From Pontibacter sp. G13 (GTDB lineage: Bacteria > Bacteroidota > Bacteroidia > J057): 64,000 nucleotides of DNA. Every line of letters begins with the position of its first letter. The stretch's first letter is position 1. The stretch spans positions 5,828,001 through 5,892,000 of the forward strand of contig NZ_CP134696.1 of the NCBI RefSeq assembly GCF_031851795.1. The letters run 5' to 3'. The notes below the pieces were generated by a model. The model was not told the DNA's origin, searched no databases, and saw nothing but the letters and a program-made list of their open reading frames with translations. The position numbers were made by a program, and so were the translations under genes. This document shows positions 1-64,000 of the stretch, one piece after another.

Positions 1-617
1 AAAATCGTGCAGAGCGGATCTTGAAGTTGCTGGATTATGGCTTGATCCATTTAAACGAGCTCAAAGCAGCCCGTAAGAAATACTACCTCCTTGAACCACC
101 AGATCGACTTGTCGAGCTTTCCGTGGATTCCTTGACGCTCAATGGCGTAATGGGAAACGCATTGGATACGCACATTTCCACGATCATGAGTCTCAAGGTT
201 TTCAGAAATCAAGGGATTCCGGAGCGGGACATTCACAGGGAGTATTACTTCCAGAATGACTTGTACACCTTTGTGGACTTCCTGCACGGAGATTCTGCCT
301 TTTTCGAATCCCCACAGGTCTACCAAATCATTTCGGAGCATCACATGGGTTCTCTGATTTTCGATACGGACTCCACGCTTTATTTCTACAGTCGGGAACA
401 TCGGCAACTGAGCCAACAGGTCAAATTGCATCATCAAGGCCCGATTTCGCATTTTACGCATACTTCCTCCGATCCGCTCAAGCGCCGGATTTACTTCGAA
501 TGCACCACAGCTGAAGGAACGCGCAACAAGTACATTTTCCTGACGGATCGCATGATACTTATCGAGCATGTCGAGCAGTTCGAAGATGACTTTATCCGAG
601 CCATGCTAAATGAATAG
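1..617 (+). CDS. Hypothetical protein, 5' end outside window
   Basis: I do not recognise this protein. The frame is open from base 3 (Asn-Arg-Ala-Glu-Arg-Ile-Leu) through the TTG at 21 to the TAG at 615-617. The real start is therefore most likely upstream of the window and about 200 C-terminal residues are visible. The visible part is soluble, rich in aromatic and charged residues, and has no signal peptide, membrane segment or known motif that I can name. A strong hairpin terminator follows at 707-749, which supports a real transcription unit ending here. Confidence 0.6.
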   Translation, partial: NRAERILKLLDYGLIHLNELKAARKKYYLLEPPDRLVELSVDSLTLNGVMGNALDTHISTIMSLKVFRNQGIPERDIHREYYFQNDLYTFVDFLHGDSAFFESPQVYQIISEHHMGSLIFDTDSTLYFYSREHRQLSQQVKLHHQGPISHFTHTSSDPLKRRIYFECTTAEGTRNKYIFLTDRMILIEHVEQFEDDFIRAMLNE

Positions 618-706
618 ACAAGATCGTCTGGGCTATCGAATAGACGATGCTTTCTGACAGCCTGGTGGTGAACCAGAGATTGACCCTAAATTGTTTCTGT
701 AAATTC

Positions 707-749
707 AACGCTGAGTGGCCTGATTACAAGGGGGTACTCAGCGTTTTTG
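707..749 (+). terminator. Rho-independent terminator
   Basis: A perfect 10-bp inverted repeat (AACGCTGAGT at 707-716, ACTCAGCGTT at 736-745) is followed by T residues. It lies 90 bases after the stop of the first gene and ends that unit. The rest of 618-923 holds no convincing gene; a 60-codon frame at 647-829 runs through this hairpin and is not credible. Confidence 0.75.
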
Positions 750-923
750 GATATAGGTCTACATCGTTTGAACCTCTTTGGGTCCATTTTTTGAAAATCC
801 CGCTTTTCCATAATTCCCCTTTTTCATGATTTTTGTTTTTCGCAAAAATGTCAATTGATTGCGAAGCTTATCTGATGAGCAGGTAAATTGCCCCCTGCTT
901 ACGACCTCATTTTACCTACGTAC

Positions 924-1556
924 ATGGAACGGAACATCATCGTCTTTGGAGCAACCGGAAATACCGGAGTAGAAATCTGTAAGGAGCTAGATCGCTTGGG
1001 AATCCCCCATTCGGCTTTTGTGAGAACGGGCTCCGAAGCCAAAATTCCTACCTCTTCTACCGAGATCATCAAGGGCGATGCCATGAATCCCCAGGAGGTC
1101 GCAAACGCGTTTTCTGGAAAGGCATTTACCGATGTGATCATTGCTTTGGGAAGCCGCGACTTCAAAAGTGGGGAAATTCGTTCTACGGGTACGCAACATA
1201 TTGTTTCTGCCATTACCCAAAGCGGCCAGTCAAGCAAGCTTCATATTGTCAGTGCCAATGGGGTGGGCAATAGCTGGAGCGGCCTAAAATGGCATGAGAA
1301 ACTGATCGTCAAGTTTCTGATTTCCAGCTCGATGAAAGACCATGAAATGCAAGAGGAGATCGCGCAATCTCATGCTGGTGGATATCACATCGTTCGGCCC
1401 GTAGGACTCAAGGACCAATCAGGAACCGGCAACGTCATCGCGCACGCGGATGGCAAAATGCCCAACAGTACCATAGCCAGAGAGGATGTAGCCAAATATC
1501 TGATATCCAGCATGCTGGAAGGCGTCTCTGGGGAGCATTCCATTTGTAACGCATAG
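924..1556 (+). CDS. NmrA-like/SDR-type NAD(P)-binding oxidoreductase
   Basis: This 210-residue protein opens with a beta strand and the Rossmann dinucleotide motif GATGNTG (about residues 7-13), characteristic of atypical short-chain dehydrogenases of the NAD(P)H-binding/NmrA type. Later elements fit the fold: IIALGSRD after the fourth strand and HIVRPVGLKD in the second half. The ATG at 924 is preferred over an upstream TTG at 888 because the Rossmann strand begins directly after it (MERNIIVFGATG). Such proteins are small reductases or redox-sensing regulators; the substrate cannot be predicted. The stop is followed after two bases by the next gene, so the two are probably co-transcribed. 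Confidence 0.8.
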   Translation: MERNIIVFGATGNTGVEICKELDRLGIPHSAFVRTGSEAKIPTSSTEIIKGDAMNPQEVANAFSGKAFTDVIIALGSRDFKSGEIRSTGTQHIVSAITQSGQSSKLHIVSANGVGNSWSGLKWHEKLIVKFLISSSMKDHEMQEEIAQSHAGGYHIVRPVGLKDQSGTGNVIAHADGKMPNSTIAREDVAKYLISSMLEGVSGEHSICNA

Positions 1557-1558
1557 GG

Positions 1559-1996
1559 ATGGATATACTTGCTACAGTACTGATTTTGTTCGCAGTCCTC
1601 GAATCCCTGAATATTCTCATCCTGTATTTCTGGCCTGGCACGACCAAAGGAAATGGGGTAGGGGTTTTTGACGCATTTGAGCAATCTAAGGCCTATCCTG
1701 ATATCCATGCATTGATCCGCTATTTGATCAACTGGATCGCTGGATCTAAACTCATTTTTGTGGCATTGCTCATCGTGATTGCGGTGCAAGGAGATCGGCA
1801 GACCCAGCTATTGAGTTTAGGAGCTTTGATGATCTCTATCGGAACCTTCTACTGGAGATTGTATCCCCTGATCAGATCGATGGATCGCCGAGGCCAGATT
1901 TCGCCCAGCGGATACTCCAAGACACTGGGACTCATGATTGCCGGTATGTTGTGCGTGATGTGCATGGCATTGGCTGTCTATCTATTGAGCGCCTAA
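1559..1996 (+). CDS. Small four-helix integral membrane protein
   Basis: The 145-residue product shows four hydrophobic stretches (about residues 3-24, 60-80, 85-105 and 122-143) separated by short polar loops, so it is an inner-membrane protein with four predicted helices. I recognise no catalytic motif or named family. It begins two bases after the stop of the NmrA-like gene, suggesting translational coupling and a shared role. The ECF sigma factor gene follows 83 bases later and may belong to the same unit. Confidence 0.7.
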   Translation: MDILATVLILFAVLESLNILILYFWPGTTKGNGVGVFDAFEQSKAYPDIHALIRYLINWIAGSKLIFVALLIVIAVQGDRQTQLLSLGALMISIGTFYWRLYPLIRSMDRRGQISPSGYSKTLGLMIAGMLCVMCMALAVYLLSA

Positions 1997-2079
1997 CAGG
2001 CAATCTTTCCGTTTTCCTATTGCGCAATGCTTTTCCATCTGGGTATATTGGGACTGCTGCCAACTGGAACTATTCCCTC

Positions 2080-2940
2080 ATGAATACTCACCCGCAACTG
2101 GATCATGCCTCCGAGCCACTCGTTCACGCTGCCATTCAAGGAGATCACCACGCGATGGATCAACTGCTCAGGCTCCACGAACCTTTTATTTACAACGTAG
2201 CCTGGAAGTACACCAATGACCCCGACGAAGCGCGAGATCTCACCCAAGAGACTCTGGTGAAAATCATGACCAAACTCCCCACTTTCAAAGGGAAAAGTGC
2301 CTTCAGGACGTGGGCCTATCGGATTGTGGTCAATCAATTCCTCCAGACCAAGCGGCGACCCATGGAAGATCGATGGAAGGGGTTTGATGATTTTGGGCAA
2401 CAGTTGGATGCCATTCCCAGTCCGGATCTAAGTCCAGAGGAGGAGGAGGAACAAATCTTGCGAACCAAGACCGCCCGAACTCGCTGTATGTCGGGGATGC
2501 TGATGTGCCTGACGCGTGAGCAGCGGCTGATGTACCTGATTGGGGATGTCTTCAATATCGACCACCATATCGGTTCGGAGATATTTGGGCTCACCAAGGC
2601 CAATTATCGACAAAAACTCGCTCGGACTCGAAAGGAATTTCATGCCTTCATGAATCGGCAATGCGGCCTTGTCAAACTCGACAATCCCTGTAGATGCTCC
2701 AAAAAGGCGAAGGCCATGGAAGCGGCAGGTCGGATGCGGACAGATGCACGGCTATTTGATCCGGAATTCACGGCGACGATCGAGAAGTATGCGGTGGAGG
2801 TAGGGGACGAAGTGGCAGACATCGTGGATCGTAAGTATCTGGAGTTTTTTCAAAAACATCCCACCAAAGAAGATTTCAATGTGGACACCGTCGTGGAAGA
2901 ATTACTGAATGACCGTGATTTGCATAAACATTTTGAATGA
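2080..2940 (+). CDS. ECF-type RNA polymerase sigma factor with cysteine-containing C-terminal extension
   Basis: This 286-residue protein has sigma-70 region 2 (about residues 15-85: helix with FIYNVAWKYTNDPDEARDLTQETLVKI, then FRTWAYRIVVNQFL) and region 4 (about 125-190: LTREQRLMYLIGDVFNIDH, then a helix-turn-helix). After region 4 it carries a Cys-rich segment, CGLVKLDNPCRC, and about 75 further residues. This is longer than a minimal ECF sigma of about 170-200 residues. The extension with a CGL-x-NPCRC motif occurs in a distinct group of ECF factors; metal or redox sensing is inference. ATG 2080 is chosen because the frame before it overlaps the preceding gene and does not resemble a sigma N-terminus. 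No anti-sigma gene is adjacent, so control may act through the extension. Confidence 0.85.
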   Translation: MNTHPQLDHASEPLVHAAIQGDHHAMDQLLRLHEPFIYNVAWKYTNDPDEARDLTQETLVKIMTKLPTFKGKSAFRTWAYRIVVNQFLQTKRRPMEDRWKGFDDFGQQLDAIPSPDLSPEEEEEQILRTKTARTRCMSGMLMCLTREQRLMYLIGDVFNIDHHIGSEIFGLTKANYRQKLARTRKEFHAFMNRQCGLVKLDNPCRCSKKAKAMEAAGRMRTDARLFDPEFTATIEKYAVEVGDEVADIVDRKYLEFFQKHPTKEDFNVDTVVEELLNDRDLHKHFE

Positions 2941-3069
2941 ATTATATTGCTGATAATCAGTGGGTTATGTGATAAGCAGGCTGTCTGAAAGGAGTTTTTC
3001 CTGAAAGTTTTGTCACACGTCCCTGTTTCCTGCATCCAAGTGGCACAAAACACTTAAAAACAGGAAACG

Positions 3070-3957
3070 ATGAACCAACAAGCAATCTCCCCCGCCTTTC
3101 CCTACGAGTCCCAATACCTTCAAGTACTCGGAAGTAATATTCACTATATCGAAGAAGGAACGGGCGATCCGATCCTATTTCTGCATGGCAATCCGACTTC
3201 CAATTATCTCTGGCGAAACATCATCCCGTATTTGTCCAAACAAGGAAGATGTATCGCTCCGGATCTGATCGGTATGGGCAAATCCGACAAGCCTGATGTC
3301 GCCTATGGATTTCACGATACCTACCAATACGTTGAAGGTTTTATCGAGAAGATGGGCCTGAAAAATATCACCTTGGTCTTGCACGATTGGGGGTCTGGGA
3401 TGGGATTCCACTACGCCAATTTGCATCGAGCGAATATCAAGGCAATTGCCTTCATGGAAGCGATGTACGATGCGCCTACGATGTATGATATGCCGTTTTC
3501 AGTCAAAATGGCCTTGAGGATGGTCCGCAATCCGCTCTTCGGGAAATTGATGGTGCAGGTCGGAAATGTCTTCATCAAACAGATGTTGCCGGATATGATC
3601 GTTCGGGATCTCACGACAGAGGAAAAGGCGCACTATGCAGAACCCTATCCGACCTTTCAGAGCCGTAAACCCTTGCTCGCATGGCCGCAGGATGTTCCAT
3701 TTTCAGATGGGAAGGCGACCGCTGCAACACCTGCTGTACAATCGTGGGCGCCTTGGCTAGCAGAAAGTGAGATTCCCAAGTTATGTCTCTACGTCACCCC
3801 TGGGGTAGCCATCAAGGAAAAGGATGTGAAGATCATCGAGGACACCTTCCGGAATACCGAAATGATCCATTTGGGAGAAGGGCTCCACTTCATTCAGGAA
3901 GACTATCCTCATGAGATTGGGCATGTCATATCTGAGTGGTACGATCGGGTCAAATGA
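3070..3957 (+). CDS. dhaA: Haloalkane dehalogenase (alpha/beta hydrolase)
   Basis: This enzyme should hydrolyse carbon-halogen bonds of haloalkanes to an alcohol plus halide. At 295 residues it matches the family length, and all catalytic elements are visible. These are the HGNPTS loop with halide-binding Asn41, nucleophile Asp106 and halide-binding Trp107 in HDWGSG, catalytic acid Glu130 in FMEA, and catalytic His273 in GLHFIQED. The Asn41/Asp106/Trp107/Glu130 positions coincide with those of Rhodococcus DhaA and the acid sits after strand 6, pointing to the HLD-II subfamily. There is no signal peptide, so it is cytoplasmic. The start is supported by an AGGAAAC sequence just upstream. It forms a single-gene unit ending in the hairpin at 3985. 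Confidence 0.9.
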   Translation: MNQQAISPAFPYESQYLQVLGSNIHYIEEGTGDPILFLHGNPTSNYLWRNIIPYLSKQGRCIAPDLIGMGKSDKPDVAYGFHDTYQYVEGFIEKMGLKNITLVLHDWGSGMGFHYANLHRANIKAIAFMEAMYDAPTMYDMPFSVKMALRMVRNPLFGKLMVQVGNVFIKQMLPDMIVRDLTTEEKAHYAEPYPTFQSRKPLLAWPQDVPFSDGKATAATPAVQSWAPWLAESEIPKLCLYVTPGVAIKEKDVKIIEDTFRNTEMIHLGEGLHFIQEDYPHEIGHVISEWYDRVK

Positions 3958-3984
3958 GCTTGATTTCCGACGTTTTTAACTGTG

Positions 3985-4014
3985 CCCCGGACCGAATCCA
4001 AGGTTCGGGGTTTT
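3985..4014 (+). terminator. Rho-independent terminator after haloalkane dehalogenase
   Basis: CCCCGGACC (3985-3993) pairs with GGTTCGGGG (4002-4010) with one G-T wobble and an 8-base loop, followed by TTTTG. A second inverted repeat, ATCGCCTGC/GCAGGCGAT at 4050-4058 and 4073-4081, could end the convergent minus-strand gene but lacks a good U tract on that strand. Confidence 0.7.
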
Positions 4015-4105
4015 GTCTGAAGAAATGAATACCAGACCCTGGATACAACATCGCCTGCCACTCCAGAGAATAGCAGGCGATCATCCATTCGAAGGAGGCG
4101 CTTGA

Positions 4106-5758
4106 TCAATCGAACATGCGCTTGTAATACTCATCAGCCATCCGGCCGGACTCGAAGAAGGGGACTACCTCCCGCATGCTGTTCTTGGTGATTTCCATCC
4201 ACTTGTCAGGAGTGTCATAGTAGCATGGAATGATTTCATCTTCCAGAATTTGCATCAGGTTGGCGTGGTCGAAGTCGTCTTGCAGCTCCACAGGCAATTT
4301 CGGATCGGCGATGGGCAAGACAAATGCATTATGACCATGCTTTCCGAACTCCGGAATCCATCCATCATCGATAGAGAGGTTGACAGAACCGTTCATGGCA
4401 GCGGTCATACCGGAAGTACCGGATGCTTCACGTGGCCTGCGCGGCGTATTGAGCCAGACATCCGATCCCATTTTCAGGAGGGCGGAGAGATTCATTTCGT
4501 AGCCCGTTACCACCGTTGCACGACTGCTGAGATGGGTCATCCGGATGATATGGTTGAAAAGATCGATGGCACCTTCATTCATCGGATAGGGTTTTCCTGC
4601 CCAGATGATTTGCACGGGCTTGTCCCTGCGACTTAGCATGGAATAGAAGTCCTGCGTGTCTCGCATGATCAGGTCCGCGCGTTTATAGGCCGCAAATCGA
4701 CGGGCCCAGACGATGGTGAGTACATCCGGATCGAGGAGATTGCCGGTCTGATCAACCACGAAATCGAAGAGCTTTTCTTTCAGTTCTCGCTTCCGAGTCT
4801 TGAATGCATCATTGTCGTCTGCGTCCAATGCTTCCTTCAGGATCGAATCCTGCCAAAAATTCTGATTCTGGGCATTGGTGATACCGATGATCTCGGGCGC
4901 TCCTTTGACGTCCTTCCACATTTCTTTGGAGACCTCTGCATGGAGCTGGGATACGCCATTGGATTTGCGGGCAAACTTCAAGGCAGTCGGGGTATAGCCA
5001 AGGGTATTGCCGTGGACTTCGGAGGTTTGTCGGACGACATCAAGCGGCAACCCGGAGAAGAAGCCCATCTTCTCAAGCAGGTTGATGTCGTGTTCCTCGT
5101 TGCCAGCCTTTTCGGGGGTATGCGTCGTGAAGGCGATCTTGTCCTTGACGACCTTGAGGTCATTGTGTTTTTTGTACAAATGGTAGGCCACTGGCAGGGC
5201 GTGAGCCTCATTGAGGTGATAGATGTCAGCGCCTCCCAATGCATCTACCAGCATTCCGCCTCCTACGCCCAGCACGATACTCTGAGCGATTCTGGTGGTG
5301 GTATTGTTGTCGTACAGTCTATGGGTGATGGTGGAGGAAACGTAGTCATTTACACCATCGAGGTCGGTGGTCAGCAGGTAAATGGGAACGGTGTTGAATA
5401 CCTCTGGAGCGAGATACCACACCTGAATGTGTACGGGATGACCGTGGATATCCACCTGAAAAACCATATCGGTCTGCTCCAGGAATGTGTAGAATCGCTC
5501 GCGGAATAGCGGACGCATGGAGGAGTTGGGATCACGGATTTGATCGTAGTACCCATATTTCCAGAGCATGCCGATGCCGATCATGTTCTGCTTGAGTTCA
5601 TAGCCGCTTCGCATATGCGAGCCTGCCAGATATCCCAAACCGCCTGAGTAGATTTTCAGGGCTGGATCGATACCGAATTCCATGCAAAAATACGCCACCC
5701 GCTTGCTGTATTCGGGAGCTGGTTCATAAGGGTGTTCCCACTTATTATTTGTCTTCAT
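4106..5758 (-). CDS. Alpha-glucan phosphorylase family protein (GT35-like) lacking the PLP lysine
   Basis: This 550-residue protein matches the short bacterial alpha-glucan phosphorylase family. The N-terminal segment VAYFCMEFGIDPALKIYSGG is the family's opening motif, HLNEAHALP follows near residue 185, and IVWARRFAAYKRADL and EASGTSGM form the C-terminal Rossmann half. In phosphorylases the residue after EASGT(S/G)xM is the lysine that binds pyridoxal phosphate. Here the codon at 4403-4405 is ACC, giving Thr452 (sequence GMTAAMNG). Without that lysine the usual phosphate/PLP mechanism is doubtful. The protein could be a clade-specific glycosyltransferase or a divergent phosphorylase. It has no signal peptide, so a cytoplasmic role in glycogen or maltodextrin turnover is likely. 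It is a single gene on the minus strand. Confidence 0.85.
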   Translation of the reverse strand: MKTNNKWEHPYEPAPEYSKRVAYFCMEFGIDPALKIYSGGLGYLAGSHMRSGYELKQNMIGIGMLWKYGYYDQIRDPNSSMRPLFRERFYTFLEQTDMVFQVDIHGHPVHIQVWYLAPEVFNTVPIYLLTTDLDGVNDYVSSTITHRLYDNNTTTRIAQSIVLGVGGGMLVDALGGADIYHLNEAHALPVAYHLYKKHNDLKVVKDKIAFTTHTPEKAGNEEHDINLLEKMGFFSGLPLDVVRQTSEVHGNTLGYTPTALKFARKSNGVSQLHAEVSKEMWKDVKGAPEIIGITNAQNQNFWQDSILKEALDADDNDAFKTRKRELKEKLFDFVVDQTGNLLDPDVLTIVWARRFAAYKRADLIMRDTQDFYSMLSRRDKPVQIIWAGKPYPMNEGAIDLFNHIIRMTHLSSRATVVTGYEMNLSALLKMGSDVWLNTPRRPREASGTSGMTAAMNGSVNLSIDDGWIPEFGKHGHNAFVLPIADPKLPVELQDDFDHANLMQILEDEIIPCYYDTPDKWMEITKNSMREVVPFFESGRMADEYYKRMFD

Positions 5759-6169
5759 GTGGAAGAGAGATTGATCGAGTTGATGAGTTACAGCAGCTGA
5801 AAATACCTCGAAACGCTCGAAAATTTCAACTGCATCAGAAAGATTATCACAGGTCGTATGATTTCGGAAACTTTAATATATGCTTTGAGAAGAAATAAGT
5901 CATTTGAGGTCGGAAACATGGGGATACAGCCACAGAAACGAGGATAACAACTGTAAGATTTTCAGGGATTTGATGCGTATCTGTATGAAAATGTCTACAA
6001 GAATCACCTGTTTGGGGGAATCGGTCCACTGGCTAAATCCCAGATCGAACATGGTCAAATTCACAAGCGGATTTACTGGGCATTCTTGTTCGTCGAGAAG
6101 GACGATTCGGGAGGGGGCGGGAAGGAGCGTTTCGGTGGTAATCGAGCTTGTCCAGATCTTGAACGCACA
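5759..6169. other. Intergenic region without a convincing gene
   Basis: This roughly 410-bp stretch separates the phosphorylase-like gene from the protease gene, both on the minus strand. It should hold the promoter of the phosphorylase-like gene. Frames of 60-118 codons on both strands have no recognisable motif, and the longest of them (5904-6260 on the plus strand) runs through the protease terminator, so I call none. Confidence 0.5.
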
Positions 6170-6205
6170 AACAAAACATGCTGGCTCTTTGGAGGAGCCA
6201 GCATG
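6170..6205 (-). terminator. Rho-independent terminator of the HtrA/DegP gene
   Basis: CATGCTGGCTC (6177-6187) and GAGCCAGCATG (6195-6205) form a perfect 11-bp stem with a 7-base loop. Read on the minus strand it is followed by TTTTGTTTG. It lies 36 bases after the protease stop codon. Confidence 0.85.
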
Positions 6206-6241
6206 CACAATCTGTTGGTATGAAAAATGGTGTTGCTATTT

Positions 6242-7720
6242 CTACATGCCAAAGGCGTAGTATCGTTTGCCGGGGGCATTGGGGTAAATACCTTCCAGCA
6301 TCACGCCTCCTTCTGAATCTTCAATTTCTTCCAGCAATTCCTCTACAGAAGAGACTTCGTGGCCATTCACGCTTTCGATGATGAATCCGGGACGCATCCG
6401 CGTTTGCTGCATGAGCAATCCACGATCGAGCGATTTTACCTTGACGCCTTCAGACAGTCCCAGACGATCCAATTCCTCCTCGCTGATATTCTCGAAGGTT
6501 GCTCCGAGTACATCTGCTACGGTCTTCTCTGCTCGCTTGACGACCTCTGTATTGCCATCGCGATTCCGCAAGATGACGTTCAGCGCTACTTCCTTGCCTT
6601 TGCGGTTTACATTCACGGGAACTTCATCTCCGGGACGATGAGAACCGATGGCTGCCTGGAGTTGGGACACATTCTTGACTTGCTTGCCATCTACGGCTAC
6701 GATGATGTCTCCCTTTCGAATGCCTGCCAGCGCTGCTGCACTCGATTCTACGAGGCTATCGACATAGATCCCCTCCGTGAGATTGAGCCCTTCTTCCCGA
6801 GCAAAATTGCCATCCAGATTGCGGATGATCACCCCCAAGTATCCTCGCTGAACTTCTCCATACTGAAGTAGATCTTCCACGACCTTCCGCACAAGCTGAG
6901 AAGGCACTGCGAATGAATAACCAGAGTATGATCCGGTAGGACTGGCGATGGCGGTATTGATTCCGATGAGCTCGCCACTCAGGTTGACCAGCGCACCACC
7001 GGAGTTGCCGGGATTGACTGCTGCGTCGGTCTGGATGAATGACTCAATGGCGGCCTGATCATTCAGGATGTTGATGTTTCGGGCCTTGGCGGATACGATC
7101 CCTGCAGTGACCGTAGAGTTCAGGTTGAAAGGGTTGCCAATGGCGAGGACCCATTCGCCGACCTTCAGCTGGTCAGAATTGCCCATAGAAACAGGCTTCA
7201 GATTGTCGGCCTTAATCTTGATGAGTGCCAAATCCGTGGAAGGGTCGATCCCGATCACTTCAGCCTTGTAAGTGCGATTGTCATTGAGGGAAACCTCGAT
7301 ATCATCTGCTCGGTCGATCACGTGATTGTTGGTGACGATATATCCATCTTCGCTGATCACTACTCCGGAACCAGAGCCTACACTAGGTTGTGGGCTGCGG
7401 CTACGAGGGCCGTTGAAGAAATCATCTCCGAAAAAATCACGGAAAGGATCGGGCACTTGGCGTCGGTTGTTGACAGGATTGATAGTCGTGGATTTGATAT
7501 GGACCACGCCCGGCATCACGGTTTCTGCTGCTACGGTGAAGTCCGTGGAAGCCCCCATTGGATTGGCAAAGCGGCTAGCGACTGCGGGAGTGGATTGTGT
7601 ATGCTCCACCCGGAACACCTGCTCGTTCTTGGGAGACTCCATCAGCTTGTAAGTTCCCAAGGTAGCAGCGCTTCCGATCACGGCGGAGAGTGCGATTGCG
7701 GTCAGTGATTGCTTATTCAT
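6242..7720 (-). CDS. degP: HtrA/DegP-type serine protease with two PDZ domains
   Basis: This is a periplasmic trypsin-fold protease and chaperone that degrades misfolded envelope proteins. The 492-residue protein has an N-terminal hydrophobic export or anchor segment (about residues 5-25), then the protease domain with catalytic His133 (TNNHVI), Asp163 (STDLALIKI) and Ser240 (NPGNSGGAL). Two PDZ domains follow at about 285-375 (starting GYLGVIIRNL) and 395-490. A Gly/Pro/Phe-rich stretch precedes the protease core (DPFRDFFGDDFF), the position of the LA loop in DegP. Length and order match DegQ/DegS-DegP proteins. It is monocistronic, with its own terminator. Confidence 0.93.
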   Translation of the reverse strand: MNKQSLTAIALSAVIGSAATLGTYKLMESPKNEQVFRVEHTQSTPAVASRFANPMGASTDFTVAAETVMPGVVHIKSTTINPVNNRRQVPDPFRDFFGDDFFNGPRSRSPQPSVGSGSGVVISEDGYIVTNNHVIDRADDIEVSLNDNRTYKAEVIGIDPSTDLALIKIKADNLKPVSMGNSDQLKVGEWVLAIGNPFNLNSTVTAGIVSAKARNINILNDQAAIESFIQTDAAVNPGNSGGALVNLSGELIGINTAIASPTGSYSGYSFAVPSQLVRKVVEDLLQYGEVQRGYLGVIIRNLDGNFAREEGLNLTEGIYVDSLVESSAAALAGIRKGDIIVAVDGKQVKNVSQLQAAIGSHRPGDEVPVNVNRKGKEVALNVILRNRDGNTEVVKRAEKTVADVLGATFENISEEELDRLGLSEGVKVKSLDRGLLMQQTRMRPGFIIESVNGHEVSSVEELLEEIEDSEGGVMLEGIYPNAPGKRYYAFGM

Positions 7721-7940
7721 ATTCGTTGGTTGTCAGGGTAGCAAATGGCTGTTTCAAACTTGGGAGAAATTACGCCCCTCGCTTTTGAACAGTTCGCAAA
7801 CGAGTTCTTAAGGAGCTGTTAAGGACGAAAGTGACTACCCCGAATATCCAAGTTTAATCATTCTTAAACCGCTATGAGTCAGGGTTGTTTTCGGGGGAAT
7901 CAAGCGTGCTGCCAGCGGAGAATATTTGGGTGTGCGGCTG

Positions 7941-8177
7941 ACTGGTGCGGGCGTGAAGGATGGAAATGGCGAGCCCCTGATTGGCCCGTGAGATGGGGGG
8001 CGAGGTCCGAGTGAAGGGAGGTTTTGAGGCTAGGCTGCCTTGAAAATGGAAACAGGCATGGTCTGGGGCTTTGCTTGGATTTCACGAGGACGGGAGCAAC
8101 GCGTACCCATGCACAGCCTGACTGGCGTCTCGCATGTTTGGAGAAAGCGGAATCCCAAGCACGCCAGGCACGCCCAA
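7941..8177 (+). repeat. Divergent copy of the dispersed GC-rich intergenic repeat
   Basis: Blocks match the better conserved copies at 32762 and 39625 in the same order: GGTGCGG..GAAGGATGG, GGCGAGCC, GCGAGGTCCG, CAGCCTGAC and a closing CACGCCCAAAT. This copy is longer and more diverged, about 237 bp against 158. Overlapping frames on both strands here are an effect of high GC. The whole 7721-8273 gap contains no gene that I can support. Confidence 0.5.
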
Positions 8178-8212
8178 ATCCTCCCATTCCAACTCCTATT
8201 CGGCCCAAAAGC

Positions 8213-8250
8213 AAAAAAGGGGCTCATCCAATTGGCATGAGTCCCTTTTT
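8213..8250 (-). terminator. Terminator at the end of the DUF1080-SGNH gene run
   Basis: AAAAAAGGGGCTCAT (8213-8227) pairs with ATGAGTCCCTTTTT (8237-8250) with one wobble. It is U-rich in both directions, and on the minus strand it ends in CCCCTTTTTT. It lies 24 bases beyond the stop of the SGNH hydrolase gene. Confidence 0.8.
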
Positions 8251-8273
8251 CCAACAAAGCATATGGAAATATT

Positions 8274-9011
8274 CTATTCTGAATCTAGCTGCTGGAGAAT
8301 CGGCAAAATCTCCGCAGTCCAGAGTTCGTATCCGCGTGCATTCATGTGGAGGCTGTCTGACACGAAAATGTCCGATCTGATCTGGTCGCCGTCCATCATG
8401 GGGCTAGCGACATCGACAAAATTCCAATTGGGCTGTTCAGCCGTCCAAGCTTGGAGCAATTGGTTGGTCTGATGCGCCTTGTCGAGGATGTTCTTCCGAG
8501 AAATGGCAGGCTTGACCGAGATACAGTAGATCGGGGTGCCTGGGATATGTGCTTCCACGAGTGAATCGAACTTGACCATCTCAACGAGGACATCATCCGG
8601 CTGTACCGCTTCGATGGCGATATCATTGTCCCCTTCATACAGGAAGATGGTTTTGGGCTGATATTTGGCTACCAGTTGTTCGAAGTAATGGTTGACCTCG
8701 GGTAGGGTAGAACCGCCAAATCCGCGATTGAGGACGGCATGTGGAGCCAAATCCGCCTGCATCGTCTCCCACTTGCGAATGCTCGAACTGCCGACAAAGA
8801 GATGGACATCCGACTGAATCCTGCTGCGCGCATCTATCGACTGAAATGCTCTAATCTCCGAATCGAAGCGATCCATCTCAATGTCGTAGGGATTGGCCGC
8901 GGGCGTATCCTTTGCCAATGAATCTTGTCGGGGGCGACAGCCATTGGCGATGAGCAGGACCAACACGAATCCCGCCAAAAAGCTGGCAATGGGAGTAAGT
9001 TGTTTTCGCAT
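8274..9011 (-). CDS. SGNH/GDSL-family hydrolase, probable lipoprotein
   Basis: This 245-residue protein begins with a hydrophobic export signal and Cys25 (IANGC), suggesting a lipid-anchored periplasmic or surface protein, although the residue at -3 is Ala rather than the usual Leu. SGNH blocks are visible: FVGSSSI (block I, residues 72-78, with the nucleophile Ser in GSSS), GFGGST (block II), EGDND (block III) and DSLHMN (block V Asp-x-x-His). Members are esterases or deacetylases acting on acylated carbohydrates or lipids. It is the last gene of the minus-strand run 14809 to 8274, which suggests deacetylation of the substrate handled by its neighbours. Confidence 0.85.
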   Translation of the reverse strand: MRKQLTPIASFLAGFVLVLLIANGCRPRQDSLAKDTPAANPYDIEMDRFDSEIRAFQSIDARSRIQSDVHLFVGSSSIRKWETMQADLAPHAVLNRGFGGSTLPEVNHYFEQLVAKYQPKTIFLYEGDNDIAIEAVQPDDVLVEMVKFDSLVEAHIPGTPIYCISVKPAISRKNILDKAHQTNQLLQAWTAEQPNWNFVDVASPMMDGDQIRSDIFVSDSLHMNARGYELWTAEILPILQQLDSE

Positions 9012-9089
9012 GGAATCAATATGGAAAAAGTAGTTCGGTTCTGGAAGGATTATGGGACGGGCACGGATGCCCGTCCGATCGTTTGGGAA

Positions 9090-10019
9090 TTATTCGGCTG
9101 AATCGGGCAGGTCAACTTGGCGGTAGGCATCGATGACCGCTTGTTCCCCTTCCTTGCCTTCGCGAGAATTGCCATGCTCCATGCCGAGGATTCCGCGGAA
9201 GCCTTTCTGATGGATGTGCTTGAAGATGTTGGCGTAATTGATCTCTCCCGTAGTCGGTTCCTTCCTGCCCGGATTGTCGCCGATCTGGAAGTAGGCGATC
9301 TCGTCCCAAGACGCATCTACATTGGGGATCAAATTGCCCTCGGTAATCTGCTGGTGATAAAGATCACAGAGAATCTTGCAGGAGGGGCTATCCACGGCGC
9401 GGCAGATCTGGTAGGCCTGTGGCATCTCTGAGAGAAACAAGCCCGGGTGATTGAGGAAATTCAACGGTTCGAGCACCATGACCAGATCGTGTGGCTCGAG
9501 GATTTCGGAGGCACGACGAAGCGTTTCCACCACATGTGCAGTCTGGTATCCCATCTGCTGGCGCATGTCCACATATCCCGGAACGACTGTCATCCACTTG
9601 GCATTCACGCGTTTGGCGACTTCAACTGATTCGCGGATGTGCGTCAGGAACTCCTCTCTGTCGGCTTCCTTGCCGGAGGTCAGCGTCGGTTTTTTCCAAT
9701 AGATCTGATGCGCGACGAACACGCCCATTTCGATGCCGCGCTTTTCCATGACTTTGGCCATGGCCTTTTGCTCTTCGATGGGACGCTTTTTCATGCCATT
9801 GTCCTCAAAGGCGTGGAATCCCTGATCGGCCATGAACTTGAGCTGGTCTACGGGATTGTCTCCTGCAGAATGCTTGAACATCCCAATGTGCGGCGCAAAT
9901 TTGAGCTTGAAGGGCTTGGCGTCCTGCTGGTCCAATGACTGTGCAATGGTTTCCCCGATCGGGATTCCGGCTGCGGCAGCTCCAGCAAGTCCGGTCTTGA
10001 CGAAATTTCTTCGATTCAT
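9090..10019 (-). CDS. Sugar phosphate isomerase/epimerase (hydroxypyruvate isomerase-like TIM barrel), Tat-exported
   Basis: The 309-residue product has a twin-arginine signal (MNRRNFVKTGLAGAAAAGI) followed by an AP-endonuclease-2-type TIM barrel. Metal ligand segments typical of the family are visible: VMVLEPLN (Glu), KILCDLYHQQ (Asp and His), YFQIGDNPGR and ILGMEHGN (Glu). The wording and order (DNGM, EPLN, DLYHQQ, GDNPGR) are closest to hydroxypyruvate isomerase-like proteins. It follows the ApbE gene by 48 bases and precedes the SGNH hydrolase gene by 78, fitting one sugar-processing operon. The true substrate is not predictable; epimerisation or isomerisation of a keto-sugar is an inference from the neighbours. 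Confidence 0.85.
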   Translation of the reverse strand: MNRRNFVKTGLAGAAAAGIPIGETIAQSLDQQDAKPFKLKFAPHIGMFKHSAGDNPVDQLKFMADQGFHAFEDNGMKKRPIEEQKAMAKVMEKRGIEMGVFVAHQIYWKKPTLTSGKEADREEFLTHIRESVEVAKRVNAKWMTVVPGYVDMRQQMGYQTAHVVETLRRASEILEPHDLVMVLEPLNFLNHPGLFLSEMPQAYQICRAVDSPSCKILCDLYHQQITEGNLIPNVDASWDEIAYFQIGDNPGRKEPTTGEINYANIFKHIHQKGFRGILGMEHGNSREGKEGEQAVIDAYRQVDLPDSAE

Positions 10020-10067
10020 AAGGCTAGGTTACGAGTATGTAGACATATGAGATAGCGTGATAGCAGT

Positions 10068-11096
10068 TCAAGGTTCAAGTGGAAGCCGGTTGTGCCAAAT
10101 CCAATCATCGGTTTCCGTCTGAATATACAAAGAATGGACCTTGGATCGAATCTCAGGCTTTTCCAAAAATCGGAAACGTGCCTCCGGGCTCACCAGCGAG
10201 AAGATGGTCGCCAAGGCATCTGCATCTGCTCCATTCGGAGCCACAACGGTGACCTGACAGGATCGAGTCAGGGGAAGGCCGGATGTCGGATGGATGATGT
10301 GGGAATAGCGCACGCCCTCGATTTCGAGGTATTGGTAGGCGTCTCCAGAGGTGGCAATGGCGCAATTCCGGAGGTGCCATGTCTTACCCGCCGAATCAGT
10401 ATGGATGATTGGGGACCGAATATCCCAACCCTGCTGTTCAGGGGGAGGATCTCCGATCACGATGTCCCCTCCTCCGTCCAGCAGCGCTTGTGTGATGCCC
10501 AACTGCGCCAATTTGTCCATCGCCATCTGGACAGAATATCCCTTGGCGATTCCTCCCAGATCCAACCGCATCTGTCGCCTATTTAATGACACGGCGCAGG
10601 TAGTAGGATCTAGGAGAATCTGTCTGGCCCCACTTCTTTGATGGGCACTGCGAATGGATTGGGCGTCCGGCAGTTCTGATCTGCGGATCGCCCTCCGGTA
10701 TAGTTTGGTCAAATGCCCCATGCTGATGTCGAAAAGCCCTTCGGAGGTTTCGTGCCAATGCGCAGACTGGTCTAGCACTTCGTACAGGAGGCGACTCACC
10801 GCGACCCATTGTTGGGAATCTGCTTGGAGGCAGAGACGATTCAGTTCGCTGTAGGATCGGTAATCGCTCAAGGCGTCATTGCATTGGTTGATCACTGCGA
10901 ATGCGGAATCTGCCAGTTGCTGAGCCTCGCGCTTGGACAAGGGCGCATAGAAAATCAGCTTGAATGCTGTCCCCATTTGATCATGGTAGTATTCAAACCG
11001 TTTGACAGGCTTCGATTGGCTCCACACCGAAGAAATGCTGATGAGTCCGATCAGCCACATCAGCGCAATTCTACGAATCCATCTTGATGAAGGCAT
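10068..11096 (-). CDS. apbE: FAD:protein FMN transferase (ApbE family)
   Basis: ApbE enzymes attach FMN covalently to a Thr/Ser of extracytoplasmic flavoproteins, using FAD. The 342-residue protein has a signal peptide ending near SVWSQ. The family core follows: RLDLGGIAKGYSVQ, LLDGGGDIVIG, the metal-binding region TSGDAYQY..YSHIIHPTSG, and DADALAT. The start at 11096 is chosen because it gives a clean signal peptide and lies 10 bases after the stop of the upstream oxidoreductase gene; a longer frame to 11192 would overlap it heavily. No obvious flavoprotein target such as NqrC, RnfG or an FMN-binding domain is in the window, so its client is unknown. Its placement inside a sugar-oxidoreductase operon is unusual. 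Confidence 0.9.
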   Translation of the reverse strand: MPSSRWIRRIALMWLIGLISISSVWSQSKPVKRFEYYHDQMGTAFKLIFYAPLSKREAQQLADSAFAVINQCNDALSDYRSYSELNRLCLQADSQQWVAVSRLLYEVLDQSAHWHETSEGLFDISMGHLTKLYRRAIRRSELPDAQSIRSAHQRSGARQILLDPTTCAVSLNRRQMRLDLGGIAKGYSVQMAMDKLAQLGITQALLDGGGDIVIGDPPPEQQGWDIRSPIIHTDSAGKTWHLRNCAIATSGDAYQYLEIEGVRYSHIIHPTSGLPLTRSCQVTVVAPNGADADALATIFSLVSPEARFRFLEKPEIRSKVHSLYIQTETDDWIWHNRLPLEP

Positions 11097-11106
11097 GATA
11101 CAGAGC

Positions 11107-12402
11107 TTAGAGTACTCGTGTGACGCCCGGTGTAGGGATCGGATAGAATCCTGATTCGTCAGGGAGTATGGGCGGATCTGCATCGAAGGCAAACGTCCTG
11201 GGCATCAGACTCAGCTCTGAATTCAAGGCATCGTCCCAATGGATAATCTGCCCGGAATAGGTGGCCATGCGACCCATGATAGCCGTCAGCGTCGCGTATG
11301 CCCCATTTTCTGCATCGGCATGCTTGAATTCCCCATTGGCGATGGTCGCAAATAGCTCGTCGTGCTCGACTTGGTAGGGACTTGGGTCATTGCGGTCGCG
11401 ATATTTCCAGAGCTGATATCCACTTCCTGTTTCGATCAACCCGGGTTTTGGGGCATTCCCATTGCTTCCGTGGAAGGATTCGGTGACGCGGTTTTGGCAC
11501 CCTTTCATGTGGCGACATTGGGAGAACATCCGGCTTCCATCGGCATATTCATATTCTACCGAATGATGATCGAAAATCTCCCCATGCTCCTTCCCTGTGC
11601 GAACCTGACGGCCTCCCATGCCCATCGCAGAAACCGGATAGGCTTGCTTCACCCAATTCCCCACATCGAGGTTGTGAATATGCTGCTCGACGATATGGTC
11701 TCCACAGAGCCAGTTGAAATAATACCAGTTTCGCATCTGGTACTCCATCTCGGTCTGGCCTTCCTGTCTAGGGCGTGTCCAAACACCACCGCTGTTCCAA
11801 TAGACACGAGTGGAAATGATTTCACCGATAGCGCCATTGTGGAGGCGCTCCACCCATTCGGTGTATTTCTTCTGGTAGCGACGTTGCAGCCCCACTACGA
11901 CATTGAGTTTTTGGGCTTTTGCCTTGGCGGCGGCGGCCAAGATTTTTCTGACGCCGGGGGCATCGGTAGCCACGGGCTTTTCCATGAAGACATGCTTGCC
12001 TGCATCGATGGCGGCTTCGAAATGTATCGGGCGGAATCCGGGTGGGGTGGCGATGAGGACCACATCACACAATTCGATTACTGATCGGTAAGCTTCAAAT
12101 CCCACGAACTTGGTTTCCTCCGTCACTTCGATGCGATCGTCGTATTGGCCTTCTTTCCGGAGGTTTTTGAGGGAGTCGTCAAGCCGATCCCGAAAGGCAT
12201 CTCCCATGGCCACGAGGCGGACATTCTGTTTGGTGGAAAGGGCTTGGGCAGCTGCGCCTGTTCCGCGCCCACCACATCCGATGAGGCCAATCCGGATCAC
12301 ATCATCTCCGGTGAGCCAGCCGGTCTCTGCGACAGCGCTTTGTGCCGCAACCACACCGCCTGTAGCAAGCGCCGAGGTTTTGATAAATGTTCTGCGATTC
12401 AT
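11107..12402 (-). CDS. Gfo/Idh/MocA family oxidoreductase, Tat-exported
   Basis: This 431-residue NAD(P)-dependent sugar dehydrogenase-type protein has a Tat signal (MNRRTFIKTSALATGG), a Rossmann motif GLIGCGGRG near residues 39-47, and the EKP motif at residues 141-143 with the catalytic Lys. The C-terminal substrate domain carries the GDHIVEQHIHNLD segment near 234-246, which holds the usual catalytic Asp/His positions. Periplasmic Gfo/Idh/MocA proteins with Tat signals are common in Bacteroidota and Planctomycetota. They use tightly bound cofactor to oxidise sugars or glycosides, often at C3. The gene lies mid-operon, 34 bases after the SUMF1-like gene and 10 bases before apbE. Confidence 0.9.
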   Translation of the reverse strand: MNRRTFIKTSALATGGVVAAQSAVAETGWLTGDDVIRIGLIGCGGRGTGAAAQALSTKQNVRLVAMGDAFRDRLDDSLKNLRKEGQYDDRIEVTEETKFVGFEAYRSVIELCDVVLIATPPGFRPIHFEAAIDAGKHVFMEKPVATDAPGVRKILAAAAKAKAQKLNVVVGLQRRYQKKYTEWVERLHNGAIGEIISTRVYWNSGGVWTRPRQEGQTEMEYQMRNWYYFNWLCGDHIVEQHIHNLDVGNWVKQAYPVSAMGMGGRQVRTGKEHGEIFDHHSVEYEYADGSRMFSQCRHMKGCQNRVTESFHGSNGNAPKPGLIETGSGYQLWKYRDRNDPSPYQVEHDELFATIANGEFKHADAENGAYATLTAIMGRMATYSGQIIHWDDALNSELSLMPRTFAFDADPPILPDESGFYPIPTPGVTRVL

Positions 12403-12436
12403 TGTAGTAGTGAATTAGGTAGAGAATTCAGTATGT

Positions 12437-13420
12437 CTATTCGTCGAGGACCTGTTTCCAGAAAGCACGTATGTCTTCCTCTGTGCCCGGATTGACGGGA
12501 CGTACCAGTCGAAATCCCACGAATGGGCTATCGGTATTCCACCAAAAGCTTTTGGGGATCTGGGGGTCGCGTTTCTTCCAATTGGGGCTAGATTCGATTC
12601 GGTTGGAGGTCCTGAGTTCTTCGGGATCGTCATCCCAGCTTCCTCCCTTCACTGTTCGCGGATGAAGGGAGGTGGGACGTTGCCAAGGGTTCTTGGGCTG
12701 CTCTGGGAGCAAGGTCAAGAAATTGGCTTGATATTGATCCAGACACCATTCGGAGACATTTCCGTGCATGTCGTATAGTCCCCACGGATTGGGTTTCTTG
12801 GTGCCGCAGAGATGGTAGGTTTCATCGCTATTGTCGTAGTGCCAACCGTATTCGTCCAAATCAGCGATATCATCTCCAAAAGAATAGCGTGTGCTCGTTC
12901 CTGCACGGCAAGCGTATTCCCATTCAGCCTCGGTAGGCAAACGGTAGAATACACCTGTTTTTTGCCAGAGCCATTTACAGAATCTCAGGGCAGCATATTG
13001 GGTCATGGAAACGGCCGGATATCCGGTTTTTCCCATCCCAAATGTGGGATCTTCATAGGGAGGGCTTGGGCGAGTGACTGCATCGGCATCGTAGGCAAAT
13101 GAGGCATTCGTCTCGCCGTTGTCCAATTCGCGCTCGCGGAAGAGGTTGTACAATTCGAAGGAGACTTCCATCGTCCCGATCCAAAAAGAATCCAGCTCTA
13201 CCATTCGCAGAGGGCCTTCATCTGCTTCCCGGTCTGGATCAGATTCGGGCGAACCCATCTGAAAGGTACCTGCGGGAATGCAGACCATGTCGAAGGAAAC
13301 AGCCGTTCCGGGGACCGTTTGGCTGAAGGTGGGGAGTTGAATTTCAGTCTGGGCGAGCGTGATCCGTGGTGCGGCAAGCATCAAGCATCCCAGCAGACAT
13401 GCGAAGTATCGTCGGGTCAT
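12437..13420 (-). CDS. Secreted formylglycine-generating-enzyme-like (SUMF1/FGE-sulfatase domain) protein
   Basis: The 327-residue protein has a signal peptide ending near ITLAQ and one SUMF1/FGE-type domain: FDMVCIPAGTFQMGSPESD near its start, RLPTEAEWEYACRAGT in the middle, GLYDMHGNVSEWCLD, and FVGFRLVRP at the end. True FGE enzymes have a cysteine pair near the C-terminus. Here the last strand has Gly-Phe-Arg with no such pair, so sulfatase activation is unlikely, and no sulfatase gene is in the window. In Bacteroidota such domains often have binding or structural roles. The ATG at 13420 gives the signal peptide and removes overlap with the YceI gene. Confidence 0.82.
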   Translation of the reverse strand: MTRRYFACLLGCLMLAAPRITLAQTEIQLPTFSQTVPGTAVSFDMVCIPAGTFQMGSPESDPDREADEGPLRMVELDSFWIGTMEVSFELYNLFRERELDNGETNASFAYDADAVTRPSPPYEDPTFGMGKTGYPAVSMTQYAALRFCKWLWQKTGVFYRLPTEAEWEYACRAGTSTRYSFGDDIADLDEYGWHYDNSDETYHLCGTKKPNPWGLYDMHGNVSEWCLDQYQANFLTLLPEQPKNPWQRPTSLHPRTVKGGSWDDDPEELRTSNRIESSPNWKKRDPQIPKSFWWNTDSPFVGFRLVRPVNPGTEEDIRAFWKQVLDE

Positions 13421-13449
13421 TCGAGTAGGATTGGAGGAAAATGAGCAAC

Positions 13450-14034
13450 TTACTGAGATGCAGGTGTCATGTCGAGATTCAGCGAAACCATAACCTTCTT
13501 GCCACACTGGATAGAACCAAACATGGCACTAGGGGGCGTCATCCCGAATTCAGTCATATCGATTGATTGGGTGGCACGGAGCTTTCCCGTGTTGGGGTTC
13601 CACTTTGCCTGAATCTCGATGGGTTGGGAAGCACCGGCCATCCTCAGTGTTCCCCGAAAGGAGATTGGCCATTCCCCGCCTTGTTCTTCTCCGAAAGTCC
13701 CTTCGGTCAATTCGAAGGCAATAACCGGAAATTGGCGGTACTTGAAGGCTTCGTACATCTTGGTGTTGAGCGCTTCCTGACTGCCTTGGAGATCGTTTAC
13801 CTTCAGACTGAGCCATCCTGTTCCAGCATCTTTTCCGGCTTTGGGCCTTTTCCAAGAGGATTTGGGAAGACTCCAATTTCCTTCTACAGATTTCGCCTTC
13901 ACCTCCCAGTCATGGATAGTTGAAGTCCCTTGGATCGACAAGGAACTTTCCTGCGTGATATGAAGGGGAATGGGCTCAAGTGACATGGTCAAAGCGATCA
14001 GCGTGGCTATCCAAGCAGATATTGAGATCATCAT
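13450..14034 (-). CDS. YceI-family secreted lipid-binding-like protein
   Basis: This 194-residue protein has a short N-terminal hydrophobic signal and the YceI lipocalin-like beta-barrel pattern: STIHDWEVKAKSVEG at the start, YEAFKYRQFPVIAFEL in the middle (the family's typical Tyr/Phe-x-x-Ile segment), and a closing GSIQCGKKVMVSLNLDM. YceI proteins bind isoprenoid or fatty-acid-like ligands in the periplasm; the ligand here is unknown. It lies 25 bases after the DUF1080 gene and 29 bases before the SUMF1-like gene, so it is co-transcribed in the same minus-strand run. Confidence 0.85.
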   Translation of the reverse strand: MMISISAWIATLIALTMSLEPIPLHITQESSLSIQGTSTIHDWEVKAKSVEGNWSLPKSSWKRPKAGKDAGTGWLSLKVNDLQGSQEALNTKMYEAFKYRQFPVIAFELTEGTFGEEQGGEWPISFRGTLRMAGASQPIEIQAKWNPNTGKLRATQSIDMTEFGMTPPSAMFGSIQCGKKVMVSLNLDMTPASQ

Positions 14035-14059
14035 TTCAACGTCTTAGAAAGAGCCAAGC

Positions 14060-14809
14060 CTAGAGCTTACGAGCCCAGATGTTGCGGTATCGAACAGGAT
14101 TGCCGTGATCTTGGAGCATAATGGGCGCATCACCGTGGGCTTTGTACACAGGAAGTCCCTTGTACTGGGTGGGGCCTTTGAGCGCGACATGGTGGTGGAT
14201 GAGAATTCCGTTGTGGATGACGGTGGCATAGGCGGGTCTTCTCAATTGTCCATCCTCGCCAAAAATCGGTGCCTCAAAGAAGATATCGTAAGTCTGCCAT
14301 TCGCCAGAAGGACGACAGGCGTTCACGGCAGGGGGTTGCTGCTTGTAGATGGAGCCTGCTTGGCCATTGCTGTAGGTGCGGTTTTCGTAGGAGTCGAGGA
14401 TTTGGATTTCATAGCGACCCATTAGAAATACTCCGCTATTGCCTCTTTGCTGTCCTTTTCCCTCTACCACTTCGGGAGACGCCCATTCTAGATGGAGCTG
14501 CATGTCTCCAAACTTCTCTTTGGAAGTGATGGCGCCGGCTCCCGCCTTGACCTCCATAGCACCATCTTCCATGGTCCACTCGACGGCTTCTCCTGATTTG
14601 GATTTCCATGAATCGAGGTTGGTTCCATCAAAGAGCACGATAGCATCGGATGGAGCATCACTGTTGGCTTCTCCAGGGGTAACGACTTCCGGTTCCGGCT
14701 CCCACTGTTCGGTGGCTTTGGGATCTTGGTCGGCCCGGTTCCAATTGGGAGATTGTTGGGCAAAGGCGAGCGTGCTGATCCCGAGTAGGATCAATGTCAG
14801 ATGTTTCAT
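14060..14809 (-). CDS. DUF1080 protein, 3-keto-glycoside hydrolase/lyase-like
   Basis: The 249-residue protein has a signal peptide (MKHLTLILLGISTLAFA-Q) and a DUF1080 concanavalin-like jelly roll. The typical opening IVLFDGTNLDSWKS is present, then GNSGVFLMGRYEIQILDS and a closing VRYRNIWARKL. DUF1080 proteins are annotated as 3-keto-disaccharide hydrolases and have been linked to cleavage of 3-keto-glycosides. It is the first gene of a seven-gene run that also has a Gfo/Idh/MocA oxidoreductase and an isomerase, which fits such chemistry. ATG 14809 is chosen over 14860 because it begins the signal peptide. Confidence 0.87.
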   Translation of the reverse strand: MKHLTLILLGISTLAFAQQSPNWNRADQDPKATEQWEPEPEVVTPGEANSDAPSDAIVLFDGTNLDSWKSKSGEAVEWTMEDGAMEVKAGAGAITSKEKFGDMQLHLEWASPEVVEGKGQQRGNSGVFLMGRYEIQILDSYENRTYSNGQAGSIYKQQPPAVNACRPSGEWQTYDIFFEAPIFGEDGQLRRPAYATVIHNGILIHHHVALKGPTQYKGLPVYKAHGDAPIMLQDHGNPVRYRNIWARKL

Positions 14810-15107
14810 AGCGGTTAGTCCTAAAATGATCAGAGACAATTTATCGGAAAATCTCGACAAGGGGAAGTGCGATCGTCCGCGTTATTTCTCCATCCCGATC
14901 AATTGGGACTGAGGGTCGATGAATTTGGCTGAAAGCGCGTTGTAGACGATTTGCTGGCATTGGCGGAAAAAATGTTGCCATCCGATTAACCGATTTGTTC
15001 CAAATAAAAACTCAAAGGTTCCAGCGGGCGATTTGCCCGATTCCCAAACATGGGATGACCTTTTTCTGAAAAACAGTTATATTCTTTTAGAAACTCAACC
15101 CAGTCAC

Positions 15108-16115
15108 ATGCGATCTTCAACTCCCCGCAAAACCGCCCGATGGCTGGATCGCGTCTATGCATTTGCGGTCCGCTATTTCCAGTATGCCGATCACGGAGAA
15201 GGTGCCCGATATTTTCGGGAAGGGCAACAGTTGCAAGATGAGGAGAACCATGAGGCGGCCATTTTTGCGCTTTCGCAGGCGATCAGTTGTGATCCCAATT
15301 ATGTGGACGCATGGGTGTTGCGAGGAATCAGCCACTTGAGACTGGAGGCATTCGAGTCTGCCATCACCGATTTTTCGGAAGCCATCGAATTGGACCCTTC
15401 CGAGGAAGTCGCTTTTTTCAACCGTGGTCTTTCCCATTGGAAGGAGGACCGTCCGGTGGATGCCGTTTCAGATTACACAGAAGCCATTGAGATCAATCCC
15501 GATTATCCATCAGCCTATGTCAATCGGGGGCTGGCTTTCCTGCAATTGGGGGAATATCGCCCCGCCATTGGAGATTTGTCCATAGCGCTGAAGTTCATCC
15601 CCGATCATCCAGATATCCTCATTGCACGTGCGGAGGCTTTTCTCCACCTCGGCAATCTGCCCAATTCCCGGAGAGATCTAGAGCAGGTTCTGGCCTTTCA
15701 TCCCGAAACTGCCAAGTTGTTTGCTTCGCTCGCTCATCTGGAATGGTTGGAAGGAAATTCCGATCAGGCCATTGTAGCATGGACCCGGGCGATTCGGTTG
15801 GATGATTCGGTGAAGGAGTACTATTGCCGAAGAGGAGATGCCTTCCGGACCAAGTCCAAGTTTCAATTGGCACTGGAGGACTACGAAATGGCGCTGTTGC
15901 TTGATCCGGATTGCCCCGATGCATTGGGGGGAATGGCGATGGTAGAGGCCCAAAATGGTGATCCCGAAGCATTTCTGGAACGCCTTCGAATGGCATTGGA
16001 GGTGGGGTTTCAGGTATGGAATGCCCAACACTGGCACGATCCGATCTTGGATCCCTTTCGCAGTCATCCCGAGCTCTGGGGGCTGATCGATCGGTACCGC
16101 ACTCAGCAATCCTAA
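15108..16115 (+). CDS. Tetratricopeptide repeat protein
   Basis: This 335-residue protein consists of about seven consecutive 34-residue TPR units from residue 30 to 290. Examples are repeats ending in ALSQAISCDPNY, DFSEAIELDPSE, DYTEAIEINPDY and DYEMALLLDPDC, each showing the W/L-G-Y-A-P consensus spacing. A C-terminal segment with WHDPILDPFRSHPEL follows, like the tail seen after TPRs in Bacteroidota proteins. No signal peptide is evident from ATG 15108. An upstream TTG at 15033 would add a poorly conserved lead and is not preferred. It is a protein-protein interaction scaffold with unknown partners. The 298 bases before it hold only divergent promoters. Confidence 0.85.
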   Translation: MRSSTPRKTARWLDRVYAFAVRYFQYADHGEGARYFREGQQLQDEENHEAAIFALSQAISCDPNYVDAWVLRGISHLRLEAFESAITDFSEAIELDPSEEVAFFNRGLSHWKEDRPVDAVSDYTEAIEINPDYPSAYVNRGLAFLQLGEYRPAIGDLSIALKFIPDHPDILIARAEAFLHLGNLPNSRRDLEQVLAFHPETAKLFASLAHLEWLEGNSDQAIVAWTRAIRLDDSVKEYYCRRGDAFRTKSKFQLALEDYEMALLLDPDCPDALGGMAMVEAQNGDPEAFLERLRMALEVGFQVWNAQHWHDPILDPFRSHPELWGLIDRYRTQQS

Positions 16116-16127
16116 ATTCCCCTACCA

Positions 16128-16163
16128 AACAAAAGTCCCTGCCCAGAATGAACTGGACAGGGA
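16128..16163 (-). terminator. Terminator of the 16191-17690 gene
   Basis: TCCCTGCCCAG (16136-16146) pairs with CTGGACAGGGA (16153-16163) with one mismatch. On the minus strand it is followed by CTTTTGTTTGG. It lies between convergent genes and may serve both. Confidence 0.7.
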
Positions 16164-16190
16164 ACGCGCAAACATGATGAGAATTCTTGG

Positions 16191-17690
16191 CTAGCGTATG
16201 ATCACTTTTTCCAAAGCTACTGGTGTGCCGTCTTCCAAAGTCATCACGAGATAGTAGGTACCTCCCGGCAATTGCTCGACCGGCCATTGGTGGGAGAGTG
16301 TCTGGTTTCCTGCTGATTGGATGGATTGGGAAGCAACGACCTCTTGGCCCACCAAGTTGATCAATCTCAACCGGAAAGATTCGCTCGGCTGTACATCCCA
16401 TTCTACCCGGACAAAATCAGAAGCAGGATTTGGAAATACCTGAAGATTTCGTTCAAGTGCCCATTGGTCTCGGTCGATGGAGGTAGCGGCCCCATCAAAT
16501 GTGAGATCGTCTACCAAGAGTACACTACCCGGAAATACATCTTCTCCCAAGGTCTCGGTCAGATCATCGCTGAAGTTGCTGGAAGCCAATGCGATGAAAA
16601 AGGTGTCCGGTACATCGGTCGGTGCCAATGGGAGGGTGAATTCGGTGTAGGAACCAGCGGCTGTCAACGGCAAGATGGCTTCTTCTACGGTATCAGGCTG
16701 ATTGGTCGTGGTATTCCACTTGGTGAATAGGGCGTAAACCAGTGCCGTGTCTGTAGAGACAGGCGTGTACTTGTAATAGCCTGATAGCTGGCTTGGAGAC
16801 GATGCCTCGGTGTAGGGAATTCCAAAGGCTGGCTCATCCAAAAAGCTATCTTGAACTGCCAGTACCGCAAATCCGACAGTATCCTCGATATCCTCGATTT
16901 CGGTCGTTTCGATCTGGATAGCGAAGTTTCCGGAGAAACTGTCCATGCTTCGGGAGACGGAAGGATTCGCCCCGAATAGCGCCGTGAAGAAGTTGTTGGT
17001 GAACCATCCCTCTGGCTCATCGAAATCGACGTCGTTCACCTGCTCAAAGTCTTGGTTGGGAATCGTATCGCTATTGCTGCCGATAAATTCTATGTCGTCA
17101 ACTTCCATCCACGAGCCCGATTGAGCAACAGTGATGCTGGTGGAAAAGAGGACCGAAATGGAGTCAGGTGTACTCAGGAATAGTCCTGTACCGAAAGCCA
17201 GACGATTCCAAGTTTCTTGCTGGCCACCCAATCCCAAGAAGATGGGGTTGCTCGCTGGAAGTCCTCCTGTGAAGAAGGTGACGATCACGCCAGCGGTATC
17301 GCCGGGCATCATATTCCAACGAAGACACATCGCCACGGAGTCAGGCTCGCCGGAAAACGGAAGACTGGGCTCGAACCCGAATCCAAACAAGCTGGAAGTG
17401 GTCGCCAAGCCGGGCAAGGTGTCTGTGCCCTGCACGATGGTTTCGAGACGCATGGCCGTTCCGGTTCCATCGCAACCCGTTGCCGAAGTAACATTGGGAG
17501 CGCCAGTCAGCGCCAATGCCAATACATTGGTGGTATTGTAAGGGGGAAATTGCTCATACAAGAAGAGATCCTCCCAAGTTTCAAAGCCTGCATTGGGGAT
17601 CGTTTGTTGAGCGTGAGAAAAGGAGGTGGTAATCAGGAGAAAACTACAAATGAGCAGGAAAGACCAAATGGTGTAGAAAGTCTTGTCCAT
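16191..17690 (-). CDS. Secreted protein with type IX secretion sorting domain
   Basis: The 499-residue protein has a signal peptide ending near FSHAQ, two similar halves that each look like a carbohydrate-binding-type beta sandwich (PNAGFETWEDL and PNQDFEQVNDV mark their starts), and a C-terminal type IX sorting domain of about 75 residues. The sorting domain begins LQVFPNPASDFVRVEW and ends PVALEKVIIR. In Bacteroidota such tails send proteins across the outer membrane, usually for anchoring by lipopolysaccharide. The PCMD/DUF4465-like halves suggest a cell-surface binding role, but no catalytic residues are recognisable. It is a single gene with its own terminator. Confidence 0.8.
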   Translation of the reverse strand: MDKTFYTIWSFLLICSFLLITTSFSHAQQTIPNAGFETWEDLFLYEQFPPYNTTNVLALALTGAPNVTSATGCDGTGTAMRLETIVQGTDTLPGLATTSSLFGFGFEPSLPFSGEPDSVAMCLRWNMMPGDTAGVIVTFFTGGLPASNPIFLGLGGQQETWNRLAFGTGLFLSTPDSISVLFSTSITVAQSGSWMEVDDIEFIGSNSDTIPNQDFEQVNDVDFDEPEGWFTNNFFTALFGANPSVSRSMDSFSGNFAIQIETTEIEDIEDTVGFAVLAVQDSFLDEPAFGIPYTEASSPSQLSGYYKYTPVSTDTALVYALFTKWNTTTNQPDTVEEAILPLTAAGSYTEFTLPLAPTDVPDTFFIALASSNFSDDLTETLGEDVFPGSVLLVDDLTFDGAATSIDRDQWALERNLQVFPNPASDFVRVEWDVQPSESFRLRLINLVGQEVVASQSIQSAGNQTLSHQWPVEQLPGGTYYLVMTLEDGTPVALEKVIIR

Positions 17691-17780
17691 ACACAGATAA
17701 TATAGGTTGATGGATCAGTTTTCGGCAATAATGGAGATCTTTTGATCGCGTCTCAAGGCAGAATATCTCCGAATCCAACG

Positions 17781-18824
17781 TCAGTGAAAAGAGGACCTTG
17801 GCACCATCAAGCCATTCTCCCGGATGTCCAACATGCGGTACGGAACCCGATCGATCCACACAATCCATCCCGAATGGTGTTTGGCGTGAAGGGCCTTGCC
17901 CGGATCGGCTCCCATCTCCAAATACAGGACTTGCCCTTGAGTGAACACCGCATCCACCCCCAATTCCCAGTCCCCTCGTTTCAGGATCACTAGGGCAAAT
18001 TGATTTTCGAAATCGTTGTGGGTGATTCCCTGAGGCAATTCTCTAAAAAGCTGAAGCCATCGGTTGGCATTATCGATCACGAGATAGGCTTGCTGGTCCC
18101 AGCTGATTTTGGGATTCAGGTTCGAAGCTTGCATTTCCGAATAGGATACACCTTTGGGTGCGGCATCCTCCACTGATGATTTTTCACCTGGAAGCCCTTC
18201 CAATTGAAGCACATCTCGATAATAGCTCAAAAGGGACTGAAGATCAGCAAGCTGATAAGCCTCGGGGAAGTACTGGGTTCCCTCCATTTCTTGATAGGGA
18301 AACAGCGAAGAAATATGTGCAGGGATTCGCTCTTCCAAAGTAAAGGATAGGTTCCGGACCCCTACGGATTTCATCTTTTTGTTGAGGTCAATCACTATGA
18401 TCCGAACGCTGGTCACAGCAGAAGGGCGTTGATCTCCTACCTCCTTCATTCTACTTTCAATGCCTACCTGCGTGGTTTTCGCATCGAACCACACGGCTTC
18501 CACCTGCATGTCCCAGAGCCAAGGATCATGTCTGATCATGGCAAGGACCAATTGCTGGTCGAAATCGAATCGGGGGGTTCCTTGCCCGAGATGCTCAAAG
18601 AATTCGTCAAAGGTCTCCTGATCCCTGAACATCCATCCATATTGCCTTGCGGGTAGCCAAGGCGCCAGATTGGGATCAGAAGAACGGATCAGTTGGGATT
18701 CCGATTGGTGGAGTTTGAGGACATATTGGAAATCTGCAAACACCTGAAAATCCAACTTTTGGCGCGCTTGCAGGGAAATCGCAACGATGAGCAGCAAACA
18801 TGTTACAAGGGGCCTGAGGATCAT
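17781..18824 (-). CDS. Secreted protein of unknown function
   Basis: This 347-residue product begins with a typical signal peptide (MILRPLVTCLLLIVAISLQA) and otherwise shows mixed alpha/beta character with no motif I can assign. Two segments look alike: FDFDQQLVLAMIRHDPWLWDMQVEAVWFD near residue 85 and NDFENQFALVILKRGDWELGVDAVF near 270. An internal duplication of a roughly 60-residue module is therefore likely. A candidate promoter lies at 18849-18881. It is probably periplasmic and single-gene; no function is proposed. Confidence 0.65.
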   Translation of the reverse strand: MILRPLVTCLLLIVAISLQARQKLDFQVFADFQYVLKLHQSESQLIRSSDPNLAPWLPARQYGWMFRDQETFDEFFEHLGQGTPRFDFDQQLVLAMIRHDPWLWDMQVEAVWFDAKTTQVGIESRMKEVGDQRPSAVTSVRIIVIDLNKKMKSVGVRNLSFTLEERIPAHISSLFPYQEMEGTQYFPEAYQLADLQSLLSYYRDVLQLEGLPGEKSSVEDAAPKGVSYSEMQASNLNPKISWDQQAYLVIDNANRWLQLFRELPQGITHNDFENQFALVILKRGDWELGVDAVFTQGQVLYLEMGADPGKALHAKHHSGWIVWIDRVPYRMLDIRENGLMVPRSSFH

Positions 18825-18848
18825 ATCAATTTTTGTATTTGTAATAAT

Positions 18849-18881
18849 ATAAAGTAGAAATGTTCAATTATTCATACAAAA
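18849..18881 (-). promoter_or_regulatory. Candidate Bacteroidota-type promoter
   Basis: On the minus strand TTTTG (18877-18881) is followed after 20 bases by TACTTTAT (18849-18856). This approaches the phylum's TTTG -33 and TAnnTTTG -7 elements. It sits about 25 bases before the start at 18824, in an AT-rich 277-bp gap (18825-19101) that holds no gene. Confidence 0.35.
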
Positions 18882-19101
18882 TGTCTTTGGTCATTACAGG
18901 GGTTCGCAGAATAATTCAGGATTGTTTGATGCTAAAAATATTATCAATGCATTTGATTGATTAGGAGAGGATTATGTATTTAGGTGCAATTATTTTTAGT
19001 ATTAATGCTAATATTATTTGCTTGACTGTGCTAAAGTATTTAGCTTAGTAAAAAATCAAGCAGCTTTTCCTTCAATCGTACAGCCCCAACATGCCAACAT
19101 C

Positions 19102-19890
19102 ATGAGATGGAATAAATACAATTACAAGCCCCAGTACGGCAACACAGGACACCAATATGCCGGAACGATGAACTCCGGAGCCTCGCATATCACTCGCTCG
19201 ACCTATGGAAGTGTAGGAAAAATCCCCAAATGGGTGTGGGTGGTTTTATTGATAGGCGCTACCAATTTGTTGACGCATGGAACCTTCAACCCGAGTCTTT
19301 GGGATCATGCAAGTGCGGATATCCGGGGTGTTGGAAGAGAATTCTCGGCTCCTGAAGGGCCTTTGTACTTGCTAGATGAGGCCAGCGTATTTGTCCATGA
19401 TGCCCAGAGTTTTGAGTCCAAAGTCCGTGAGATCGCTTCGATGCTCAATGTGCCTCCAGAGTGGCTAATGGCTGTGATGTACTCCGAATCCAAATTTGAT
19501 GCATCCGTCAAAAATCACAAAGGAAGTGGAGCCACGGGGTTGATCCAATTCATGCCGGCTACTGCGGGGGAGATGAATGTGTCGATGGCGAGATTGCAAC
19601 GGATGGATCATTTGCAGCAGATGGAATATGTCTACCTCTATCTCCAGCGGGTTCGGGAGAGATATGGCGATTTCCTGACCTTGACAGACTGCTATCTGGC
19701 GATCCTGTATCCTAAAGCTGTAGGACAGGACCCATGTTACACGCTGTATGCCAAGCCTTCCAAAAAGTATACTCAGAACTCTGGTCTGGATGAAAATGGC
19801 GATGGGAGGGTAAGCGTCTCTGACATTGACCGTCGCATGAAACGAATTTTCCCGACCGCATACGATGCCAAGCCTGCCTATGGAATTTAG
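19102..19890 (+). CDS. Lytic transglycosylase-like (SLT domain) membrane-anchored protein
   Basis: This 262-residue protein has a predicted membrane helix near residues 42-58 (WVWVVLLIGATNLL), then a goose-lysozyme/SLT-like fold. The catalytic-type Glu is in AVMYSESKFDASVKN, followed by GATGLIQFMP, the hallmark of soluble lytic transglycosylases. Near the C-terminus is an EF-hand or dockerin-like calcium loop, DENGDGRVSVSDID. It should cleave peptidoglycan glycan strands in the periplasm. ATG 19102 is favoured over a TTG at 19018, which would add an unlikely AT-rich lead. It is monocistronic and divergent from the gene ending at 17781. Confidence 0.8.
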   Translation: MRWNKYNYKPQYGNTGHQYAGTMNSGASHITRSTYGSVGKIPKWVWVVLLIGATNLLTHGTFNPSLWDHASADIRGVGREFSAPEGPLYLLDEASVFVHDAQSFESKVREIASMLNVPPEWLMAVMYSESKFDASVKNHKGSGATGLIQFMPATAGEMNVSMARLQRMDHLQQMEYVYLYLQRVRERYGDFLTLTDCYLAILYPKAVGQDPCYTLYAKPSKKYTQNSGLDENGDGRVSVSDIDRRMKRIFPTAYDAKPAYGI

Positions 19891-19970
19891 CCGTTACTCT
19901 ATCGAAATAATCCATTCAATTCAGCATGTGTTCTTTCGTGTGGAATCTTTTCAAAAGCCATCGAGACGAT

Positions 19971-20007
19971 CAAAAAAGGGACTGATCCCGCTTTGGAATC
20001 AGTCCCT
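19971..20007 (-). terminator. Terminator of the giant type IX secreted protein gene
   Basis: AGGGACTGAT (19977-19986) and ATCAGTCCCT (19998-20007) form a perfect 10-bp stem. The minus-strand read-out continues into TTTTTTG. It starts 22 bases beyond the stop codon at 20030. Confidence 0.85.
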
Positions 20008-20029
20008 AGAATGTTAGATGTCTGAGAAT

Positions 20030-23000
20030 CTATTGACCCAGAATGATCATCTTCCGGATCAAGTCTTGTTCGTCTTGAACCAATCGGTAGATGTACATTC
20101 CCGCCGCTAGGTCGCCAGCATTGAAGGTGACGCGATGAAGGCCGTCCTGCAGTTCTTCATCCACCAGCACTTCTATGATTCGTCCTGTTGCATCGTAAAC
20201 CGTCAGGTTGACATGCCCAGGGTCCTTGACAAAGAAGCGGATGTCTGTGGATTCACCAAATGGGTTAGGCTCGTTCTGGTGCAGGTAAAGCTCTCCCCGA
20301 ATATTGAGTGAGTGGAACAACACAAACGGATCTTCCAATTCACCTTGGATCAGATCCACTGCGAATGGCGAAACCGATTCGGAACGATACTCAATCCCCA
20401 ATTCCCGGTCATACAGACGGAAGGTGACAGTTTTGCCTTGCATGGAGAGGTTTCCGTGTACAGGCAAGAAGATCCGGTACTCCCCGAATTCTTCCACATA
20501 CTGGAGGTAACCCACGCCGTGGCAGGAGTCCTCGACAAACGCACCGACGATGAAGCGATCCGCATCTACCTGATCGAATTCTTCGAATCCGATCTTGGCA
20601 ATCACGGTCATATTACTTTCGAAGTATTCGTCCTGAACGGTGTATTGAGATTCGAGGTCGGAATTGGCCAATCTTGCCGGATACGTCAGCAATGCCTGAC
20701 GGCTCAACAGCAATTTGTAGGCAGATCCCGGTTGCATGAATTTCAAGCTACCATACCAAGATTCAGTGTCTTCGAAGTATTCATCAAATCCTTGCTGACT
20801 CTTGACAATATCTCCAGATTCAGGAGAAATGGAGGTCAGGGCTTCGGAAGTGGTTTTGGTGCGTTGAGGCTGATAGCCGATCCAACTCCATCCTTGCGCT
20901 ACATTGAATCCGTACGGCGTGATGGGAGTTCCCACTACCTGAAGCGTATCGGGCTCATCTGACAAGTGAACCAAGTACCCATTGGAATTGTCGACAGCGG
21001 TAAGGCTACCAATCCATCCTGTTGCACGTGTGTAGAAAGCACTTTGCCCGTCTTTCTGCTTGACCAAAATGTCATTTCCGATAGATTCGGAAGTCAAACT
21101 CTGGAACACAGCTTGAGTGGACATCTCAGTGGCTTCCACATTGAAGGAGATCCAGTTCCATCCCGGAGTCATTGGGATGATTTGGACGATTCCTTCTGGG
21201 TGCAAGATATAAGGGCTGCTGATGGTCCCCAGTGTGGCGTCGTTGGCGAATACAGGCCTTTCGATGGCACCGTATTCACTTCCATCCACTGCTTGCCAAT
21301 ACCGGAAGTTGATAGTGTCTGGAGTAGCTGGATTGGCATTATTGCTATACACGGTAATGAATGCCGCATAGATATCCAGATCTTCGATATATTCGATCTG
21401 CCCGCTTCCTCGGCGTTCGCCATTTACAAAAGCTGCGATCATATCGCGGGTATCAGTAGACAATTGCGTATTTCCATTGTCCAAGCTGAATTGAAGCACC
21501 ATGGTCATGGAATAGTCATACAAACCTGGATCTACTGTCCATGCTGGTGGGATCGCCAATATGCTGACCGTGACATCCAATTCTACGACAGCATCATCTA
21601 CGATGGCCTTGACTACCCCTTCATAGATTCCGGGATCGAGATAGGAATCCACGAGGAAGTCAATGTCATAGGTTCCGTTGGACAGAACTGTACCAGTAGT
21701 TGACCCGGGGATCAACCACACAGGATACTCAGTGATCTCGAAATCGTGGCTCAGATTGGACTGATTCTTCAGGGTCCCTGTGATGATCAATTCATCACCA
21801 GTCAAGACCGAGCTGACAATGGCGGCAGGGTCCCAGAATACAGGACTCACATTCACCTCGAAGGCCCAGCTTGCAGCGTACTCCTGAACGTTTCCAGAAA
21901 GGTCCATGATGCCACTGACATAGGCGTGGATAATCACATCTTCCAGCGTCGAATCTGAGAACAGATCATTGTCTGGCACCAAGATGATGGTATTGCCAGC
22001 ACATTGAACGGTGAAGGAAATCTCCGTACTGTCATCTCCACGAATCAAGGAGAGAGAGTCTGTCATATAATTGGCGAGGTCGCAATCGATCGGTTTGTCG
22101 AACGTAATGCTGATTTCCTCACCAAATCTCAAGAATCCATTGGAAGGAGAAGGCGTGCCAAATGGCGCAACGCTGTTGCGGTCAATAGTACCCACGACCT
22201 CATCAGAATAGGCAACTCCTCGACCATCTGTACATTGGGACATGGCGCGTACTCCATAAGTTCCGTTTGGCAGATTGCCTACATCGAATGGGGCATAGTA
22301 GATGTTGTCTACAATGCTGTCAATGGACACGGTGAATGCATCCACCCAAGTATCCCCCGGTTCGCGGTATTGGAGGGTCAGGCTCTCCAAATAAGGATTA
22401 TTCAAATCATACCCGGAGAAATTGATCGCCAATTCATCATTGCTTGCTTGATTGACCAACCAACCATCGGTAGGCTCCACCAAGGTCACATCTGAACATT
22501 CGGTTTCGAAGCTGACAGAAATCCAAGCGGTATCCCCCATGGTGATCGCGCCGTTATTCTCCCACAATTCATACTCACAGGGTGGGTACATCATAATGCC
22601 GATATTGGCATACTCAGAAGCAAGAGGGCCCTTTTCAACCGTGAGGTAGGCATTCGCAGTTTCAAACGCATTGATGAAGAAGCTGGCTTCCTTGTGGTTA
22701 ATCAGCTGTCCGTTGAGCTTAATGATGGCTCCGTCTGGGTTGGTATTTGAAACGACCCGTACGTGATATTCCCGCGTCTCTTGGCTATTGGAGTAGTTGG
22801 TCAGATTCGCAGTGAAAACTGCTTGACCACCAATCGGCACATTGAAGATTTCGGGAGGAGTAATGGTCAATGAAGCAGAGTCCCGAGGCTGAGTTCCCGG
22901 TTCTCTGGGACACGAACTGGTACCGCTAAATATTCGGAACGCAGGTACATCAAATGCAGGATCTCGAAGGATATCTACGCTAAAGAAGTCCCCAAAATCA

Positions 23001-26000
23001 TCGTCCTCCAAGTGATAGGAGATGGTTCTCGAAATGGTGGTGTCGTTGTCCGTGACACTCGTATATGAGTGCCGGAATTTGGCTGCAATTCCGATGGTAT
23101 TGTCAGACCAAACCCCTGTTTTCACCTCGAACTTACCGCCGATTGTGGTGCTGATGTCCACGAAGCTGGTGTATTCGTAAGTGCCGCTATACACCGTGTC
23201 CATCACCTCGGTCCGGTCGATGGCTGCACCGGCGGAGAAAGATACATTGTAGGGTTGACCATCTTTGATGATCGGCACTGCGTCTTCATCGCGATTTTTG
23301 GCATTTTCGTTCAATACCTCCTGCCAGTTGAGGATGTCGATCTTGAAGGAATCCGCCTCATGGATTTTCTCCAAGCTATCGGTTCCGGTCAAGCCTGAAG
23401 CCACATCTCTGAGGGTTTCCTCCAGATAAGCCAACTGTGGGATCAAAATGTCCCGAATGTGCTTCTCCGAGTAGACAAAGGTGGTGGCGATTCCAGTCGG
23501 ATAGAAGATCGGTTCGTCAGATACATCCGTGGAGCACTGAGCCTCGTCGTAGGTCAGGACCTTGGCGATGGCAAACTGCTGGTTGGTGGCCTTACCGATG
23601 TAGACGTCTCCATCATACCCCGTGAAGAGTGCATCGTCGGAGGTGGAGAAGGCATCTGTGAATGTCAGCGTGGTGGAATACCCCGTGGTGTTGAAGTTAT
23701 CACGTCCTGCATCGATGTTGAATTTCCATTGAATCCCCAAGTTGTTTTCGGAGAAAGGCGTTTTGATGGAAGTACCAAAGGTCTGATCCGAGTAGATTCC
23801 ACCAGAACCGGAAATCTCATAGGAATCGGACGAGAAGGTTGTCAATTCATAGCCTTGTTCCACGGTAGCGTAACTCGCATCTCCCGGAGGGTCATGTACG
23901 ACCAAGTCCGGCAATTCAGGAGAACGGGTGGAGAAGGTCGCCGCCAATTGTGCCGCACCTTCAACAATCGCCCAATAGTCTTCTGCCTGTGGATCTCTAA
24001 CACCTGCCGAAGCCTTGAGGTACAGGAGTTTTTGGTATTCATGATTGCCGCCGGAAGCCAAATTGGGCGTGGCAGCGATGATGTCATAGAATGCCTGGCC
24101 ATTGACGATAGGTACACTCGTCGGTGAGGTTTCCAAGTCCGAGATGAAGTCATAGATCAGTACGGAACCTTCTTCCACTGGGCAGCCAGTGCCGATTTCG
24201 TGTACCTCAATTTGGACCGAGTACTTCACGCCTTGCTCCATCAGGACGATAGGCTCATTTACCGGATCGAGGCAACTCGCGAGTACATCCGCACCAGCCA
24301 AGTCAAAGTCTATATCGATCGCCAACGGACGGTAGTAGATGAATTCCGCCGAAGCTTGGACAAATTCCGTCAAAGTGTCTGACTCAACCGTGTATGTCGT
24401 ATCGCCCGGAAGGTATGTGACAACGCCATCATTGACGATCGTGTCCGGTTCGATAATGGTGTAGACGGTATCTTCCACGACCGTTTCGGAAGAATCTCTT
24501 CCTGTCATGTCAATGGAGATCGTGGTGTCCTGATATTGGAAATAGGCATTGGGATCAATGTCTACATTCTGCACATCGATGGTGAATGCAGTCGCAGGTA
24601 GTGGCAATTCGAGGAATCCATCATTGTTGGTCAGATAGGTGGCGTCGAATGTCCCCGGCACCGTACCTACTACTCTGACTGTAAGTGGCTCACTTGCAGG
24701 AATGGAAACGGAAGATTGGCATCCTCCCTGAACAAGGATCTGAACAGAGTCGGTTTCCATGTCCAAGAAATCAATGCCGTAAGTGTCCTGTCCAATGTTG
24801 AGGGTCTGAGAATCCACTGCGAATGTGTGATCCGAATATTCGACCTTGAATTCGTAGACATCAGAATCAGGCACTGCATAAGACCAGATTCCGTCTTGAT
24901 CGGTGCGGATTCCATAGTCCTGATCATCTACCAAGATCTTGGCTCCTTCCACTCGGAGACCCGTACCGGACATGGATCCGCCTGGCAGGGAAAAGAGGTT
25001 GTTGTCTTGGAATGCCACGGTTCCAGAAACCGTAAGTGCTGTCGTGTCGATGAAGTCAACCCCGCCTTGTTGGGTGGTATTCAACTCCAAAATCCGGGTC
25101 AGTTCCTCCGGATCAAATCCATGATTGGGATAACTCGGCGTGATGACGAACGTCGCGCTATCGTGGTAATAGATGTTGCGAATCTCATAGTAACCCGCGA
25201 CATCGGTCTGCTGCGTCCAAGGACCTGAGGAAACGCCGGTTGCCGGAGAAGCACTTCCTGTCAGGGGATTCTCCAAGGCGATGGTAATAGTTACGTTTTG
25301 AACCCCTGCGCCTCCCAAAGAAGTTACGCGACCCTTGATGACACCATTGGGCTTCATGTGCCCCCAATCTGTAAATGATTCGATGTCATTTCCGTTGTCG
25401 TCCAAGAAGGTAACTCGGTAGGTGTAGGGAGAGCCCGGGATTGGGTCGTAGTCGTTGTAGGAAGTGGCGTTCTTGTTCAGAATCGACAATTCCTCAAATC
25501 CAGTGGTGGAATTGGGTTCGCTACGCTCTACACGGATATTGTCCACTACCGATGCGAGGTTGGTCCATGTCAACTTGACTCGGTTCTTGTAGTCTCCGTC
25601 AGTGGCTTCGACGCTTGGGTTGACCGTAGCTCCCCAGTCATTCACCCCAGAAGAGGTGTGCCCACCAAAAGTATTGGTGTAGGTGACAATTCGATATTGG
25701 TACGAAGTAGAGGCTGAAAGTCCTTGGTCTGTATAGGTTTCATCGCTACCCGTCAAGGTGGCGAGCAGGACCCAGTTTCCATTGACATTGCGGTACACGC
25801 GATACCCGATATCTGCAGTTGGGAGGTCAGTGCCTTTGTCCCACGTAAGGGTGATCTTGTCCAGTTCCGAACCGCTATTGATGTCCGTGGAGGCTTGGAA
25901 GTTGGTAGGGTTTTTCAATGCCGCTGTGCGGATACTCAAGGTGCCGGAGGTAGACCATGCCGTCTGGTCACAGTCCTCGACACAGTTGACAATGAAGTCA

Positions 26001-26455
26001 TTTTGACCGTCCCACTCCCCATAAAGGTGCAGTGCTTGGTTGTAGGAAGGCCCGACCGTAACGGTCATATTGGAGTTCCCGCCTGGGTTGTTTTTGGCGA
26101 ATATGGCGTTCCGGTTATTCTTTCCCTGAACGGTACCGTATTCGATTCGTCCCAGACCGCCATCATTACAGTCACAGGGGCTATTGAAATTGCCGGAAGA
26201 AGCGGAGGTGGTTACGCCTGACCAAGTGATGACTACCTGATAGTCGGAGCCACTGTTGGCAGCGTTATGCGTTCCCAAGGGAGCAACAGGGCCCCATGTA
26301 TCTGAATAATTCTGGCCATACAGGCTCGATTGGGTGCCTAGAGCCATGAGGAGTATCCAGCTTCCGATGAGGTAGGTGGATATCTGCCTAATGAACGCAC
26401 CCTTTTGGCGATTCCGTTGCAGGAACCGCCAAGGTCGAAATGCTAATCTGTTCAT
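20030..26455 (-). CDS. Giant multidomain surface/secreted protein with type IX sorting domain (2141 residues)
   Basis: A long positively charged lead and signal peptide (cleavage near SSLYGQ) is followed by two fibronectin type III modules. The first is near residues 185-270 (ITLTWDKG..YRVYRNVNG) and the second near 280-370 (VKLTWTNL..IRVERSEP). Carboxypeptidase-regulatory-like modules follow (GVIKGRVTSLGGAGVQNVTI near 380 and the next two), then a long central region, a SbsA-type Ig-like module (GTPSPSNGFLRFGEEISITF near 1470), and a C-terminal type IX sorting domain (NEPNPFGESTDIRFFV to IRKMIILGQ). No enzymatic motif is visible, so adhesion or surface-structure roles are likely. ATG 26455 is chosen because AAGGAAA lies about 10 bases upstream. 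Confidence 0.85.
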   Translation of the reverse strand: MNRLAFRPWRFLQRNRQKGAFIRQISTYLIGSWILLMALGTQSSLYGQNYSDTWGPVAPLGTHNAANSGSDYQVVITWSGVTTSASSGNFNSPCDCNDGGLGRIEYGTVQGKNNRNAIFAKNNPGGNSNMTVTVGPSYNQALHLYGEWDGQNDFIVNCVEDCDQTAWSTSGTLSIRTAALKNPTNFQASTDINSGSELDKITLTWDKGTDLPTADIGYRVYRNVNGNWVLLATLTGSDETYTDQGLSASTSYQYRIVTYTNTFGGHTSSGVNDWGATVNPSVEATDGDYKNRVKLTWTNLASVVDNIRVERSEPNSTTGFEELSILNKNATSYNDYDPIPGSPYTYRVTFLDDNGNDIESFTDWGHMKPNGVIKGRVTSLGGAGVQNVTITIALENPLTGSASPATGVSSGPWTQQTDVAGYYEIRNIYYHDSATFVITPSYPNHGFDPEELTRILELNTTQQGGVDFIDTTALTVSGTVAFQDNNLFSLPGGSMSGTGLRVEGAKILVDDQDYGIRTDQDGIWSYAVPDSDVYEFKVEYSDHTFAVDSQTLNIGQDTYGIDFLDMETDSVQILVQGGCQSSVSIPASEPLTVRVVGTVPGTFDATYLTNNDGFLELPLPATAFTIDVQNVDIDPNAYFQYQDTTISIDMTGRDSSETVVEDTVYTIIEPDTIVNDGVVTYLPGDTTYTVESDTLTEFVQASAEFIYYRPLAIDIDFDLAGADVLASCLDPVNEPIVLMEQGVKYSVQIEVHEIGTGCPVEEGSVLIYDFISDLETSPTSVPIVNGQAFYDIIAATPNLASGGNHEYQKLLYLKASAGVRDPQAEDYWAIVEGAAQLAATFSTRSPELPDLVVHDPPGDASYATVEQGYELTTFSSDSYEISGSGGIYSDQTFGTSIKTPFSENNLGIQWKFNIDAGRDNFNTTGYSTTLTFTDAFSTSDDALFTGYDGDVYIGKATNQQFAIAKVLTYDEAQCSTDVSDEPIFYPTGIATTFVYSEKHIRDILIPQLAYLEETLRDVASGLTGTDSLEKIHEADSFKIDILNWQEVLNENAKNRDEDAVPIIKDGQPYNVSFSAGAAIDRTEVMDTVYSGTYEYTSFVDISTTIGGKFEVKTGVWSDNTIGIAAKFRHSYTSVTDNDTTISRTISYHLEDDDFGDFFSVDILRDPAFDVPAFRIFSGTSSCPREPGTQPRDSASLTITPPEIFNVPIGGQAVFTANLTNYSNSQETREYHVRVVSNTNPDGAIIKLNGQLINHKEASFFINAFETANAYLTVEKGPLASEYANIGIMMYPPCEYELWENNGAITMGDTAWISVSFETECSDVTLVEPTDGWLVNQASNDELAINFSGYDLNNPYLESLTLQYREPGDTWVDAFTVSIDSIVDNIYYAPFDVGNLPNGTYGVRAMSQCTDGRGVAYSDEVVGTIDRNSVAPFGTPSPSNGFLRFGEEISITFDKPIDCDLANYMTDSLSLIRGDDSTEISFTVQCAGNTIILVPDNDLFSDSTLEDVIIHAYVSGIMDLSGNVQEYAASWAFEVNVSPVFWDPAAIVSSVLTGDELIITGTLKNQSNLSHDFEITEYPVWLIPGSTTGTVLSNGTYDIDFLVDSYLDPGIYEGVVKAIVDDAVVELDVTVSILAIPPAWTVDPGLYDYSMTMVLQFSLDNGNTQLSTDTRDMIAAFVNGERRGSGQIEYIEDLDIYAAFITVYSNNANPATPDTINFRYWQAVDGSEYGAIERPVFANDATLGTISSPYILHPEGIVQIIPMTPGWNWISFNVEATEMSTQAVFQSLTSESIGNDILVKQKDGQSAFYTRATGWIGSLTAVDNSNGYLVHLSDEPDTLQVVGTPITPYGFNVAQGWSWIGYQPQRTKTTSEALTSISPESGDIVKSQQGFDEYFEDTESWYGSLKFMQPGSAYKLLLSRQALLTYPARLANSDLESQYTVQDEYFESNMTVIAKIGFEEFDQVDADRFIVGAFVEDSCHGVGYLQYVEEFGEYRIFLPVHGNLSMQGKTVTFRLYDRELGIEYRSESVSPFAVDLIQGELEDPFVLFHSLNIRGELYLHQNEPNPFGESTDIRFFVKDPGHVNLTVYDATGRIIEVLVDEELQDGLHRVTFNAGDLAAGMYIYRLVQDEQDLIRKMIILGQ

Positions 26456-26906
26456 AGCGAAATGGTTTCCTTTTCTAAAAATCAAAGATTGTGCATAATC
26501 CTTTGAATTTGGATCATGCCCTGAACCCGAAAATCAATGAAAGGGAAAAGGACAGTGCAGGTGATCTATAGTGGTCGAGTGAGATATATTCACCGATAAT
26601 TACAACAATCTCATAGAATTTACCCCATTGTATCTTACCTTTTTTTGAATTATGGGGATTTCGGGTGGGATCACCTCCCCTCCTTTTGGGTTGGTGCTTT
26701 CGATTTAGTAGGCTGATATTCAGTTTTTTCTTAAAATCCGTTCTTCAACATTTCTCCGAGTATTTGAGCGCAAACGCATTTATTGGCCCCTTTTGAAGGA
26801 TAGAGGCTTCATCAATGGGCCCTTCCTGTCTAATTCCTCCCGAGGCCGTGGATCTCTGACATACTTTAGACGATATTCTCGCAGCATTTTTTCGTAATTT
26901 TGCAGG
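26456..26906. other. Divergent intergenic region
   Basis: This 451-bp AT-rich gap separates the giant secreted protein gene (minus) from ygiQ (plus) and should contain both promoters. A frame on the minus strand (26745-27368) overlaps ygiQ and is a shadow. No RNA gene or repeat is evident. Confidence 0.5.
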
Positions 26907-28925
26907 ATGAAGCATGCAGAAAGACCAATCACCGATTGGTTGCCGATCACGATGAAGGAAGTTGAGATGCGCGGATGGGACGAATTGGATGTCGTCCTCT
27001 TCTCGGGAGATGCCTATGTCGACCACCCCACTTTCGGGACGTCGGTGATTGGCCGAATCGTGGAGTCCGCCGGATTCAGGATCGGAATCGTTCCCCAGCC
27101 CAACTGGAGGGATGACCTTCGGGATTTCAAGAAGATGGGCAAGCCTCGCCTGTTCTTTGCGATTTCTGGTGGCTGCATGGATTCCATGGTCAACCATTAC
27201 ACCGCCAATCGCCGCAAGCGTTCCACCGATGCCTACACGCCTGGCGGTCAAGCTGGCTTTCGCCCGGATCATACGACAGCGACCTACTCCAAGATTCTCA
27301 AGGAATTGTATCCAGATGTGCCAGTCGTCATTGGTGGGATCGAGGCCTCTCTGAGGAGGGTGACACACTATGATTATTGGGCAGATCGCTTGATGCCGAC
27401 CATCTTGGAGTCTTCTCAGGCGGATTTGCTGGTCTACGGCATGGGAGAACAGGCACTACGCCAGATTCTCGCACTTGCGGACAAGGGGGTGCCCATTTCC
27501 TCCATGAGGGATATTCCCCAGACGGCATTTCTCCAAGATCCTGCTGAACCCACGCCGAATCCCGCCAATTGGGAAGAGGTCGAGCTGGCCTCACACGAGG
27601 TTTGTCTTCAAGACAAGAAGGCGTTTGCAGGCAATTTCAAGATCGTAGAGCAGGAGTCGAACAAGACCAAGGCCCGTCGGATCAACCAAATGGTCCGTGG
27701 TAGCAAGCTCGTCATCAATCCTCCTTTCCCGACCATGACGGAGTTGGAGATGGATGCCTCATTCGATCTGCCTTACACGAGACTTCCTCACCCGAAATAC
27801 AAAAAGCGTGGTGCCATCCCGGCTTTCGAGATGATCAAATTCTCGATCAACATGCATCGCGGCTGTTTTGGAGGATGCTCATTCTGTACGATTTCTGCCC
27901 ATCAAGGGAAATTCATCGCCAGTCGTTCCCAAGAATCCATCATGAAGGAGGTGGAACAAGTGGTGAATATGCCTGACTTCAAGGGATATATCTCAGATTT
28001 GGGAGGACCGTCCGCCAACATGTACCGCATGAAAGGCAAGGTTCAATCCATCTGCGATCGCTGCTCAAGCCCATCCTGTATTCACCCGGTGGTTTGCAGC
28101 AACCTCGATACTTCCCACAAGCCCATGACCGAGCTGTATCGCAAGGTCGATGAGCATCCCAAGGTCAAAAAGGCCTTTGTGGGCTCCGGCATTCGGTATG
28201 ATTTGCTCACCGAAACCTACAACAAGCAGGCCGACGAGTCTGTGGACGAATATCTCGAACAGGTCGTCACGCGCCACATCAGCGGGCGTCTCAAGGTCGC
28301 GCCTGAGCATACTTCCGAGAATACCTTGAAGATCATGCGGAAACCTGCCTTCAAGCATTTCCACGCCTTCAAGAAAAAATACGACAAGATCAACAAGCAG
28401 AATGATCTCAATCAGCCGTTGATTCCCTATTTCATCTCTGCGCACCCGGGCTGCCAAGAGGCGGATATGGCCAATCTTGCTGCCGAGACCAAGGACATGG
28501 GATTCAAGTTGGAGCAGGTCCAGAACTTCACCCCGACGCCCATGACGGTCGCCACCGTGATCTACTACTCTGGCTATCATCCGTATACGCTTGAGCCGGT
28601 ATTCACTGCCAAGACCGAGCATGAGCAGCAAAACCAGCACAAATTCTTCTTTTGGTACAAGCCCGAAAACAGGGGGTGGATCAGGGATCGTTTGATTGCC
28701 GCTGGAAAACCGGACCTTGCAAAGCGACTGTTGGCGCAGCCCAAATCCAAAGCGCCTCAGAAATCTGTTGCCCGCGTAGGCAAGTCGCGCATCAAGCCCA
28801 AACACAATGGCTCCAGTACCGGGCATGGCGAGCCTCGCAAGAAGCGTGGAAATAGCCGCCCAGAATTTGCGGCGTCCACCAAATCTGGAGGTAAGCGCCT
28901 CGGCAAGTCCAAACGAAGAAGATAG
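26907..28925 (+). CDS. ygiQ: YgiQ-family radical SAM protein
   Basis: The 672-residue protein matches the YgiQ family in length and order. An N-terminal domain includes PRLFFAISGGCMDSMVNHYTA and VIGGIEASLRR, then the radical SAM core with the cluster cysteines Cys320, Cys324 and Cys327 (GCFGGCSFCTIS). The C-terminal segment APEHTS..MRKP and the family tail follow. The last 60 residues are very basic (Lys/Arg-rich), suggesting nucleic-acid contact. The physiological reaction of YgiQ is not established. It is a cytoplasmic iron-sulfur enzyme transcribed alone, with a strong terminator directly after it. Confidence 0.93.
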   Translation: MKHAERPITDWLPITMKEVEMRGWDELDVVLFSGDAYVDHPTFGTSVIGRIVESAGFRIGIVPQPNWRDDLRDFKKMGKPRLFFAISGGCMDSMVNHYTANRRKRSTDAYTPGGQAGFRPDHTTATYSKILKELYPDVPVVIGGIEASLRRVTHYDYWADRLMPTILESSQADLLVYGMGEQALRQILALADKGVPISSMRDIPQTAFLQDPAEPTPNPANWEEVELASHEVCLQDKKAFAGNFKIVEQESNKTKARRINQMVRGSKLVINPPFPTMTELEMDASFDLPYTRLPHPKYKKRGAIPAFEMIKFSINMHRGCFGGCSFCTISAHQGKFIASRSQESIMKEVEQVVNMPDFKGYISDLGGPSANMYRMKGKVQSICDRCSSPSCIHPVVCSNLDTSHKPMTELYRKVDEHPKVKKAFVGSGIRYDLLTETYNKQADESVDEYLEQVVTRHISGRLKVAPEHTSENTLKIMRKPAFKHFHAFKKKYDKINKQNDLNQPLIPYFISAHPGCQEADMANLAAETKDMGFKLEQVQNFTPTPMTVATVIYYSGYHPYTLEPVFTAKTEHEQQNQHKFFFWYKPENRGWIRDRLIAAGKPDLAKRLLAQPKSKAPQKSVARVGKSRIKPKHNGSSTGHGEPRKKRGNSRPEFAASTKSGGKRLGKSKRRR

Positions 28926-28952
28926 GAGAAGTTCCTACAGATTCATGTTTCC

Positions 28953-28995
28953 CAACCGAAATGGTCCTCTCGATCATTTCGGTTGTTTGTTTTTG
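28953..28995 (+). terminator. Rho-independent terminator after ygiQ
   Basis: CAACCGAAATG (28953-28963) and CATTTCGGTTG (28975-28985) form a perfect 11-bp stem with an 11-base loop, followed by TTTGTTTTT. The dispersed repeat begins exactly at its end. Confidence 0.9.
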
Positions 28996-29160
28996 GGCGT
29001 GCCCCCGCGGGCTCGGCAAGGGAAAAATCTCCCCATAGATTGGCGCGGGGTAGGGCTATCCGTGAGTCCGCGAAGCCTGCCCTCGACTCCGATCGGGGGC
29101 TCCCGTCCTCCGCTGAAGGCTCCGGACCTCGCTGACGCTCGCCACTCCTATCCCTCACGC
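28995..29160 (-). repeat. Dispersed GC-rich intergenic repeat, inverted orientation
   Basis: It begins GGGCGTGCCC, the reverse complement of the closing box of the copies at 32762 and 39625. It contains CGTCCTCCGCTGAAGGCTCC and GACGCTCGCC, which match their central boxes on the other strand. It fills most of the gap between ygiQ and the SPFH gene. The remainder, 29161-29316, is AT-rich promoter-like sequence. Confidence 0.6.
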
Positions 29161-29316
29161 GGAATCATGGTACCTGTGAGATATTTGTGTAATTTTTACT
29201 AAAATTATTTGGCTGATATTTAGGTGTTTGCGAGTGTGTTTTGCTAGCAGGTGAAACTTTCTGAGGGTATTAGAGTATTTTTTACACAAATACATCAATC
29301 TCTCAATTCGCACTTT

Positions 29317-30357
29317 ATGTTTGGAATCAGACACGCAACATTCGACGCCATGACCTTTGTGCTTCACTATCGCAAAGGGCGGCTCATTCGGCAGGGTAGG
29401 GGACTCTCATTCTTCTATTATGCGCCTGATAGTTCTATCGTTGCCATCCCTATGGCGAGCCATGATCTGCCATTTATCTTTTCGGCCACGAGTCAGGATT
29501 TTCAGAAGCTGACCGTTCAGGGCCAGATCACCTATCAGATTTCCGAGCCGTCTGCATTGGCGGACGTGCTGGATTTCACAGTGGACAAGAAAGGTCATCA
29601 CAAGCAGCAAGACCTCGAAAAGCTCCATCAGCGGATCATCAATGAAGCTCAATCTGCGACCACCAATTTGATTCAGCAGACCCCTATCCTACAGGCGATC
29701 CGCTCCAATGTGGAGATTGAAACCGAAATTCGGGAAGGGCTGGCCAAATCCCAACAATTGACCATGCTCGGGGTGGAGATACTCGGTGTGCATGTCTTGG
29801 CAGTGGCTCCCGCCCCGGAAATGGCCAAAGCGCTTGAGACCGAAACCCGCGAACGGATGCAGCAAGAAGCAGACGAAGCCATTTACCAGCGTCGCAATTT
29901 CGCCGTGGAGCAGGAGCGCAAAATCAAGGAATCCGAGCTGAACACAGAGATCGCAGTGGAGGTGAAACAGCAGGAAATTACGCAGCAGCAGATGACCTCA
30001 AAAGTCATGAAAGCCGAGAATGAACGCCAGCTCCACGAAATGCGTCTCAAAACCGAGATTTCCATGCAAGAGCAACGCCTCGAAGCGGATATTCTCCAAG
30101 AGGAACAGCGCAGGACCCTGCTGGAAACCAAGAATACCAACGACCGATCTGAGGCAGATACCAAAGCCTACGCGCTTCAGGCATTCCTCAATCCCTACAA
30201 GGATTTGGATTGGCAGACGTTGGCGGCCATTCAGGGGATTTCTGATCCAGAGGCCAATATCGCCCTGGCATTTCGTCAGATGGCCAATCAGGCTGACAAG
30301 ATCGGCCAACTCAACATCACGCCAGATCTCCTCCAAAGCCTCCTGAAATCCAAGTGA
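29317..30357 (+). CDS. SPFH/Band 7 domain protein
   Basis: The 346-residue protein has an SPFH/prohibitin-like N-terminal domain (about residues 10-190: FDAMTFVLHYRKGRL, LTVQGQITYQISEP, LGVEILGVHVLAVAPAPEMAKALE). A long charged coiled coil of about 100 residues follows (190-290, rich in Glu/Gln/Lys/Arg), then a short C-terminal domain. No N-terminal membrane helix is evident, so it may associate with the membrane peripherally. Such proteins oligomerise into scaffolds. ATG 29317 is chosen over GTG 29251 because the domain begins right after it. The NAD-kinase-like gene starts two bases beyond the stop, implying a functional pair. Confidence 0.85.
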   Translation: MFGIRHATFDAMTFVLHYRKGRLIRQGRGLSFFYYAPDSSIVAIPMASHDLPFIFSATSQDFQKLTVQGQITYQISEPSALADVLDFTVDKKGHHKQQDLEKLHQRIINEAQSATTNLIQQTPILQAIRSNVEIETEIREGLAKSQQLTMLGVEILGVHVLAVAPAPEMAKALETETRERMQQEADEAIYQRRNFAVEQERKIKESELNTEIAVEVKQQEITQQQMTSKVMKAENERQLHEMRLKTEISMQEQRLEADILQEEQRRTLLETKNTNDRSEADTKAYALQAFLNPYKDLDWQTLAAIQGISDPEANIALAFRQMANQADKIGQLNITPDLLQSLLKSK

Positions 30358-30359
30358 CC

Positions 30360-31283
30360 ATGAGTATCGAATACGCCATTGTCGTCAAGCAACCCACGCA
30401 GTTGGAGCAATTGCTGACTCGATTTCACACCCGAGCTCAAGCCGCCTTCTATCTGGAGCGGCAGGGCTTAGATATACAGGAGGCGGTCGAGGCGCATGAC
30501 ACCTATCATGCCGCATTATCCTCCCTACAGCACAACCTTGACACATTCCTGAAACACAAGCTTCTCGACCGTGAATTCCTGCCCAATTTCCAATTTGCTT
30601 CCAATCAGGTGATTTTGGTGCTCGGACAAGATGGACTGGTGGCCAATACCGCCAAATATGCACTGGGCCGCCCCATCATCGGCATCAATCCAGATCCCAC
30701 TCGGTTTGATGGACCTTTGTTGCCGTTTCGGGTGGCCAATACCCATCGAGTGGTGGAGGCGGTCATTTCAGGCCAAGCCTCCATGAAACGCACCCAATTT
30801 GCCGAGGCGATTCTACAACATGGGCAGCGGTTGCTGGCTTTCAATGATCTGTTTATTGGAGCGGAATCCCATGTGTCGGCTCGATACCGACTCAACTACC
30901 ACGGACAGGTGGAGGATCATAGCTCCAGCGGAATTATTGTCTCCACCGAGATGGGGCAAACAGGGTGGATGAGCTCCATGTTCAATATGATCCAATCGGG
31001 GAATCGCTGGCTTGGGCAGACGCAAGAGCGAGAAATTCAGCCGAGTATAGGCCGTGGAGAATTGCTGTTTGCAGTGCGGGAACCTTTTCGGAGTCAGCGG
31101 ACAGGCATCTCCATGACGATGGGACAGATTCAAGGGGAGGTCGAATTGCGGATCGAGTCTCAGATGGCCCAAGGCGGGGTGATTTTCAGCGATGGTATCC
31201 AGCAAGATAGGCTCTCCTTCAATCGGGGAGATGTGGCCACCATCCGAGTTGCTGATGAAGGCGCCAACCTCGTCGTTGCATAG
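30360..31283 (+). CDS. NAD-kinase/diacylglycerol-kinase-like fold protein
   Basis: This 307-residue protein has the layout of ATP-NAD kinases. A glycine-rich loop VILVLGQDGLVANTAKY (residues 85-100; NAD kinases have GGDG) comes first, then GINPDPTRFDGPLLPF, and SSSGIIVSTEMGQTGWMSS, which corresponds to the DG-(x)-STPTGSTAY segment. The GGDG to GQDG change and the weak STPTG match suggest a divergent member whose substrate may not be NAD. GTG 30354 would overlap the previous stop; ATG 30360 is preferred. It is tightly coupled to the SPFH gene. The last 100 residues are beta-rich, as in NAD kinases. Confidence 0.72.
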   Translation: MSIEYAIVVKQPTQLEQLLTRFHTRAQAAFYLERQGLDIQEAVEAHDTYHAALSSLQHNLDTFLKHKLLDREFLPNFQFASNQVILVLGQDGLVANTAKYALGRPIIGINPDPTRFDGPLLPFRVANTHRVVEAVISGQASMKRTQFAEAILQHGQRLLAFNDLFIGAESHVSARYRLNYHGQVEDHSSSGIIVSTEMGQTGWMSSMFNMIQSGNRWLGQTQEREIQPSIGRGELLFAVREPFRSQRTGISMTMGQIQGEVELRIESQMAQGGVIFSDGIQQDRLSFNRGDVATIRVADEGANLVVA

Positions 31284-31303
31284 CGTAGTCCGCTCTCCAA
31301 AAA

Positions 31304-31339
31304 GCAAACGCCTCACCCGTAAAAAGGTGAGGCGTTTGC
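31304..31339. terminator. Bidirectional terminator between convergent genes
   Basis: GCAAACGCCTCACC (31304-31317) and GGTGAGGCGTTTGC (31326-31339) form a perfect 14-bp stem with an 8-base loop. It lies between the NAD-kinase-like gene and the convergent gene ending at 31356, so it probably serves both. Confidence 0.85.
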
Positions 31340-31355
31340 GGTTCGTTTGTGAGCA

Positions 31356-32612
31356 TCAGGTTTTGCGCTTTTTCTTCCGAGCTGCGGGGAAGAGGATATT
31401 GTTGAGGATCAGACGATACCCGGGACTGGTTGGGTGAAGCGCCAGATCGGTAGGATCTTCCCCGACGAAATGTTGGTAGTCCTCTGGGTCGTGCCCGCCA
31501 TAGAACGTCCACATACCTTTGCCGAGATTGCCGTGGATGTAGCGAGCCTCGTTGTTGGATTTCAATTCTCCCATGACGAGTACACCATCCTTGATCAGAT
31601 GCCTACGAAATCCGGTAGTCTGCCCCATAAATCCCTTGACGGTGCGTGTATGATTTTGGCAGAGCATGGTCGGAACAGGGTCCCATTTGGCGGAAAACTC
31701 AAACAACGTGAAGTAATCCATGTGTTCTCGCACACCGCGGTTGGGATTGGTATCGATGTTGGAGAATTCGTATTCCAGTGGATTTCGGGAGAGCTTGATG
31801 TCTTTGAAGGCTAGGGTCTTGCTGAAGTCCAGGCGATCTTGGGCAGTTGGGTCTGCAGGGTCTCCGTCAAACATGTATTCGCAGATATCGAGCCCTTCAG
31901 CTGCCAAGGCGATGTCGTAGGAATCAGTCGCTGAGCACATCGCAAAAAGGAATCCGCCTTCTTCGCAGAACTTCTTGATCTCCTTGGCAACGGCCAATTT
32001 CATCTGACTCACCTTTTGGTATCCAAATCGCTGGGCGTTGGCTTCTTGCGCGCGGACCTCGTCTTGGTACCATTTGCGGTGGCGATAGCTCGCGTAGAAC
32101 TTCCCGAATTGTCCGGTGAAATCCTCGTGGTGGAGGTGGAGCCAATCGTAATCCGTCAACTTGCCTTCCAGCACTTCTGGATCATAGACTACATCGTAGG
32201 GAATCTCCGAATAGGTCAGTCCCAATGTCACAGCATCATCCCAAGGCTGCTTGTTTTTGGGAGAATAGACAGCCACTTTGGGAGCTTTTTCGAGCTTGAC
32301 GGCATCCATGTTGACATTCTCGGAAACCACATAGGCGAGAATCTCGGAGGATTTGCCATCTGAAATCCGCTCGAAGGAAACCCCGCGGATGATCATTTCC
32401 TGCTCGAATGGCCGAGCATATTTGAACATGAAGCTACCGCCCCGGTAGTTCAACAGCCATTCCACTTCCACACCTTGAGTGAGTACCATGTATGCGATGC
32501 CATAGGATTTGAGATGTTCCTTTTGGGCATAATCCATCGGGACGAGCAGATAGTCAGCCCGAACGGACGCGACTCCCATCAAGAGGGAAAGCAACAGGAC
32601 GATTCTTTTCAT
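31356..32612 (-). CDS. Conserved secreted Bacteroidota protein (often labelled asparagine synthetase B)
   Basis: This 418-residue protein has a signal peptide (MKRIVLLLSLLMGVASVRA-D) and a long well-ordered domain starting LLVPMDYAQKEHLKSYGIAY, with LNYRGGSFM near residue 55. Related Bacteroidota proteins carry the name asparagine synthetase B in databases. However, neither an N-terminal glutaminase cysteine nor an SGG-x-DS ATP-pyrophosphatase loop is visible, and the protein is exported, so that name should not be used functionally. The segment CSATDSYDIALAAEG and the C-terminal GGHDPEDYQHFVGEDPTDL resemble a class I glutamine amidotransferase-like fold. Its role is unknown. It is a single gene. 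Confidence 0.75.
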   Translation of the reverse strand: MKRIVLLLSLLMGVASVRADYLLVPMDYAQKEHLKSYGIAYMVLTQGVEVEWLLNYRGGSFMFKYARPFEQEMIIRGVSFERISDGKSSEILAYVVSENVNMDAVKLEKAPKVAVYSPKNKQPWDDAVTLGLTYSEIPYDVVYDPEVLEGKLTDYDWLHLHHEDFTGQFGKFYASYRHRKWYQDEVRAQEANAQRFGYQKVSQMKLAVAKEIKKFCEEGGFLFAMCSATDSYDIALAAEGLDICEYMFDGDPADPTAQDRLDFSKTLAFKDIKLSRNPLEYEFSNIDTNPNRGVREHMDYFTLFEFSAKWDPVPTMLCQNHTRTVKGFMGQTTGFRRHLIKDGVLVMGELKSNNEARYIHGNLGKGMWTFYGGHDPEDYQHFVGEDPTDLALHPTSPGYRLILNNILFPAARKKKRKT

Positions 32613-32761
32613 GTCTAGGGATTTTGTGCAGAATACCCCGCGAGAACGGAGGATTGAGATCAAGATAGCGATAATCGGTGGATTTACGGAAGAATGGGGG
32701 GCTGGATACCATGAAAGCGGGAAAATGGACCTTCAAGGAATATTCCTCACGCTCTGTGCGG

Positions 32762-32919
32762 CTGGCAGGTGCGGCGCGAAGGATGGTAGGGGCGAGCCTT
32801 TGGCGAGGTCCGGAGCCTTAAGCGGAGGACGGAGGCGCTAGCCGACCCCCGAACAGCCTGACCCGGCGACCCAGATCCCAAGCGTCGTGCCTTGAGCCAA
32901 GATCGCCGGGTCGCGCCCC
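32762..32919 (+). repeat. Dispersed GC-rich repeat, copy flanking the metal-efflux operon (3' side)
   Basis: This 158-bp element runs from CTGGCAGGTGCGG to GGTCGCGCCCC. It is about 91% identical by eye (14 differences) to the copy at 39625-39781 and lies in the same orientation. It ends 10 bases from the stop codon of the RND pump gene. A 60-codon minus-strand frame inside it is a GC artefact. Confidence 0.75.
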
Positions 32920-32929
32920 AGTCATCCAA

Positions 32930-35900
32930 CTATGCATTCTCTTCCATCCAAGCATACACGCAAGGAATGACCACTAGATTCAAGAGGGTCGCAGAAAGCA
33001 AACCGCCGAGCATGACTACGGCCATAGGGCTTTGGATTTCATTGCCGGGGGCTCCGCCTTTCAGGGCCAAGGGAATCAGTGCCAGTCCTGTCGTCAGCGC
33101 AGTCATGAGGATGGGATTGAGCCGATCGACTGCTCCTCGAATGAGCAATTCTCGTCCTCGAATTCCGCTGGACTTGAGGTCTTCATAGCGCGAAACCATG
33201 AGGATGCCATTTCGTGCGGCGATCCCAAAGAGGCTGATGAATCCAATTGTCGCGGCGATGCTCACCCAGCCGCTGGTGAAAAAGACGGTGATAATGCCTC
33301 CGATGAGTGCCAATGGCAGATTGATGAGGACCACGCCTGCGAGGGGCACAGACCGAAACTCCACAAATAGCAGCAAGAACATCACGGCAATCGCCCCGAT
33401 GGCCGCCCACATCAGGAGTCTAGATGCTTCGGCTTCCCGCTCGAATTGACCCCCGTAGGCAATCCGATAGCCTGTCGGCAAAGGTACCTGAGCGCCGATA
33501 CTGGCTTGGATATCCGTCACAACTCCGCGCAGATCCCGGCCTTGGACATTGGCTGCGACGACCATGACCCGCTGGACTTGTTCGCGAGTGATCCGGTCAG
33601 GGCTGCTGATGGATTGTACCTCAGCCAATTCCAGTAGCGGTACAAAGCCACCCTGAGGTAATTGAATGGGAAGTCTGCGGATCTGTTCAATCCCAGAACG
33701 AGCTTCGGGAACATATCGCACGATCAGGTCGAAATACCGCTGGCCCTCATGGATTTCTCCAGCAGTTTCTCCCGCGCAGGCGATATCGACCTGACGCATC
33801 AGTTGTCCTACCGTCATCCCATGAGCGGCCAGCATTCCGCGATTCGGAGCAATCCGTAGTTGGGGAACTTCGATCTGTTGGTCGAGATTGACATCGGCGA
33901 TTCCATCCACAGATTGAATGACCGCTTGCACCTGCTGGCCGATCCGAAATAGTTGTGTGAGGTCATCTCCGAAGATCTTGATGGCGATATTGGCCCGGGT
34001 TCCAGAGAGCATGTGATCGATCCGGTGAGCGATCGGCTGCCCGAGGGAGATATTCACGCCGGGAACGATGGCGAGCTTGTTCCGGACCTCTTCGAAAAAT
34101 GCCTCCTTGGATTTGTGTTGCAGGGTGAAAGGCACATCGATTTCGGCGGCATTGACCCCTTGGGCGTGTTCGTCTAATTCTGCCCGGCCTGTTCGGCGGG
34201 TGACTACATCTACTTCGGGGAGTTCGAGGAGGAGGCGTTCCACGTGATTGCCCACCCGATTGCTTTCCCCGAGGGACATTCCGGCAGGTCCGACTACGCT
34301 GATGACGAGGGAGCCTTCATTGAATTCGGGCAAAAAGCCGCGCCCTAGTTGTGTGGCCAATCCCAAGCTGAGCAAGAATATTCCTATCACTGCGAATACA
34401 ATTCCTTTTCGGTAGGTCAAGATCCTGCCAAGAAATTGCTTGTACCGATTTCTGAGAAATCGCTCCAATCGGGTGCCCTCGGTAGATCGTCCTAGCGTCC
34501 GGTCATTGGCCAGTAGATAGGCACACAGAACTGGCGTCAAGGTGATGCTGACGAGAAGGGAGGTCACAACCGAAACGATGAACGCCAGTCCCATTGGTCG
34601 GAGCAGTCTACCTTCCATGCCGCTCAAGAAAAAGAGTGGTACAAATGCGACAATGATGATCATGGTGGCCATCAGGATCGATCCACGGATTTCGAGAGAA
34701 GCGTCCTTCACGACCTGCAGCATGGGTTTTCTTTCTGCTTCTGCGAGCTTCCGATTTTCCCGAAGCCGTTTGTAGACATTCTCCACGTCGATGATGGCAT
34801 CGTCCACGAGAGCGCCGATTGCGATGGCCATTCCGCCCAAGCTCATGGTATTGAGACTGAAGCCCAATAGGTCCAAAACGATCAACGTGACGATCAGTGA
34901 AATTGGAATCGCCAGCACCGAAATGAGGGTAGTCCGAACATCCATCAGGAAAATGGCCAATATCAGAATCACGAAGAGCGCTCCCTCCCACAGGGTGGTC
35001 TGGAGATTGTCGACCGACGCCTGAATGAAGTCTGCCTGCCGGAAAACCTGTGTCTCCAGTTCCATGCCGACAGGGAGGGTTTGCTTCATCCCAGCCAAGG
35101 TCTCATCGAGCTTTTGGGTGAGTTCGAGCGTGTTGACATTGGGCTGTTTGGATAGCACCAGAATCACCGCAGGAGCCGCATTCATGGAGCCTTCCCCAAT
35201 TTTGTCGGCGGCTCCAATCTGGACTTTGGCGATATCTCCCACCCGAATAGGCTGGCCATTTACGGAGCGAATGACCGATTGTCCCAGATCCTCCATCGCG
35301 TATGCACGGCCATATCCCTGCACCACGTATTGATTGCCATGTTGGTTGAGATATCCCCCGGGGACGCTCAGGTTGGCATCTTGGACCGCCGCGAGCAATT
35401 CTTCCGCACCGATTCCGTAATGGGCGAGTTTTTCGGGCTGTGCCAGAACTTGATATTGCTTGTATGCGCCGCCGAGGACCATGACATTGGCGATTCCTTG
35501 GACGGATTTCAATTGCGGGGCGATGTTCCAATCGGTAAAGGATCTCACTTCCATGGGATCAAGCGAATCAGAACGAACTGCCAGCAGCATGATTTCTCCC
35601 ATGATGGAGGAAATCGGCGCCATGGTAGGGTTCCCAACTTCCTTGGGCAGACTGGCTTGCACAAGCGGGATTCGTTCTGCCACCATTTGGCGGGCGCGGT
35701 AGATATCCATGCCCCATTCAAATTCCACCCAGACGATGGAAATCCCGGCAGCGGAAGAAGAGCGAATTCGCCGCACATTCGGGGCGCCATTCATGGCTGT
35801 CTCCAAGGGATAGGAGACGAGTTTTTCGACTTCTTGGGATTCTAGGCCATGGGCTTCCGTCAAAATGGTCACTGTCGGGGCGGAAAGATCTGGGAATACA

Positions 35901-36010
35901 TCCACAGGAATGGATTGCGCACGCCAAATGCCAAAGATCGACAGCCCCACGGCGATGACGATCACCAGCCAGCGGAAATTCAGTGAAAAGGTTAAGATTC
36001 GATTCAGCAT
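32930..36010 (-). CDS. RND heavy-metal efflux pump (CusA/CzcA family)
   Basis: This 1026-residue inner-membrane proton-driven pump expels metal ions from the periplasm through a tripartite complex. It has the two-fold RND layout: a first helix at about 13-30, a large periplasmic loop, a helix bundle from about 340, a second large loop, and a final bundle from about 850. The heavy-metal-efflux signature in helix 4 is present, with Asp403, Asp404 and Glu410 (GALVDDAIIDVEN) forming the proton relay. The metal cannot be told from sequence by eye. It is the last gene of the operon, 9 bases after the adaptor gene. CzcA/CusA proteins are typically 1020-1050 residues. Confidence 0.93.
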   Translation of the reverse strand: MLNRILTFSLNFRWLVIVIAVGLSIFGIWRAQSIPVDVFPDLSAPTVTILTEAHGLESQEVEKLVSYPLETAMNGAPNVRRIRSSSAAGISIVWVEFEWGMDIYRARQMVAERIPLVQASLPKEVGNPTMAPISSIMGEIMLLAVRSDSLDPMEVRSFTDWNIAPQLKSVQGIANVMVLGGAYKQYQVLAQPEKLAHYGIGAEELLAAVQDANLSVPGGYLNQHGNQYVVQGYGRAYAMEDLGQSVIRSVNGQPIRVGDIAKVQIGAADKIGEGSMNAAPAVILVLSKQPNVNTLELTQKLDETLAGMKQTLPVGMELETQVFRQADFIQASVDNLQTTLWEGALFVILILAIFLMDVRTTLISVLAIPISLIVTLIVLDLLGFSLNTMSLGGMAIAIGALVDDAIIDVENVYKRLRENRKLAEAERKPMLQVVKDASLEIRGSILMATMIIIVAFVPLFFLSGMEGRLLRPMGLAFIVSVVTSLLVSITLTPVLCAYLLANDRTLGRSTEGTRLERFLRNRYKQFLGRILTYRKGIVFAVIGIFLLSLGLATQLGRGFLPEFNEGSLVISVVGPAGMSLGESNRVGNHVERLLLELPEVDVVTRRTGRAELDEHAQGVNAAEIDVPFTLQHKSKEAFFEEVRNKLAIVPGVNISLGQPIAHRIDHMLSGTRANIAIKIFGDDLTQLFRIGQQVQAVIQSVDGIADVNLDQQIEVPQLRIAPNRGMLAAHGMTVGQLMRQVDIACAGETAGEIHEGQRYFDLIVRYVPEARSGIEQIRRLPIQLPQGGFVPLLELAEVQSISSPDRITREQVQRVMVVAANVQGRDLRGVVTDIQASIGAQVPLPTGYRIAYGGQFEREAEASRLLMWAAIGAIAVMFLLLFVEFRSVPLAGVVLINLPLALIGGIITVFFTSGWVSIAATIGFISLFGIAARNGILMVSRYEDLKSSGIRGRELLIRGAVDRLNPILMTALTTGLALIPLALKGGAPGNEIQSPMAVVMLGGLLSATLLNLVVIPCVYAWMEENA

Positions 36011-36019
36011 ACTCCCCGA

Positions 36020-37537
36020 TTAATGTACATGTCCGTGCCCCATTGACTGGCCTGCGTTGGCCGCCATTTTTACTGCGTATGCACTTTGTGAAACGACCCA
36101 ATCCCCCTGCTTCAAGCCGGATAGGATTTCGGTTCTTTCACCATTTCTGCGTCCAATCTGGACGACTTTGCGCGCATAGGATTCTCCATCCAATTGCACC
36201 ATCACGGTGTAGGTTCCATATTCTTCCAGCAAGGCGGATGTAGGCACGGTCAAAACTGCCGTTCCAGAGCCGATAGCGAGCTGAGCTTCCACAACGCTTC
36301 CCGTCGGTGCCGTCACCCCAGATCGGACTTCGGCCAAGATGGTCAGCTGGGGCCTTTCACTGGAAACGGCATTTCCGACGGAGGAAATACTGCCACCGCC
36401 TTCCACGACACTGGACCACTTGCCTCCCGGGGTTTTGTGGAATATGTCCTGAAGATTCGCCAATGAGGCGGCATCGTACGGACTGGCATATACTTCGAGT
36501 CGACTGGATTGTTGATCCGAAATCGTGAGAATCTGATGACCTTGCTGCACAAATCCACCGTTGTCGACTGACAGGTCCGATATATACCCAGAGATGGGGG
36601 CGGAGATCCGTTTGCCTCCGGGTGCATATCCTTTTTCCAAGGTCTCAAGCCTGGACTGTGCCAATTCGAAAGAATGTTCTGCTTCCTCGAGTTCTGATTT
36701 GGGCACGATCTGAGCGGCTCTGAGTTTGCGTTTCCGCTCTAGAATGGATGCTGCATGCTCCAACTCGATTTGGGCCTGCTGAATTTTGGCTTTTAGGTTG
36801 CCTGAGGTCATGTCCTCACTGTCGATGGACAGGAGATTCTGACCTTTCTGGACGTACTGGCCGATCGCCACCAGATCTGATCGGTAAGTGACTTCACCCG
36901 AGGTGACGGCTGTGATGGAGGATTGCGATTTGGGGGCGGTTTTCCAGGTCCCAGTCGTGGGGATCACTTCGAAAATCGGTGTCTCGATGACCTGCTCGAT
37001 GGCAAAATCCAACTGCCAGGCCTGTTCCAAGGTGAGGGAAATGGCATCCGGCGTTTCCGGGATATGAGCGAGCCATGCTTCGGCCTGTGTCATATTCTCG
37101 AACACCTCTACAGACCCCAAATCGAACTTTACGGTCTCTCCATCTACCTCAAGCAAAAAGCTCAGATTGCCTTTGCCTGCTGATTGAGGCTTGAGTGCAG
37201 GTTTGAATATGCCAGGTTGATTGGGAGCATCCACCTGATGGCGAATCCCTGATTCTCCTTGAATCAAGGTGGCGGTAACTTTGCCCGAGGCGACGGGGCG
37301 ATAGCCATCCATTTGGGTGATATGGGCAGCCAAAGGGCTGATTTTTCCCTTTACCAGTGGCGGGAATTCTACAAATAGCTCTAGCCCGTGAGTGTGGATG
37401 GTTTGTTTGATCGTGGTAGCAGGTCCGTGATCATGACCATGGGCTCCCCCGCCCGAGTGGGCGTGGGAGTGTCCATGATCCATCTTTGGTTGGCAGGCGC
37501 ATAGTATGGCTGCCAGCCAGAAGGTCAGATAGCGCAT
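36020..37537 (-). CDS. Periplasmic adaptor subunit (CusB/CzcB family) with His-rich N-terminus
   Basis: The 505-residue protein starts with a lipoprotein-type signal (MRYLTFWLAAILCAC, probable lipidated Cys15). A His-rich stretch follows (HGHSHAHSGGGAHGHDHG, residues 20-37) that likely binds metal. Then comes the membrane-fusion-protein body: a beta segment (GEVTYRSDLVAIGQYVQKGQNLLSI), an alpha hairpin (LKAKIQQAQIELEHAA to LETLEKG), the lipoyl return, and a C-terminal barrel. It links the RND pump to the outer-membrane channel. ATG 37537 starts 10 bases after the stop of the small His-rich gene; an upstream frame to 37606 would overlap that gene. Confidence 0.9.
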   Translation of the reverse strand: MRYLTFWLAAILCACQPKMDHGHSHAHSGGGAHGHDHGPATTIKQTIHTHGLELFVEFPPLVKGKISPLAAHITQMDGYRPVASGKVTATLIQGESGIRHQVDAPNQPGIFKPALKPQSAGKGNLSFLLEVDGETVKFDLGSVEVFENMTQAEAWLAHIPETPDAISLTLEQAWQLDFAIEQVIETPIFEVIPTTGTWKTAPKSQSSITAVTSGEVTYRSDLVAIGQYVQKGQNLLSIDSEDMTSGNLKAKIQQAQIELEHAASILERKRKLRAAQIVPKSELEEAEHSFELAQSRLETLEKGYAPGGKRISAPISGYISDLSVDNGGFVQQGHQILTISDQQSSRLEVYASPYDAASLANLQDIFHKTPGGKWSSVVEGGGSISSVGNAVSSERPQLTILAEVRSGVTAPTGSVVEAQLAIGSGTAVLTVPTSALLEEYGTYTVMVQLDGESYARKVVQIGRRNGERTEILSGLKQGDWVVSQSAYAVKMAANAGQSMGHGHVH

Positions 37538-37547
37538 GGTCTGGAAT

Positions 37548-37796
37548 TTATTCGTGGTCGTGATCTCCTTCTTCGTGGGAATGCCCGACTTCTTGGGCGG
37601 AATCAAGCTCTACGGAGAACGTTTCCTGAGCTTCATGATCTCCTTCCTCGTGAGCGTGATCGTGGGTATGGGTCCCTTCCCCGTGCTCGTGAGTATGCTC
37701 GCCCTCGCCATGATCATGAGAATGTCCTGAATCATTTGAGCTGCAAGCGAACGCGGTCATCATGAGCAATGCGAATGCGATAGATGAGTACTTCAT
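37548..37796 (-). CDS. Small His-rich lipoprotein
   Basis: The 82-residue product has a clear lipoprotein signal (MKYSSIAFALLMMTAFAC, Cys18) followed by a low-complexity His/Glu/Asp/Gly segment (repeated GEGEHTHEH-type units) carrying some 17 His. It is most likely a periplasmic metal-binding buffer or metallochaperone for the pump encoded next to it. It lies between the outer-membrane channel gene and the adaptor gene with gaps of 19 and 10 bases, so it is in the same operon. It has no resemblance to an enzyme. Its base composition follows the His codons. Confidence 0.8.
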   Translation of the reverse strand: MKYSSIAFALLMMTAFACSSNDSGHSHDHGEGEHTHEHGEGTHTHDHAHEEGDHEAQETFSVELDSAQEVGHSHEEGDHDHE

Positions 37797-37815
37797 GAGG
37801 TTTTACTGTTTATGA

Positions 37816-39012
37816 TTAATGAATGAAAGTCAGCTGATGTGCCAATAGTCGTGCTTGTTGCTGATGAAGTTTGAGTTCCATGTCCAGCATGGATTGCTGG
37901 GCGTTTCGATAAAACGCTACCTCAAAGTAATATTCCAAAAAGGATATTTCGCCCAATTCATATGCCATTGTGAGCAATGCTTGCCCGTCTAATTCATCTA
38001 GGGTAGCTCGATAGACGGAGAGCTTGTCTTGGGCCAATTGGTACTCAAGGTATTGTTGCTCGAAGGCGGCAAAGGCAGCGGTCAATTGGGTTTCTGCTTC
38101 CCAAGTTTGCACCTCAATTTGTAGGTCTGCGGCTTGTAGTCGGTGCTTTGACTGCCAAAGTGGAATGGAGATGCCCCCATAGATCCCCGTAAATCTATCC
38201 GCAGAAATCCCCTGAGTATTGAGGCCAATGCTGAGCCCCGGCATTCGTAGCGCTTGCTCGACTTGCGCAGCTTGTCTGGCTAGATGGATGCGCTGATTCA
38301 TGGCTTGTAGACTTGGTGAGGCAGCTAGATGTTGACTCCAAAGGGAATCTAGGGGAGGCAAACTGATCGGTTCTTCAAGGCCCGTGAACTCCATGTTGGG
38401 GGGACTCCCACCATTCAACTTCGTCAAATCCGATAGCAGAAGCTGCCGCTTGAGGTCAATCTCATCAAGTCTAAATTGTTCCTGCAACCATGCCAGCTTG
38501 GCCTTGTTCAGGGTGAGAATGCCGATTTCCGCCTGATCGAACCGCCCTTGAACATGGGTCAGCACCTTTTGGGCTTGTTGCAATCTGATGGTGGCAAATT
38601 GAGCTTGCCGATTGAGTTGTGCCACTTCGATGGCGAGTAGGTGCGCTTCAAGCAAAATGGATTGTCGAAGGGAATCATATGCCAATTGCGCAACCTGTTC
38701 CCATTGCCGATTCCATTTCCTGCGTTCCCGATAGGTCGTGGGAAATGCGAGAGATTGAGACACTTCGACCTCCGAGTATGTGCCTCCCGGATGATTGCCC
38801 CAAGGGAGTATGTATCCCGCAGCTTGGAGTGGAGGGAGTTGGTTTTGGGCATTGTGTACATGAGCCGAGCGTTTGAGCGCGGTTCTATATGCTTTCAGGC
38901 GGGGATTGTTTTGAGCGACGGATTCCAGCAAGGGGCGCAGTTGGGGAGATTGGGCCCAACCGGTACCACCCAACAGGATGATGTATCCGATCACTCGGAA
39001 TAGATGATACAT
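37816..39012 (-). CDS. TolC-family outer-membrane channel of the metal efflux system (CusC/CzcC-like)
   Basis: The 398-residue protein has a signal peptide (MYHLFRVIGYIILLGGTGWA-Q), then two repeats of the outer-membrane-efflux-protein domain with long amphipathic helices. One is SILLEAHLLAIEVAQLNRQAQF near 115-140 and the other LTAAFAAFEQQYLEYQLAQDKL near 300-330. The YGGISIPLW segment marks the second beta-barrel strand. It forms the exit duct for the RND complex. At about 400 residues it is within the family range. It is followed by the His-rich lipoprotein gene after 19 bases. Confidence 0.88.
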   Translation of the reverse strand: MYHLFRVIGYIILLGGTGWAQSPQLRPLLESVAQNNPRLKAYRTALKRSAHVHNAQNQLPPLQAAGYILPWGNHPGGTYSEVEVSQSLAFPTTYRERRKWNRQWEQVAQLAYDSLRQSILLEAHLLAIEVAQLNRQAQFATIRLQQAQKVLTHVQGRFDQAEIGILTLNKAKLAWLQEQFRLDEIDLKRQLLLSDLTKLNGGSPPNMEFTGLEEPISLPPLDSLWSQHLAASPSLQAMNQRIHLARQAAQVEQALRMPGLSIGLNTQGISADRFTGIYGGISIPLWQSKHRLQAADLQIEVQTWEAETQLTAAFAAFEQQYLEYQLAQDKLSVYRATLDELDGQALLTMAYELGEISFLEYYFEVAFYRNAQQSMLDMELKLHQQQARLLAHQLTFIH

Positions 39013-39053
39013 GAAGAGACAATTAGGATAAATCGATGCAGGGAGGAGATCCC

Positions 39054-39076
39054 CAAAAAAGGCCGCGGAATGGCCT
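39054..39076 (-). terminator. Weak hairpin after the first gene of the efflux operon
   Basis: AGGCC/GGCCT form a short stem (39060-39064 and 39072-39076) followed on the minus strand by TTTTTT. It may act as an attenuator between the His-rich membrane protein gene and the channel gene rather than as a full stop. Confidence 0.35.
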
Positions 39077-39084
39077 AGACGGAT

Positions 39085-39519
39085 TTATCCCAAGGATGGG
39101 GGGCCACGAAGGATGAGCGACCTGAGGAAGGGCTCGGAGGTGATACTGGGGGGCAGATCATCAGCTCCAGAAATCTTGACTTGAAGATCTCGCGCAGGAA
39201 GCGTAAGCCAAACTTGAAGAAAGGCCGAAAGGAGTCGTGATTCTATGACTGGAACGGAAACGCCCAGTACTACCGGTTGCTTCCAGACATCATCTGCCCC
39301 TGAGTGGGTATGCAGATCGAGAAAGAGATCCAGCAAGGATTTAGTGTGACCGTGGTGATCAGCGCCCACATGTGAATGGTCGTGGGAATGGCTATGGCTT
39401 TCCGAAAAAATGGCCAACTCCCCCAAACTTGCATGTACATGCGGAATGGCTTGATGGAACATCATGATGGTCATGACACCCAACATCCCAAGGGCCAATA
39501 TGCTGCGGATTCTTCTCAT
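39085..39519 (-). CDS. His-rich membrane-associated protein at head of metal-efflux operon
   Basis: The 144-residue protein begins with an arginine-rich start and one membrane or signal helix (about residues 5-25), then IPHVHA and a His-rich segment (SHSHSHDHSHVGADHHGH, around 43-60). The C-terminus (FLRSLILRGPPS) resembles small Bacteroidota proteins that precede czc-type operons. I recognise no enzyme. A metal-sensing or metal-buffering role is inferred from composition and position. ATG 39519 is chosen because a longer frame to 39564 adds no signal. It is the first gene of the five-gene minus-strand operon. Confidence 0.7.
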   Translation of the reverse strand: MRRIRSILALGMLGVMTIMMFHQAIPHVHASLGELAIFSESHSHSHDHSHVGADHHGHTKSLLDLFLDLHTHSGADDVWKQPVVLGVSVPVIESRLLSAFLQVWLTLPARDLQVKISGADDLPPSITSEPFLRSLILRGPPSLG

Positions 39520-39624
39520 GCGTTCCACAAACCTACCAAAAATATGCCAAGGTATTGCGATCAACCTGGCAAGTCAGCGGTGGGAAGGGGGACTTTTGGG
39601 GAAGATCGGTTACTCGAAGTGTGG

Positions 39625-39781
39625 CTGGTAGGTGCGGCGCGAAGGATGGGAGGGGCGAGCCTTTGGCGAGGTCCGGAGCCTCAAGCGGAGGACGGAGGCG
39701 CTAGCCGACCCCCGGACAGCCTGACCCGGCGACCAAGATGTCAAGCGTCGTCCAAGGAGCCGAGATCGCCGGGGCGCGCCC
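39625..39781 (+). repeat. Dispersed GC-rich repeat, copy flanking the metal-efflux operon (5' side)
   Basis: This 157-bp element (CTGGTAGGTGCGG to GGGGCGCGCCC) is the best-matching partner of 32762-32919. The two copies enclose the entire five-gene efflux operon as direct repeats 6.7 kb apart. The rest of 39520-39897 contains a partial hairpin (39839-39875) but no gene. Confidence 0.75.
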
Positions 39782-39897
39782 AAATACGCCATATCCATCA
39801 GATAAGCTGAGCATGTACTTGTGGCCCATCAAACAATCACGCCCTCTCCAGCTATTTTCAAGCCGAAGAGAGCGTCTGTAGTTCCGAAGAATGTCGG

Positions 39898-40773
39898 TTA
39901 GAATCTGGCTGAACCAGATGGCAAAGAACCGAGGTTTTGACCGAAAGAATAGGCGGAAGGTGCAGTCTCTTGTCCAGCCGTTCCTACGAGTGGCTTCATG
40001 GCAAATGGTGCTTCAGAATCGTCGGGTACCGGCTCGACGGAGATGACTACCGTACGTCCGCGCACATCCAATGGGAAAGTTTCGTTGGAAGGAGCATTCT
40101 CGAAGAAGTCTTCTCCTGGTACTGGAGGTCCGGATTGGGAAGTTCCACTGAATGGGGAAGCATCGTCAGCCATGTCGAATGCGGTGAATGTACCGGTGGT
40201 GATGGGGCCGTTTTCGCCCACTACCCAACCTTCGTAAGCCCATCCATCCGGAAGCGTAGGCAATGTGAAGTCAGGGGTTGGAGGTGCTCCGGGTACGCCA
40301 AACCACACACCGTTCTCGTCATTTCCGTTGTTGACGCCTGTTTCATCAGTAGGGGTACGTAGGAAAAAGGAGCCAGAAGCGTTGGAGAAATCACCGACAA
40401 TTCCGGTATTCAGACTGGCAACACCATTTTCAAATGGGCCTGAAAGCACTTTGGTTGCGGCAGGTGCAGGATCGCTGTCTGGGAAAGGTTCGATAGACAA
40501 AACGAACATGGTAGCTGCGTCCAGATCGGATTCATCCACTTCGAAGGAGGTCTGGGAGAGGTCTCCATTGCCGTCGATGGTAAAGGTTCCGGTAGATACA
40601 GGAGCGCCATCGACGATGACCCATCCTTCATAGACATACCCTTCACCCAATGCTTCAAGTCCTTGGAATGAGAGGGTCAGGTTCCCCGCGTCGGGGGTGT
40701 CATCGTCATTGTCACAGCCTGCGATGGTAGCGACCAATGCGAACATAACGGCGATTACTCGGATATGCTTCAT
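39898..40773 (-). CDS. Lipoprotein with two anti-sigma-K-like repeats
   Basis: The 291-residue protein has a lipoprotein signal (VMFALVATIAGC, Cys20) followed by an Asp-rich linker and two clearly related modules of about 120 residues. One contains YVYEGWVIVDGAPVSTGTF and LSIEPFPDSDPAPAATKVLSG. The other contains WAYEGWVVGENGPITTGTF and ISVEPVPDDSEAPFAMKPLVG. The pattern of an EGWV turn, a TGTF strand and V-(I/S)-x-EP-x-PDSxPxPxxxxL-x-G resembles the extracytoplasmic domain of anti-sigma-K (RskA) proteins, but there is no cytoplasmic anti-sigma domain. It is divergent from the two-component system, and the space between holds operator-like repeats, so regulation by that system is plausible. 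Confidence 0.75.
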   Translation of the reverse strand: MKHIRVIAVMFALVATIAGCDNDDDTPDAGNLTLSFQGLEALGEGYVYEGWVIVDGAPVSTGTFTIDGNGDLSQTSFEVDESDLDAATMFVLSIEPFPDSDPAPAATKVLSGPFENGVASLNTGIVGDFSNASGSFFLRTPTDETGVNNGNDENGVWFGVPGAPPTPDFTLPTLPDGWAYEGWVVGENGPITTGTFTAFDMADDASPFSGTSQSGPPVPGEDFFENAPSNETFPLDVRGRTVVISVEPVPDDSEAPFAMKPLVGTAGQETAPSAYSFGQNLGSLPSGSARF

Positions 40774-40825
40774 CTGTTTTTGTTTTTGAATTTGATGTTC
40801 CAAATGAACGGGGATGATATTGCCA

Positions 40826-40856
40826 TTTGATCACAGCGTGATAAACTTTTGATCAC
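40826..40856. promoter_or_regulatory. Paired TTTGATCAC direct repeats upstream of the lipoprotein gene
   Basis: TTTGATCAC occurs at 40826-40834 and again at 40848-40856, exactly 22 bp (two helical turns) apart, 53-83 bp upstream of the lipoprotein start at 40773. Direct repeats in helical phase are typical of OmpR/PhoB-family sites, and such a regulator is encoded immediately beyond. Confidence 0.5.
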
Positions 40857-40960
40857 GGGTGTTGAAGGGCACTGAAGCGGGAATTTGCGGGGGTGAGCAA
40901 GGAAATGGCCTTCATATTTCGCGAAAGGCCTCATAGAAGCTTCACAAATGTCCGCCAGCT

Positions 40961-41008
40961 ATCACCAAAGCATCACAAAAGGGGCTTCATTTGTGATCAT
41001 TTTGTGAT
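40961..41008. promoter_or_regulatory. Four phased half-sites upstream of the response regulator gene
   Basis: ATCACCAAAG (40961) and ATCACAAAAG (40972) are 11 bp apart. On the other strand sense TTTGTGAT (40990) and TTTGTGAT (41001) are also 11 bp apart. The two pairs are inverted relative to each other. This is a plausible autoregulatory operator for the OmpR-type protein starting at 41032. Confidence 0.55.
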
Positions 41009-41031
41009 ACTTGGTTAGTTATTTGATCGAA

Positions 41032-41751
41032 ATGGAATCGAAGCAGGTCATCATCATCGAGGACGATCAGGAAATTTGCCAGCTCTTGGAGATACACCTG
41101 AAGGATCTGGGCTGTCAAGTCCGGTCATTTATGCACGGCACCCGTGGATTTGAGGCGGTATTGGCTGATCCTCCAGATCTGGTGATTCTAGATGTGATGT
41201 TGCCGGGGATGGACGGATTGGACATTTGCCAGCAATTGCGGGCACAGAAGGTCATGACACCGATCATCATGCTGACTGCACGCTCTGAGGAGATTGATCG
41301 TGTACTAGGGCTGGAGATTGGGGCGGATGATTACTTGACCAAACCCTTTAGTGTAAGGGAATTTCTGGCGAGGGTGAAGGCCATCTTTAGGCGTTCACGG
41401 ATGATACAGGATCAATTACAGGAACCCCAATCTCAAAATGCCTTGACTGTAGGGCAACTGTCCATCGATATCGACAAGCGAAAAGTGTTGATGGCAGACC
41501 GCAGAATCGATCTTTCTCCCAAGGAGTTTGAATTGCTCGTCTTAATGGCTTCCAATCCCGGGAAAAGCTACAAACGATCTCGGCTCCTCAATTTGATCTG
41601 GGGCTATGATTTTGAGGGGTACGAACACACCGTCAATTCGCACATCAACCGACTTCGCGCCAAAATAGAGCCCGACATGGGACAACCTACCTATATCCTC
41701 ACCACTTGGGGAGTAGGATATCGATTCAACGAAGATTTGGAACGCTCATGA
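41032..41751 (+). CDS. OmpR/PhoB-family response regulator
   Basis: The 239-residue protein has an N-terminal receiver domain (acidic pair in IIIEDDQE, phospho-acceptor Asp54 in LVILDVMLPG, Lys in TKPFSVREF). A C-terminal winged helix of the Trans_reg_C type follows (residues about 140-235: IDLSPKEFELLVLMASNPGK, SRLLNLIWGY, VNSHINRLRAKIE, TTWGVGYRF). It binds DNA directly after phosphorylation by the adjacent kinase. ATG 41032 is preferred to the TTG at 41011. Its stop overlaps the kinase ATG by 4 bp (ATGA), so the pair is translationally coupled. Phased repeats just upstream suggest autoregulation. Confidence 0.93.
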   Translation: MESKQVIIIEDDQEICQLLEIHLKDLGCQVRSFMHGTRGFEAVLADPPDLVILDVMLPGMDGLDICQQLRAQKVMTPIIMLTARSEEIDRVLGLEIGADDYLTKPFSVREFLARVKAIFRRSRMIQDQLQEPQSQNALTVGQLSIDIDKRKVLMADRRIDLSPKEFELLVLMASNPGKSYKRSRLLNLIWGYDFEGYEHTVNSHINRLRAKIEPDMGQPTYILTTWGVGYRFNEDLERS

Positions 41752-43238
41752 GTAACCGCGCCGTTTCGACCCGTCTGATCTCCAAGATCATGATTTCCTT
41801 CTTGTTGCTGCTGGTTTTGGTCGGCATCTGCCAAGTAGGGATTACCTATTACCTGACGAGCAACTACTTTGAGGAGACCACTCAGAAGCTAAATGCCCAA
41901 GTAGCTCAGCATCTCATCGAGGAGAAGTTTCAGGACAAATCCCCATTCCTGGAAGATGGTGCTGTCAATAAGCCCTTGTTTGGGGATATCATGCATGACA
42001 TGATGGCTGTAAACCGCGGGATCGAGGTGTATTTGGTGGATCAAGCAGGGATGATTTTGTATTCAGTGGTCCTTGATCACAGTGATTCAGAGGCTCCCGC
42101 TACCCAAATCGATTTGGCGCCCGTCAAGGAATTTATCCAGCAGGAAGGTTCCCGATATGTGCTAGGAGATGATCCAAGAAATCCCGAGGAACACAAGATC
42201 TTTTCAGCGGCTCCATTCGAAGTCGATGGAAAGGAGGGCTATATCTACATCATTCTCGCCAGTCAACGTTTCGAACAGGTGACTTCTAGTCTGTTTGGGA
42301 GTTATTTCCTAAAGGTCGGAAGCGCTGCCGGTTTGGCTACCCTGATTTTTGCGGGATTGTTGGGGATTTGGGTGATCTGGCTCTTGACGGGGAATCTTCG
42401 AGAGATCATCAATACGGTGAAGCGCTTTCGTGAAGGAGATATGGAGGCGCGCATCCCAGATGCCAACCAAAACGATCTTGCTGCTTTAGCGGTAAGTTTC
42501 AATGAGATGGCCGATACGATTGTCGAAAATATCGAAGCGCTCAAGTCCGTGGAATCCCTTCGCCGTGAATTGATCGCGAATGTCTCGCATGACCTTCGTA
42601 CCCCTTTGGCAATCATGCAAGGCTATGTAGAAACCTTGCAGATGAAGCGAGACTCGATCACGGCTCAAGATCGGGACAAGTATCTCGACATTGTCCAAAA
42701 CAGCACGGAGAAGCTTTCGAAACTCGTACAGCAGCTATTCGAATATTCAAAGCTCGAAGCGCGTCAGATTGAACCGCATAAGGAGCCTTTTCCGATTTCG
42801 GATTTGGCACATGATGTACATGAAAGTTATCAGCAGTTGGCACAGGCCAAGGAGATTGACATTCAGCTCGAAATCGAGGAGGGACTTCCTTGGGTATTTG
42901 CTGATGTGAGTCTGGTGGAGCGGGTGATACAAAATCTGATGGACAATGCGCTGAAGTTTACCCCAGCTCATGGGACGGTGGTCATTCAACTTACCTCGGA
43001 TACCCAGCGGGTTCATGTCGCGATCAAGGACACAGGGCCAGGAATTCCAGAGGCGGATCAGGCACATATCTTCGAGCGATTCAAGCGGGCGGAACCCAAG
43101 GTCCAGCAAGGAGGAGCGGGATTGGGACTAGCGATCGCCAAGAAAATCATGGAGATTCATGACTCTACGATCCAAGTGGTGAGTATGCCGGATCATGGAA
43201 CCACCTTTGAATTCCAATTGCCTTCTTACGCGGCATAG
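41748..43238 (+). CDS. Sensor histidine kinase (HAMP-HisKA-HATPase)
   Basis: The 496-residue membrane kinase has a first helix (about residues 14-35), a periplasmic sensor of about 150 residues, and a second helix (about 187-213). HAMP follows (to about 265), then the dimerisation/phospho-acceptor domain with His281 (IANVSHDLRTPL). The ATPase domain has an N box NLMDNALKF, a G1 box KDTGPGIPE and a G2 box GGAGLGLAIAKKI. It phosphorylates the regulator encoded with a 4-bp overlap upstream. The periplasmic domain carries no motif that reveals the signal. The downstream Rpn pair is convergent, so the unit ends here. Confidence 0.93.
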   Translation: MSNRAVSTRLISKIMISFLLLLVLVGICQVGITYYLTSNYFEETTQKLNAQVAQHLIEEKFQDKSPFLEDGAVNKPLFGDIMHDMMAVNRGIEVYLVDQAGMILYSVVLDHSDSEAPATQIDLAPVKEFIQQEGSRYVLGDDPRNPEEHKIFSAAPFEVDGKEGYIYIILASQRFEQVTSSLFGSYFLKVGSAAGLATLIFAGLLGIWVIWLLTGNLREIINTVKRFREGDMEARIPDANQNDLAALAVSFNEMADTIVENIEALKSVESLRRELIANVSHDLRTPLAIMQGYVETLQMKRDSITAQDRDKYLDIVQNSTEKLSKLVQQLFEYSKLEARQIEPHKEPFPISDLAHDVHESYQQLAQAKEIDIQLEIEEGLPWVFADVSLVERVIQNLMDNALKFTPAHGTVVIQLTSDTQRVHVAIKDTGPGIPEADQAHIFERFKRAEPKVQQGGAGLGLAIAKKIMEIHDSTIQVVSMPDHGTTFEFQLPSYAA

Positions 43239-43254
43239 ATTCACGGATTTGGAC

Positions 43255-43629
43255 TTAATCATTTTGGGGAATGAGGGAGGACCAGCCTGCCAGTTTATGC
43301 AGCAATTTTTCCCTGGTTTTTGCTAGTTGATCGATGGGGGTTTTGGTCATCCTTTGGAGAGCACCGAGGGACGCTCCCTCTTTGAATCCTGCTTCAATGA
43401 CATTGGCCATTTTTCGCCTGATTGCTTCCTGTATTCCACGCTCAAAGCCGATTTTGAATCCTCCCTGTATTCCTCGCTCAAAGCCGATCTTGAATCCTTC
43501 TTCTATTCCTCGTTTCTCTCGGTATTCCAATTGATTGTGGTAGTCACGATAGTATTTCAACCTACGGTAGTAAATCGCTCGATCTTCTTCAGATAGATGT
43601 GCTATTTCGATTCTGGAAAGCCATTTCAT
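43255..43629 (-). CDS. C-terminal-only Rpn-family protein, possible inhibitor partner
   Basis: The 124-residue product corresponds only to the C-terminal third of the upstream Rpn-type protein. Its opening LSEEDRAIYYRRLKYYRDYHNQ matches LSKEDRAAYYRSLKYYRDFHNQ in the larger protein, where an in-frame Met (Met200, codon 44103-44105) aligns with this protein's start Met. A run of four-residue units follows (EKRG, IEEG, FKIG, FERG, IQGG), then a helix and LQRMTKTPIDQLAKTRE. The nuclease core is absent. The ATG overlaps the upstream stop by 4 bp, implying coupled translation. By analogy with intragenic short forms of E. coli Rpn proteins it could restrain the nuclease. The alternative is a decayed duplicate. 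Confidence 0.7.
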   Translation of the reverse strand: MKWLSRIEIAHLSEEDRAIYYRRLKYYRDYHNQLEYREKRGIEEGFKIGFERGIQGGFKIGFERGIQEAIRRKMANVIEAGFKEGASLGALQRMTKTPIDQLAKTREKLLHKLAGWSSLIPQND

Positions 43630-44702
43630 GATGATTGAATAATGGGTGAAGACCAGCCAGTCCGTTTTTGCAGCCAGCTTTCTCTGGTTTTTGCTAGATG
43701 ATCGATGGGGGCATTGGTTATCCTTTGTAAAGAACCGAGGGAAAAACCCTCCTTGAATCCTTCTTCAAGGACAATGGCCATTTTTTGCTTTAATTCTTCT
43801 TTTCCACGCTCTTCACCGATCTTGATTCCTTCTTCTTTTCCACGCTCCTCTCCGATCTTGATTCCACGCTCTTCCCCAATCTTGATTCCACGTTTCTCCC
43901 CACGTTTCTCCCCACGTTCCTCTCCGATCTTGATTCCACGTTTCTCCCCACGTTTCTCCCCACGTTCCTCTCCGATCTTGATTCCACGTTTCTCCCGGTA
44001 TTCCATTTGATTGTGGAAATCACGGTAGTATTTCAAGCTACGGTAGTAGGCAGCTCGATCTTCTTTGGATAGGTTAGCCAACTCGGCTTCACGGATCAAT
44101 TTCATGTAGGGTGCTTTTTGAAAAGGTTCAGGAACATCCTCCCAACTAGAAAGATGTCGAAAAAGATATAGCCAATGGTCCAGATCGGATTCCAGCTCGT
44201 GGAGATTCTTTCGGAATTTTGGCAACTCCACATGCACAATCAACACGTCCTCTAAATATACTGAATTCGTGTTAATGTTCTGAAACATAACTTGATGATA
44301 ATAAGCGTCTGACACCAGATTTTCGATCTCGAAATCCAATAGGCTCATGATTCGAACCGGACGAAAATTGAAGTCCCAATCCTTGCCTGGCTTTGCTTGA
44401 TCCAGAATCGGAAAAATCATGTAGAACACAGCGCGCTTCTTGAAGTGGGCTTGAAAAGCTTGCTGTACCTCGACGATCATTCGCACTCCTTCCTCATTGG
44501 TACAATGAAGGTCAAAAACGGCTTTTCGATCCTTTGGGCCAAATGATTGTTGTTCTTGTGGACCTAGGAATACTTCCTTGCTAGGTTGGATTCCCGGCAA
44601 GAGTGCATTCAGAAAATGAACCAACAAATCCGAGTTCTGGTCTGAACTGAAGATCTTCTTGAACCCGAAATCTGTCAGTAGGTGGATAAATCGATGTTTC
44701 AT
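43626..44702 (-). CDS. Rpn-family PD-(D/E)XK nuclease (transposase_31-like)
   Basis: The 358-residue protein starts with the family signature HRFIHLLTDFGFKKIFSSD and has a PD-(D/E)XK-like core, with Asp64 in AVFDLHC and Glu78-x-Gln80 in MIVEVQQ. The family helical region follows (FQKAPYMKLIREAE..ANLSKEDRAAYYRSLKYYRD), then an unusual ladder of four-residue units (EKRG, IKIG, EERG) over about 65 residues. The terminal LQRITNAPIDHLAKTRE closes it. Rpn proteins are DNA endonucleases first described as recombination-promoting and later implicated in phage defence. The ladder corresponds to in-frame 12-bp DNA repeats, so length can vary without frameshift. A coupled small gene follows. Confidence 0.85.
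   Translation of the reverse strand: MKHRFIHLLTDFGFKKIFSSDQNSDLLVHFLNALLPGIQPSKEVFLGPQEQQSFGPKDRKAVFDLHCTNEEGVRMIVEVQQAFQAHFKKRAVFYMIFPILDQAKPGKDWDFNFRPVRIMSLLDFEIENLVSDAYYHQVMFQNINTNSVYLEDVLIVHVELPKFRKNLHELESDLDHWLYLFRHLSSWEDVPEPFQKAPYMKLIREAELANLSKEDRAAYYRSLKYYRDFHNQMEYREKRGIKIGEERGEKRGEKRGIKIGEERGEKRGEKRGIKIGEERGIKIGEERGKEEGIKIGEERGKEELKQKMAIVLEEGFKEGFSLGSLQRITNAPIDHLAKTRESWLQKRTGWSSPIIQSS
43800..43995 (-). repeat. In-frame tandem repeats within the Rpn gene
   Basis: The DNA is a ladder of 12-bp units (CACGTTTCTCCC, CACGTTCCTCTC, CGATCTTGATTC on the plus strand). A 48-bp higher-order unit is repeated twice nearly perfectly between about 43890 and 43986. All units are multiples of three, encoding four-residue blocks. 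A second, 36-bp duplication lies in the neighbouring short gene near 43435-43505. Confidence 0.8.
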
Positions 44703-44870
44703 ATGGTAGACCCTAAATGGGGTCGCCAATATGAATGATTTTTAGCAAGTGTTTGGTAACTGTTTGCATTTCAGGAGTTTGTACGGAAGTCGATGGGGAA
44801 GGCCCAAATAGCCACCTAAATCCGTAGAAATACGGGGGATATTTTTAATGCAAGTGGTTGATTCACAATA

Positions 44871-44912
44871 GAAAAGGCCGCTCTCATATTTCCATATAGA
44901 GACGGCCTTTTA
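44871..44912 (-). terminator. Terminator of the S41 peptidase gene
   Basis: AAAAGGCCGCTCT (44872-44884) pairs with AGAGACGGCCTTTT (44898-44911) around a single mismatch and 13-base loop. The minus-strand read ends CCTTTTC. It follows the stop at 44954 by about 40 bases. Confidence 0.75.
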
Positions 44913-44953
44913 CTTTTTACCACAAGACCCGACTAATACGCGGGTAATTCTGC

Positions 44954-46384
44954 CTAATGATCGATTTTCTTCAGGAGTCCTTCGAGTAATTCGTCCTCCG
45001 GAGTCCAGAAATTATCAGGCATTTCTTCATCGGGCTGAATGCCAATATGGTTCTCATTTCCGTTTGGCCTGATCACCAGTGCCTTCGGGTAATTGACAGA
45101 AATCTGCGTATTGGGAAGTTTGAACTGATGAATCGCCCCATAAGTCGTTGGGGTATCGGCGGTAGGTTCACCCACGACTTTTCCAATGCCGAAGTCTTGA
45201 GCCATTGCTGCCACAACCGTTCCTTGCGAATAGGTGTATCGATTCACCAAAAAATAGAGGTCGCCATCAAAATGGGTGGAATCGTCTCTCGGATGAACCC
45301 ACGGGATATTGGAATCAAAAATGACCCCATCCTCATGAGAAAGGATATCCGATCTCAATTGTGCCAAATCATCATCGTGAATGTCTTCCCAAATAGCCTT
45401 GGTGACTGCACTTGTTTTGACGGAAAATCTCGAACAGAATCTGAATGGTACATCAGCTAGGTAGGCGATCAGGTGGTCGCTGATCGTGTTGGTTCCTCCT
45501 GGATTATTTCGCAAATCGACAATGAGTGTGTGAGCCCCTTCCTCGCGCATCTGTGTAAAGGCAGTATCTAGAAAGGAGGTAAATTCCGCTTCATCTTTAC
45601 TCAGACCGCCGTCTGGATCTGCGCCACTATCTCGATTGGTGAATGGACCGGGCTTGAGGTAAGCCACCTGGTCATACATCCGAAAATCTCGATCCTGAGA
45701 AAAAATGGGCGCTTCCTGTGCCATGAAGCCCTCGAATTCCCCTGCGTTAATGGTATTCACCTTGACCTCCGAAATGACGCCATCAGGCTGCTTGATTTTC
45801 AGGGCGAAGGAGTCAGGCGTAATGCCGAGGATCCACAGAATGCGGGGCAGCGTGGCGAGATCCAGCATGGTCGTTTTGAGCAAAGGGGTTTCTCCTGCAA
45901 GATAATCATAGACAGGTTCGAGAAACTCAGGGATAGGCTGGCCTTGAATTTCAAGGATTTCTGTGCCTGTCGGAAGAGGGGCCAAGGAATCGTAATGCTG
46001 TCGAACCCACATACGGTCCCCCTCAACTTGGACTGTCATGGGGAATAGCTTTCCGCCATTTTGGATAAATGGACCATAGCAATAGGCAAAAGGAAATTCT
46101 AGGGTGCAATGGCCCATTTGGGCTTGGGCAACAAATGGTTGAAATATTTGGAAAACCTCCAACAAAGAAAGCGAATCCGGCAATTCTGCCAAGATTCGCT
46201 CAAGACTGATATCAAATGTGGTTTTCGGGCAGTTGGCGTACAAGTCGTAATGAGCCGACTCCAAGGTCTCATAGAGATAGACCAGATCTTCCGTTACCTG
46301 ATCTTTGGGAATTCGCTGAGGACACTGTCCCCAGAACTGGCTGTAGGCGAGACAGCCTATGATAATAAGGAGAAACTGTTTCAT
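44954..46384 (-). CDS. S41-family (C-terminal processing type) peptidase, secreted
   Basis: The 476-residue protein has a signal peptide ending near QFWGQ, a PDZ-like segment (near LAPLPTGTEILEIQGQPIPEF), and the S41 core. The core contains TLIVDLRNNPGGTNTIS, the classic DLRxNxGG turn, and the likely nucleophile Ser in NRYTYSQGTVVAAM. After it comes GKVVGEPTADTPTTYG, as in tail-specific proteases. S41 peptidases cleave C-terminal parts of exported proteins. The SH3-domain protein gene lies 45 bases upstream on the same strand and may be co-transcribed. A terminator follows. Confidence 0.88.
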   Translation of the reverse strand: MKQFLLIIIGCLAYSQFWGQCPQRIPKDQVTEDLVYLYETLESAHYDLYANCPKTTFDISLERILAELPDSLSLLEVFQIFQPFVAQAQMGHCTLEFPFAYCYGPFIQNGGKLFPMTVQVEGDRMWVRQHYDSLAPLPTGTEILEIQGQPIPEFLEPVYDYLAGETPLLKTTMLDLATLPRILWILGITPDSFALKIKQPDGVISEVKVNTINAGEFEGFMAQEAPIFSQDRDFRMYDQVAYLKPGPFTNRDSGADPDGGLSKDEAEFTSFLDTAFTQMREEGAHTLIVDLRNNPGGTNTISDHLIAYLADVPFRFCSRFSVKTSAVTKAIWEDIHDDDLAQLRSDILSHEDGVIFDSNIPWVHPRDDSTHFDGDLYFLVNRYTYSQGTVVAAMAQDFGIGKVVGEPTADTPTTYGAIHQFKLPNTQISVNYPKALVIRPNGNENHIGIQPDEEMPDNFWTPEDELLEGLLKKIDH

Positions 46385-46429
46385 CGGAAGTATGAATCTC
46401 CTACGCCCTAAAAGGTTGCAGATTGATGC

Positions 46430-47341
46430 CTAATTCTCGCCGAGCTGATAGGTTTCGACTTCTGCTGGTTTGGAGGTTTTGGCTAGTTTGGTCCCATCCC
46501 ATCTGAGGTAGGACCGACGGATTTTTCGAAAAGCTCGATAGCGGATTTCTCCGTCTTCTTCGAATTCTTCCTGATCGGTGTCGGCGGAGACTCTGATGAC
46601 AAGTCCGGGAACCCCATCAATATCTCCAGGCCAGATGTGGTATTCACTGGAAGAAAATTCCGCATCTCCAATGCCGCCATTGGTTCCCATTTCGACCAAT
46701 TTCTCACCATTCCACGCGATCAAGACCTCCCCAGACCAATGGCCGCAGGATGCCTTTCCTGGCACGTGAACCGTCAAGATGTCGTGGAGATTGGGCATGG
46801 CTTTTTTGCCGAGGGAACCAAAATGCTGGAAGTAGTCATTCCCTGTTGGAGATTTGATGACAATCTTGTCGATCTCCACGCCATTTTTGATGACTCGGAT
46901 CTGGTAATAGTGGTTTCGGTCTTCGATCCGATCATAACCAGCCAAGAATTTCACGCTGGGATCTTGGCTGCTTCCTATCGCTCCCTGGGCGATCCAGCCT
47001 CCCCAGATCCAACCAACTCCGGCTGAGGTTTTGATTTTGTACCAATGGACTGAAACTCCCTTGAGTGTCAATGGCTCTTCGGATTTCTCGATGACCCGAA
47101 TGGGCGTTCCGATCTTCAGGGAGGCAAGTGCCGTACATTCCTTGCTGGGGCATTTTCGCATCAAAATGTCATTCCCCAAAAGGAAATAGGTGGGTGCCTC
47201 TTCTGGGAAAAGATAATGCTCTCCCGTGTCGAATTGGATGTTTCCGCCATACTGAGCCAATGAAGACACAGGCAGAACCATGAGCCAAACCAAGAGTGTG
47301 AAGGATGTGCCGAAAAGCGATATGAGGGATAGTCTGTTCAT
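46430..47341 (-). CDS. Secreted SH3-like domain protein
   Basis: The 303-residue protein has a signal peptide (cleavage near SSLAQ) and a bacterial SH3-like module at about residues 40-115 (ILMRKCPSKECTALASLKIGTPIRVIEK to AGVGWIWGGWIA). The rest is beta-rich with segments such as GEVLIAWNGEKLVEMG and YHIWPGDIDGVPGLVIRVSAD, and I recognise no catalytic site. SH3b modules commonly bind cell-wall peptides. A Met at 47341 begins the signal peptide; a longer upstream frame has no such signal. It probably forms an operon with the S41 peptidase gene that follows after 45 bases. The gap 47342-47718 holds a 10-bp direct repeat but no gene. Confidence 0.72.
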   Translation of the reverse strand: MNRLSLISLFGTSFTLLVWLMVLPVSSLAQYGGNIQFDTGEHYLFPEEAPTYFLLGNDILMRKCPSKECTALASLKIGTPIRVIEKSEEPLTLKGVSVHWYKIKTSAGVGWIWGGWIAQGAIGSSQDPSVKFLAGYDRIEDRNHYYQIRVIKNGVEIDKIVIKSPTGNDYFQHFGSLGKKAMPNLHDILTVHVPGKASCGHWSGEVLIAWNGEKLVEMGTNGGIGDAEFSSSEYHIWPGDIDGVPGLVIRVSADTDQEEFEEDGEIRYRAFRKIRRSYLRWDGTKLAKTSKPAEVETYQLGEN

Positions 47342-47718
47342 GAAAGCAAGTTGGGGTTGATTGCATCTTGGTGACCATTTCGGGCGATAACTGCAAGCCT
47401 CTTGCGATAACTGATGGCAAGTCATCCATAGATGCAAAGGCAAGATAAGGGAAAGATGGTTGGAACTTCGAAATACCGGCTGGCAATTACCTAGGTGAAG
47501 CTCCTGACAAACTAATTGATCTCACCAAAAATGTGGGGCGTTCAGTGAATGACTGGGTGCCCCATTTTCTTTTCAACATGACAAATGCCAGACAAACGCA
47601 TACTTCGATACGCAATTGAAGATTCGCATGGACTTGATGTTTGAAAGCCCGCTATTTTTCATCAAATTTTATATACGGTAAACCGAATTTAAAAGGACGC
47701 TCTCCAAAACTACGACGC

Positions 47719-50700
47719 ATGAGATTTTTTCTCTGGGCACTCGCAATCTGGCTATCCTTGCCAGTAGCTAGGGCCAATCCCCCCTTGAAATTCCACCAGG
47801 TCTTGGGGAATCTTTCGCAGCACACAATCACCACTATCCATGAAGACCGATATGGATTTATCTGGTGTGGAACTCGCCATGGACTTAACAAATTCGATGG
47901 CCTAAGATTCAATGCCTATTTTCAGGATGGCTCCTCTAACTCTATTCCTCACAATTATCTCAAGGATTCTCATGCGACCGATTCGGGTTTTTGGATGGCC
48001 ACAAGTGGAGGATTCAGCTTTTTCGATTACAGAACCCAAACGTTTGAGCACTGGCTAGAGGGACCTAAAGACTCCTTGGGATTGACGAGCGATCTGGGTG
48101 TCAGGGTGCTGGAGGCCCGATCGGGTCAAGTTTGGATGGCCACTGAGCGTGGATTGAATCTCTTATCCCCGGACAGATCCTCCATTCGGCATTTGCTTCA
48201 TGATCCAGCAGACCTGACAACCCTTTCAGACAATTTCGTGACTTCGGTCGCCGAGGACTCGCTGGGAGGAATTTGGGTCGGAACGCTCAATGCTGGCCTC
48301 AATCACTGGTTGCCAGCATCCCAGTCTTTTCGCCGAATCGTCCATTTCCCCGAAACTCAGGAACCCATGCGTGTCAGATGTATGGAATCCGGAAAATCCC
48401 ATGTGTGGGTGGGAACTGAACATGGCGTGATCCAGCTCTCTCCTCAAGGTAAGATGACGAGATTGGCGGATTTGGTGACGGGAGCATTGAGCCAAGTGCT
48501 AAACGCATCCATTGTCCTGAGTTTGATGGAAGATGATATGGGAAAACTCTGGGTCGGGACAGAGCGAAACGGGTTGATTGTGGTTGATTTAGCCAAAGGG
48601 AAAGGAAGTATCTACCCGATTCAGCGGACACCCTTGGAGCACGAACCGAGCTATTCGATCTGGTCACTTTTTCAGGATAGAAATGGAATAGTCTGGATTG
48701 GAACCTTCAATGGAGGATTGTTCAAGGTGGATCCGTATCTGAGGCAATTTCCTAAAGTGCAGCGCAGGCCCGGAGTGCTTCATTCCCTCAGCTATGATCT
48801 GGTCAGTTCTTTCGCGGAGGAACCCGATGGAACCTTGTGGATCGGAACGGATGGGGGAGGACTGAATCGGCAAGACCTTGAAACGGGCCAATTCGAACAC
48901 TTTGTGGCTGATCCTCAAGACGCTTTCAGCATTCCTACCAATGCAGTCATCTCGCTCCTTCAGGACCAAGATGGGGATCTCTGGATAGGGACATACAGTG
49001 GGGGAGTCGCTCGAAAAAGGCAAGGCTCAAATCGCTTCGAAAGATTTCCCCTAATCGCCCAAAACCAAGCCCAATACCACGGAGCGGATGTATTTGACCT
49101 GATGGAGGATGATCGGGGGAATATCTGGATCGGAACTCACCGCAATGGTGTTTTCATCTTTTTGAAGGCGAAGAATGAATTTGTCCGATTGGTTCCCGAT
49201 GATCAGGACTCCCTAGCTATCACGGGGAGGCGAGTTCAAGTCCTGATGCAGGATACATCGGGAGCTTTTTGGCTGGGAGCAGAAAATGCGGGGATGGACC
49301 GAATCTGGCTGGATGAAACCTACAGAATCATCCGAAAACAACACTATCAATTTGATTCAGCGGATTCTACAAGCCTCAGTAGCAATACACTCACTCGACT
49401 TTTTCAGGACTCCAAAGGCCGAGTCTGGATCACTACGCTAGACAATGGACTCAATCTGTACCTGCCCGAGGCGGATGAATTTCGGCGGTTCGGAATGGAA
49501 GATGGACTTCCCTCCAATATGCTCTTTAGCATCGAGGAAGACTTGGCCGGCAACCTTTGGATCAGTTCCAATGCGGGCCTTTCCAGCATGAATGCCGATT
49601 TCCAATTCGAAAACTTCGATGAACTCGATGGTCTTCAATCGGCGGAATTTATCCGAAACGCTAGCTTGAGGAGTCGTTCGGGCGAGTTACTTTTTGGTGG
49701 CATTCAGGGATTCAATCGATTTGATCCCGCGCAGATCCAGCACAATCCCAATCCACCTCCGGTCCTGATCACTGGTTTTCAAGTGCTCAACGCCCCTGAG
49801 GCTCCCCACTGGCAGGGCAATCCCATCCGTGATCGGGTCGGCCCCCAACCGTTGCAACTCTCCCACGACCAGCACGATTTCGGCCTGCAATTTTCTGTCC
49901 TGAACTTCACTCAGCCTTCAAAAAACCTCTTTGCCTACCGGCTTGATCCCTACGAAGACCAATGGAACTATCCTGAAAATGGCTACAACATCCAGTATCT
50001 CAATGTCCCGCCGGGGACCTACACGTTTAGGGTGCGCGGCGCCAACAACGACGGGGTCTGGAATGGGGAAGAGGATCGGTTGAGACTGCTCATTTCACCT
50101 CCTTGGTGGCATTCGGCGGGGGCTTATGCACTGTACGGGCTGTTGTTGTTGGGGGCATTGCTGATCAGCCGGAATATGCTTCTGACACGGGAAAGGCTCA
50201 AGGGGAAATTGGCTCTTGAACAGCTGAATCTCGCCAAAACTCAAGAACTCAGTGAACTGAAATCTAGGTTCTTCGCCAATATCTCCCACGAATTCCGGAC
50301 CCCGCTGACGTTGATTCTGGGGCCGCTAAGTTCATTGATGGATCGTCCGGGTACCCAGCCATTCCGTCGGCAACTGGGATTGATGCATCACCACGCCCGA
50401 GGCCTGCTGGACTTGGTCAATGAAATTCTCCAATTGGCCAAGCTCGAATCCGGCTCGCTTCCGTTGCAGGTGGAACCTCTCGATGTGGATGAAACGCTAA
50501 GACCGTGGGTACTCCCTTTTTTTGAATTGGCGGATCAACAGGACATCCAGTTTCAGTGTGTCTTTTTGGAAGCGGAGACCACCCTGTATGCCGACCGTGA
50601 AAAGCTCCAAAAGATCCTCACCAATCTGCTCTCCAATGCTTTCAAGTACACGCCTGAGTTCGGCAAAATTCACTTTAGGGCGAAGAAATCAGGGACCCGG

Positions 50701-51813
50701 CTCATACTGGAAGTGGAGGATTCTGGTCCGGGGATTTCGGTTGGAGATATGCCTCGGATCTTTGATCGGTTTTATCATGGGAGCCACGCAGCCTCCGGGA
50801 CGGGCATTGGTCTGGCGTTGGTCAAGGAGCTGGTAGACATGCACCAAGGCAAGATCGAAGTGGAAAGTCAGGCCGGCAAAGGCACGATTTTTCGAGTAGA
50901 TCTGCGGTTGGGAAGCGAGCATTTTGCGGAGAATTTGACTTCCGAACCTGCTCAAGATCAAGCTCGATTAGGGGTTCAAGAATGGGCACCCGTGCATTCG
51001 CCGATTCGTTCTCAGGCGACTGAGGTTCTCACGGCCAACGCTGAGACTCCGGCAGTCCTGATTGTGGAGGATCATACCGATATGCGAGAGTTCTTGCAGG
51101 AGATCCTTCAACCGAGCTTTCAAGTTTTGGAGGCTAGGGACGGTGTACAGGCATGGATGATCATCGAGCGATCTGCCCCTGATTTGATTATCTCAGATGC
51201 GATGATGCCCGAGATGGATGGATTTGAACTTTGTCGACAGGTGAAGACCACCGCACGGACTGCTCACATCCCATTTGTCATGCTCACGGCCAAGTCCTCG
51301 CCAGAAGGGGTGCAGCGGGGCATTGAGCACGGTGCAGATCTCTACCTGACCAAACCTTTCGAGCCGCGAATCCTTCAGATGCACCTCGACAATCTCCTCC
51401 GCAATCGTGCACGCGTCCGAGACCATTTTCTGCATGGCCAAGATGTCAAGCTCACTCCCGAGGAGATTCGGATTGCGCCGCAGGATCGCGCGTTTCTGGA
51501 TCGGGTCGTGAGGGTGATCGAGTCTCATATTGGCGATTCTGAGCTGGGGATCGAGCTTTTGTGCCGAGAGTTGGGGACCAGTAAAACGCAGCTCTACCGC
51601 AAGATGAAGGCGCTAGTGGGGCAGAGCGCCAACGAGTTCATCCGGTCCTTCCGGCTCAAGCATGCGGCCAACCTGCTCAAATCAGGTGGCTGCACGGTGG
51701 GGGAGGCGGTCTTTCAATCGGGCTTCAATGATCCCAAATATTTTCGGGAGGCATTCAAGCGGCAATTTGGGGTCAATCCATCGGTCTATCGCAGGCAATT
51801 TTTGAAATCTTGA
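47719..51813 (+). CDS. Hybrid two-component system regulator (propeller-kinase-receiver-AraC)
   Basis: This 1364-residue one-protein signalling system is typical of polysaccharide utilisation in Bacteroidota. A signal peptide (ALAIWLSLPVARA) is followed by about 14 two-component-propeller repeats of the form GNIWIGT..GLNRFD (about residues 30-700), a Y_Y_Y domain (FAYRLDPYEDQWN, ending near 800) and a membrane helix near 810-835. The kinase core has His857 in ANISHEFRTPL and the N box NLLSNAFKY. A receiver domain follows (about 1110-1230, LIISDAMMPEMDG), then an AraC-type DNA-binding domain to the end (GFNDPKYFREAFKRQFG). It should sense a periplasmic oligosaccharide and activate nearby genes, probably the GH5 enzyme. 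Confidence 0.93.
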   Translation: MRFFLWALAIWLSLPVARANPPLKFHQVLGNLSQHTITTIHEDRYGFIWCGTRHGLNKFDGLRFNAYFQDGSSNSIPHNYLKDSHATDSGFWMATSGGFSFFDYRTQTFEHWLEGPKDSLGLTSDLGVRVLEARSGQVWMATERGLNLLSPDRSSIRHLLHDPADLTTLSDNFVTSVAEDSLGGIWVGTLNAGLNHWLPASQSFRRIVHFPETQEPMRVRCMESGKSHVWVGTEHGVIQLSPQGKMTRLADLVTGALSQVLNASIVLSLMEDDMGKLWVGTERNGLIVVDLAKGKGSIYPIQRTPLEHEPSYSIWSLFQDRNGIVWIGTFNGGLFKVDPYLRQFPKVQRRPGVLHSLSYDLVSSFAEEPDGTLWIGTDGGGLNRQDLETGQFEHFVADPQDAFSIPTNAVISLLQDQDGDLWIGTYSGGVARKRQGSNRFERFPLIAQNQAQYHGADVFDLMEDDRGNIWIGTHRNGVFIFLKAKNEFVRLVPDDQDSLAITGRRVQVLMQDTSGAFWLGAENAGMDRIWLDETYRIIRKQHYQFDSADSTSLSSNTLTRLFQDSKGRVWITTLDNGLNLYLPEADEFRRFGMEDGLPSNMLFSIEEDLAGNLWISSNAGLSSMNADFQFENFDELDGLQSAEFIRNASLRSRSGELLFGGIQGFNRFDPAQIQHNPNPPPVLITGFQVLNAPEAPHWQGNPIRDRVGPQPLQLSHDQHDFGLQFSVLNFTQPSKNLFAYRLDPYEDQWNYPENGYNIQYLNVPPGTYTFRVRGANNDGVWNGEEDRLRLLISPPWWHSAGAYALYGLLLLGALLISRNMLLTRERLKGKLALEQLNLAKTQELSELKSRFFANISHEFRTPLTLILGPLSSLMDRPGTQPFRRQLGLMHHHARGLLDLVNEILQLAKLESGSLPLQVEPLDVDETLRPWVLPFFELADQQDIQFQCVFLEAETTLYADREKLQKILTNLLSNAFKYTPEFGKIHFRAKKSGTRLILEVEDSGPGISVGDMPRIFDRFYHGSHAASGTGIGLALVKELVDMHQGKIEVESQAGKGTIFRVDLRLGSEHFAENLTSEPAQDQARLGVQEWAPVHSPIRSQATEVLTANAETPAVLIVEDHTDMREFLQEILQPSFQVLEARDGVQAWMIIERSAPDLIISDAMMPEMDGFELCRQVKTTARTAHIPFVMLTAKSSPEGVQRGIEHGADLYLTKPFEPRILQMHLDNLLRNRARVRDHFLHGQDVKLTPEEIRIAPQDRAFLDRVVRVIESHIGDSELGIELLCRELGTSKTQLYRKMKALVGQSANEFIRSFRLKHAANLLKSGGCTVGEAVFQSGFNDPKYFREAFKRQFGVNPSVYRRQFLKS

Positions 51814-51824
51814 GCATTGGATTT

Positions 51825-51986
51825 GGGCGCGCCTCGGCGATCTGGGCATGTGGATGTCTCCGGGCTCAATGGTCGCCGAGTCAGGCTGTCCACGGGTTCG
51901 CTGCGCTCCGTCCTCCGCTGAAGGCTCCGGACTGCTCGTGCCTCGCACCGTTCCCATCCTTCGCGCCGCACATGCCAGCCGCACCT
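51825..51986 (-). repeat. Dispersed GC-rich repeat, inverted copy directly after the hybrid regulator
   Basis: It begins GGGCGCGCC 11 bases past the stop codon, includes CCGTCCTCCGCTGAAGGCTC, and ends CGCCGCACATGCCAGCCGCACC. It is opposite in orientation to the copies at 32762 and 39625 and to its neighbour at 52003. Confidence 0.6.
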
Positions 51987-52002
51987 GAAATGGGAGAGGG
52001 CC

Positions 52003-52216
52003 TGCCGCGGCGTCAGGGATAGGAGGGGCGATCCCTCGGGATCGGTCCGAGGAAAGAAGTATCCCATGCCTGAGTGAACCACCTCTTGGGAGCTGTATGA
52101 ATCCTATGAAGGTGCCTCAATCCGAGGACGGAAGCGCTAGCGGACCCCCGGAAAGCCCGGCCCCGCGCATCCATCTCTGGGGCATATCATCTGCCCAGAT
52201 CGCGGGGAGACGCCCA
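52003..52216 (+). repeat. Dispersed GC-rich repeat, interrupted copy
   Basis: The front half (GCGGCGTCAGGGATAGGAGG..GGTCCGAGG, to about 52053) and the back half (GAGGACGGAAGCGCTAGC to GGAGACGCCC, 52124-52216) are separated by about 60 unrelated bases. With the preceding inverted copy it fills most of the 660-bp gap between the regulator and the GH5 gene. No gene lies in this gap. Confidence 0.5.
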
Positions 52217-52473
52217 TATCTTGATCCGCCTCAATCTCCCAAGCTTCCCCGAAATTCCTGCCAACGGATGATTTCCCCTGCTTTTTTGACGCATTTCCCC
52301 CCGTAAATCCGCTTTCCTTGACCCTCTTGGCCGATCACCAAGAGCTCTGTAATGGGTGGTTTGCCCCTGATTTCTGGATGGAAACCCCTGCTCGGTCCGC
52401 CCGAAAACCGGCAAGTTTATTCCAGCAACCAAAACGCAAACCTCTTAAACTACGAGCTTAAATTTTTCCGAAC

Positions 52474-54588
52474 ATGAAGTCAACTAACCTATTGAATGGG
52501 GCCTGGAAAATGGGCTGGATCGCGGTATTCCTGTGCTTTTCCATGCTTTCGGCATTGGGGCAGGATGCTGTCTCTACCCACGGAGCCCTCAGCGTGTCCG
52601 GCAACCGGATCGTGAATCAGAATGGGCAATCTGTGAGTTTTGCCGGAGCGAGTTTTTTCTGGAGCAACTGGAGCGGGCAATTCTACACCGCCCAAAATGT
52701 GGCCTACCTCAAAAGTGACTGGAATGCCACCATTGTACGCGCTGCGATGGGCGTGGAGGTTTCCGGCGGCTATCTATCCAACCCACAAGCAGAAAAGAAC
52801 AAGGTGAAGACCATCGTGGATGCGGCCATCGCCAATGGCATGTATGTGATTATCGACTGGCACACGCACTATGCCGAGAGTTACACAAGCGATGCGATTC
52901 AGTTTTTTCAGGAGATGGCCACCACGTACGGTAGCTATCCGAACGTGATCTATGAGATCTACAATGAGCCGATCAATTCGTCATGGGACAACGATATCAA
53001 GCCCTATGCCGAGCAGGTGATTGGAGCGATTCGGGCCATTGATCCGGATAATTTGATCATTGTGGGTACGCCCTTCTACTCCCAAAACGTGGATCAGGCA
53101 TCTTGGAACCCGATCACCAATTATTCCAATATCGCCTATACCATCCACTTCTATGCCGCTACGCACAAGGCTTCGCTCCGCGCGAAATGTGTGACAGCCA
53201 TGAACAACGGGATTGCGCTGATGGCTACGGAATGGGGTACCTGTGAAGCCAGTGGGGATGGTTTCATCGATCAAGCCTCTACCAACGAATGGATGAGTTT
53301 CCTCCAAGCCAACGGGATCAGCCATTGTAACTGGTCCATCTTCGACAAGGTGGAATCCGCTTCTGCACTCGTTCCCGGAGCCAGTACCACAGGCGGTTGG
53401 GGAACCGGCCAGCTGACCACTTCCGGAAATATCGTCCGCAACATCGTCCTGAATTGGGGCACACCTACCGGTGGCGGCGGCGGAGGAGGAGGAGGTGGAG
53501 GAACTTGTTCCGGTAGTGGAACGAGCCTTCCTGCGCTGATTGAGGCCGAGAATTACTGCGATATGAACGGGGTCCAAACCGAGACCACGACCGATGCAGG
53601 TGGCGGGCAAAATATCGGATATCTCGATCCGGGGGATTGGGTCAGGTATCAAGTGGATGTTCCCTCGTCCGGAAATTATACCGTTGAGTTCCGGGTAGCT
53701 TCCAACCAATCCAGTGGCCAGTTCGAGCTTAAGACTGGCAGCACGACCTTGACCACCGAGTCTGTGCCCAATACCGGAGGCTGGCAAAATTGGACGACGC
53801 TCAGTAAAACAGTCTCGCTATCTGCGGGGGTTCAGACCCTTGAGCTGTACGTCGTAGGCAGTGCATTCAATGTCAACTGGATCAACTTCAGCTCCGCCGG
53901 AAATGGCGGCGGCGGCGGTGGTGGAGGTGGAAGTACCCCCATTCGCATTGAGGCAGAGGACTATACGGTCATGTCCGGCATTCAGACAGAGAATTGTTCC
54001 GAAGGCGGCCTGAACATCGGCTACATCGATGCTGGAGATTGGGTGGCCTATCAGACCACGCTGCCACAAGCGGGAAGCTACGAAGTACGCTACCGGGTAG
54101 CCAGCCTCAATGGCGGGGGGCAAATCAGCTTGGAGCAAAATGCAGGGACCACCTTCCTCGGTACGCTCAATGTCCCCAACACTGGAGGCTGGCAGAATTG
54201 GACGACCATTTCGCATACAGTCACGATAGGAGGCGGTGTGCAAGACTTTGCCATTGGCGTTCCGGCCGGCGGATACAATGTGAACTGGATCGAGCTGGAA
54301 TATCTGGGCGGCGCCAATCGTCAACCCCAACCGATTGCGGAGATTCAATCCCAAGTGAAACTCTGGCCCAATCCTGCGTCAGACCGCATCACCTTGCTGG
54401 GATTTCCTGAATCCATGACAGCCTTGGCCATCTACAATCTTCAGGGCAAGCAGGTGCTCGCGCAATCCCTGAGCGGTCTGCAAGATCACGCCAAGGTAGA
54501 CGTCGGGCAGCTCGAACCGGGCATGTATATGGTGAGATTGACTGGTGGAAGTAGCCAGCCTGTGCTCATGAAATTTGTGAAGCGATAA
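52474..54588 (+). CDS. Secreted GH5 endoglucanase-type enzyme with two CBM6 modules and type IX sorting domain
   Basis: This 704-residue enzyme hydrolyses beta-1,4-glucan-type chains. A signal peptide ends near LSALGQ. The GH5 TIM barrel (about 35-330) has acid/base Glu165 in VIYEIYNEP and nucleophile Glu253 in LMATEWGT, with DWHTHYAES as the family's third-strand motif (GH5_2-like). A poly-Gly linker (333-343), a CBM6 (about 350-475), a second poly-Gly linker (478-486), another CBM6 (about 490-612) and a type IX sorting domain (KLWPNPASDR to the end) follow. The two CBM6 modules share NVNWI(N/E) and VPNTGGWQNWTT blocks and look like a recent duplication. It follows the hybrid regulator, its likely controller. 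Confidence 0.92.
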   Translation: MKSTNLLNGAWKMGWIAVFLCFSMLSALGQDAVSTHGALSVSGNRIVNQNGQSVSFAGASFFWSNWSGQFYTAQNVAYLKSDWNATIVRAAMGVEVSGGYLSNPQAEKNKVKTIVDAAIANGMYVIIDWHTHYAESYTSDAIQFFQEMATTYGSYPNVIYEIYNEPINSSWDNDIKPYAEQVIGAIRAIDPDNLIIVGTPFYSQNVDQASWNPITNYSNIAYTIHFYAATHKASLRAKCVTAMNNGIALMATEWGTCEASGDGFIDQASTNEWMSFLQANGISHCNWSIFDKVESASALVPGASTTGGWGTGQLTTSGNIVRNIVLNWGTPTGGGGGGGGGGGTCSGSGTSLPALIEAENYCDMNGVQTETTTDAGGGQNIGYLDPGDWVRYQVDVPSSGNYTVEFRVASNQSSGQFELKTGSTTLTTESVPNTGGWQNWTTLSKTVSLSAGVQTLELYVVGSAFNVNWINFSSAGNGGGGGGGGGSTPIRIEAEDYTVMSGIQTENCSEGGLNIGYIDAGDWVAYQTTLPQAGSYEVRYRVASLNGGGQISLEQNAGTTFLGTLNVPNTGGWQNWTTISHTVTIGGGVQDFAIGVPAGGYNVNWIELEYLGGANRQPQPIAEIQSQVKLWPNPASDRITLLGFPESMTALAIYNLQGKQVLAQSLSGLQDHAKVDVGQLEPGMYMVRLTGGSSQPVLMKFVKR

Positions 54589-54616
54589 GCAGCCAACGTT
54601 TCGTGTGATTCCCAAC

Positions 54617-54649
54617 AAAAACCTCCTACATCTATAGTGGGAGGTTTTT
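54617..54649 (+). terminator. Terminator after the GH5 gene
   Basis: AAAAACCTCC (54617-54626) and GGAGGTTTTT (54640-54649) form a perfect 10-bp stem with a 13-base loop ending in a T run. Confidence 0.9.
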
Positions 54650-54783
54650 GGGTGGGTATTGGGCAATTTGTTGACTATGAGGGGGAAGGTGTAGAACTGA
54701 AAGGAAACGGATTCATTCCTTTGCCATATTTTCCATCCCTTGCACAATTCTTGCGTACCTTGTCGGAACAAAAGAAACCTCAC

Positions 54784-55947
54784 GTGCATATTAGCTTCAA
54801 ACGCCTCCTGCTGTGTCTTCCCCTCCTGTTGGGCTTTTTGATTTCTCCCATTCAAGCCCAAACTGACACCACCAAGTATCGATTCGGCTGGTTGGAAAAA
54901 CAGGCCCGAAAGATGTTGGCTGATACCGCTGCTCCCGGAGAACCCCGCTTTTTGGCCTATCCGACAGTCGGGTATGCCCCGGAGACCAGTTTGGAAATAG
55001 GCGTCTCTGCGGTGAGGCTTTTTCATGCTCGTCGTGAGGCTACCAATCGTTTGAGTGAGATTCGTCTTTTTGCCTTTTTTACCCTTGAGAGCCAGTATGG
55101 AATTTGGCTGGATCATGACATCTATGGGCATGAGGACAAGTGGTTTTTCCTCGGCCAGATCCGCCAACAACGTTTCCCCTTGCTCTATTTTGGAATTGGC
55201 CCAAACACCTTGGAAGAGGATGCGGTATTGATCGATGCCAACTACACCAAGCTTCGGGAGCGAGTGTTGCGCAGGGTCGCCCCAAATCTGTTTGTGGGCT
55301 TCGAATCGGATTTCCAGCTTCTTTACAATGTCAATTTCGAGGAGGAATTCAATCCCATGCCATTGGGAAGCGAAGGCTCCCTGAACTTGGGGTTGGGTTT
55401 GGGGATGGTCTATGACAATCGCCACAATGTCCTGAACGTGCGAGAAGGCGTTTTTGCAGAATTGGCCTTTCTGGAATACCTACCAGCGTTTGGGAGCGAT
55501 TTCTCCTTTCGCGAGATCTATCTGGATTCCCGGTATTATATCCCCATCACACGGGACAAAAGTCAAGTCTTGGCGATGCAGTTCCAAGCATCCTCATTTG
55601 TCAGGGATGTCCCGTTCAACCACATGGCCTTGCTCGGTGGAGAGCAAATGATGCGAGGCTATTATACGGGTAGATACCGAGACAAGAATTTGGTGGCTTT
55701 TCAGGCAGAGTACCGATTCCTTCCATTTCCGCTTTCCTTTACCGATCGGATTGGGGGAGCCGTATTTGTGGCCACAGGTATGGTGGCTCCTCGTGTGCAA
55801 GATTTCCAATTGAAAAACTTGTTGCCGACTGGAGGATTTGGATTAAGGTACTTGCTGTTCAAGCAAAAAGATATCTATGTCCGGTTCGATGTTGCGTTTA
55901 CTGAAGAAGGCCCCGGATTTTACTTTTTTACCGGCGAAGCATTTTGA
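54784..55947 (+). CDS. Outer-membrane beta-barrel protein (BamA/TamA surface-antigen barrel-like)
   Basis: The 387-residue product has a signal peptide (FKRLLLCLPLLLGFLISPIQA-Q) followed by a short periplasmic segment and a 16-strand-type barrel. Barrel features of the surface-antigen family are visible: LNLGLGLGMVYDNRHNVLNVREGVFAEL near residues 245-270, and LLGGEQMMRGYYTGRYRDKNLVAFQAEYRF, the RGY-containing strand pair typical of BamA-like barrels. No POTRA domain is present, so it is a short barrel-only relative. The start is uncertain. The first ATG in frame (54637) lies inside the upstream terminator, so GTG 54784, which gives the signal peptide, is chosen. Single gene. Confidence 0.7.
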   Translation: MHISFKRLLLCLPLLLGFLISPIQAQTDTTKYRFGWLEKQARKMLADTAAPGEPRFLAYPTVGYAPETSLEIGVSAVRLFHARREATNRLSEIRLFAFFTLESQYGIWLDHDIYGHEDKWFFLGQIRQQRFPLLYFGIGPNTLEEDAVLIDANYTKLRERVLRRVAPNLFVGFESDFQLLYNVNFEEEFNPMPLGSEGSLNLGLGLGMVYDNRHNVLNVREGVFAELAFLEYLPAFGSDFSFREIYLDSRYYIPITRDKSQVLAMQFQASSFVRDVPFNHMALLGGEQMMRGYYTGRYRDKNLVAFQAEYRFLPFPLSFTDRIGGAVFVATGMVAPRVQDFQLKNLLPTGGFGLRYLLFKQKDIYVRFDVAFTEEGPGFYFFTGEAF

Positions 55948-56507
55948 TCTTGAATATGTTGACTTATGAATAGTTCCAATATAGCTTTTCTATTGGGCTG
56001 GAAATTCTATATGCTGTTCTCGATATGCGAAGATTGATAATTTTATATTGTTCGTCGCATTGGAATAATTTTTCTGGATTTATTTCTATCTCATTTTTAC
56101 AAAAATAATTACATCTAATTCTAACTGCTTTAGTTGTTGGAACATCTTTTTTTTCTTCATATCTGGCTTGTAATGCCGTTAGGGTAGATTTTGGGAGTCG
56201 TTTAAAGATGCGAAATCAAGCCAGTGTAAATATATTCATACAGATATATTATTATTGCTAGTAGTACTATTATGATTCATGCAGGAAAATATTTTTTTGA
56301 ATTTCATTGGGATATAATCCAAAAAGCAGTATAATGGGATTGTATTAAGGAATGCCCACACCTTCTGCTATTACTTTTTGATTATTCAGACCGTACCAGG
56401 TCACTGATATTTCCAATCGTTAGACCCAGTTGAGATCCGCTGATTCGGCCCCCGAATCGGAGTGAATCCTGTTGTCTATAACCACTCTGATAGACCAGTT
56501 TTTGTTT
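55948..56507. other. AT-rich intergenic island before the lanthipeptide locus
   Basis: About 560 bp without a convincing gene. The stretch 55965-56350 is strikingly AT-rich with runs of A and T, unlike the surrounding coding DNA. It separates the barrel gene from the TonB-dependent receptor and probably contains the promoter of the lanthipeptide locus. Frames here are under 25 codons or overlap the receptor. Confidence 0.6.
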
Positions 56508-58952
56508 ATGCGCACATTGCAACGCTTTGGACGATGTCTTGGACATTCGCGCCTGATACTTTTGTGTCTCATTTTTTCGGGAAATTGTGTTTGGGGTCAG
56601 TCTCCAGTAACGATTTCCGGTCAAATAGCAGATGGTCAATCTGAGGAGGCAGTAGCATACGCGACCGTTCTGCTACATCAAGCGGATTCTCTATTGGGAG
56701 CGGCATTGACCGATTCATTGGGACAGTTTGAGTTGACCATTGCTCCCACTTCGAATGTGACATTGACGATCCGACACTTTCTCTATCAGGCATTTTCGCA
56801 GCCCCTTTCTTTAGATGACCTATCCGCCAATCCCGCCCTTGGTTCCCTCACGTTAGAGCCGGAAACTCCAGAAGTTGAATCGGTAGATATAGAAGCCAAA
56901 CGCCCTGAAATCACCATGGGACCACAGGGAAATCTCACTTTTCGGATCTCAGGTACGACATTGAGCGGAATTGGAAGTGGACTAGACGTATTGGGTCAAA
57001 CCCCTGGCTTGCAGATAGATCCCCAAGGGAGTCTCACCTTTAACGGTCGTCAAGGCGTACTTGTCATCCTCGATGGACGTGAAATGCGGATGAGCGGCCA
57101 GTCTCTTGCCAATTACCTCCAAGGTCTAAATAGCCAACAAATCGAGGAAATCGAGATCATCCAGAATCCCGGTGCCAAATACGATGCGCTTGGTGTGGCA
57201 GGAATTGTCCATATCAAGACCAAACAAGGCCGCGAGAAAGGGTGGGGGGGGACCTACCAGTTGGGAGCCAATTACGGGAAGCGACTCCGCGCTCAGGGCG
57301 GTGTGACAGCCAATTGGCGGCTCAATGAAAAAATCAATTTCAGTACACGTGCCAATATCTCCAATGGACGATCCTTTTCCACATTGGACGAGCAGCGAAA
57401 CATCTTTTCCACTTCGGAAGATCTCGACCGGCAAAATGAACGGATATATGCTTGGAACTCTGAGACGCTGGTTTTGGGGTTGGATTTTACGCCCAATCCC
57501 AAGCACGATCTGGGGATTGTCGTGGAGGCATATCACGAGCAAAACTGGGATGAAACCCACAGTACGACGCGAGTTACTCAATTTGAGGAGTTGGCTTCCT
57601 TGGTAGATTTCGACAGTGATGGAATGCTAGCTTGGTTCAATGCCACTGCGAATATCACCCATAGCTGGACTCCCGATACATTCGCCACCAACTGGACGAC
57701 AGTCATCGATTTGGGGGGATATTGGACCGATTCAGATTATGATCTATTGAGCCAATTTTCGGACGATTCTGGAGATCCCATCGGGGCCAATGAAGTGCGT
57801 AGGACGGAAAATCCTACCTCTATTGAACTCGGATCGATCAAGTCGGATTTTTCCTCCCGCAGATTGGGTTTTTATACAGAAGCGGGTTTCAAGATCAGTC
57901 AGGTCAGAAATGACAATGATTTTCTCGCCATGCGGAATGACGGGGGAATTTGGCTGAGTATACCCGGTCAGACCAACCGATTCTTATTCGATGAGACGAT
58001 TTACGCAGGATACGTAGGGGCTGCCACGACGTGGTTGGGATGGAATTGGTACGGTGGTTTTAGATGGGAACATAGCGTTTCAGAAGGAAACTCCATTACC
58101 TTGGAAGATTCCTTTCGCAGAGAAATATCACAGCCCTTCCCAGTGGTTTCCATTGGTCGAGCCTTCAAAGGGTGGCAGATGTACCTCAACTACGGTAGAA
58201 GAATCAATCGTCCTGATTATCAGGCACTCAATCCCTTTGCCTTCTATTTGGACGAATATTCCTTCTGGCGGGGAAATCCTAACCTGAAGCCACAATTCAC
58301 CCATTCTGCCAGCCTTTCGATCAGTGTCAAGGGAAGTTTGAATATCTCCTTGGTGGCAAGCAGGAGCAATCAATTGCTATACCCGGTTGCAATCCAAGAT
58401 GACTCCACCAAGCGAGTTTTCACGACTCGGGAAAACATTGGGCGATCGGATTATGCAGGCCTATTCGTGAATCACAGCACATCTATCGGCAAGCGTTGGA
58501 CGATGTATCACCAAGCGGGTATGTACTACAACTCGATTTTGGATCAGGTGCAGGACTCCGGCACTGTCGTCTCGGGTATTCAGGGATATTATGTGAATGC
58601 CAATTATAGCTGGGCACTCAAGAACAATTGGTCCTTGAATATGCAGGCATCCTATCAAGGAAAGAATCGGAGTATTTGGGTAGCGGCGGATTATCTGTCC
58701 TTGGGGTTGGGGGTGCAAAAGCAATGGGCCTCAGGGGCCTCCTGCTCATTGAATGTGTCAGATGTATTGGGCACGATTCGGTATGTGAACACCTACGAAT
58801 ACGATGGGATTTCATTTGTCAACCAATACGAACCAGAGACTTTCAAGATTAGCCTTTCTTTCTCTCAACCCTTTGGAAATCAGAAGATCAAGACAAGGAA
58901 AAGAACTTCTGGCCTGGAGGATGAGAAAGGGAGGATCAACAGACAACACTAA
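56508..58952 (+). CDS. TonB-dependent receptor, OMP_b-brl_3 type, linked to the lanthipeptide genes
   Basis: The 814-residue protein has a signal peptide (LILLCLIFSGNCVWGQ), then a carboxypeptidase-regulatory-like domain (VTISGQIADGQSEEAVAYATVLLHQ, about 35-115) and a plug domain (SGLDVLGQTPGLQIDPQGSLTFNGRQGVLVILDG, NAGAK-like motif IIQNPGAKYDALGVAGIVHI). A long barrel of the outer-membrane-family-3 type runs to the end. No SusD partner follows, so it is not a classical SusC. It ends 129 bases before the precursor gene on the same strand. A role in import, recognition or release of the peptide or in self-protection is inferred only from position. ATG 56508 starts the signal peptide; 56472 is also possible. 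Confidence 0.85.
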   Translation: MRTLQRFGRCLGHSRLILLCLIFSGNCVWGQSPVTISGQIADGQSEEAVAYATVLLHQADSLLGAALTDSLGQFELTIAPTSNVTLTIRHFLYQAFSQPLSLDDLSANPALGSLTLEPETPEVESVDIEAKRPEITMGPQGNLTFRISGTTLSGIGSGLDVLGQTPGLQIDPQGSLTFNGRQGVLVILDGREMRMSGQSLANYLQGLNSQQIEEIEIIQNPGAKYDALGVAGIVHIKTKQGREKGWGGTYQLGANYGKRLRAQGGVTANWRLNEKINFSTRANISNGRSFSTLDEQRNIFSTSEDLDRQNERIYAWNSETLVLGLDFTPNPKHDLGIVVEAYHEQNWDETHSTTRVTQFEELASLVDFDSDGMLAWFNATANITHSWTPDTFATNWTTVIDLGGYWTDSDYDLLSQFSDDSGDPIGANEVRRTENPTSIELGSIKSDFSSRRLGFYTEAGFKISQVRNDNDFLAMRNDGGIWLSIPGQTNRFLFDETIYAGYVGAATTWLGWNWYGGFRWEHSVSEGNSITLEDSFRREISQPFPVVSIGRAFKGWQMYLNYGRRINRPDYQALNPFAFYLDEYSFWRGNPNLKPQFTHSASLSISVKGSLNISLVASRSNQLLYPVAIQDDSTKRVFTTRENIGRSDYAGLFVNHSTSIGKRWTMYHQAGMYYNSILDQVQDSGTVVSGIQGYYVNANYSWALKNNWSLNMQASYQGKNRSIWVAADYLSLGLGVQKQWASGASCSLNVSDVLGTIRYVNTYEYDGISFVNQYEPETFKISLSFSQPFGNQKIKTRKRTSGLEDEKGRINRQH

Positions 58953-59081
58953 TCAGAATTTCAAGATGACTGCTTGGCAGGAAATGCTAGAACTGATGAT
59001 TGTATAACGAGAATTGGTACCAAGAAGCGGAAGCCGAAAAGCTTTGATAGAGTAGGCAAATCACCATTTTATTACATCAAA

Positions 59082-59270
59082 ATGAAAACTTTCAAATTCA
59101 AAGGCAAACTGTCTATCGACAAGCAGACGATCGCTCAGTTGACTGATGCTCAGTTGGAAAGCATCCAAGGTGGAGCTGGTTCTAGCTCTTCTTCTTCTAC
59201 CCCTGCATCCAACGGTTGCACCGCTTCCTGCAACTCTTGCATCACTTGCCCAATCAAGAAGATTGGATAA
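59082..59270 (+). CDS. lanA: Class I lanthipeptide precursor
   Basis: The 62-residue peptide has a leader of 31 residues ending in Gly30-Gly31, containing KLSIDKQTI and LTDAQLESIQGG, which resembles double-glycine leaders of Bacteroidota class I lanthipeptides. The core, residues 32-62, contains a run of six Ser (34-39), Thr40, Ser43, four Cys (46, 50, 53, 56) in the pattern C-x3-C-x2-C-x2-C, and a basic Ile-Lys-Lys-Ile-Gly end. Twelve Ser/Thr can be dehydrated and four Cys can form up to four thioether rings. A TTG-started frame from 58974 would add an unlikely lead; ATG 59082 gives the normal leader. It is followed by lanC, lanB and a C39 exporter. Confidence 0.85.
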   Translation: MKTFKFKGKLSIDKQTIAQLTDAQLESIQGGAGSSSSSSTPASNGCTASCNSCITCPIKKIG

Positions 59271-59284
59271 TTTCTGGTGAATCA

Positions 59285-59307
59285 GGTTAGGGGATACACC
59301 CCTAACC
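59285..59307 (+). terminator. First hairpin after the precursor gene
   Basis: GGTTAGGGG (59285-59293) and CCCCTAACC (59299-59307) form a perfect 9-bp stem with a 5-base loop, 14 bases after the precursor stop. No U run follows, so it may be an RNA-stabilising or attenuating element rather than a full terminator. Confidence 0.6.
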
Positions 59308-59318
59308 TCACCATTTAA

Positions 59319-59352
59319 TTACATCTGGAATGCAATTGCATTCCAGATGTAA
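59319..59352. promoter_or_regulatory. Perfect 34-base palindrome between lanA and lanC
   Basis: The two halves (TTACATCTGGAATGCAA and its exact reverse complement) meet without a spacer at 59335/59336. As RNA it folds into a stem of about 15 bp with a tiny loop; as DNA it could be an operator. It lies midway between the precursor and the biosynthetic genes. Confidence 0.6.
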
Positions 59353-59363
59353 AATATACAATT

Positions 59364-59398
59364 CTCCGAAGAGTAAAAAATCCTTTTACTATCCGGAG
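59364..59398 (+). promoter_or_regulatory. Third hairpin in the lanA-lanC leader
   Basis: An outer stem CTCCG/CGGAG (59364-59368 and 59394-59398) encloses AGTAAAA/TTTTACT (59372-59378 and 59384-59390). With the two preceding structures it makes a three-hairpin leader upstream of lanC. Confidence 0.45.
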
Positions 59399-59483
59399 CT
59401 GAATACCCGTACTCTTGATTTGACACGATTGAGGTAAACTGGTGTTGGTTCTGTCCGGGACTGAACGCCCCTAGCTTTTGTAC

Positions 59484-60692
59484 ATGGAATCTACTGCAAC
59501 GCAATTGCGAGATACACAGATCGCCCTGATCCGTGATATATTCCTAATGACCCAATCTCACCTTCCGGATGAAGACGGCTGGTTCGATGGAAGACTCGGT
59601 TATATGCTATTTGATTGGTATTACCGGTTGTCCTTCGAATTAGATCTCGATCCCGTGGGGGAGGCATTTTCCGACTTATTGGGTCGTTTAAACGAGGGCA
59701 ATTCTAGCCTAACGGATGATTCCCTTTCCAAAGGAATGACCGGCCTAGCTCTGGTCCTAAACCATTTCCATCAGGAATTTCAGTGGGAGGTCGATGACTT
59801 GTTGGCTGATCTGGATCAAATGGTTATCGCCTGCATCGAAGAGCGTATCCTCAAGGGAGAAAAGGATTTCTATCACCAAGCGACTGGATTACTCCATTAC
59901 CTCATCCAACGATTGGCACAAAACGGGATTGAGCAAGTCGTTGATCATTGCCTGGACCTTTGGACCCAAACTTCCACCATAGATCTAGCAGGATTGCGCT
60001 ATCGGAGTTCGATGGGCCAAGGAGCTGGGGTAGCCTATGATTTGGGATTGGCACACGGTCTTACAGGTTTTCTGTTGACTATCAGTCCTTTGGTTGATCA
60101 TCCAAGGTTGGGTGAAAAGGCAATTACCTTGGTTCAGGCAGGCCTTCGATATTATCAAACAGTGGCAGCCAAAGCGTCGACCGATGAAAGGACTCCTGCA
60201 GATTCCGAAATCCCCGTCTTTGTAGGAGTGGATCAGCCAACCGTAGTCCGTACCAATCGGATGGCCTATTGCTACGGTGATATCGGCCCCTTGCTGGTCT
60301 GGGAACGAACCCGGCATTTCCTATCTATTTCTGATCAGCAAAAGCTGTTTTGGGATCAAATCCATTCCAAGGTTTGTGCTGCCCAAACCCCTGAAAAGAC
60401 CGGAATCGACGATGCGCATTTGTGCCACGGATCTGCGGGAATTGCCTTGATGTTTCGGGCACTGAATGCCGCTCATCCTCAGAAAGCGTATTTGGATGGC
60501 TATGAATTTTGGGTGGAGAAAACTTGGCAATACGCCCAAGAAGATCTGGCCACAGGAGCATACGCTGGAGGACCCGCCAGTTTGTTGGAAGGATTTAGTG
60601 GGGTAGGACTGGCATGCTTGACTTTTCTGTATGGCTCGGACTGGAACTGGCCATCGCTTTTTCTGCTCCCTACCAATCCCCAAGCATCATGA
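59484..60692 (+). CDS. lanC: LanC-family lanthionine synthetase (cyclase)
   Basis: The 402-residue alpha-toroid enzyme adds Cys thiols to dehydrated Ser/Thr. The zinc ligands are visible: Cys263 in RMAYCYGDIG and Cys314-His315 in LCHGSAG. The active-site His191 in GLAHGLTG is also present, and all family motifs are in order. ATG 59484 is used; the TTG two codons earlier is unlikely. Its stop overlaps the LanB start by 4 bp, indicating coupled translation. The 213-base gap after the precursor gene holds three hairpins, consistent with lower expression than the precursor. It is cytoplasmic, presumably acting with LanB and the exporter at the membrane. Confidence 0.93.
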   Translation: MESTATQLRDTQIALIRDIFLMTQSHLPDEDGWFDGRLGYMLFDWYYRLSFELDLDPVGEAFSDLLGRLNEGNSSLTDDSLSKGMTGLALVLNHFHQEFQWEVDDLLADLDQMVIACIEERILKGEKDFYHQATGLLHYLIQRLAQNGIEQVVDHCLDLWTQTSTIDLAGLRYRSSMGQGAGVAYDLGLAHGLTGFLLTISPLVDHPRLGEKAITLVQAGLRYYQTVAAKASTDERTPADSEIPVFVGVDQPTVVRTNRMAYCYGDIGPLLVWERTRHFLSISDQQKLFWDQIHSKVCAAQTPEKTGIDDAHLCHGSAGIALMFRALNAAHPQKAYLDGYEFWVEKTWQYAQEDLATGAYAGGPASLLEGFSGVGLACLTFLYGSDWNWPSLFLLPTNPQAS

Positions 60693-63600
60693 AGTTTCCA
60701 TTTGAAATCGATCACCGGACCGTTGTCCGGACGCCCCAATATGCCTTGAGCTTACCCGAAAATGAGAAGGCTTTGTTCGCCTTTTTTGCGCAGCCGGAAG
60801 TTCAAGAAGCCCTTTTCCTCGCTTCTCCCAATCTCCTGCGAGAATACCACAAGTGGGAAGCAGGAGAAATCAAATCTGGCAAACCATTGACAAAGTTGGT
60901 GGTGGCATTGACCAAATACTATGGCAGGATGCATGCACGCTGTACCCCATTTGGATTATTTGCCAGAATCGGAATCGCTCATTGGCACGAATCCGAACAA
61001 CAATCTCCTTCGGCCAACTGGAAGTCTCGGCATACGCGAATTGACATGGGGGTACTTTGTTTGTTGGCAGATGCCGTCCAACAATTGCCGATTGTGCGAC
61101 AGCATTTGGTTTACTACCCAAACAGCAGCTTATATGCCATCCACGACATGTTTCGGTATGTGGAGTCTACCCAAAGCAAACAAGGAAAATCCTATCAGTT
61201 GACTTCTTTGGGGAGAACAGAGGTCATCCAATTTTTGGTGGATCAGGCTCGGGAAGGCGCGGAGATTCGAACTTTGGCTGCTCCATTGGTGGATGAAGAA
61301 GTCACGCTGGAAGATGCGATCGCCTTTATCGAGGCCTTGATCGAGTATCAGGTGTTTGTGAGCGAATTAGATTTTTCGGTTACAGGACCTGAATATTTGG
61401 AGCGCCTGTTGACAAAATTGGGGGAGATTTTTGACTCGACAGCAGATCCCGAGGTAGGGAATTGGGTGCAAAGTCTTCAGCGTATCGAGGGTTTGATCGC
61501 TGCATTGGATACAGATTCTGCGAATTCCCCAGCGGCCTATCAGGTCATTGAACAACAATTCAAGGATTTGGGGATTACCTTGCCCTCCAGCCATATTGTT
61601 CAAGTAGATGCCAATCGATCATTTGCGCATCAGCCAATTGGGTATCCCATCAAGGCCACGCTGAAAAACGCACTGAAGGTATGTGCCAAGCTTTCATCAC
61701 AGCCCCCCCATTATCGGCTGGATCAGTTCAAGCAATCCTTCATGCGTCGATATGAGGATCAGGAAATCCCGCTTTTGATGGCATTGGATGTCGAGAATGG
61801 GGTCGGCTACGGGGATATGCTGCTGAAGGATGATAATCCCTTGACCCGTGATCTCTTCTTTCAGCAGGGAGGAAATACAACGGAAATCAAATGGACGCCC
61901 CAAGATCGTTGGAAGACTCAGAAGCTGATCGAGCTTCAAAAATCCGGCGCTAGAGAGTATCGGCTTACAGATGAAGATATCAATCAATTTGAGTTTGACA
62001 CTGGTGCGCTTCCTCCCACTTTTTCTGCCATGTATCGGTTGGTAGGAGATGGAGAAATCCTGATTGAGCATATCGGGAATGCCTCCGCTACGAATCTATT
62101 GGGGCGATTTTGTCATACCAATCCGGCCGTCAATGATCTCGTCATGGATCTGGCAGCACAGGAAGCCGAAAAGAACCCAGAAGTGATCTTCGCGGAAATT
62201 GCCCATTTACCCGAAAATCGCACGGGAAATATCTTATTGAGACCTGCTATCCGCGAATATGAAATTCCCTTTCTCGCTCAAAGTACCCTGCCCGCCGAGC
62301 AGCAAATTGCTGTAGAGGATTTGTATGTTTCGGTGTACTGGGATCAAATCTACCTGAGGTCCCGCAAGTTGGACAAGCGGATTATTCCTCGTCTGAGTAC
62401 CGCCCACAACTATACCTACCTTTCGCAGCCCATCTACCAATTCCTCTGCGACCTTCAGCAACAAGGCTTGAAAACGCACATGAACTTCAATTGGGGGCCT
62501 TTGCTGGATCACTTCGAGTATCTGCCGAGGGTTCGCTATAAGAACATCGTCCTTTTTCGAGCTTTTTGGAAAGTGGATCTCCGCCCGTTCAAATCCATGT
62601 TCAAATCGCAGGGGCAAAAGCAAATGGATGCATTTCAGGAGTTTGCTGATAAGTTGGAGCTGCCCAAGCGGTTTGTCTTGGCGGATATGGACAATGAGTT
62701 ACTCGTCGATCGGGATAATCCGCTGATGGTCCAATGCTTCCTCCAGACCGTGAAGCAACGACGGGAGGTAATTCTAAAGGAATTTCTGGAAGATCAGAAA
62801 GGAGCTTTGACCGATGAATCAGGACGGACTTATGCCAATCAATTGGTGTCGTCATTTGTCAAATCGGCAGCGACTTTCGACCAAACGCTTCCCGTGCATT
62901 TGCAAGCTCATAACAAGCCTGAAGCCGCCAAGGCCAAACATCCTCAAACCAGTCTTTGGAGTTACTTCCGGATCTATGGAGGCGTGAAATCACTGGATCG
63001 TTTGCTCGGGGAAGTCATCGGAGCATTTGCATCGTCTCAAAAGGAGTCAGGCAAAGTGGACAAATGGTATTTCATTCGCTACCGTGATGAGGAGGAGCAT
63101 CTGCGCATTCGGTTTCAGGCGACTTCCCCTATGGCCAAGTCCCATCTGATGGCTGCATTCGCCCAGTACATCGAGCCATTCGAAGCATCAGGACTCATCT
63201 GGAAAGTGGAAACGGGGACTTATCTCCCGGAAATCAACCGATATGGCCAGACCACGATGGAGGTATCGGAATCCATATTCCATCTGGAAAGCCAGCTGTT
63301 GGTGAATCTCATGCCCAATTTGATCGCTGCGGAATCCCCCAATCTGCGCTGGTGTCTGGGATTGATGTATCTAGATCAATGGTTTCAGGTATGTACCTTT
63401 TCTGAAGAGGAGCAGACGACGTTCATGGATCAGCTTAAGCAAGGCTATGAAAAGGAATTCAATGTCACTTCTTTTCAGCGCAAGCAGATACTCGGAAAAT
63501 ACAAGCGATACTTACCTACGATTGAATCCGCCCTGTCAGGCTCTGGCTCCGAATGGCAGACTTTGGCACAGCGACTCACCGAACATTTCGAGGAAATGAA

Positions 63601-63814
63601 TCCTCATATTCAATATGTGCTGGACCTCAATCGATCGCTCACCTTGAAGGTGGATTTCGAAACCTGGATGGCGAGCCATGTCCACATGTTCCTCAATCGC
63701 CTCATCCCTTCCTTCCAGCGGAAGAATGAGTTGGTCATCTACACCTTCCTGCATGCCTATTACCGATCGCGGCAAGCAAGAAAACAGCCTTCCTCTCACA
63801 GTCAAGCCGTGTAA
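60689..63814 (+). CDS. lanB: LanB-type lantibiotic dehydratase, full length
   Basis: The 1041-residue enzyme glutamylates Ser/Thr from Glu-tRNA and eliminates glutamate, producing dehydroamino acids. The N-terminal glutamylation domain shows RCTPFGLFARIG (residues 84-95), the family hallmark. The C-terminal elimination domain (SpaB_C type) runs from about residue 755 (WSYFRIYGG, then WYFIRYRDEEEHLRIRF) to the end. Both halves are fused in one chain, unlike split systems reported from some Bacteroidota lanthipeptides. ATG 60689 overlaps the lanC stop by 4 bp. The peptide exporter gene follows 9 bases later. Confidence 0.93.
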   Translation: MKFPFEIDHRTVVRTPQYALSLPENEKALFAFFAQPEVQEALFLASPNLLREYHKWEAGEIKSGKPLTKLVVALTKYYGRMHARCTPFGLFARIGIAHWHESEQQSPSANWKSRHTRIDMGVLCLLADAVQQLPIVRQHLVYYPNSSLYAIHDMFRYVESTQSKQGKSYQLTSLGRTEVIQFLVDQAREGAEIRTLAAPLVDEEVTLEDAIAFIEALIEYQVFVSELDFSVTGPEYLERLLTKLGEIFDSTADPEVGNWVQSLQRIEGLIAALDTDSANSPAAYQVIEQQFKDLGITLPSSHIVQVDANRSFAHQPIGYPIKATLKNALKVCAKLSSQPPHYRLDQFKQSFMRRYEDQEIPLLMALDVENGVGYGDMLLKDDNPLTRDLFFQQGGNTTEIKWTPQDRWKTQKLIELQKSGAREYRLTDEDINQFEFDTGALPPTFSAMYRLVGDGEILIEHIGNASATNLLGRFCHTNPAVNDLVMDLAAQEAEKNPEVIFAEIAHLPENRTGNILLRPAIREYEIPFLAQSTLPAEQQIAVEDLYVSVYWDQIYLRSRKLDKRIIPRLSTAHNYTYLSQPIYQFLCDLQQQGLKTHMNFNWGPLLDHFEYLPRVRYKNIVLFRAFWKVDLRPFKSMFKSQGQKQMDAFQEFADKLELPKRFVLADMDNELLVDRDNPLMVQCFLQTVKQRREVILKEFLEDQKGALTDESGRTYANQLVSSFVKSAATFDQTLPVHLQAHNKPEAAKAKHPQTSLWSYFRIYGGVKSLDRLLGEVIGAFASSQKESGKVDKWYFIRYRDEEEHLRIRFQATSPMAKSHLMAAFAQYIEPFEASGLIWKVETGTYLPEINRYGQTTMEVSESIFHLESQLLVNLMPNLIAAESPNLRWCLGLMYLDQWFQVCTFSEEEQTTFMDQLKQGYEKEFNVTSFQRKQILGKYKRYLPTIESALSGSGSEWQTLAQRLTEHFEEMNPHIQYVLDLNRSLTLKVDFETWMASHVHMFLNRLIPSFQRKNELVIYTFLHAYYRSRQARKQPSSHSQAV

Positions 63815-63823
63815 TCGCTCGAT

Positions 63824-64000
63824 ATGCCCATTCAATCATTTCCTAGCTACATACAGTACGACATCACGGATTGTGGACCGACCTGCCTACGGATCATTTC
63901 CAAATACTATGGCAAGGAAATTAGCCTAGATACTATCCGGTCGTTGAGCGAAAAAACGCGGACAGGGACCAATCTGCTCGGACTAAGCGAGGCGGCTGAA
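63824..64000 (+). CDS. lanT: C39-peptidase ABC exporter, 5' part only
   Basis: Only 59 codons are in the window. They show the N-terminus of a bacteriocin-processing peptidase of family C39, with catalytic Cys17 in TDCGPTCL and the oxyanion-hole Gln11 (IQYDITDC). The helix ISKYYGK and the segment ISLDTIRSLSEKTRTGTNLLGLSEAAE follow, as in the peptidase domain of double-glycine exporters. It should cleave the precursor after Gly30-Gly31 and export it. The remaining peptidase, membrane and ATPase domains lie beyond the window. It starts 9 bases after lanB, so it belongs to the same transcript. Confidence 0.88.
   Translation, partial: MPIQSFPSYIQYDITDCGPTCLRIISKYYGKEISLDTIRSLSEKTRTGTNLLGLSEAAE

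Follow-up and report, generated by a model that had tools for sequence, protein, structure and literature searches.

The open reading frame at positions 59082–59270 of the window (the whole 64,000-nucleotide stretch of the Pontibacter sp. G13 genome that was analyzed) is well supported by its sequence and gene context as a real class I lanthipeptide gene, lanA, which encodes a known kind of precursor. The joint reading, in which a class I lanthipeptide carries a C-terminal ring block and undergoes some tailoring step by a luciferase-like flavin enzyme (LLM), has a probability of roughly 0.85. Two features, a tail of six serines and an LLM that is not of the F420 type, appear to be new on this precursor kind. 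The genes and elements concerned are the following, with L004 coordinates for those that extend or lie beyond the window:

56472–58952, forward strand: outer-membrane beta-barrel gene, possibly linked to the cluster (PF14905, 241 bits)
59082–59270, forward strand: lanA, 62-aa class I lanthipeptide precursor (ATG at 59082, stop at 59268–59270)
59181–59198, forward strand: six-Ser run, residues 34–39 of lanA, an outlier among 86 related cores
59208–59249, forward strand: ring region S43–C56, with S43-C46, T47-C50, S49-C53, and S52-C56 as the sole i+3/i+4 assignment
59284–59398, forward strand: three successive hairpins in the lanA–lanC gap (59284–59308, 59319–59352, and 59364–59398)
59484–60692, forward strand: lanC cyclase (LANC_like; PF05147, 62.0 bits, cut-off 23.2)
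60689–63814, forward strand: lanB, full length, 1040 aa (PF04738, 475 bits; PF14028, 184 bits)
63824–64000 (5′ part), forward strand: C39-peptidase ABC exporter (PF03412, PF00005, and PF00664); whole gene at L004:5825–8023, equivalent to 63824–66022 of the window
L004:8034–8678, forward strand, beyond the window: 214-aa protein without a family match, between the exporter and the LLM
L004:8675–9595, forward strand, beyond the window: LLM, 306 aa (PF00296, 72.6 bits), last gene of the operon

The initial annotation had taken lanA for a lanthipeptide precursor, and this reading is borne out because one operon unites lanC, lanB, and a C39 exporter with a precursor gene whose leader belongs to a curated family. 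The curated NCBIfam model for class I lanthipeptide leaders (NF038153) gives 39.4 bits on lanA (cut-off 22), and lanA is the only match of this model in the genome (E ≤ 1); the precursor as a query likewise has no second match there (E ≤ 10). The translation consists of the leader MKTFKFKGKLSIDKQTIAQLTDAQLESIQGG (residues 1–31, ending with ESIQGG and thus with Gly-Gly) followed by the core AGSSSSSSTPASNGCTASCNSCITCPIKKIG (residues 32–62). The leader motif LSIDKQTIAQL is of the LxLxKx5L type with the second L replaced by I; such a motif was reported for Bacteroidota class I lanthipeptides (Walker et al., 2020; PMC7268733). This leader type, together with the named LLM relatives in Spirosoma and Chryseobacterium, points to an origin of the cluster in the Bacteroidota. 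The Bacteroidota NF038153 precursors are also alike in the Gly-Gly end and in having a C39 protease, LanB, and LanC in the cluster. They differ from lanA in the core, as the six-Ser tail is found in none of the 85 other sampled cores and a complete local four-ring block is rare. Pinensins are class I products as well, but their leader type differs, and the pinensin leader model (NF038180) is absent among the matches of the lanA precursor at E ≤ 1.

The biosynthetic genes are intact. LanC is a stand-alone cyclase containing the CYG and CHG motifs, which we take to be zinc ligands, and a comparison of LanC with PDB sequences gave no NisC match (E ≤ 0.1). LanB combines the N-terminal dehydratase and C-terminal elimination domains in one protein, aligns over residues 36–889 of 1040 with NisB (6m7y, E 2.4e-32), and is the sole PF04738 match in the genome. 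The start of lanB overlaps the stop of lanC (ATGA), and the LLM start overlaps the 214-aa gene in the same manner. The exporter scores 109.8 bits on PF03412, and its gene is complete beyond the window end. In the lanA–lanC gap, the first two hairpins have folding energies of –23.4 and –23.6 kcal/mol (z of –5.2 and –7.8 relative to shuffles), and one of the three is a perfect 34-base palindrome. A simple terminator scan did not list these hairpins; they possibly represent a partial terminator or an mRNA-stabilizing element, and may reduce read-through such that lanA is expressed above lanBC.

The beta-barrel gene ends 129 bases upstream of lanA. Among the 65 stretches searched, relatives of this gene (at least 400 aligned residues) occur near lanA/lanC in six others (Spirosoma, Chryseobacterium, G139, G343, G150, and G729), of which four belong to LLM-bearing genomes or plasmids. 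G150 and G729 have no LLM, the G729 copy lies on the opposite strand, and the G343 relative is on a different contig from the G343 LLM. The annotation of the Spirosoma and Chryseobacterium plasmids lists the product of this gene as an outer membrane beta-barrel family protein. The encoded protein may function in export, uptake, or self-protection.

The core has the layout AG-SSSSSS-TPAS-NGCTASCNSCITC-PIKKIG, and the start described in the initial annotation (AG, six Ser, and Thr-Pro-Ala) is confirmed within the complete 62-aa reading frame. The Ser codons are TCT AGC TCT TCT TCT TCT, and a short slippage-prone (TCT)4 tract contributes to the run. For comparison, 101 rows were taken from genome draws and two plasmids, comprising those selected by a purpose-built leader profile (>10 bits) and 20 annotated plasmid precursors. 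These rows represent 90 distinct precursor-like reading frames, or 86 after four without a recognizable cleavage site were dropped. In this sample, of which a few rows may be false precursors, the longest Ser run is 0 in four cores, 1 in 64, 2 in 15, and 3 in two, while the lanA core alone has 6. The tail is therefore unusual as suspected, being the only Ser run longer than three among the 86 cores. An additional 21 precursor rows recovered by pattern (several of them already counted) contain no Ser run above two. Beyond precursors, a run of at least six Ser is absent in 735 reading frames (288,419 aa) from 64 partly overlapping stretches, which contain eight runs of four or more, and in the 40 reading frames of at least 100 aa in the window. 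When the lanA core was shuffled, six consecutive Ser appeared in 542 of 200,000 permutations.

The precursor has matches in four of 60 relatives (E ≤ 0.1) and in eight of 328 class genomes (E ≤ 0.001), both counts including the source genome. These matches start mostly within the leader, and the cores recovered from them, by a pattern that missed some matches, have no Ser run above two. Two genome-contig scans with the precursor and LanB as queries confirmed no close precursor homologs; the single-sequence patterns used are narrow, as the LanB scan also confirmed nothing although LanB relatives exist. The search for related precursors that had been suggested at the outset thus yields related leaders and, among the sampled cores, no similar tail. 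The lanA core differs from those of the sampled relatives. A search of the open-access literature found no titles dealing with poly-Ser lanthipeptide cores or with LLM genes of class I clusters in Bacteroidota.

Downstream of the tail, Cys residues at positions 46, 50, 53, and 56 confirm the C-x3-C-x2-C-x2-C spacing, with Ser/Thr no more than three residues before every Cys. For C53 and C56 this Ser/Thr is the immediate neighbor, and the residue with which each could plausibly form a ring lies four positions back. With Ser/Thr at i+3/i+4 spacing, a range settled on after four were tried on this core, exactly one complete pairing of the four Cys exists. When only the non-Cys residues of the ring region were permuted, a complete assignment arose in 319 of 100,000 cases, and permuting the Cys as well gave one in 4,856 of 100,000. 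Of the 72 cores containing two or more Cys, four (lanA included) allow such an assignment. Four small rings in the product are supported because this spacing solution is unique. The initial annotation had envisaged up to four small interlocking rings; the number agrees with this solution, and interlocking holds for rings 2–4 but not for ring 1, which stands apart. The core segment S-N-G-C-T-A-S-C resembles nisin rings A/B in having two juxtaposed candidate rings and a Thr after the first Cys, although the first ring is one residue shorter and Pro-Gly/Ser is replaced by Ala-Ser. The sequence SNGCTASC does not conform to the lipid II motif of the nisin/gallidermin type, SxxxCTP(G/S)C (as given in PMC7268733).

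The core contains 12 Ser/Thr and four Cys, and under the unique assignment eight Ser/Thr are unused, namely the six of the run plus T40 and T55. In the proposed biosynthesis, LanB would dehydrate core Ser/Thr with glutamyl-tRNA, and LanC would join each of the four Cys to its i-3/i-4 partner, so that the first ring stands alone and the other three form a chain. During export, the exporter's C39 domain would cleave after Gly-Gly, and the LLM would act in a later modification of the peptide, conceivably by reducing tail dehydroalanines to D-alanine. What becomes of the tail and what the LLM does are distinct questions, for which reason the likelihoods given below overlap.

At least partial dehydration of the surplus six-Ser tail is slightly favored. 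A serious competitor, although short of even odds, is that the tail stays unmodified as a flexible hydrophilic linker or spacer, with LanB acting on the ring region only and the LLM acting elsewhere or being idle. Some LanBs prefer hydrophobic flanks and act poorly on Ser in a hydrophilic setting, and poly-Ser may be such a poor substrate here. The slippage-prone nature of the (TCT)4 repeat also fits an unmodified tail, as does the absence of a Ser run above three in the precursors read from the remaining LLM-bearing clusters. Against it stand the ratio of 12 Ser/Thr to four Cys and the behavior of two Bacteroidota LanBs, which dehydrated their substrates beyond the number of rings (Lee et al., 2023; PMC9993889). 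In that study, two Bacteroidota LanABC sets (Chryseobacterium OV715 ChmA and Runella limosa RuiA), a kind shared by the present cluster, each yielded a product in E. coli that was dehydrated seven times and contained three rings. This likeness concerns the gene set, and the main text of the paper contains no luciferase-like, flavin, or monooxygenase term.

For the LLM, the nearest family is that of the MsnO8 monooxygenase (TIGR03558), on which it scores 116.3 bits and is not a member by score (cut-off 166.95). Only one of seven LLM relatives, that of Spirosoma (167.5), reaches this cut-off. The score on the F420-type MSMEG_4879 model (TIGR03564) is 19.2 bits, far from the cut-off of 234.25. 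F420 use by this LLM is unlikely because CofD (TIGR01819) has no match in the genome (98.1% complete) at E ≤ 0.01, in a test based on this one marker that was positive in nine of 14 control genomes. A profile of the LLM clade has 14 matches in PDB, of which the single F420 enzyme is ranked last. The EHH motif of luciferase-like enzymes has a catalytic role. It is seen in luciferase alpha, in MsnO8, and in those generic LLMs whose motif was read. Three of the eight clade members deviate from it, with EHY in the present LLM, ENY in G041, and EHF in G455.

These properties bear on a second competitor, namely that the LLM is an FMNH2/O2 monooxygenase that oxidizes either the rings or some other residue (to a sulfoxide, for instance) and does not use the Ser tail as a substrate. 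Such a sulfoxide occurs in actagardine, and GarO is an LLM sulfoxidase; the open-access literature search listed no paper that mentions both GarO and actagardine. Proximity to MsnO8 and the lack of a CofD match agree with such a role, as does the fact that Cys-based rings are common to the candidate substrates of the clade while surplus Ser/Thr are not. The altered EHH motifs argue mildly against it, and the LLM superfamily also includes dehydroalanine reductases (PMC7268733; PMC8068269; PMC8498797). An oxygenation role is considered plausible, although short of even odds.

Reduction of the tail to D-alanine is possible because LanJC enzymes elsewhere reduce dehydroalanine to D-alanine. An LLM (PF00296) of the birimositide cluster was named LanJC, with mass data consistent with Ser-to-D-Ala conversion (PMC7268733), and LxmJ reduces dehydroalanine to D-alanine (PMC8068269; PMC8498797); Cao12 has been suggested as another. 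The six-Ser tail would, once dehydrated, offer an obvious substrate for such an enzyme. The present gene fits this description as a luciferase-like superfamily gene inside the cluster (PF00296, with the ATGA overlap), which makes dehydroalanine-to-D-Ala its candidate reaction. However, the birimositide, LxmJ, and Cao12 clusters belong to class II or V and to Streptomyces, whereas the present cluster is class I. LxmJ and Cao12 are of the F420 MSMEG_4879 type, whereas the LLM studied here is MsnO8-like, a comparison made by family. Moreover, surplus Ser/Thr are not more numerous in LLM-bearing clusters (eight vs. 24 clusters, Mann-Whitney p = 0.37; cores with fewer than two Cys left out and the G221 cluster counted as LLM-free), such that a tie between LLM presence and surplus Ser/Thr is unsupported. 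Some cores of the LLM-bearing G139, G343, and Chryseobacterium plasmid clusters have zero surplus. An [ST]CN motif occurs in five of eight LLM clusters and six of 24 others (Fisher p = 0.09), a post hoc observation that was not used as evidence. Because of the MsnO8 proximity, the absence of CofD, and the lack of a surplus-Ser/Thr excess, reduction of tail dehydroalanines to D-alanine by the LLM is considered doubtful overall and oxygenation is rated above it. In its full form, with up to six consecutive D-alanines preceding the four-ring block through LanB and an F420-free, FMN-type LLM, the proposal must be regarded as unlikely.

A dehydrated tail may also be kept as a run of dehydroalanines forming a reactive electrophilic arm, which seems rather improbable. 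Leftover dehydro residues were found in the products of two Bacteroidota class I LanABC sets, but such residues took up glutathione in E. coli (PMC9993889), and the presence of a flavin enzyme gene in the operon points to additional processing. That lanA is a chance or decayed small reading frame in a non-functional cluster would agree with the lack of a similarly tailed relative in the sampled genomes, but is highly improbable given the curated leader, the unique ring geometry, the intact lanB, lanC, and exporter, and the overlapping genes.

The LLM and its nearest relatives appear to form a distinct clade. The genome has one match for this LLM, and relatives at E ≤ 1e-25 occur in five of 395 class genomes (own included); in a similar draw, LanB relatives at E ≤ 1e-15 occur in 41 of 395. 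In four of the five genomes (own, G041, G139, and G723), the LLM is in the same cluster as LanB, with two opposite-strand reading frames separating the two genes in G723. In the fifth, G455, the LLM has a LanC-like gene on one side and a stand-alone Lant_dehydr_C gene on the other, with a pinensin-family leader precursor nearby. In G343, from the phylum draws, the LLM adjoins LanB. Among 321 plasmid records, the two top-ranked LLM matches belong to clusters annotated as class I lanthipeptide, one in Spirosoma oryzicola with six precursors and one in Chryseobacterium sp. G0186 with 14. All eight clade LLMs found are thus in lanthipeptide-type clusters. In a maximum-likelihood tree of 18 rows, with six generic LLMs as the outgroup, these eight split from nine other LLMs and one weak match with support of 97/95, although long-branch warnings apply, including one for the LLM studied here. 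With the Spirosoma LLM as the query, four clade members match at 3.3e-46 or better and six other matches are at 2.9e-30 or weaker. Taken together, the clade appears to be a recurrent and uncharacterized component of lanthipeptide clusters.

Several other loci were noted. The weak LLM near LanC in G221 (L096) has a very long branch that lies outside the clade. Five of the 40 plasmid LLM matches listed were inspected (H1, H2, H16, H17, and H18); H1 and H2 are located in lanthipeptide clusters, H16 and H18 have no annotated lanthipeptide gene within 6–7 kb on either side, and H17 groups with the generic LLMs even though it stands third after a gene of the LanC family. A plasmid of Deinococcus sp. 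QL22 (L134:1627–7038) has a generic-group LLM whose gene comes third after one of the LanC family and is preceded by an S8 peptidase gene, and this LLM is possibly another luciferase-like tailoring enzyme. The G455 locus (L128:7083–12364) comprises the pinensin-leader precursor, a 673-aa LanC-like protein, the LLM, and the stand-alone Lant_dehydr_C gene, and G455 is absent from the 41 genomes with a LanB match. The Chryseobacterium sp. G0186 cluster (L132:3655–18186, on a 25.6-kb plasmid) has 14 tandem precursors, the LLM, two LanC genes, and two lantibiotic dehydratase genes. Two LanC-like genes are found in each of the LLM-bearing clusters L081, L098, L131, and L132, compared with one in the window's cluster. 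Finally, G261 (L097:8004–11359) has 19 tandem Gly-Gly-leader peptides, mostly with hydrophobic cores containing one Cys or none (e.g., TSPLCIGVIIGLTITIYAD); this array matches the class I lanthipeptide leader model but looks unlike lanthipeptides.

Few Bacteroidota lanthipeptides have been characterized so far; in 2020, pinensins were described as the only ones isolated (PMC7268733). The window's precursor provides a clean test substrate, as there are one precursor, one LanB, one LanC, and one LLM, and the six identical candidate sites of the tail are separate from a ring block that allows one local assignment. If the D-alanine proposal were true, a luciferase-like reductase that is F420-free would be installing D-amino acids in a lanthipeptide of class I, and an enzyme placing several D-Ala residues consecutively would be a useful tool for peptide engineering.
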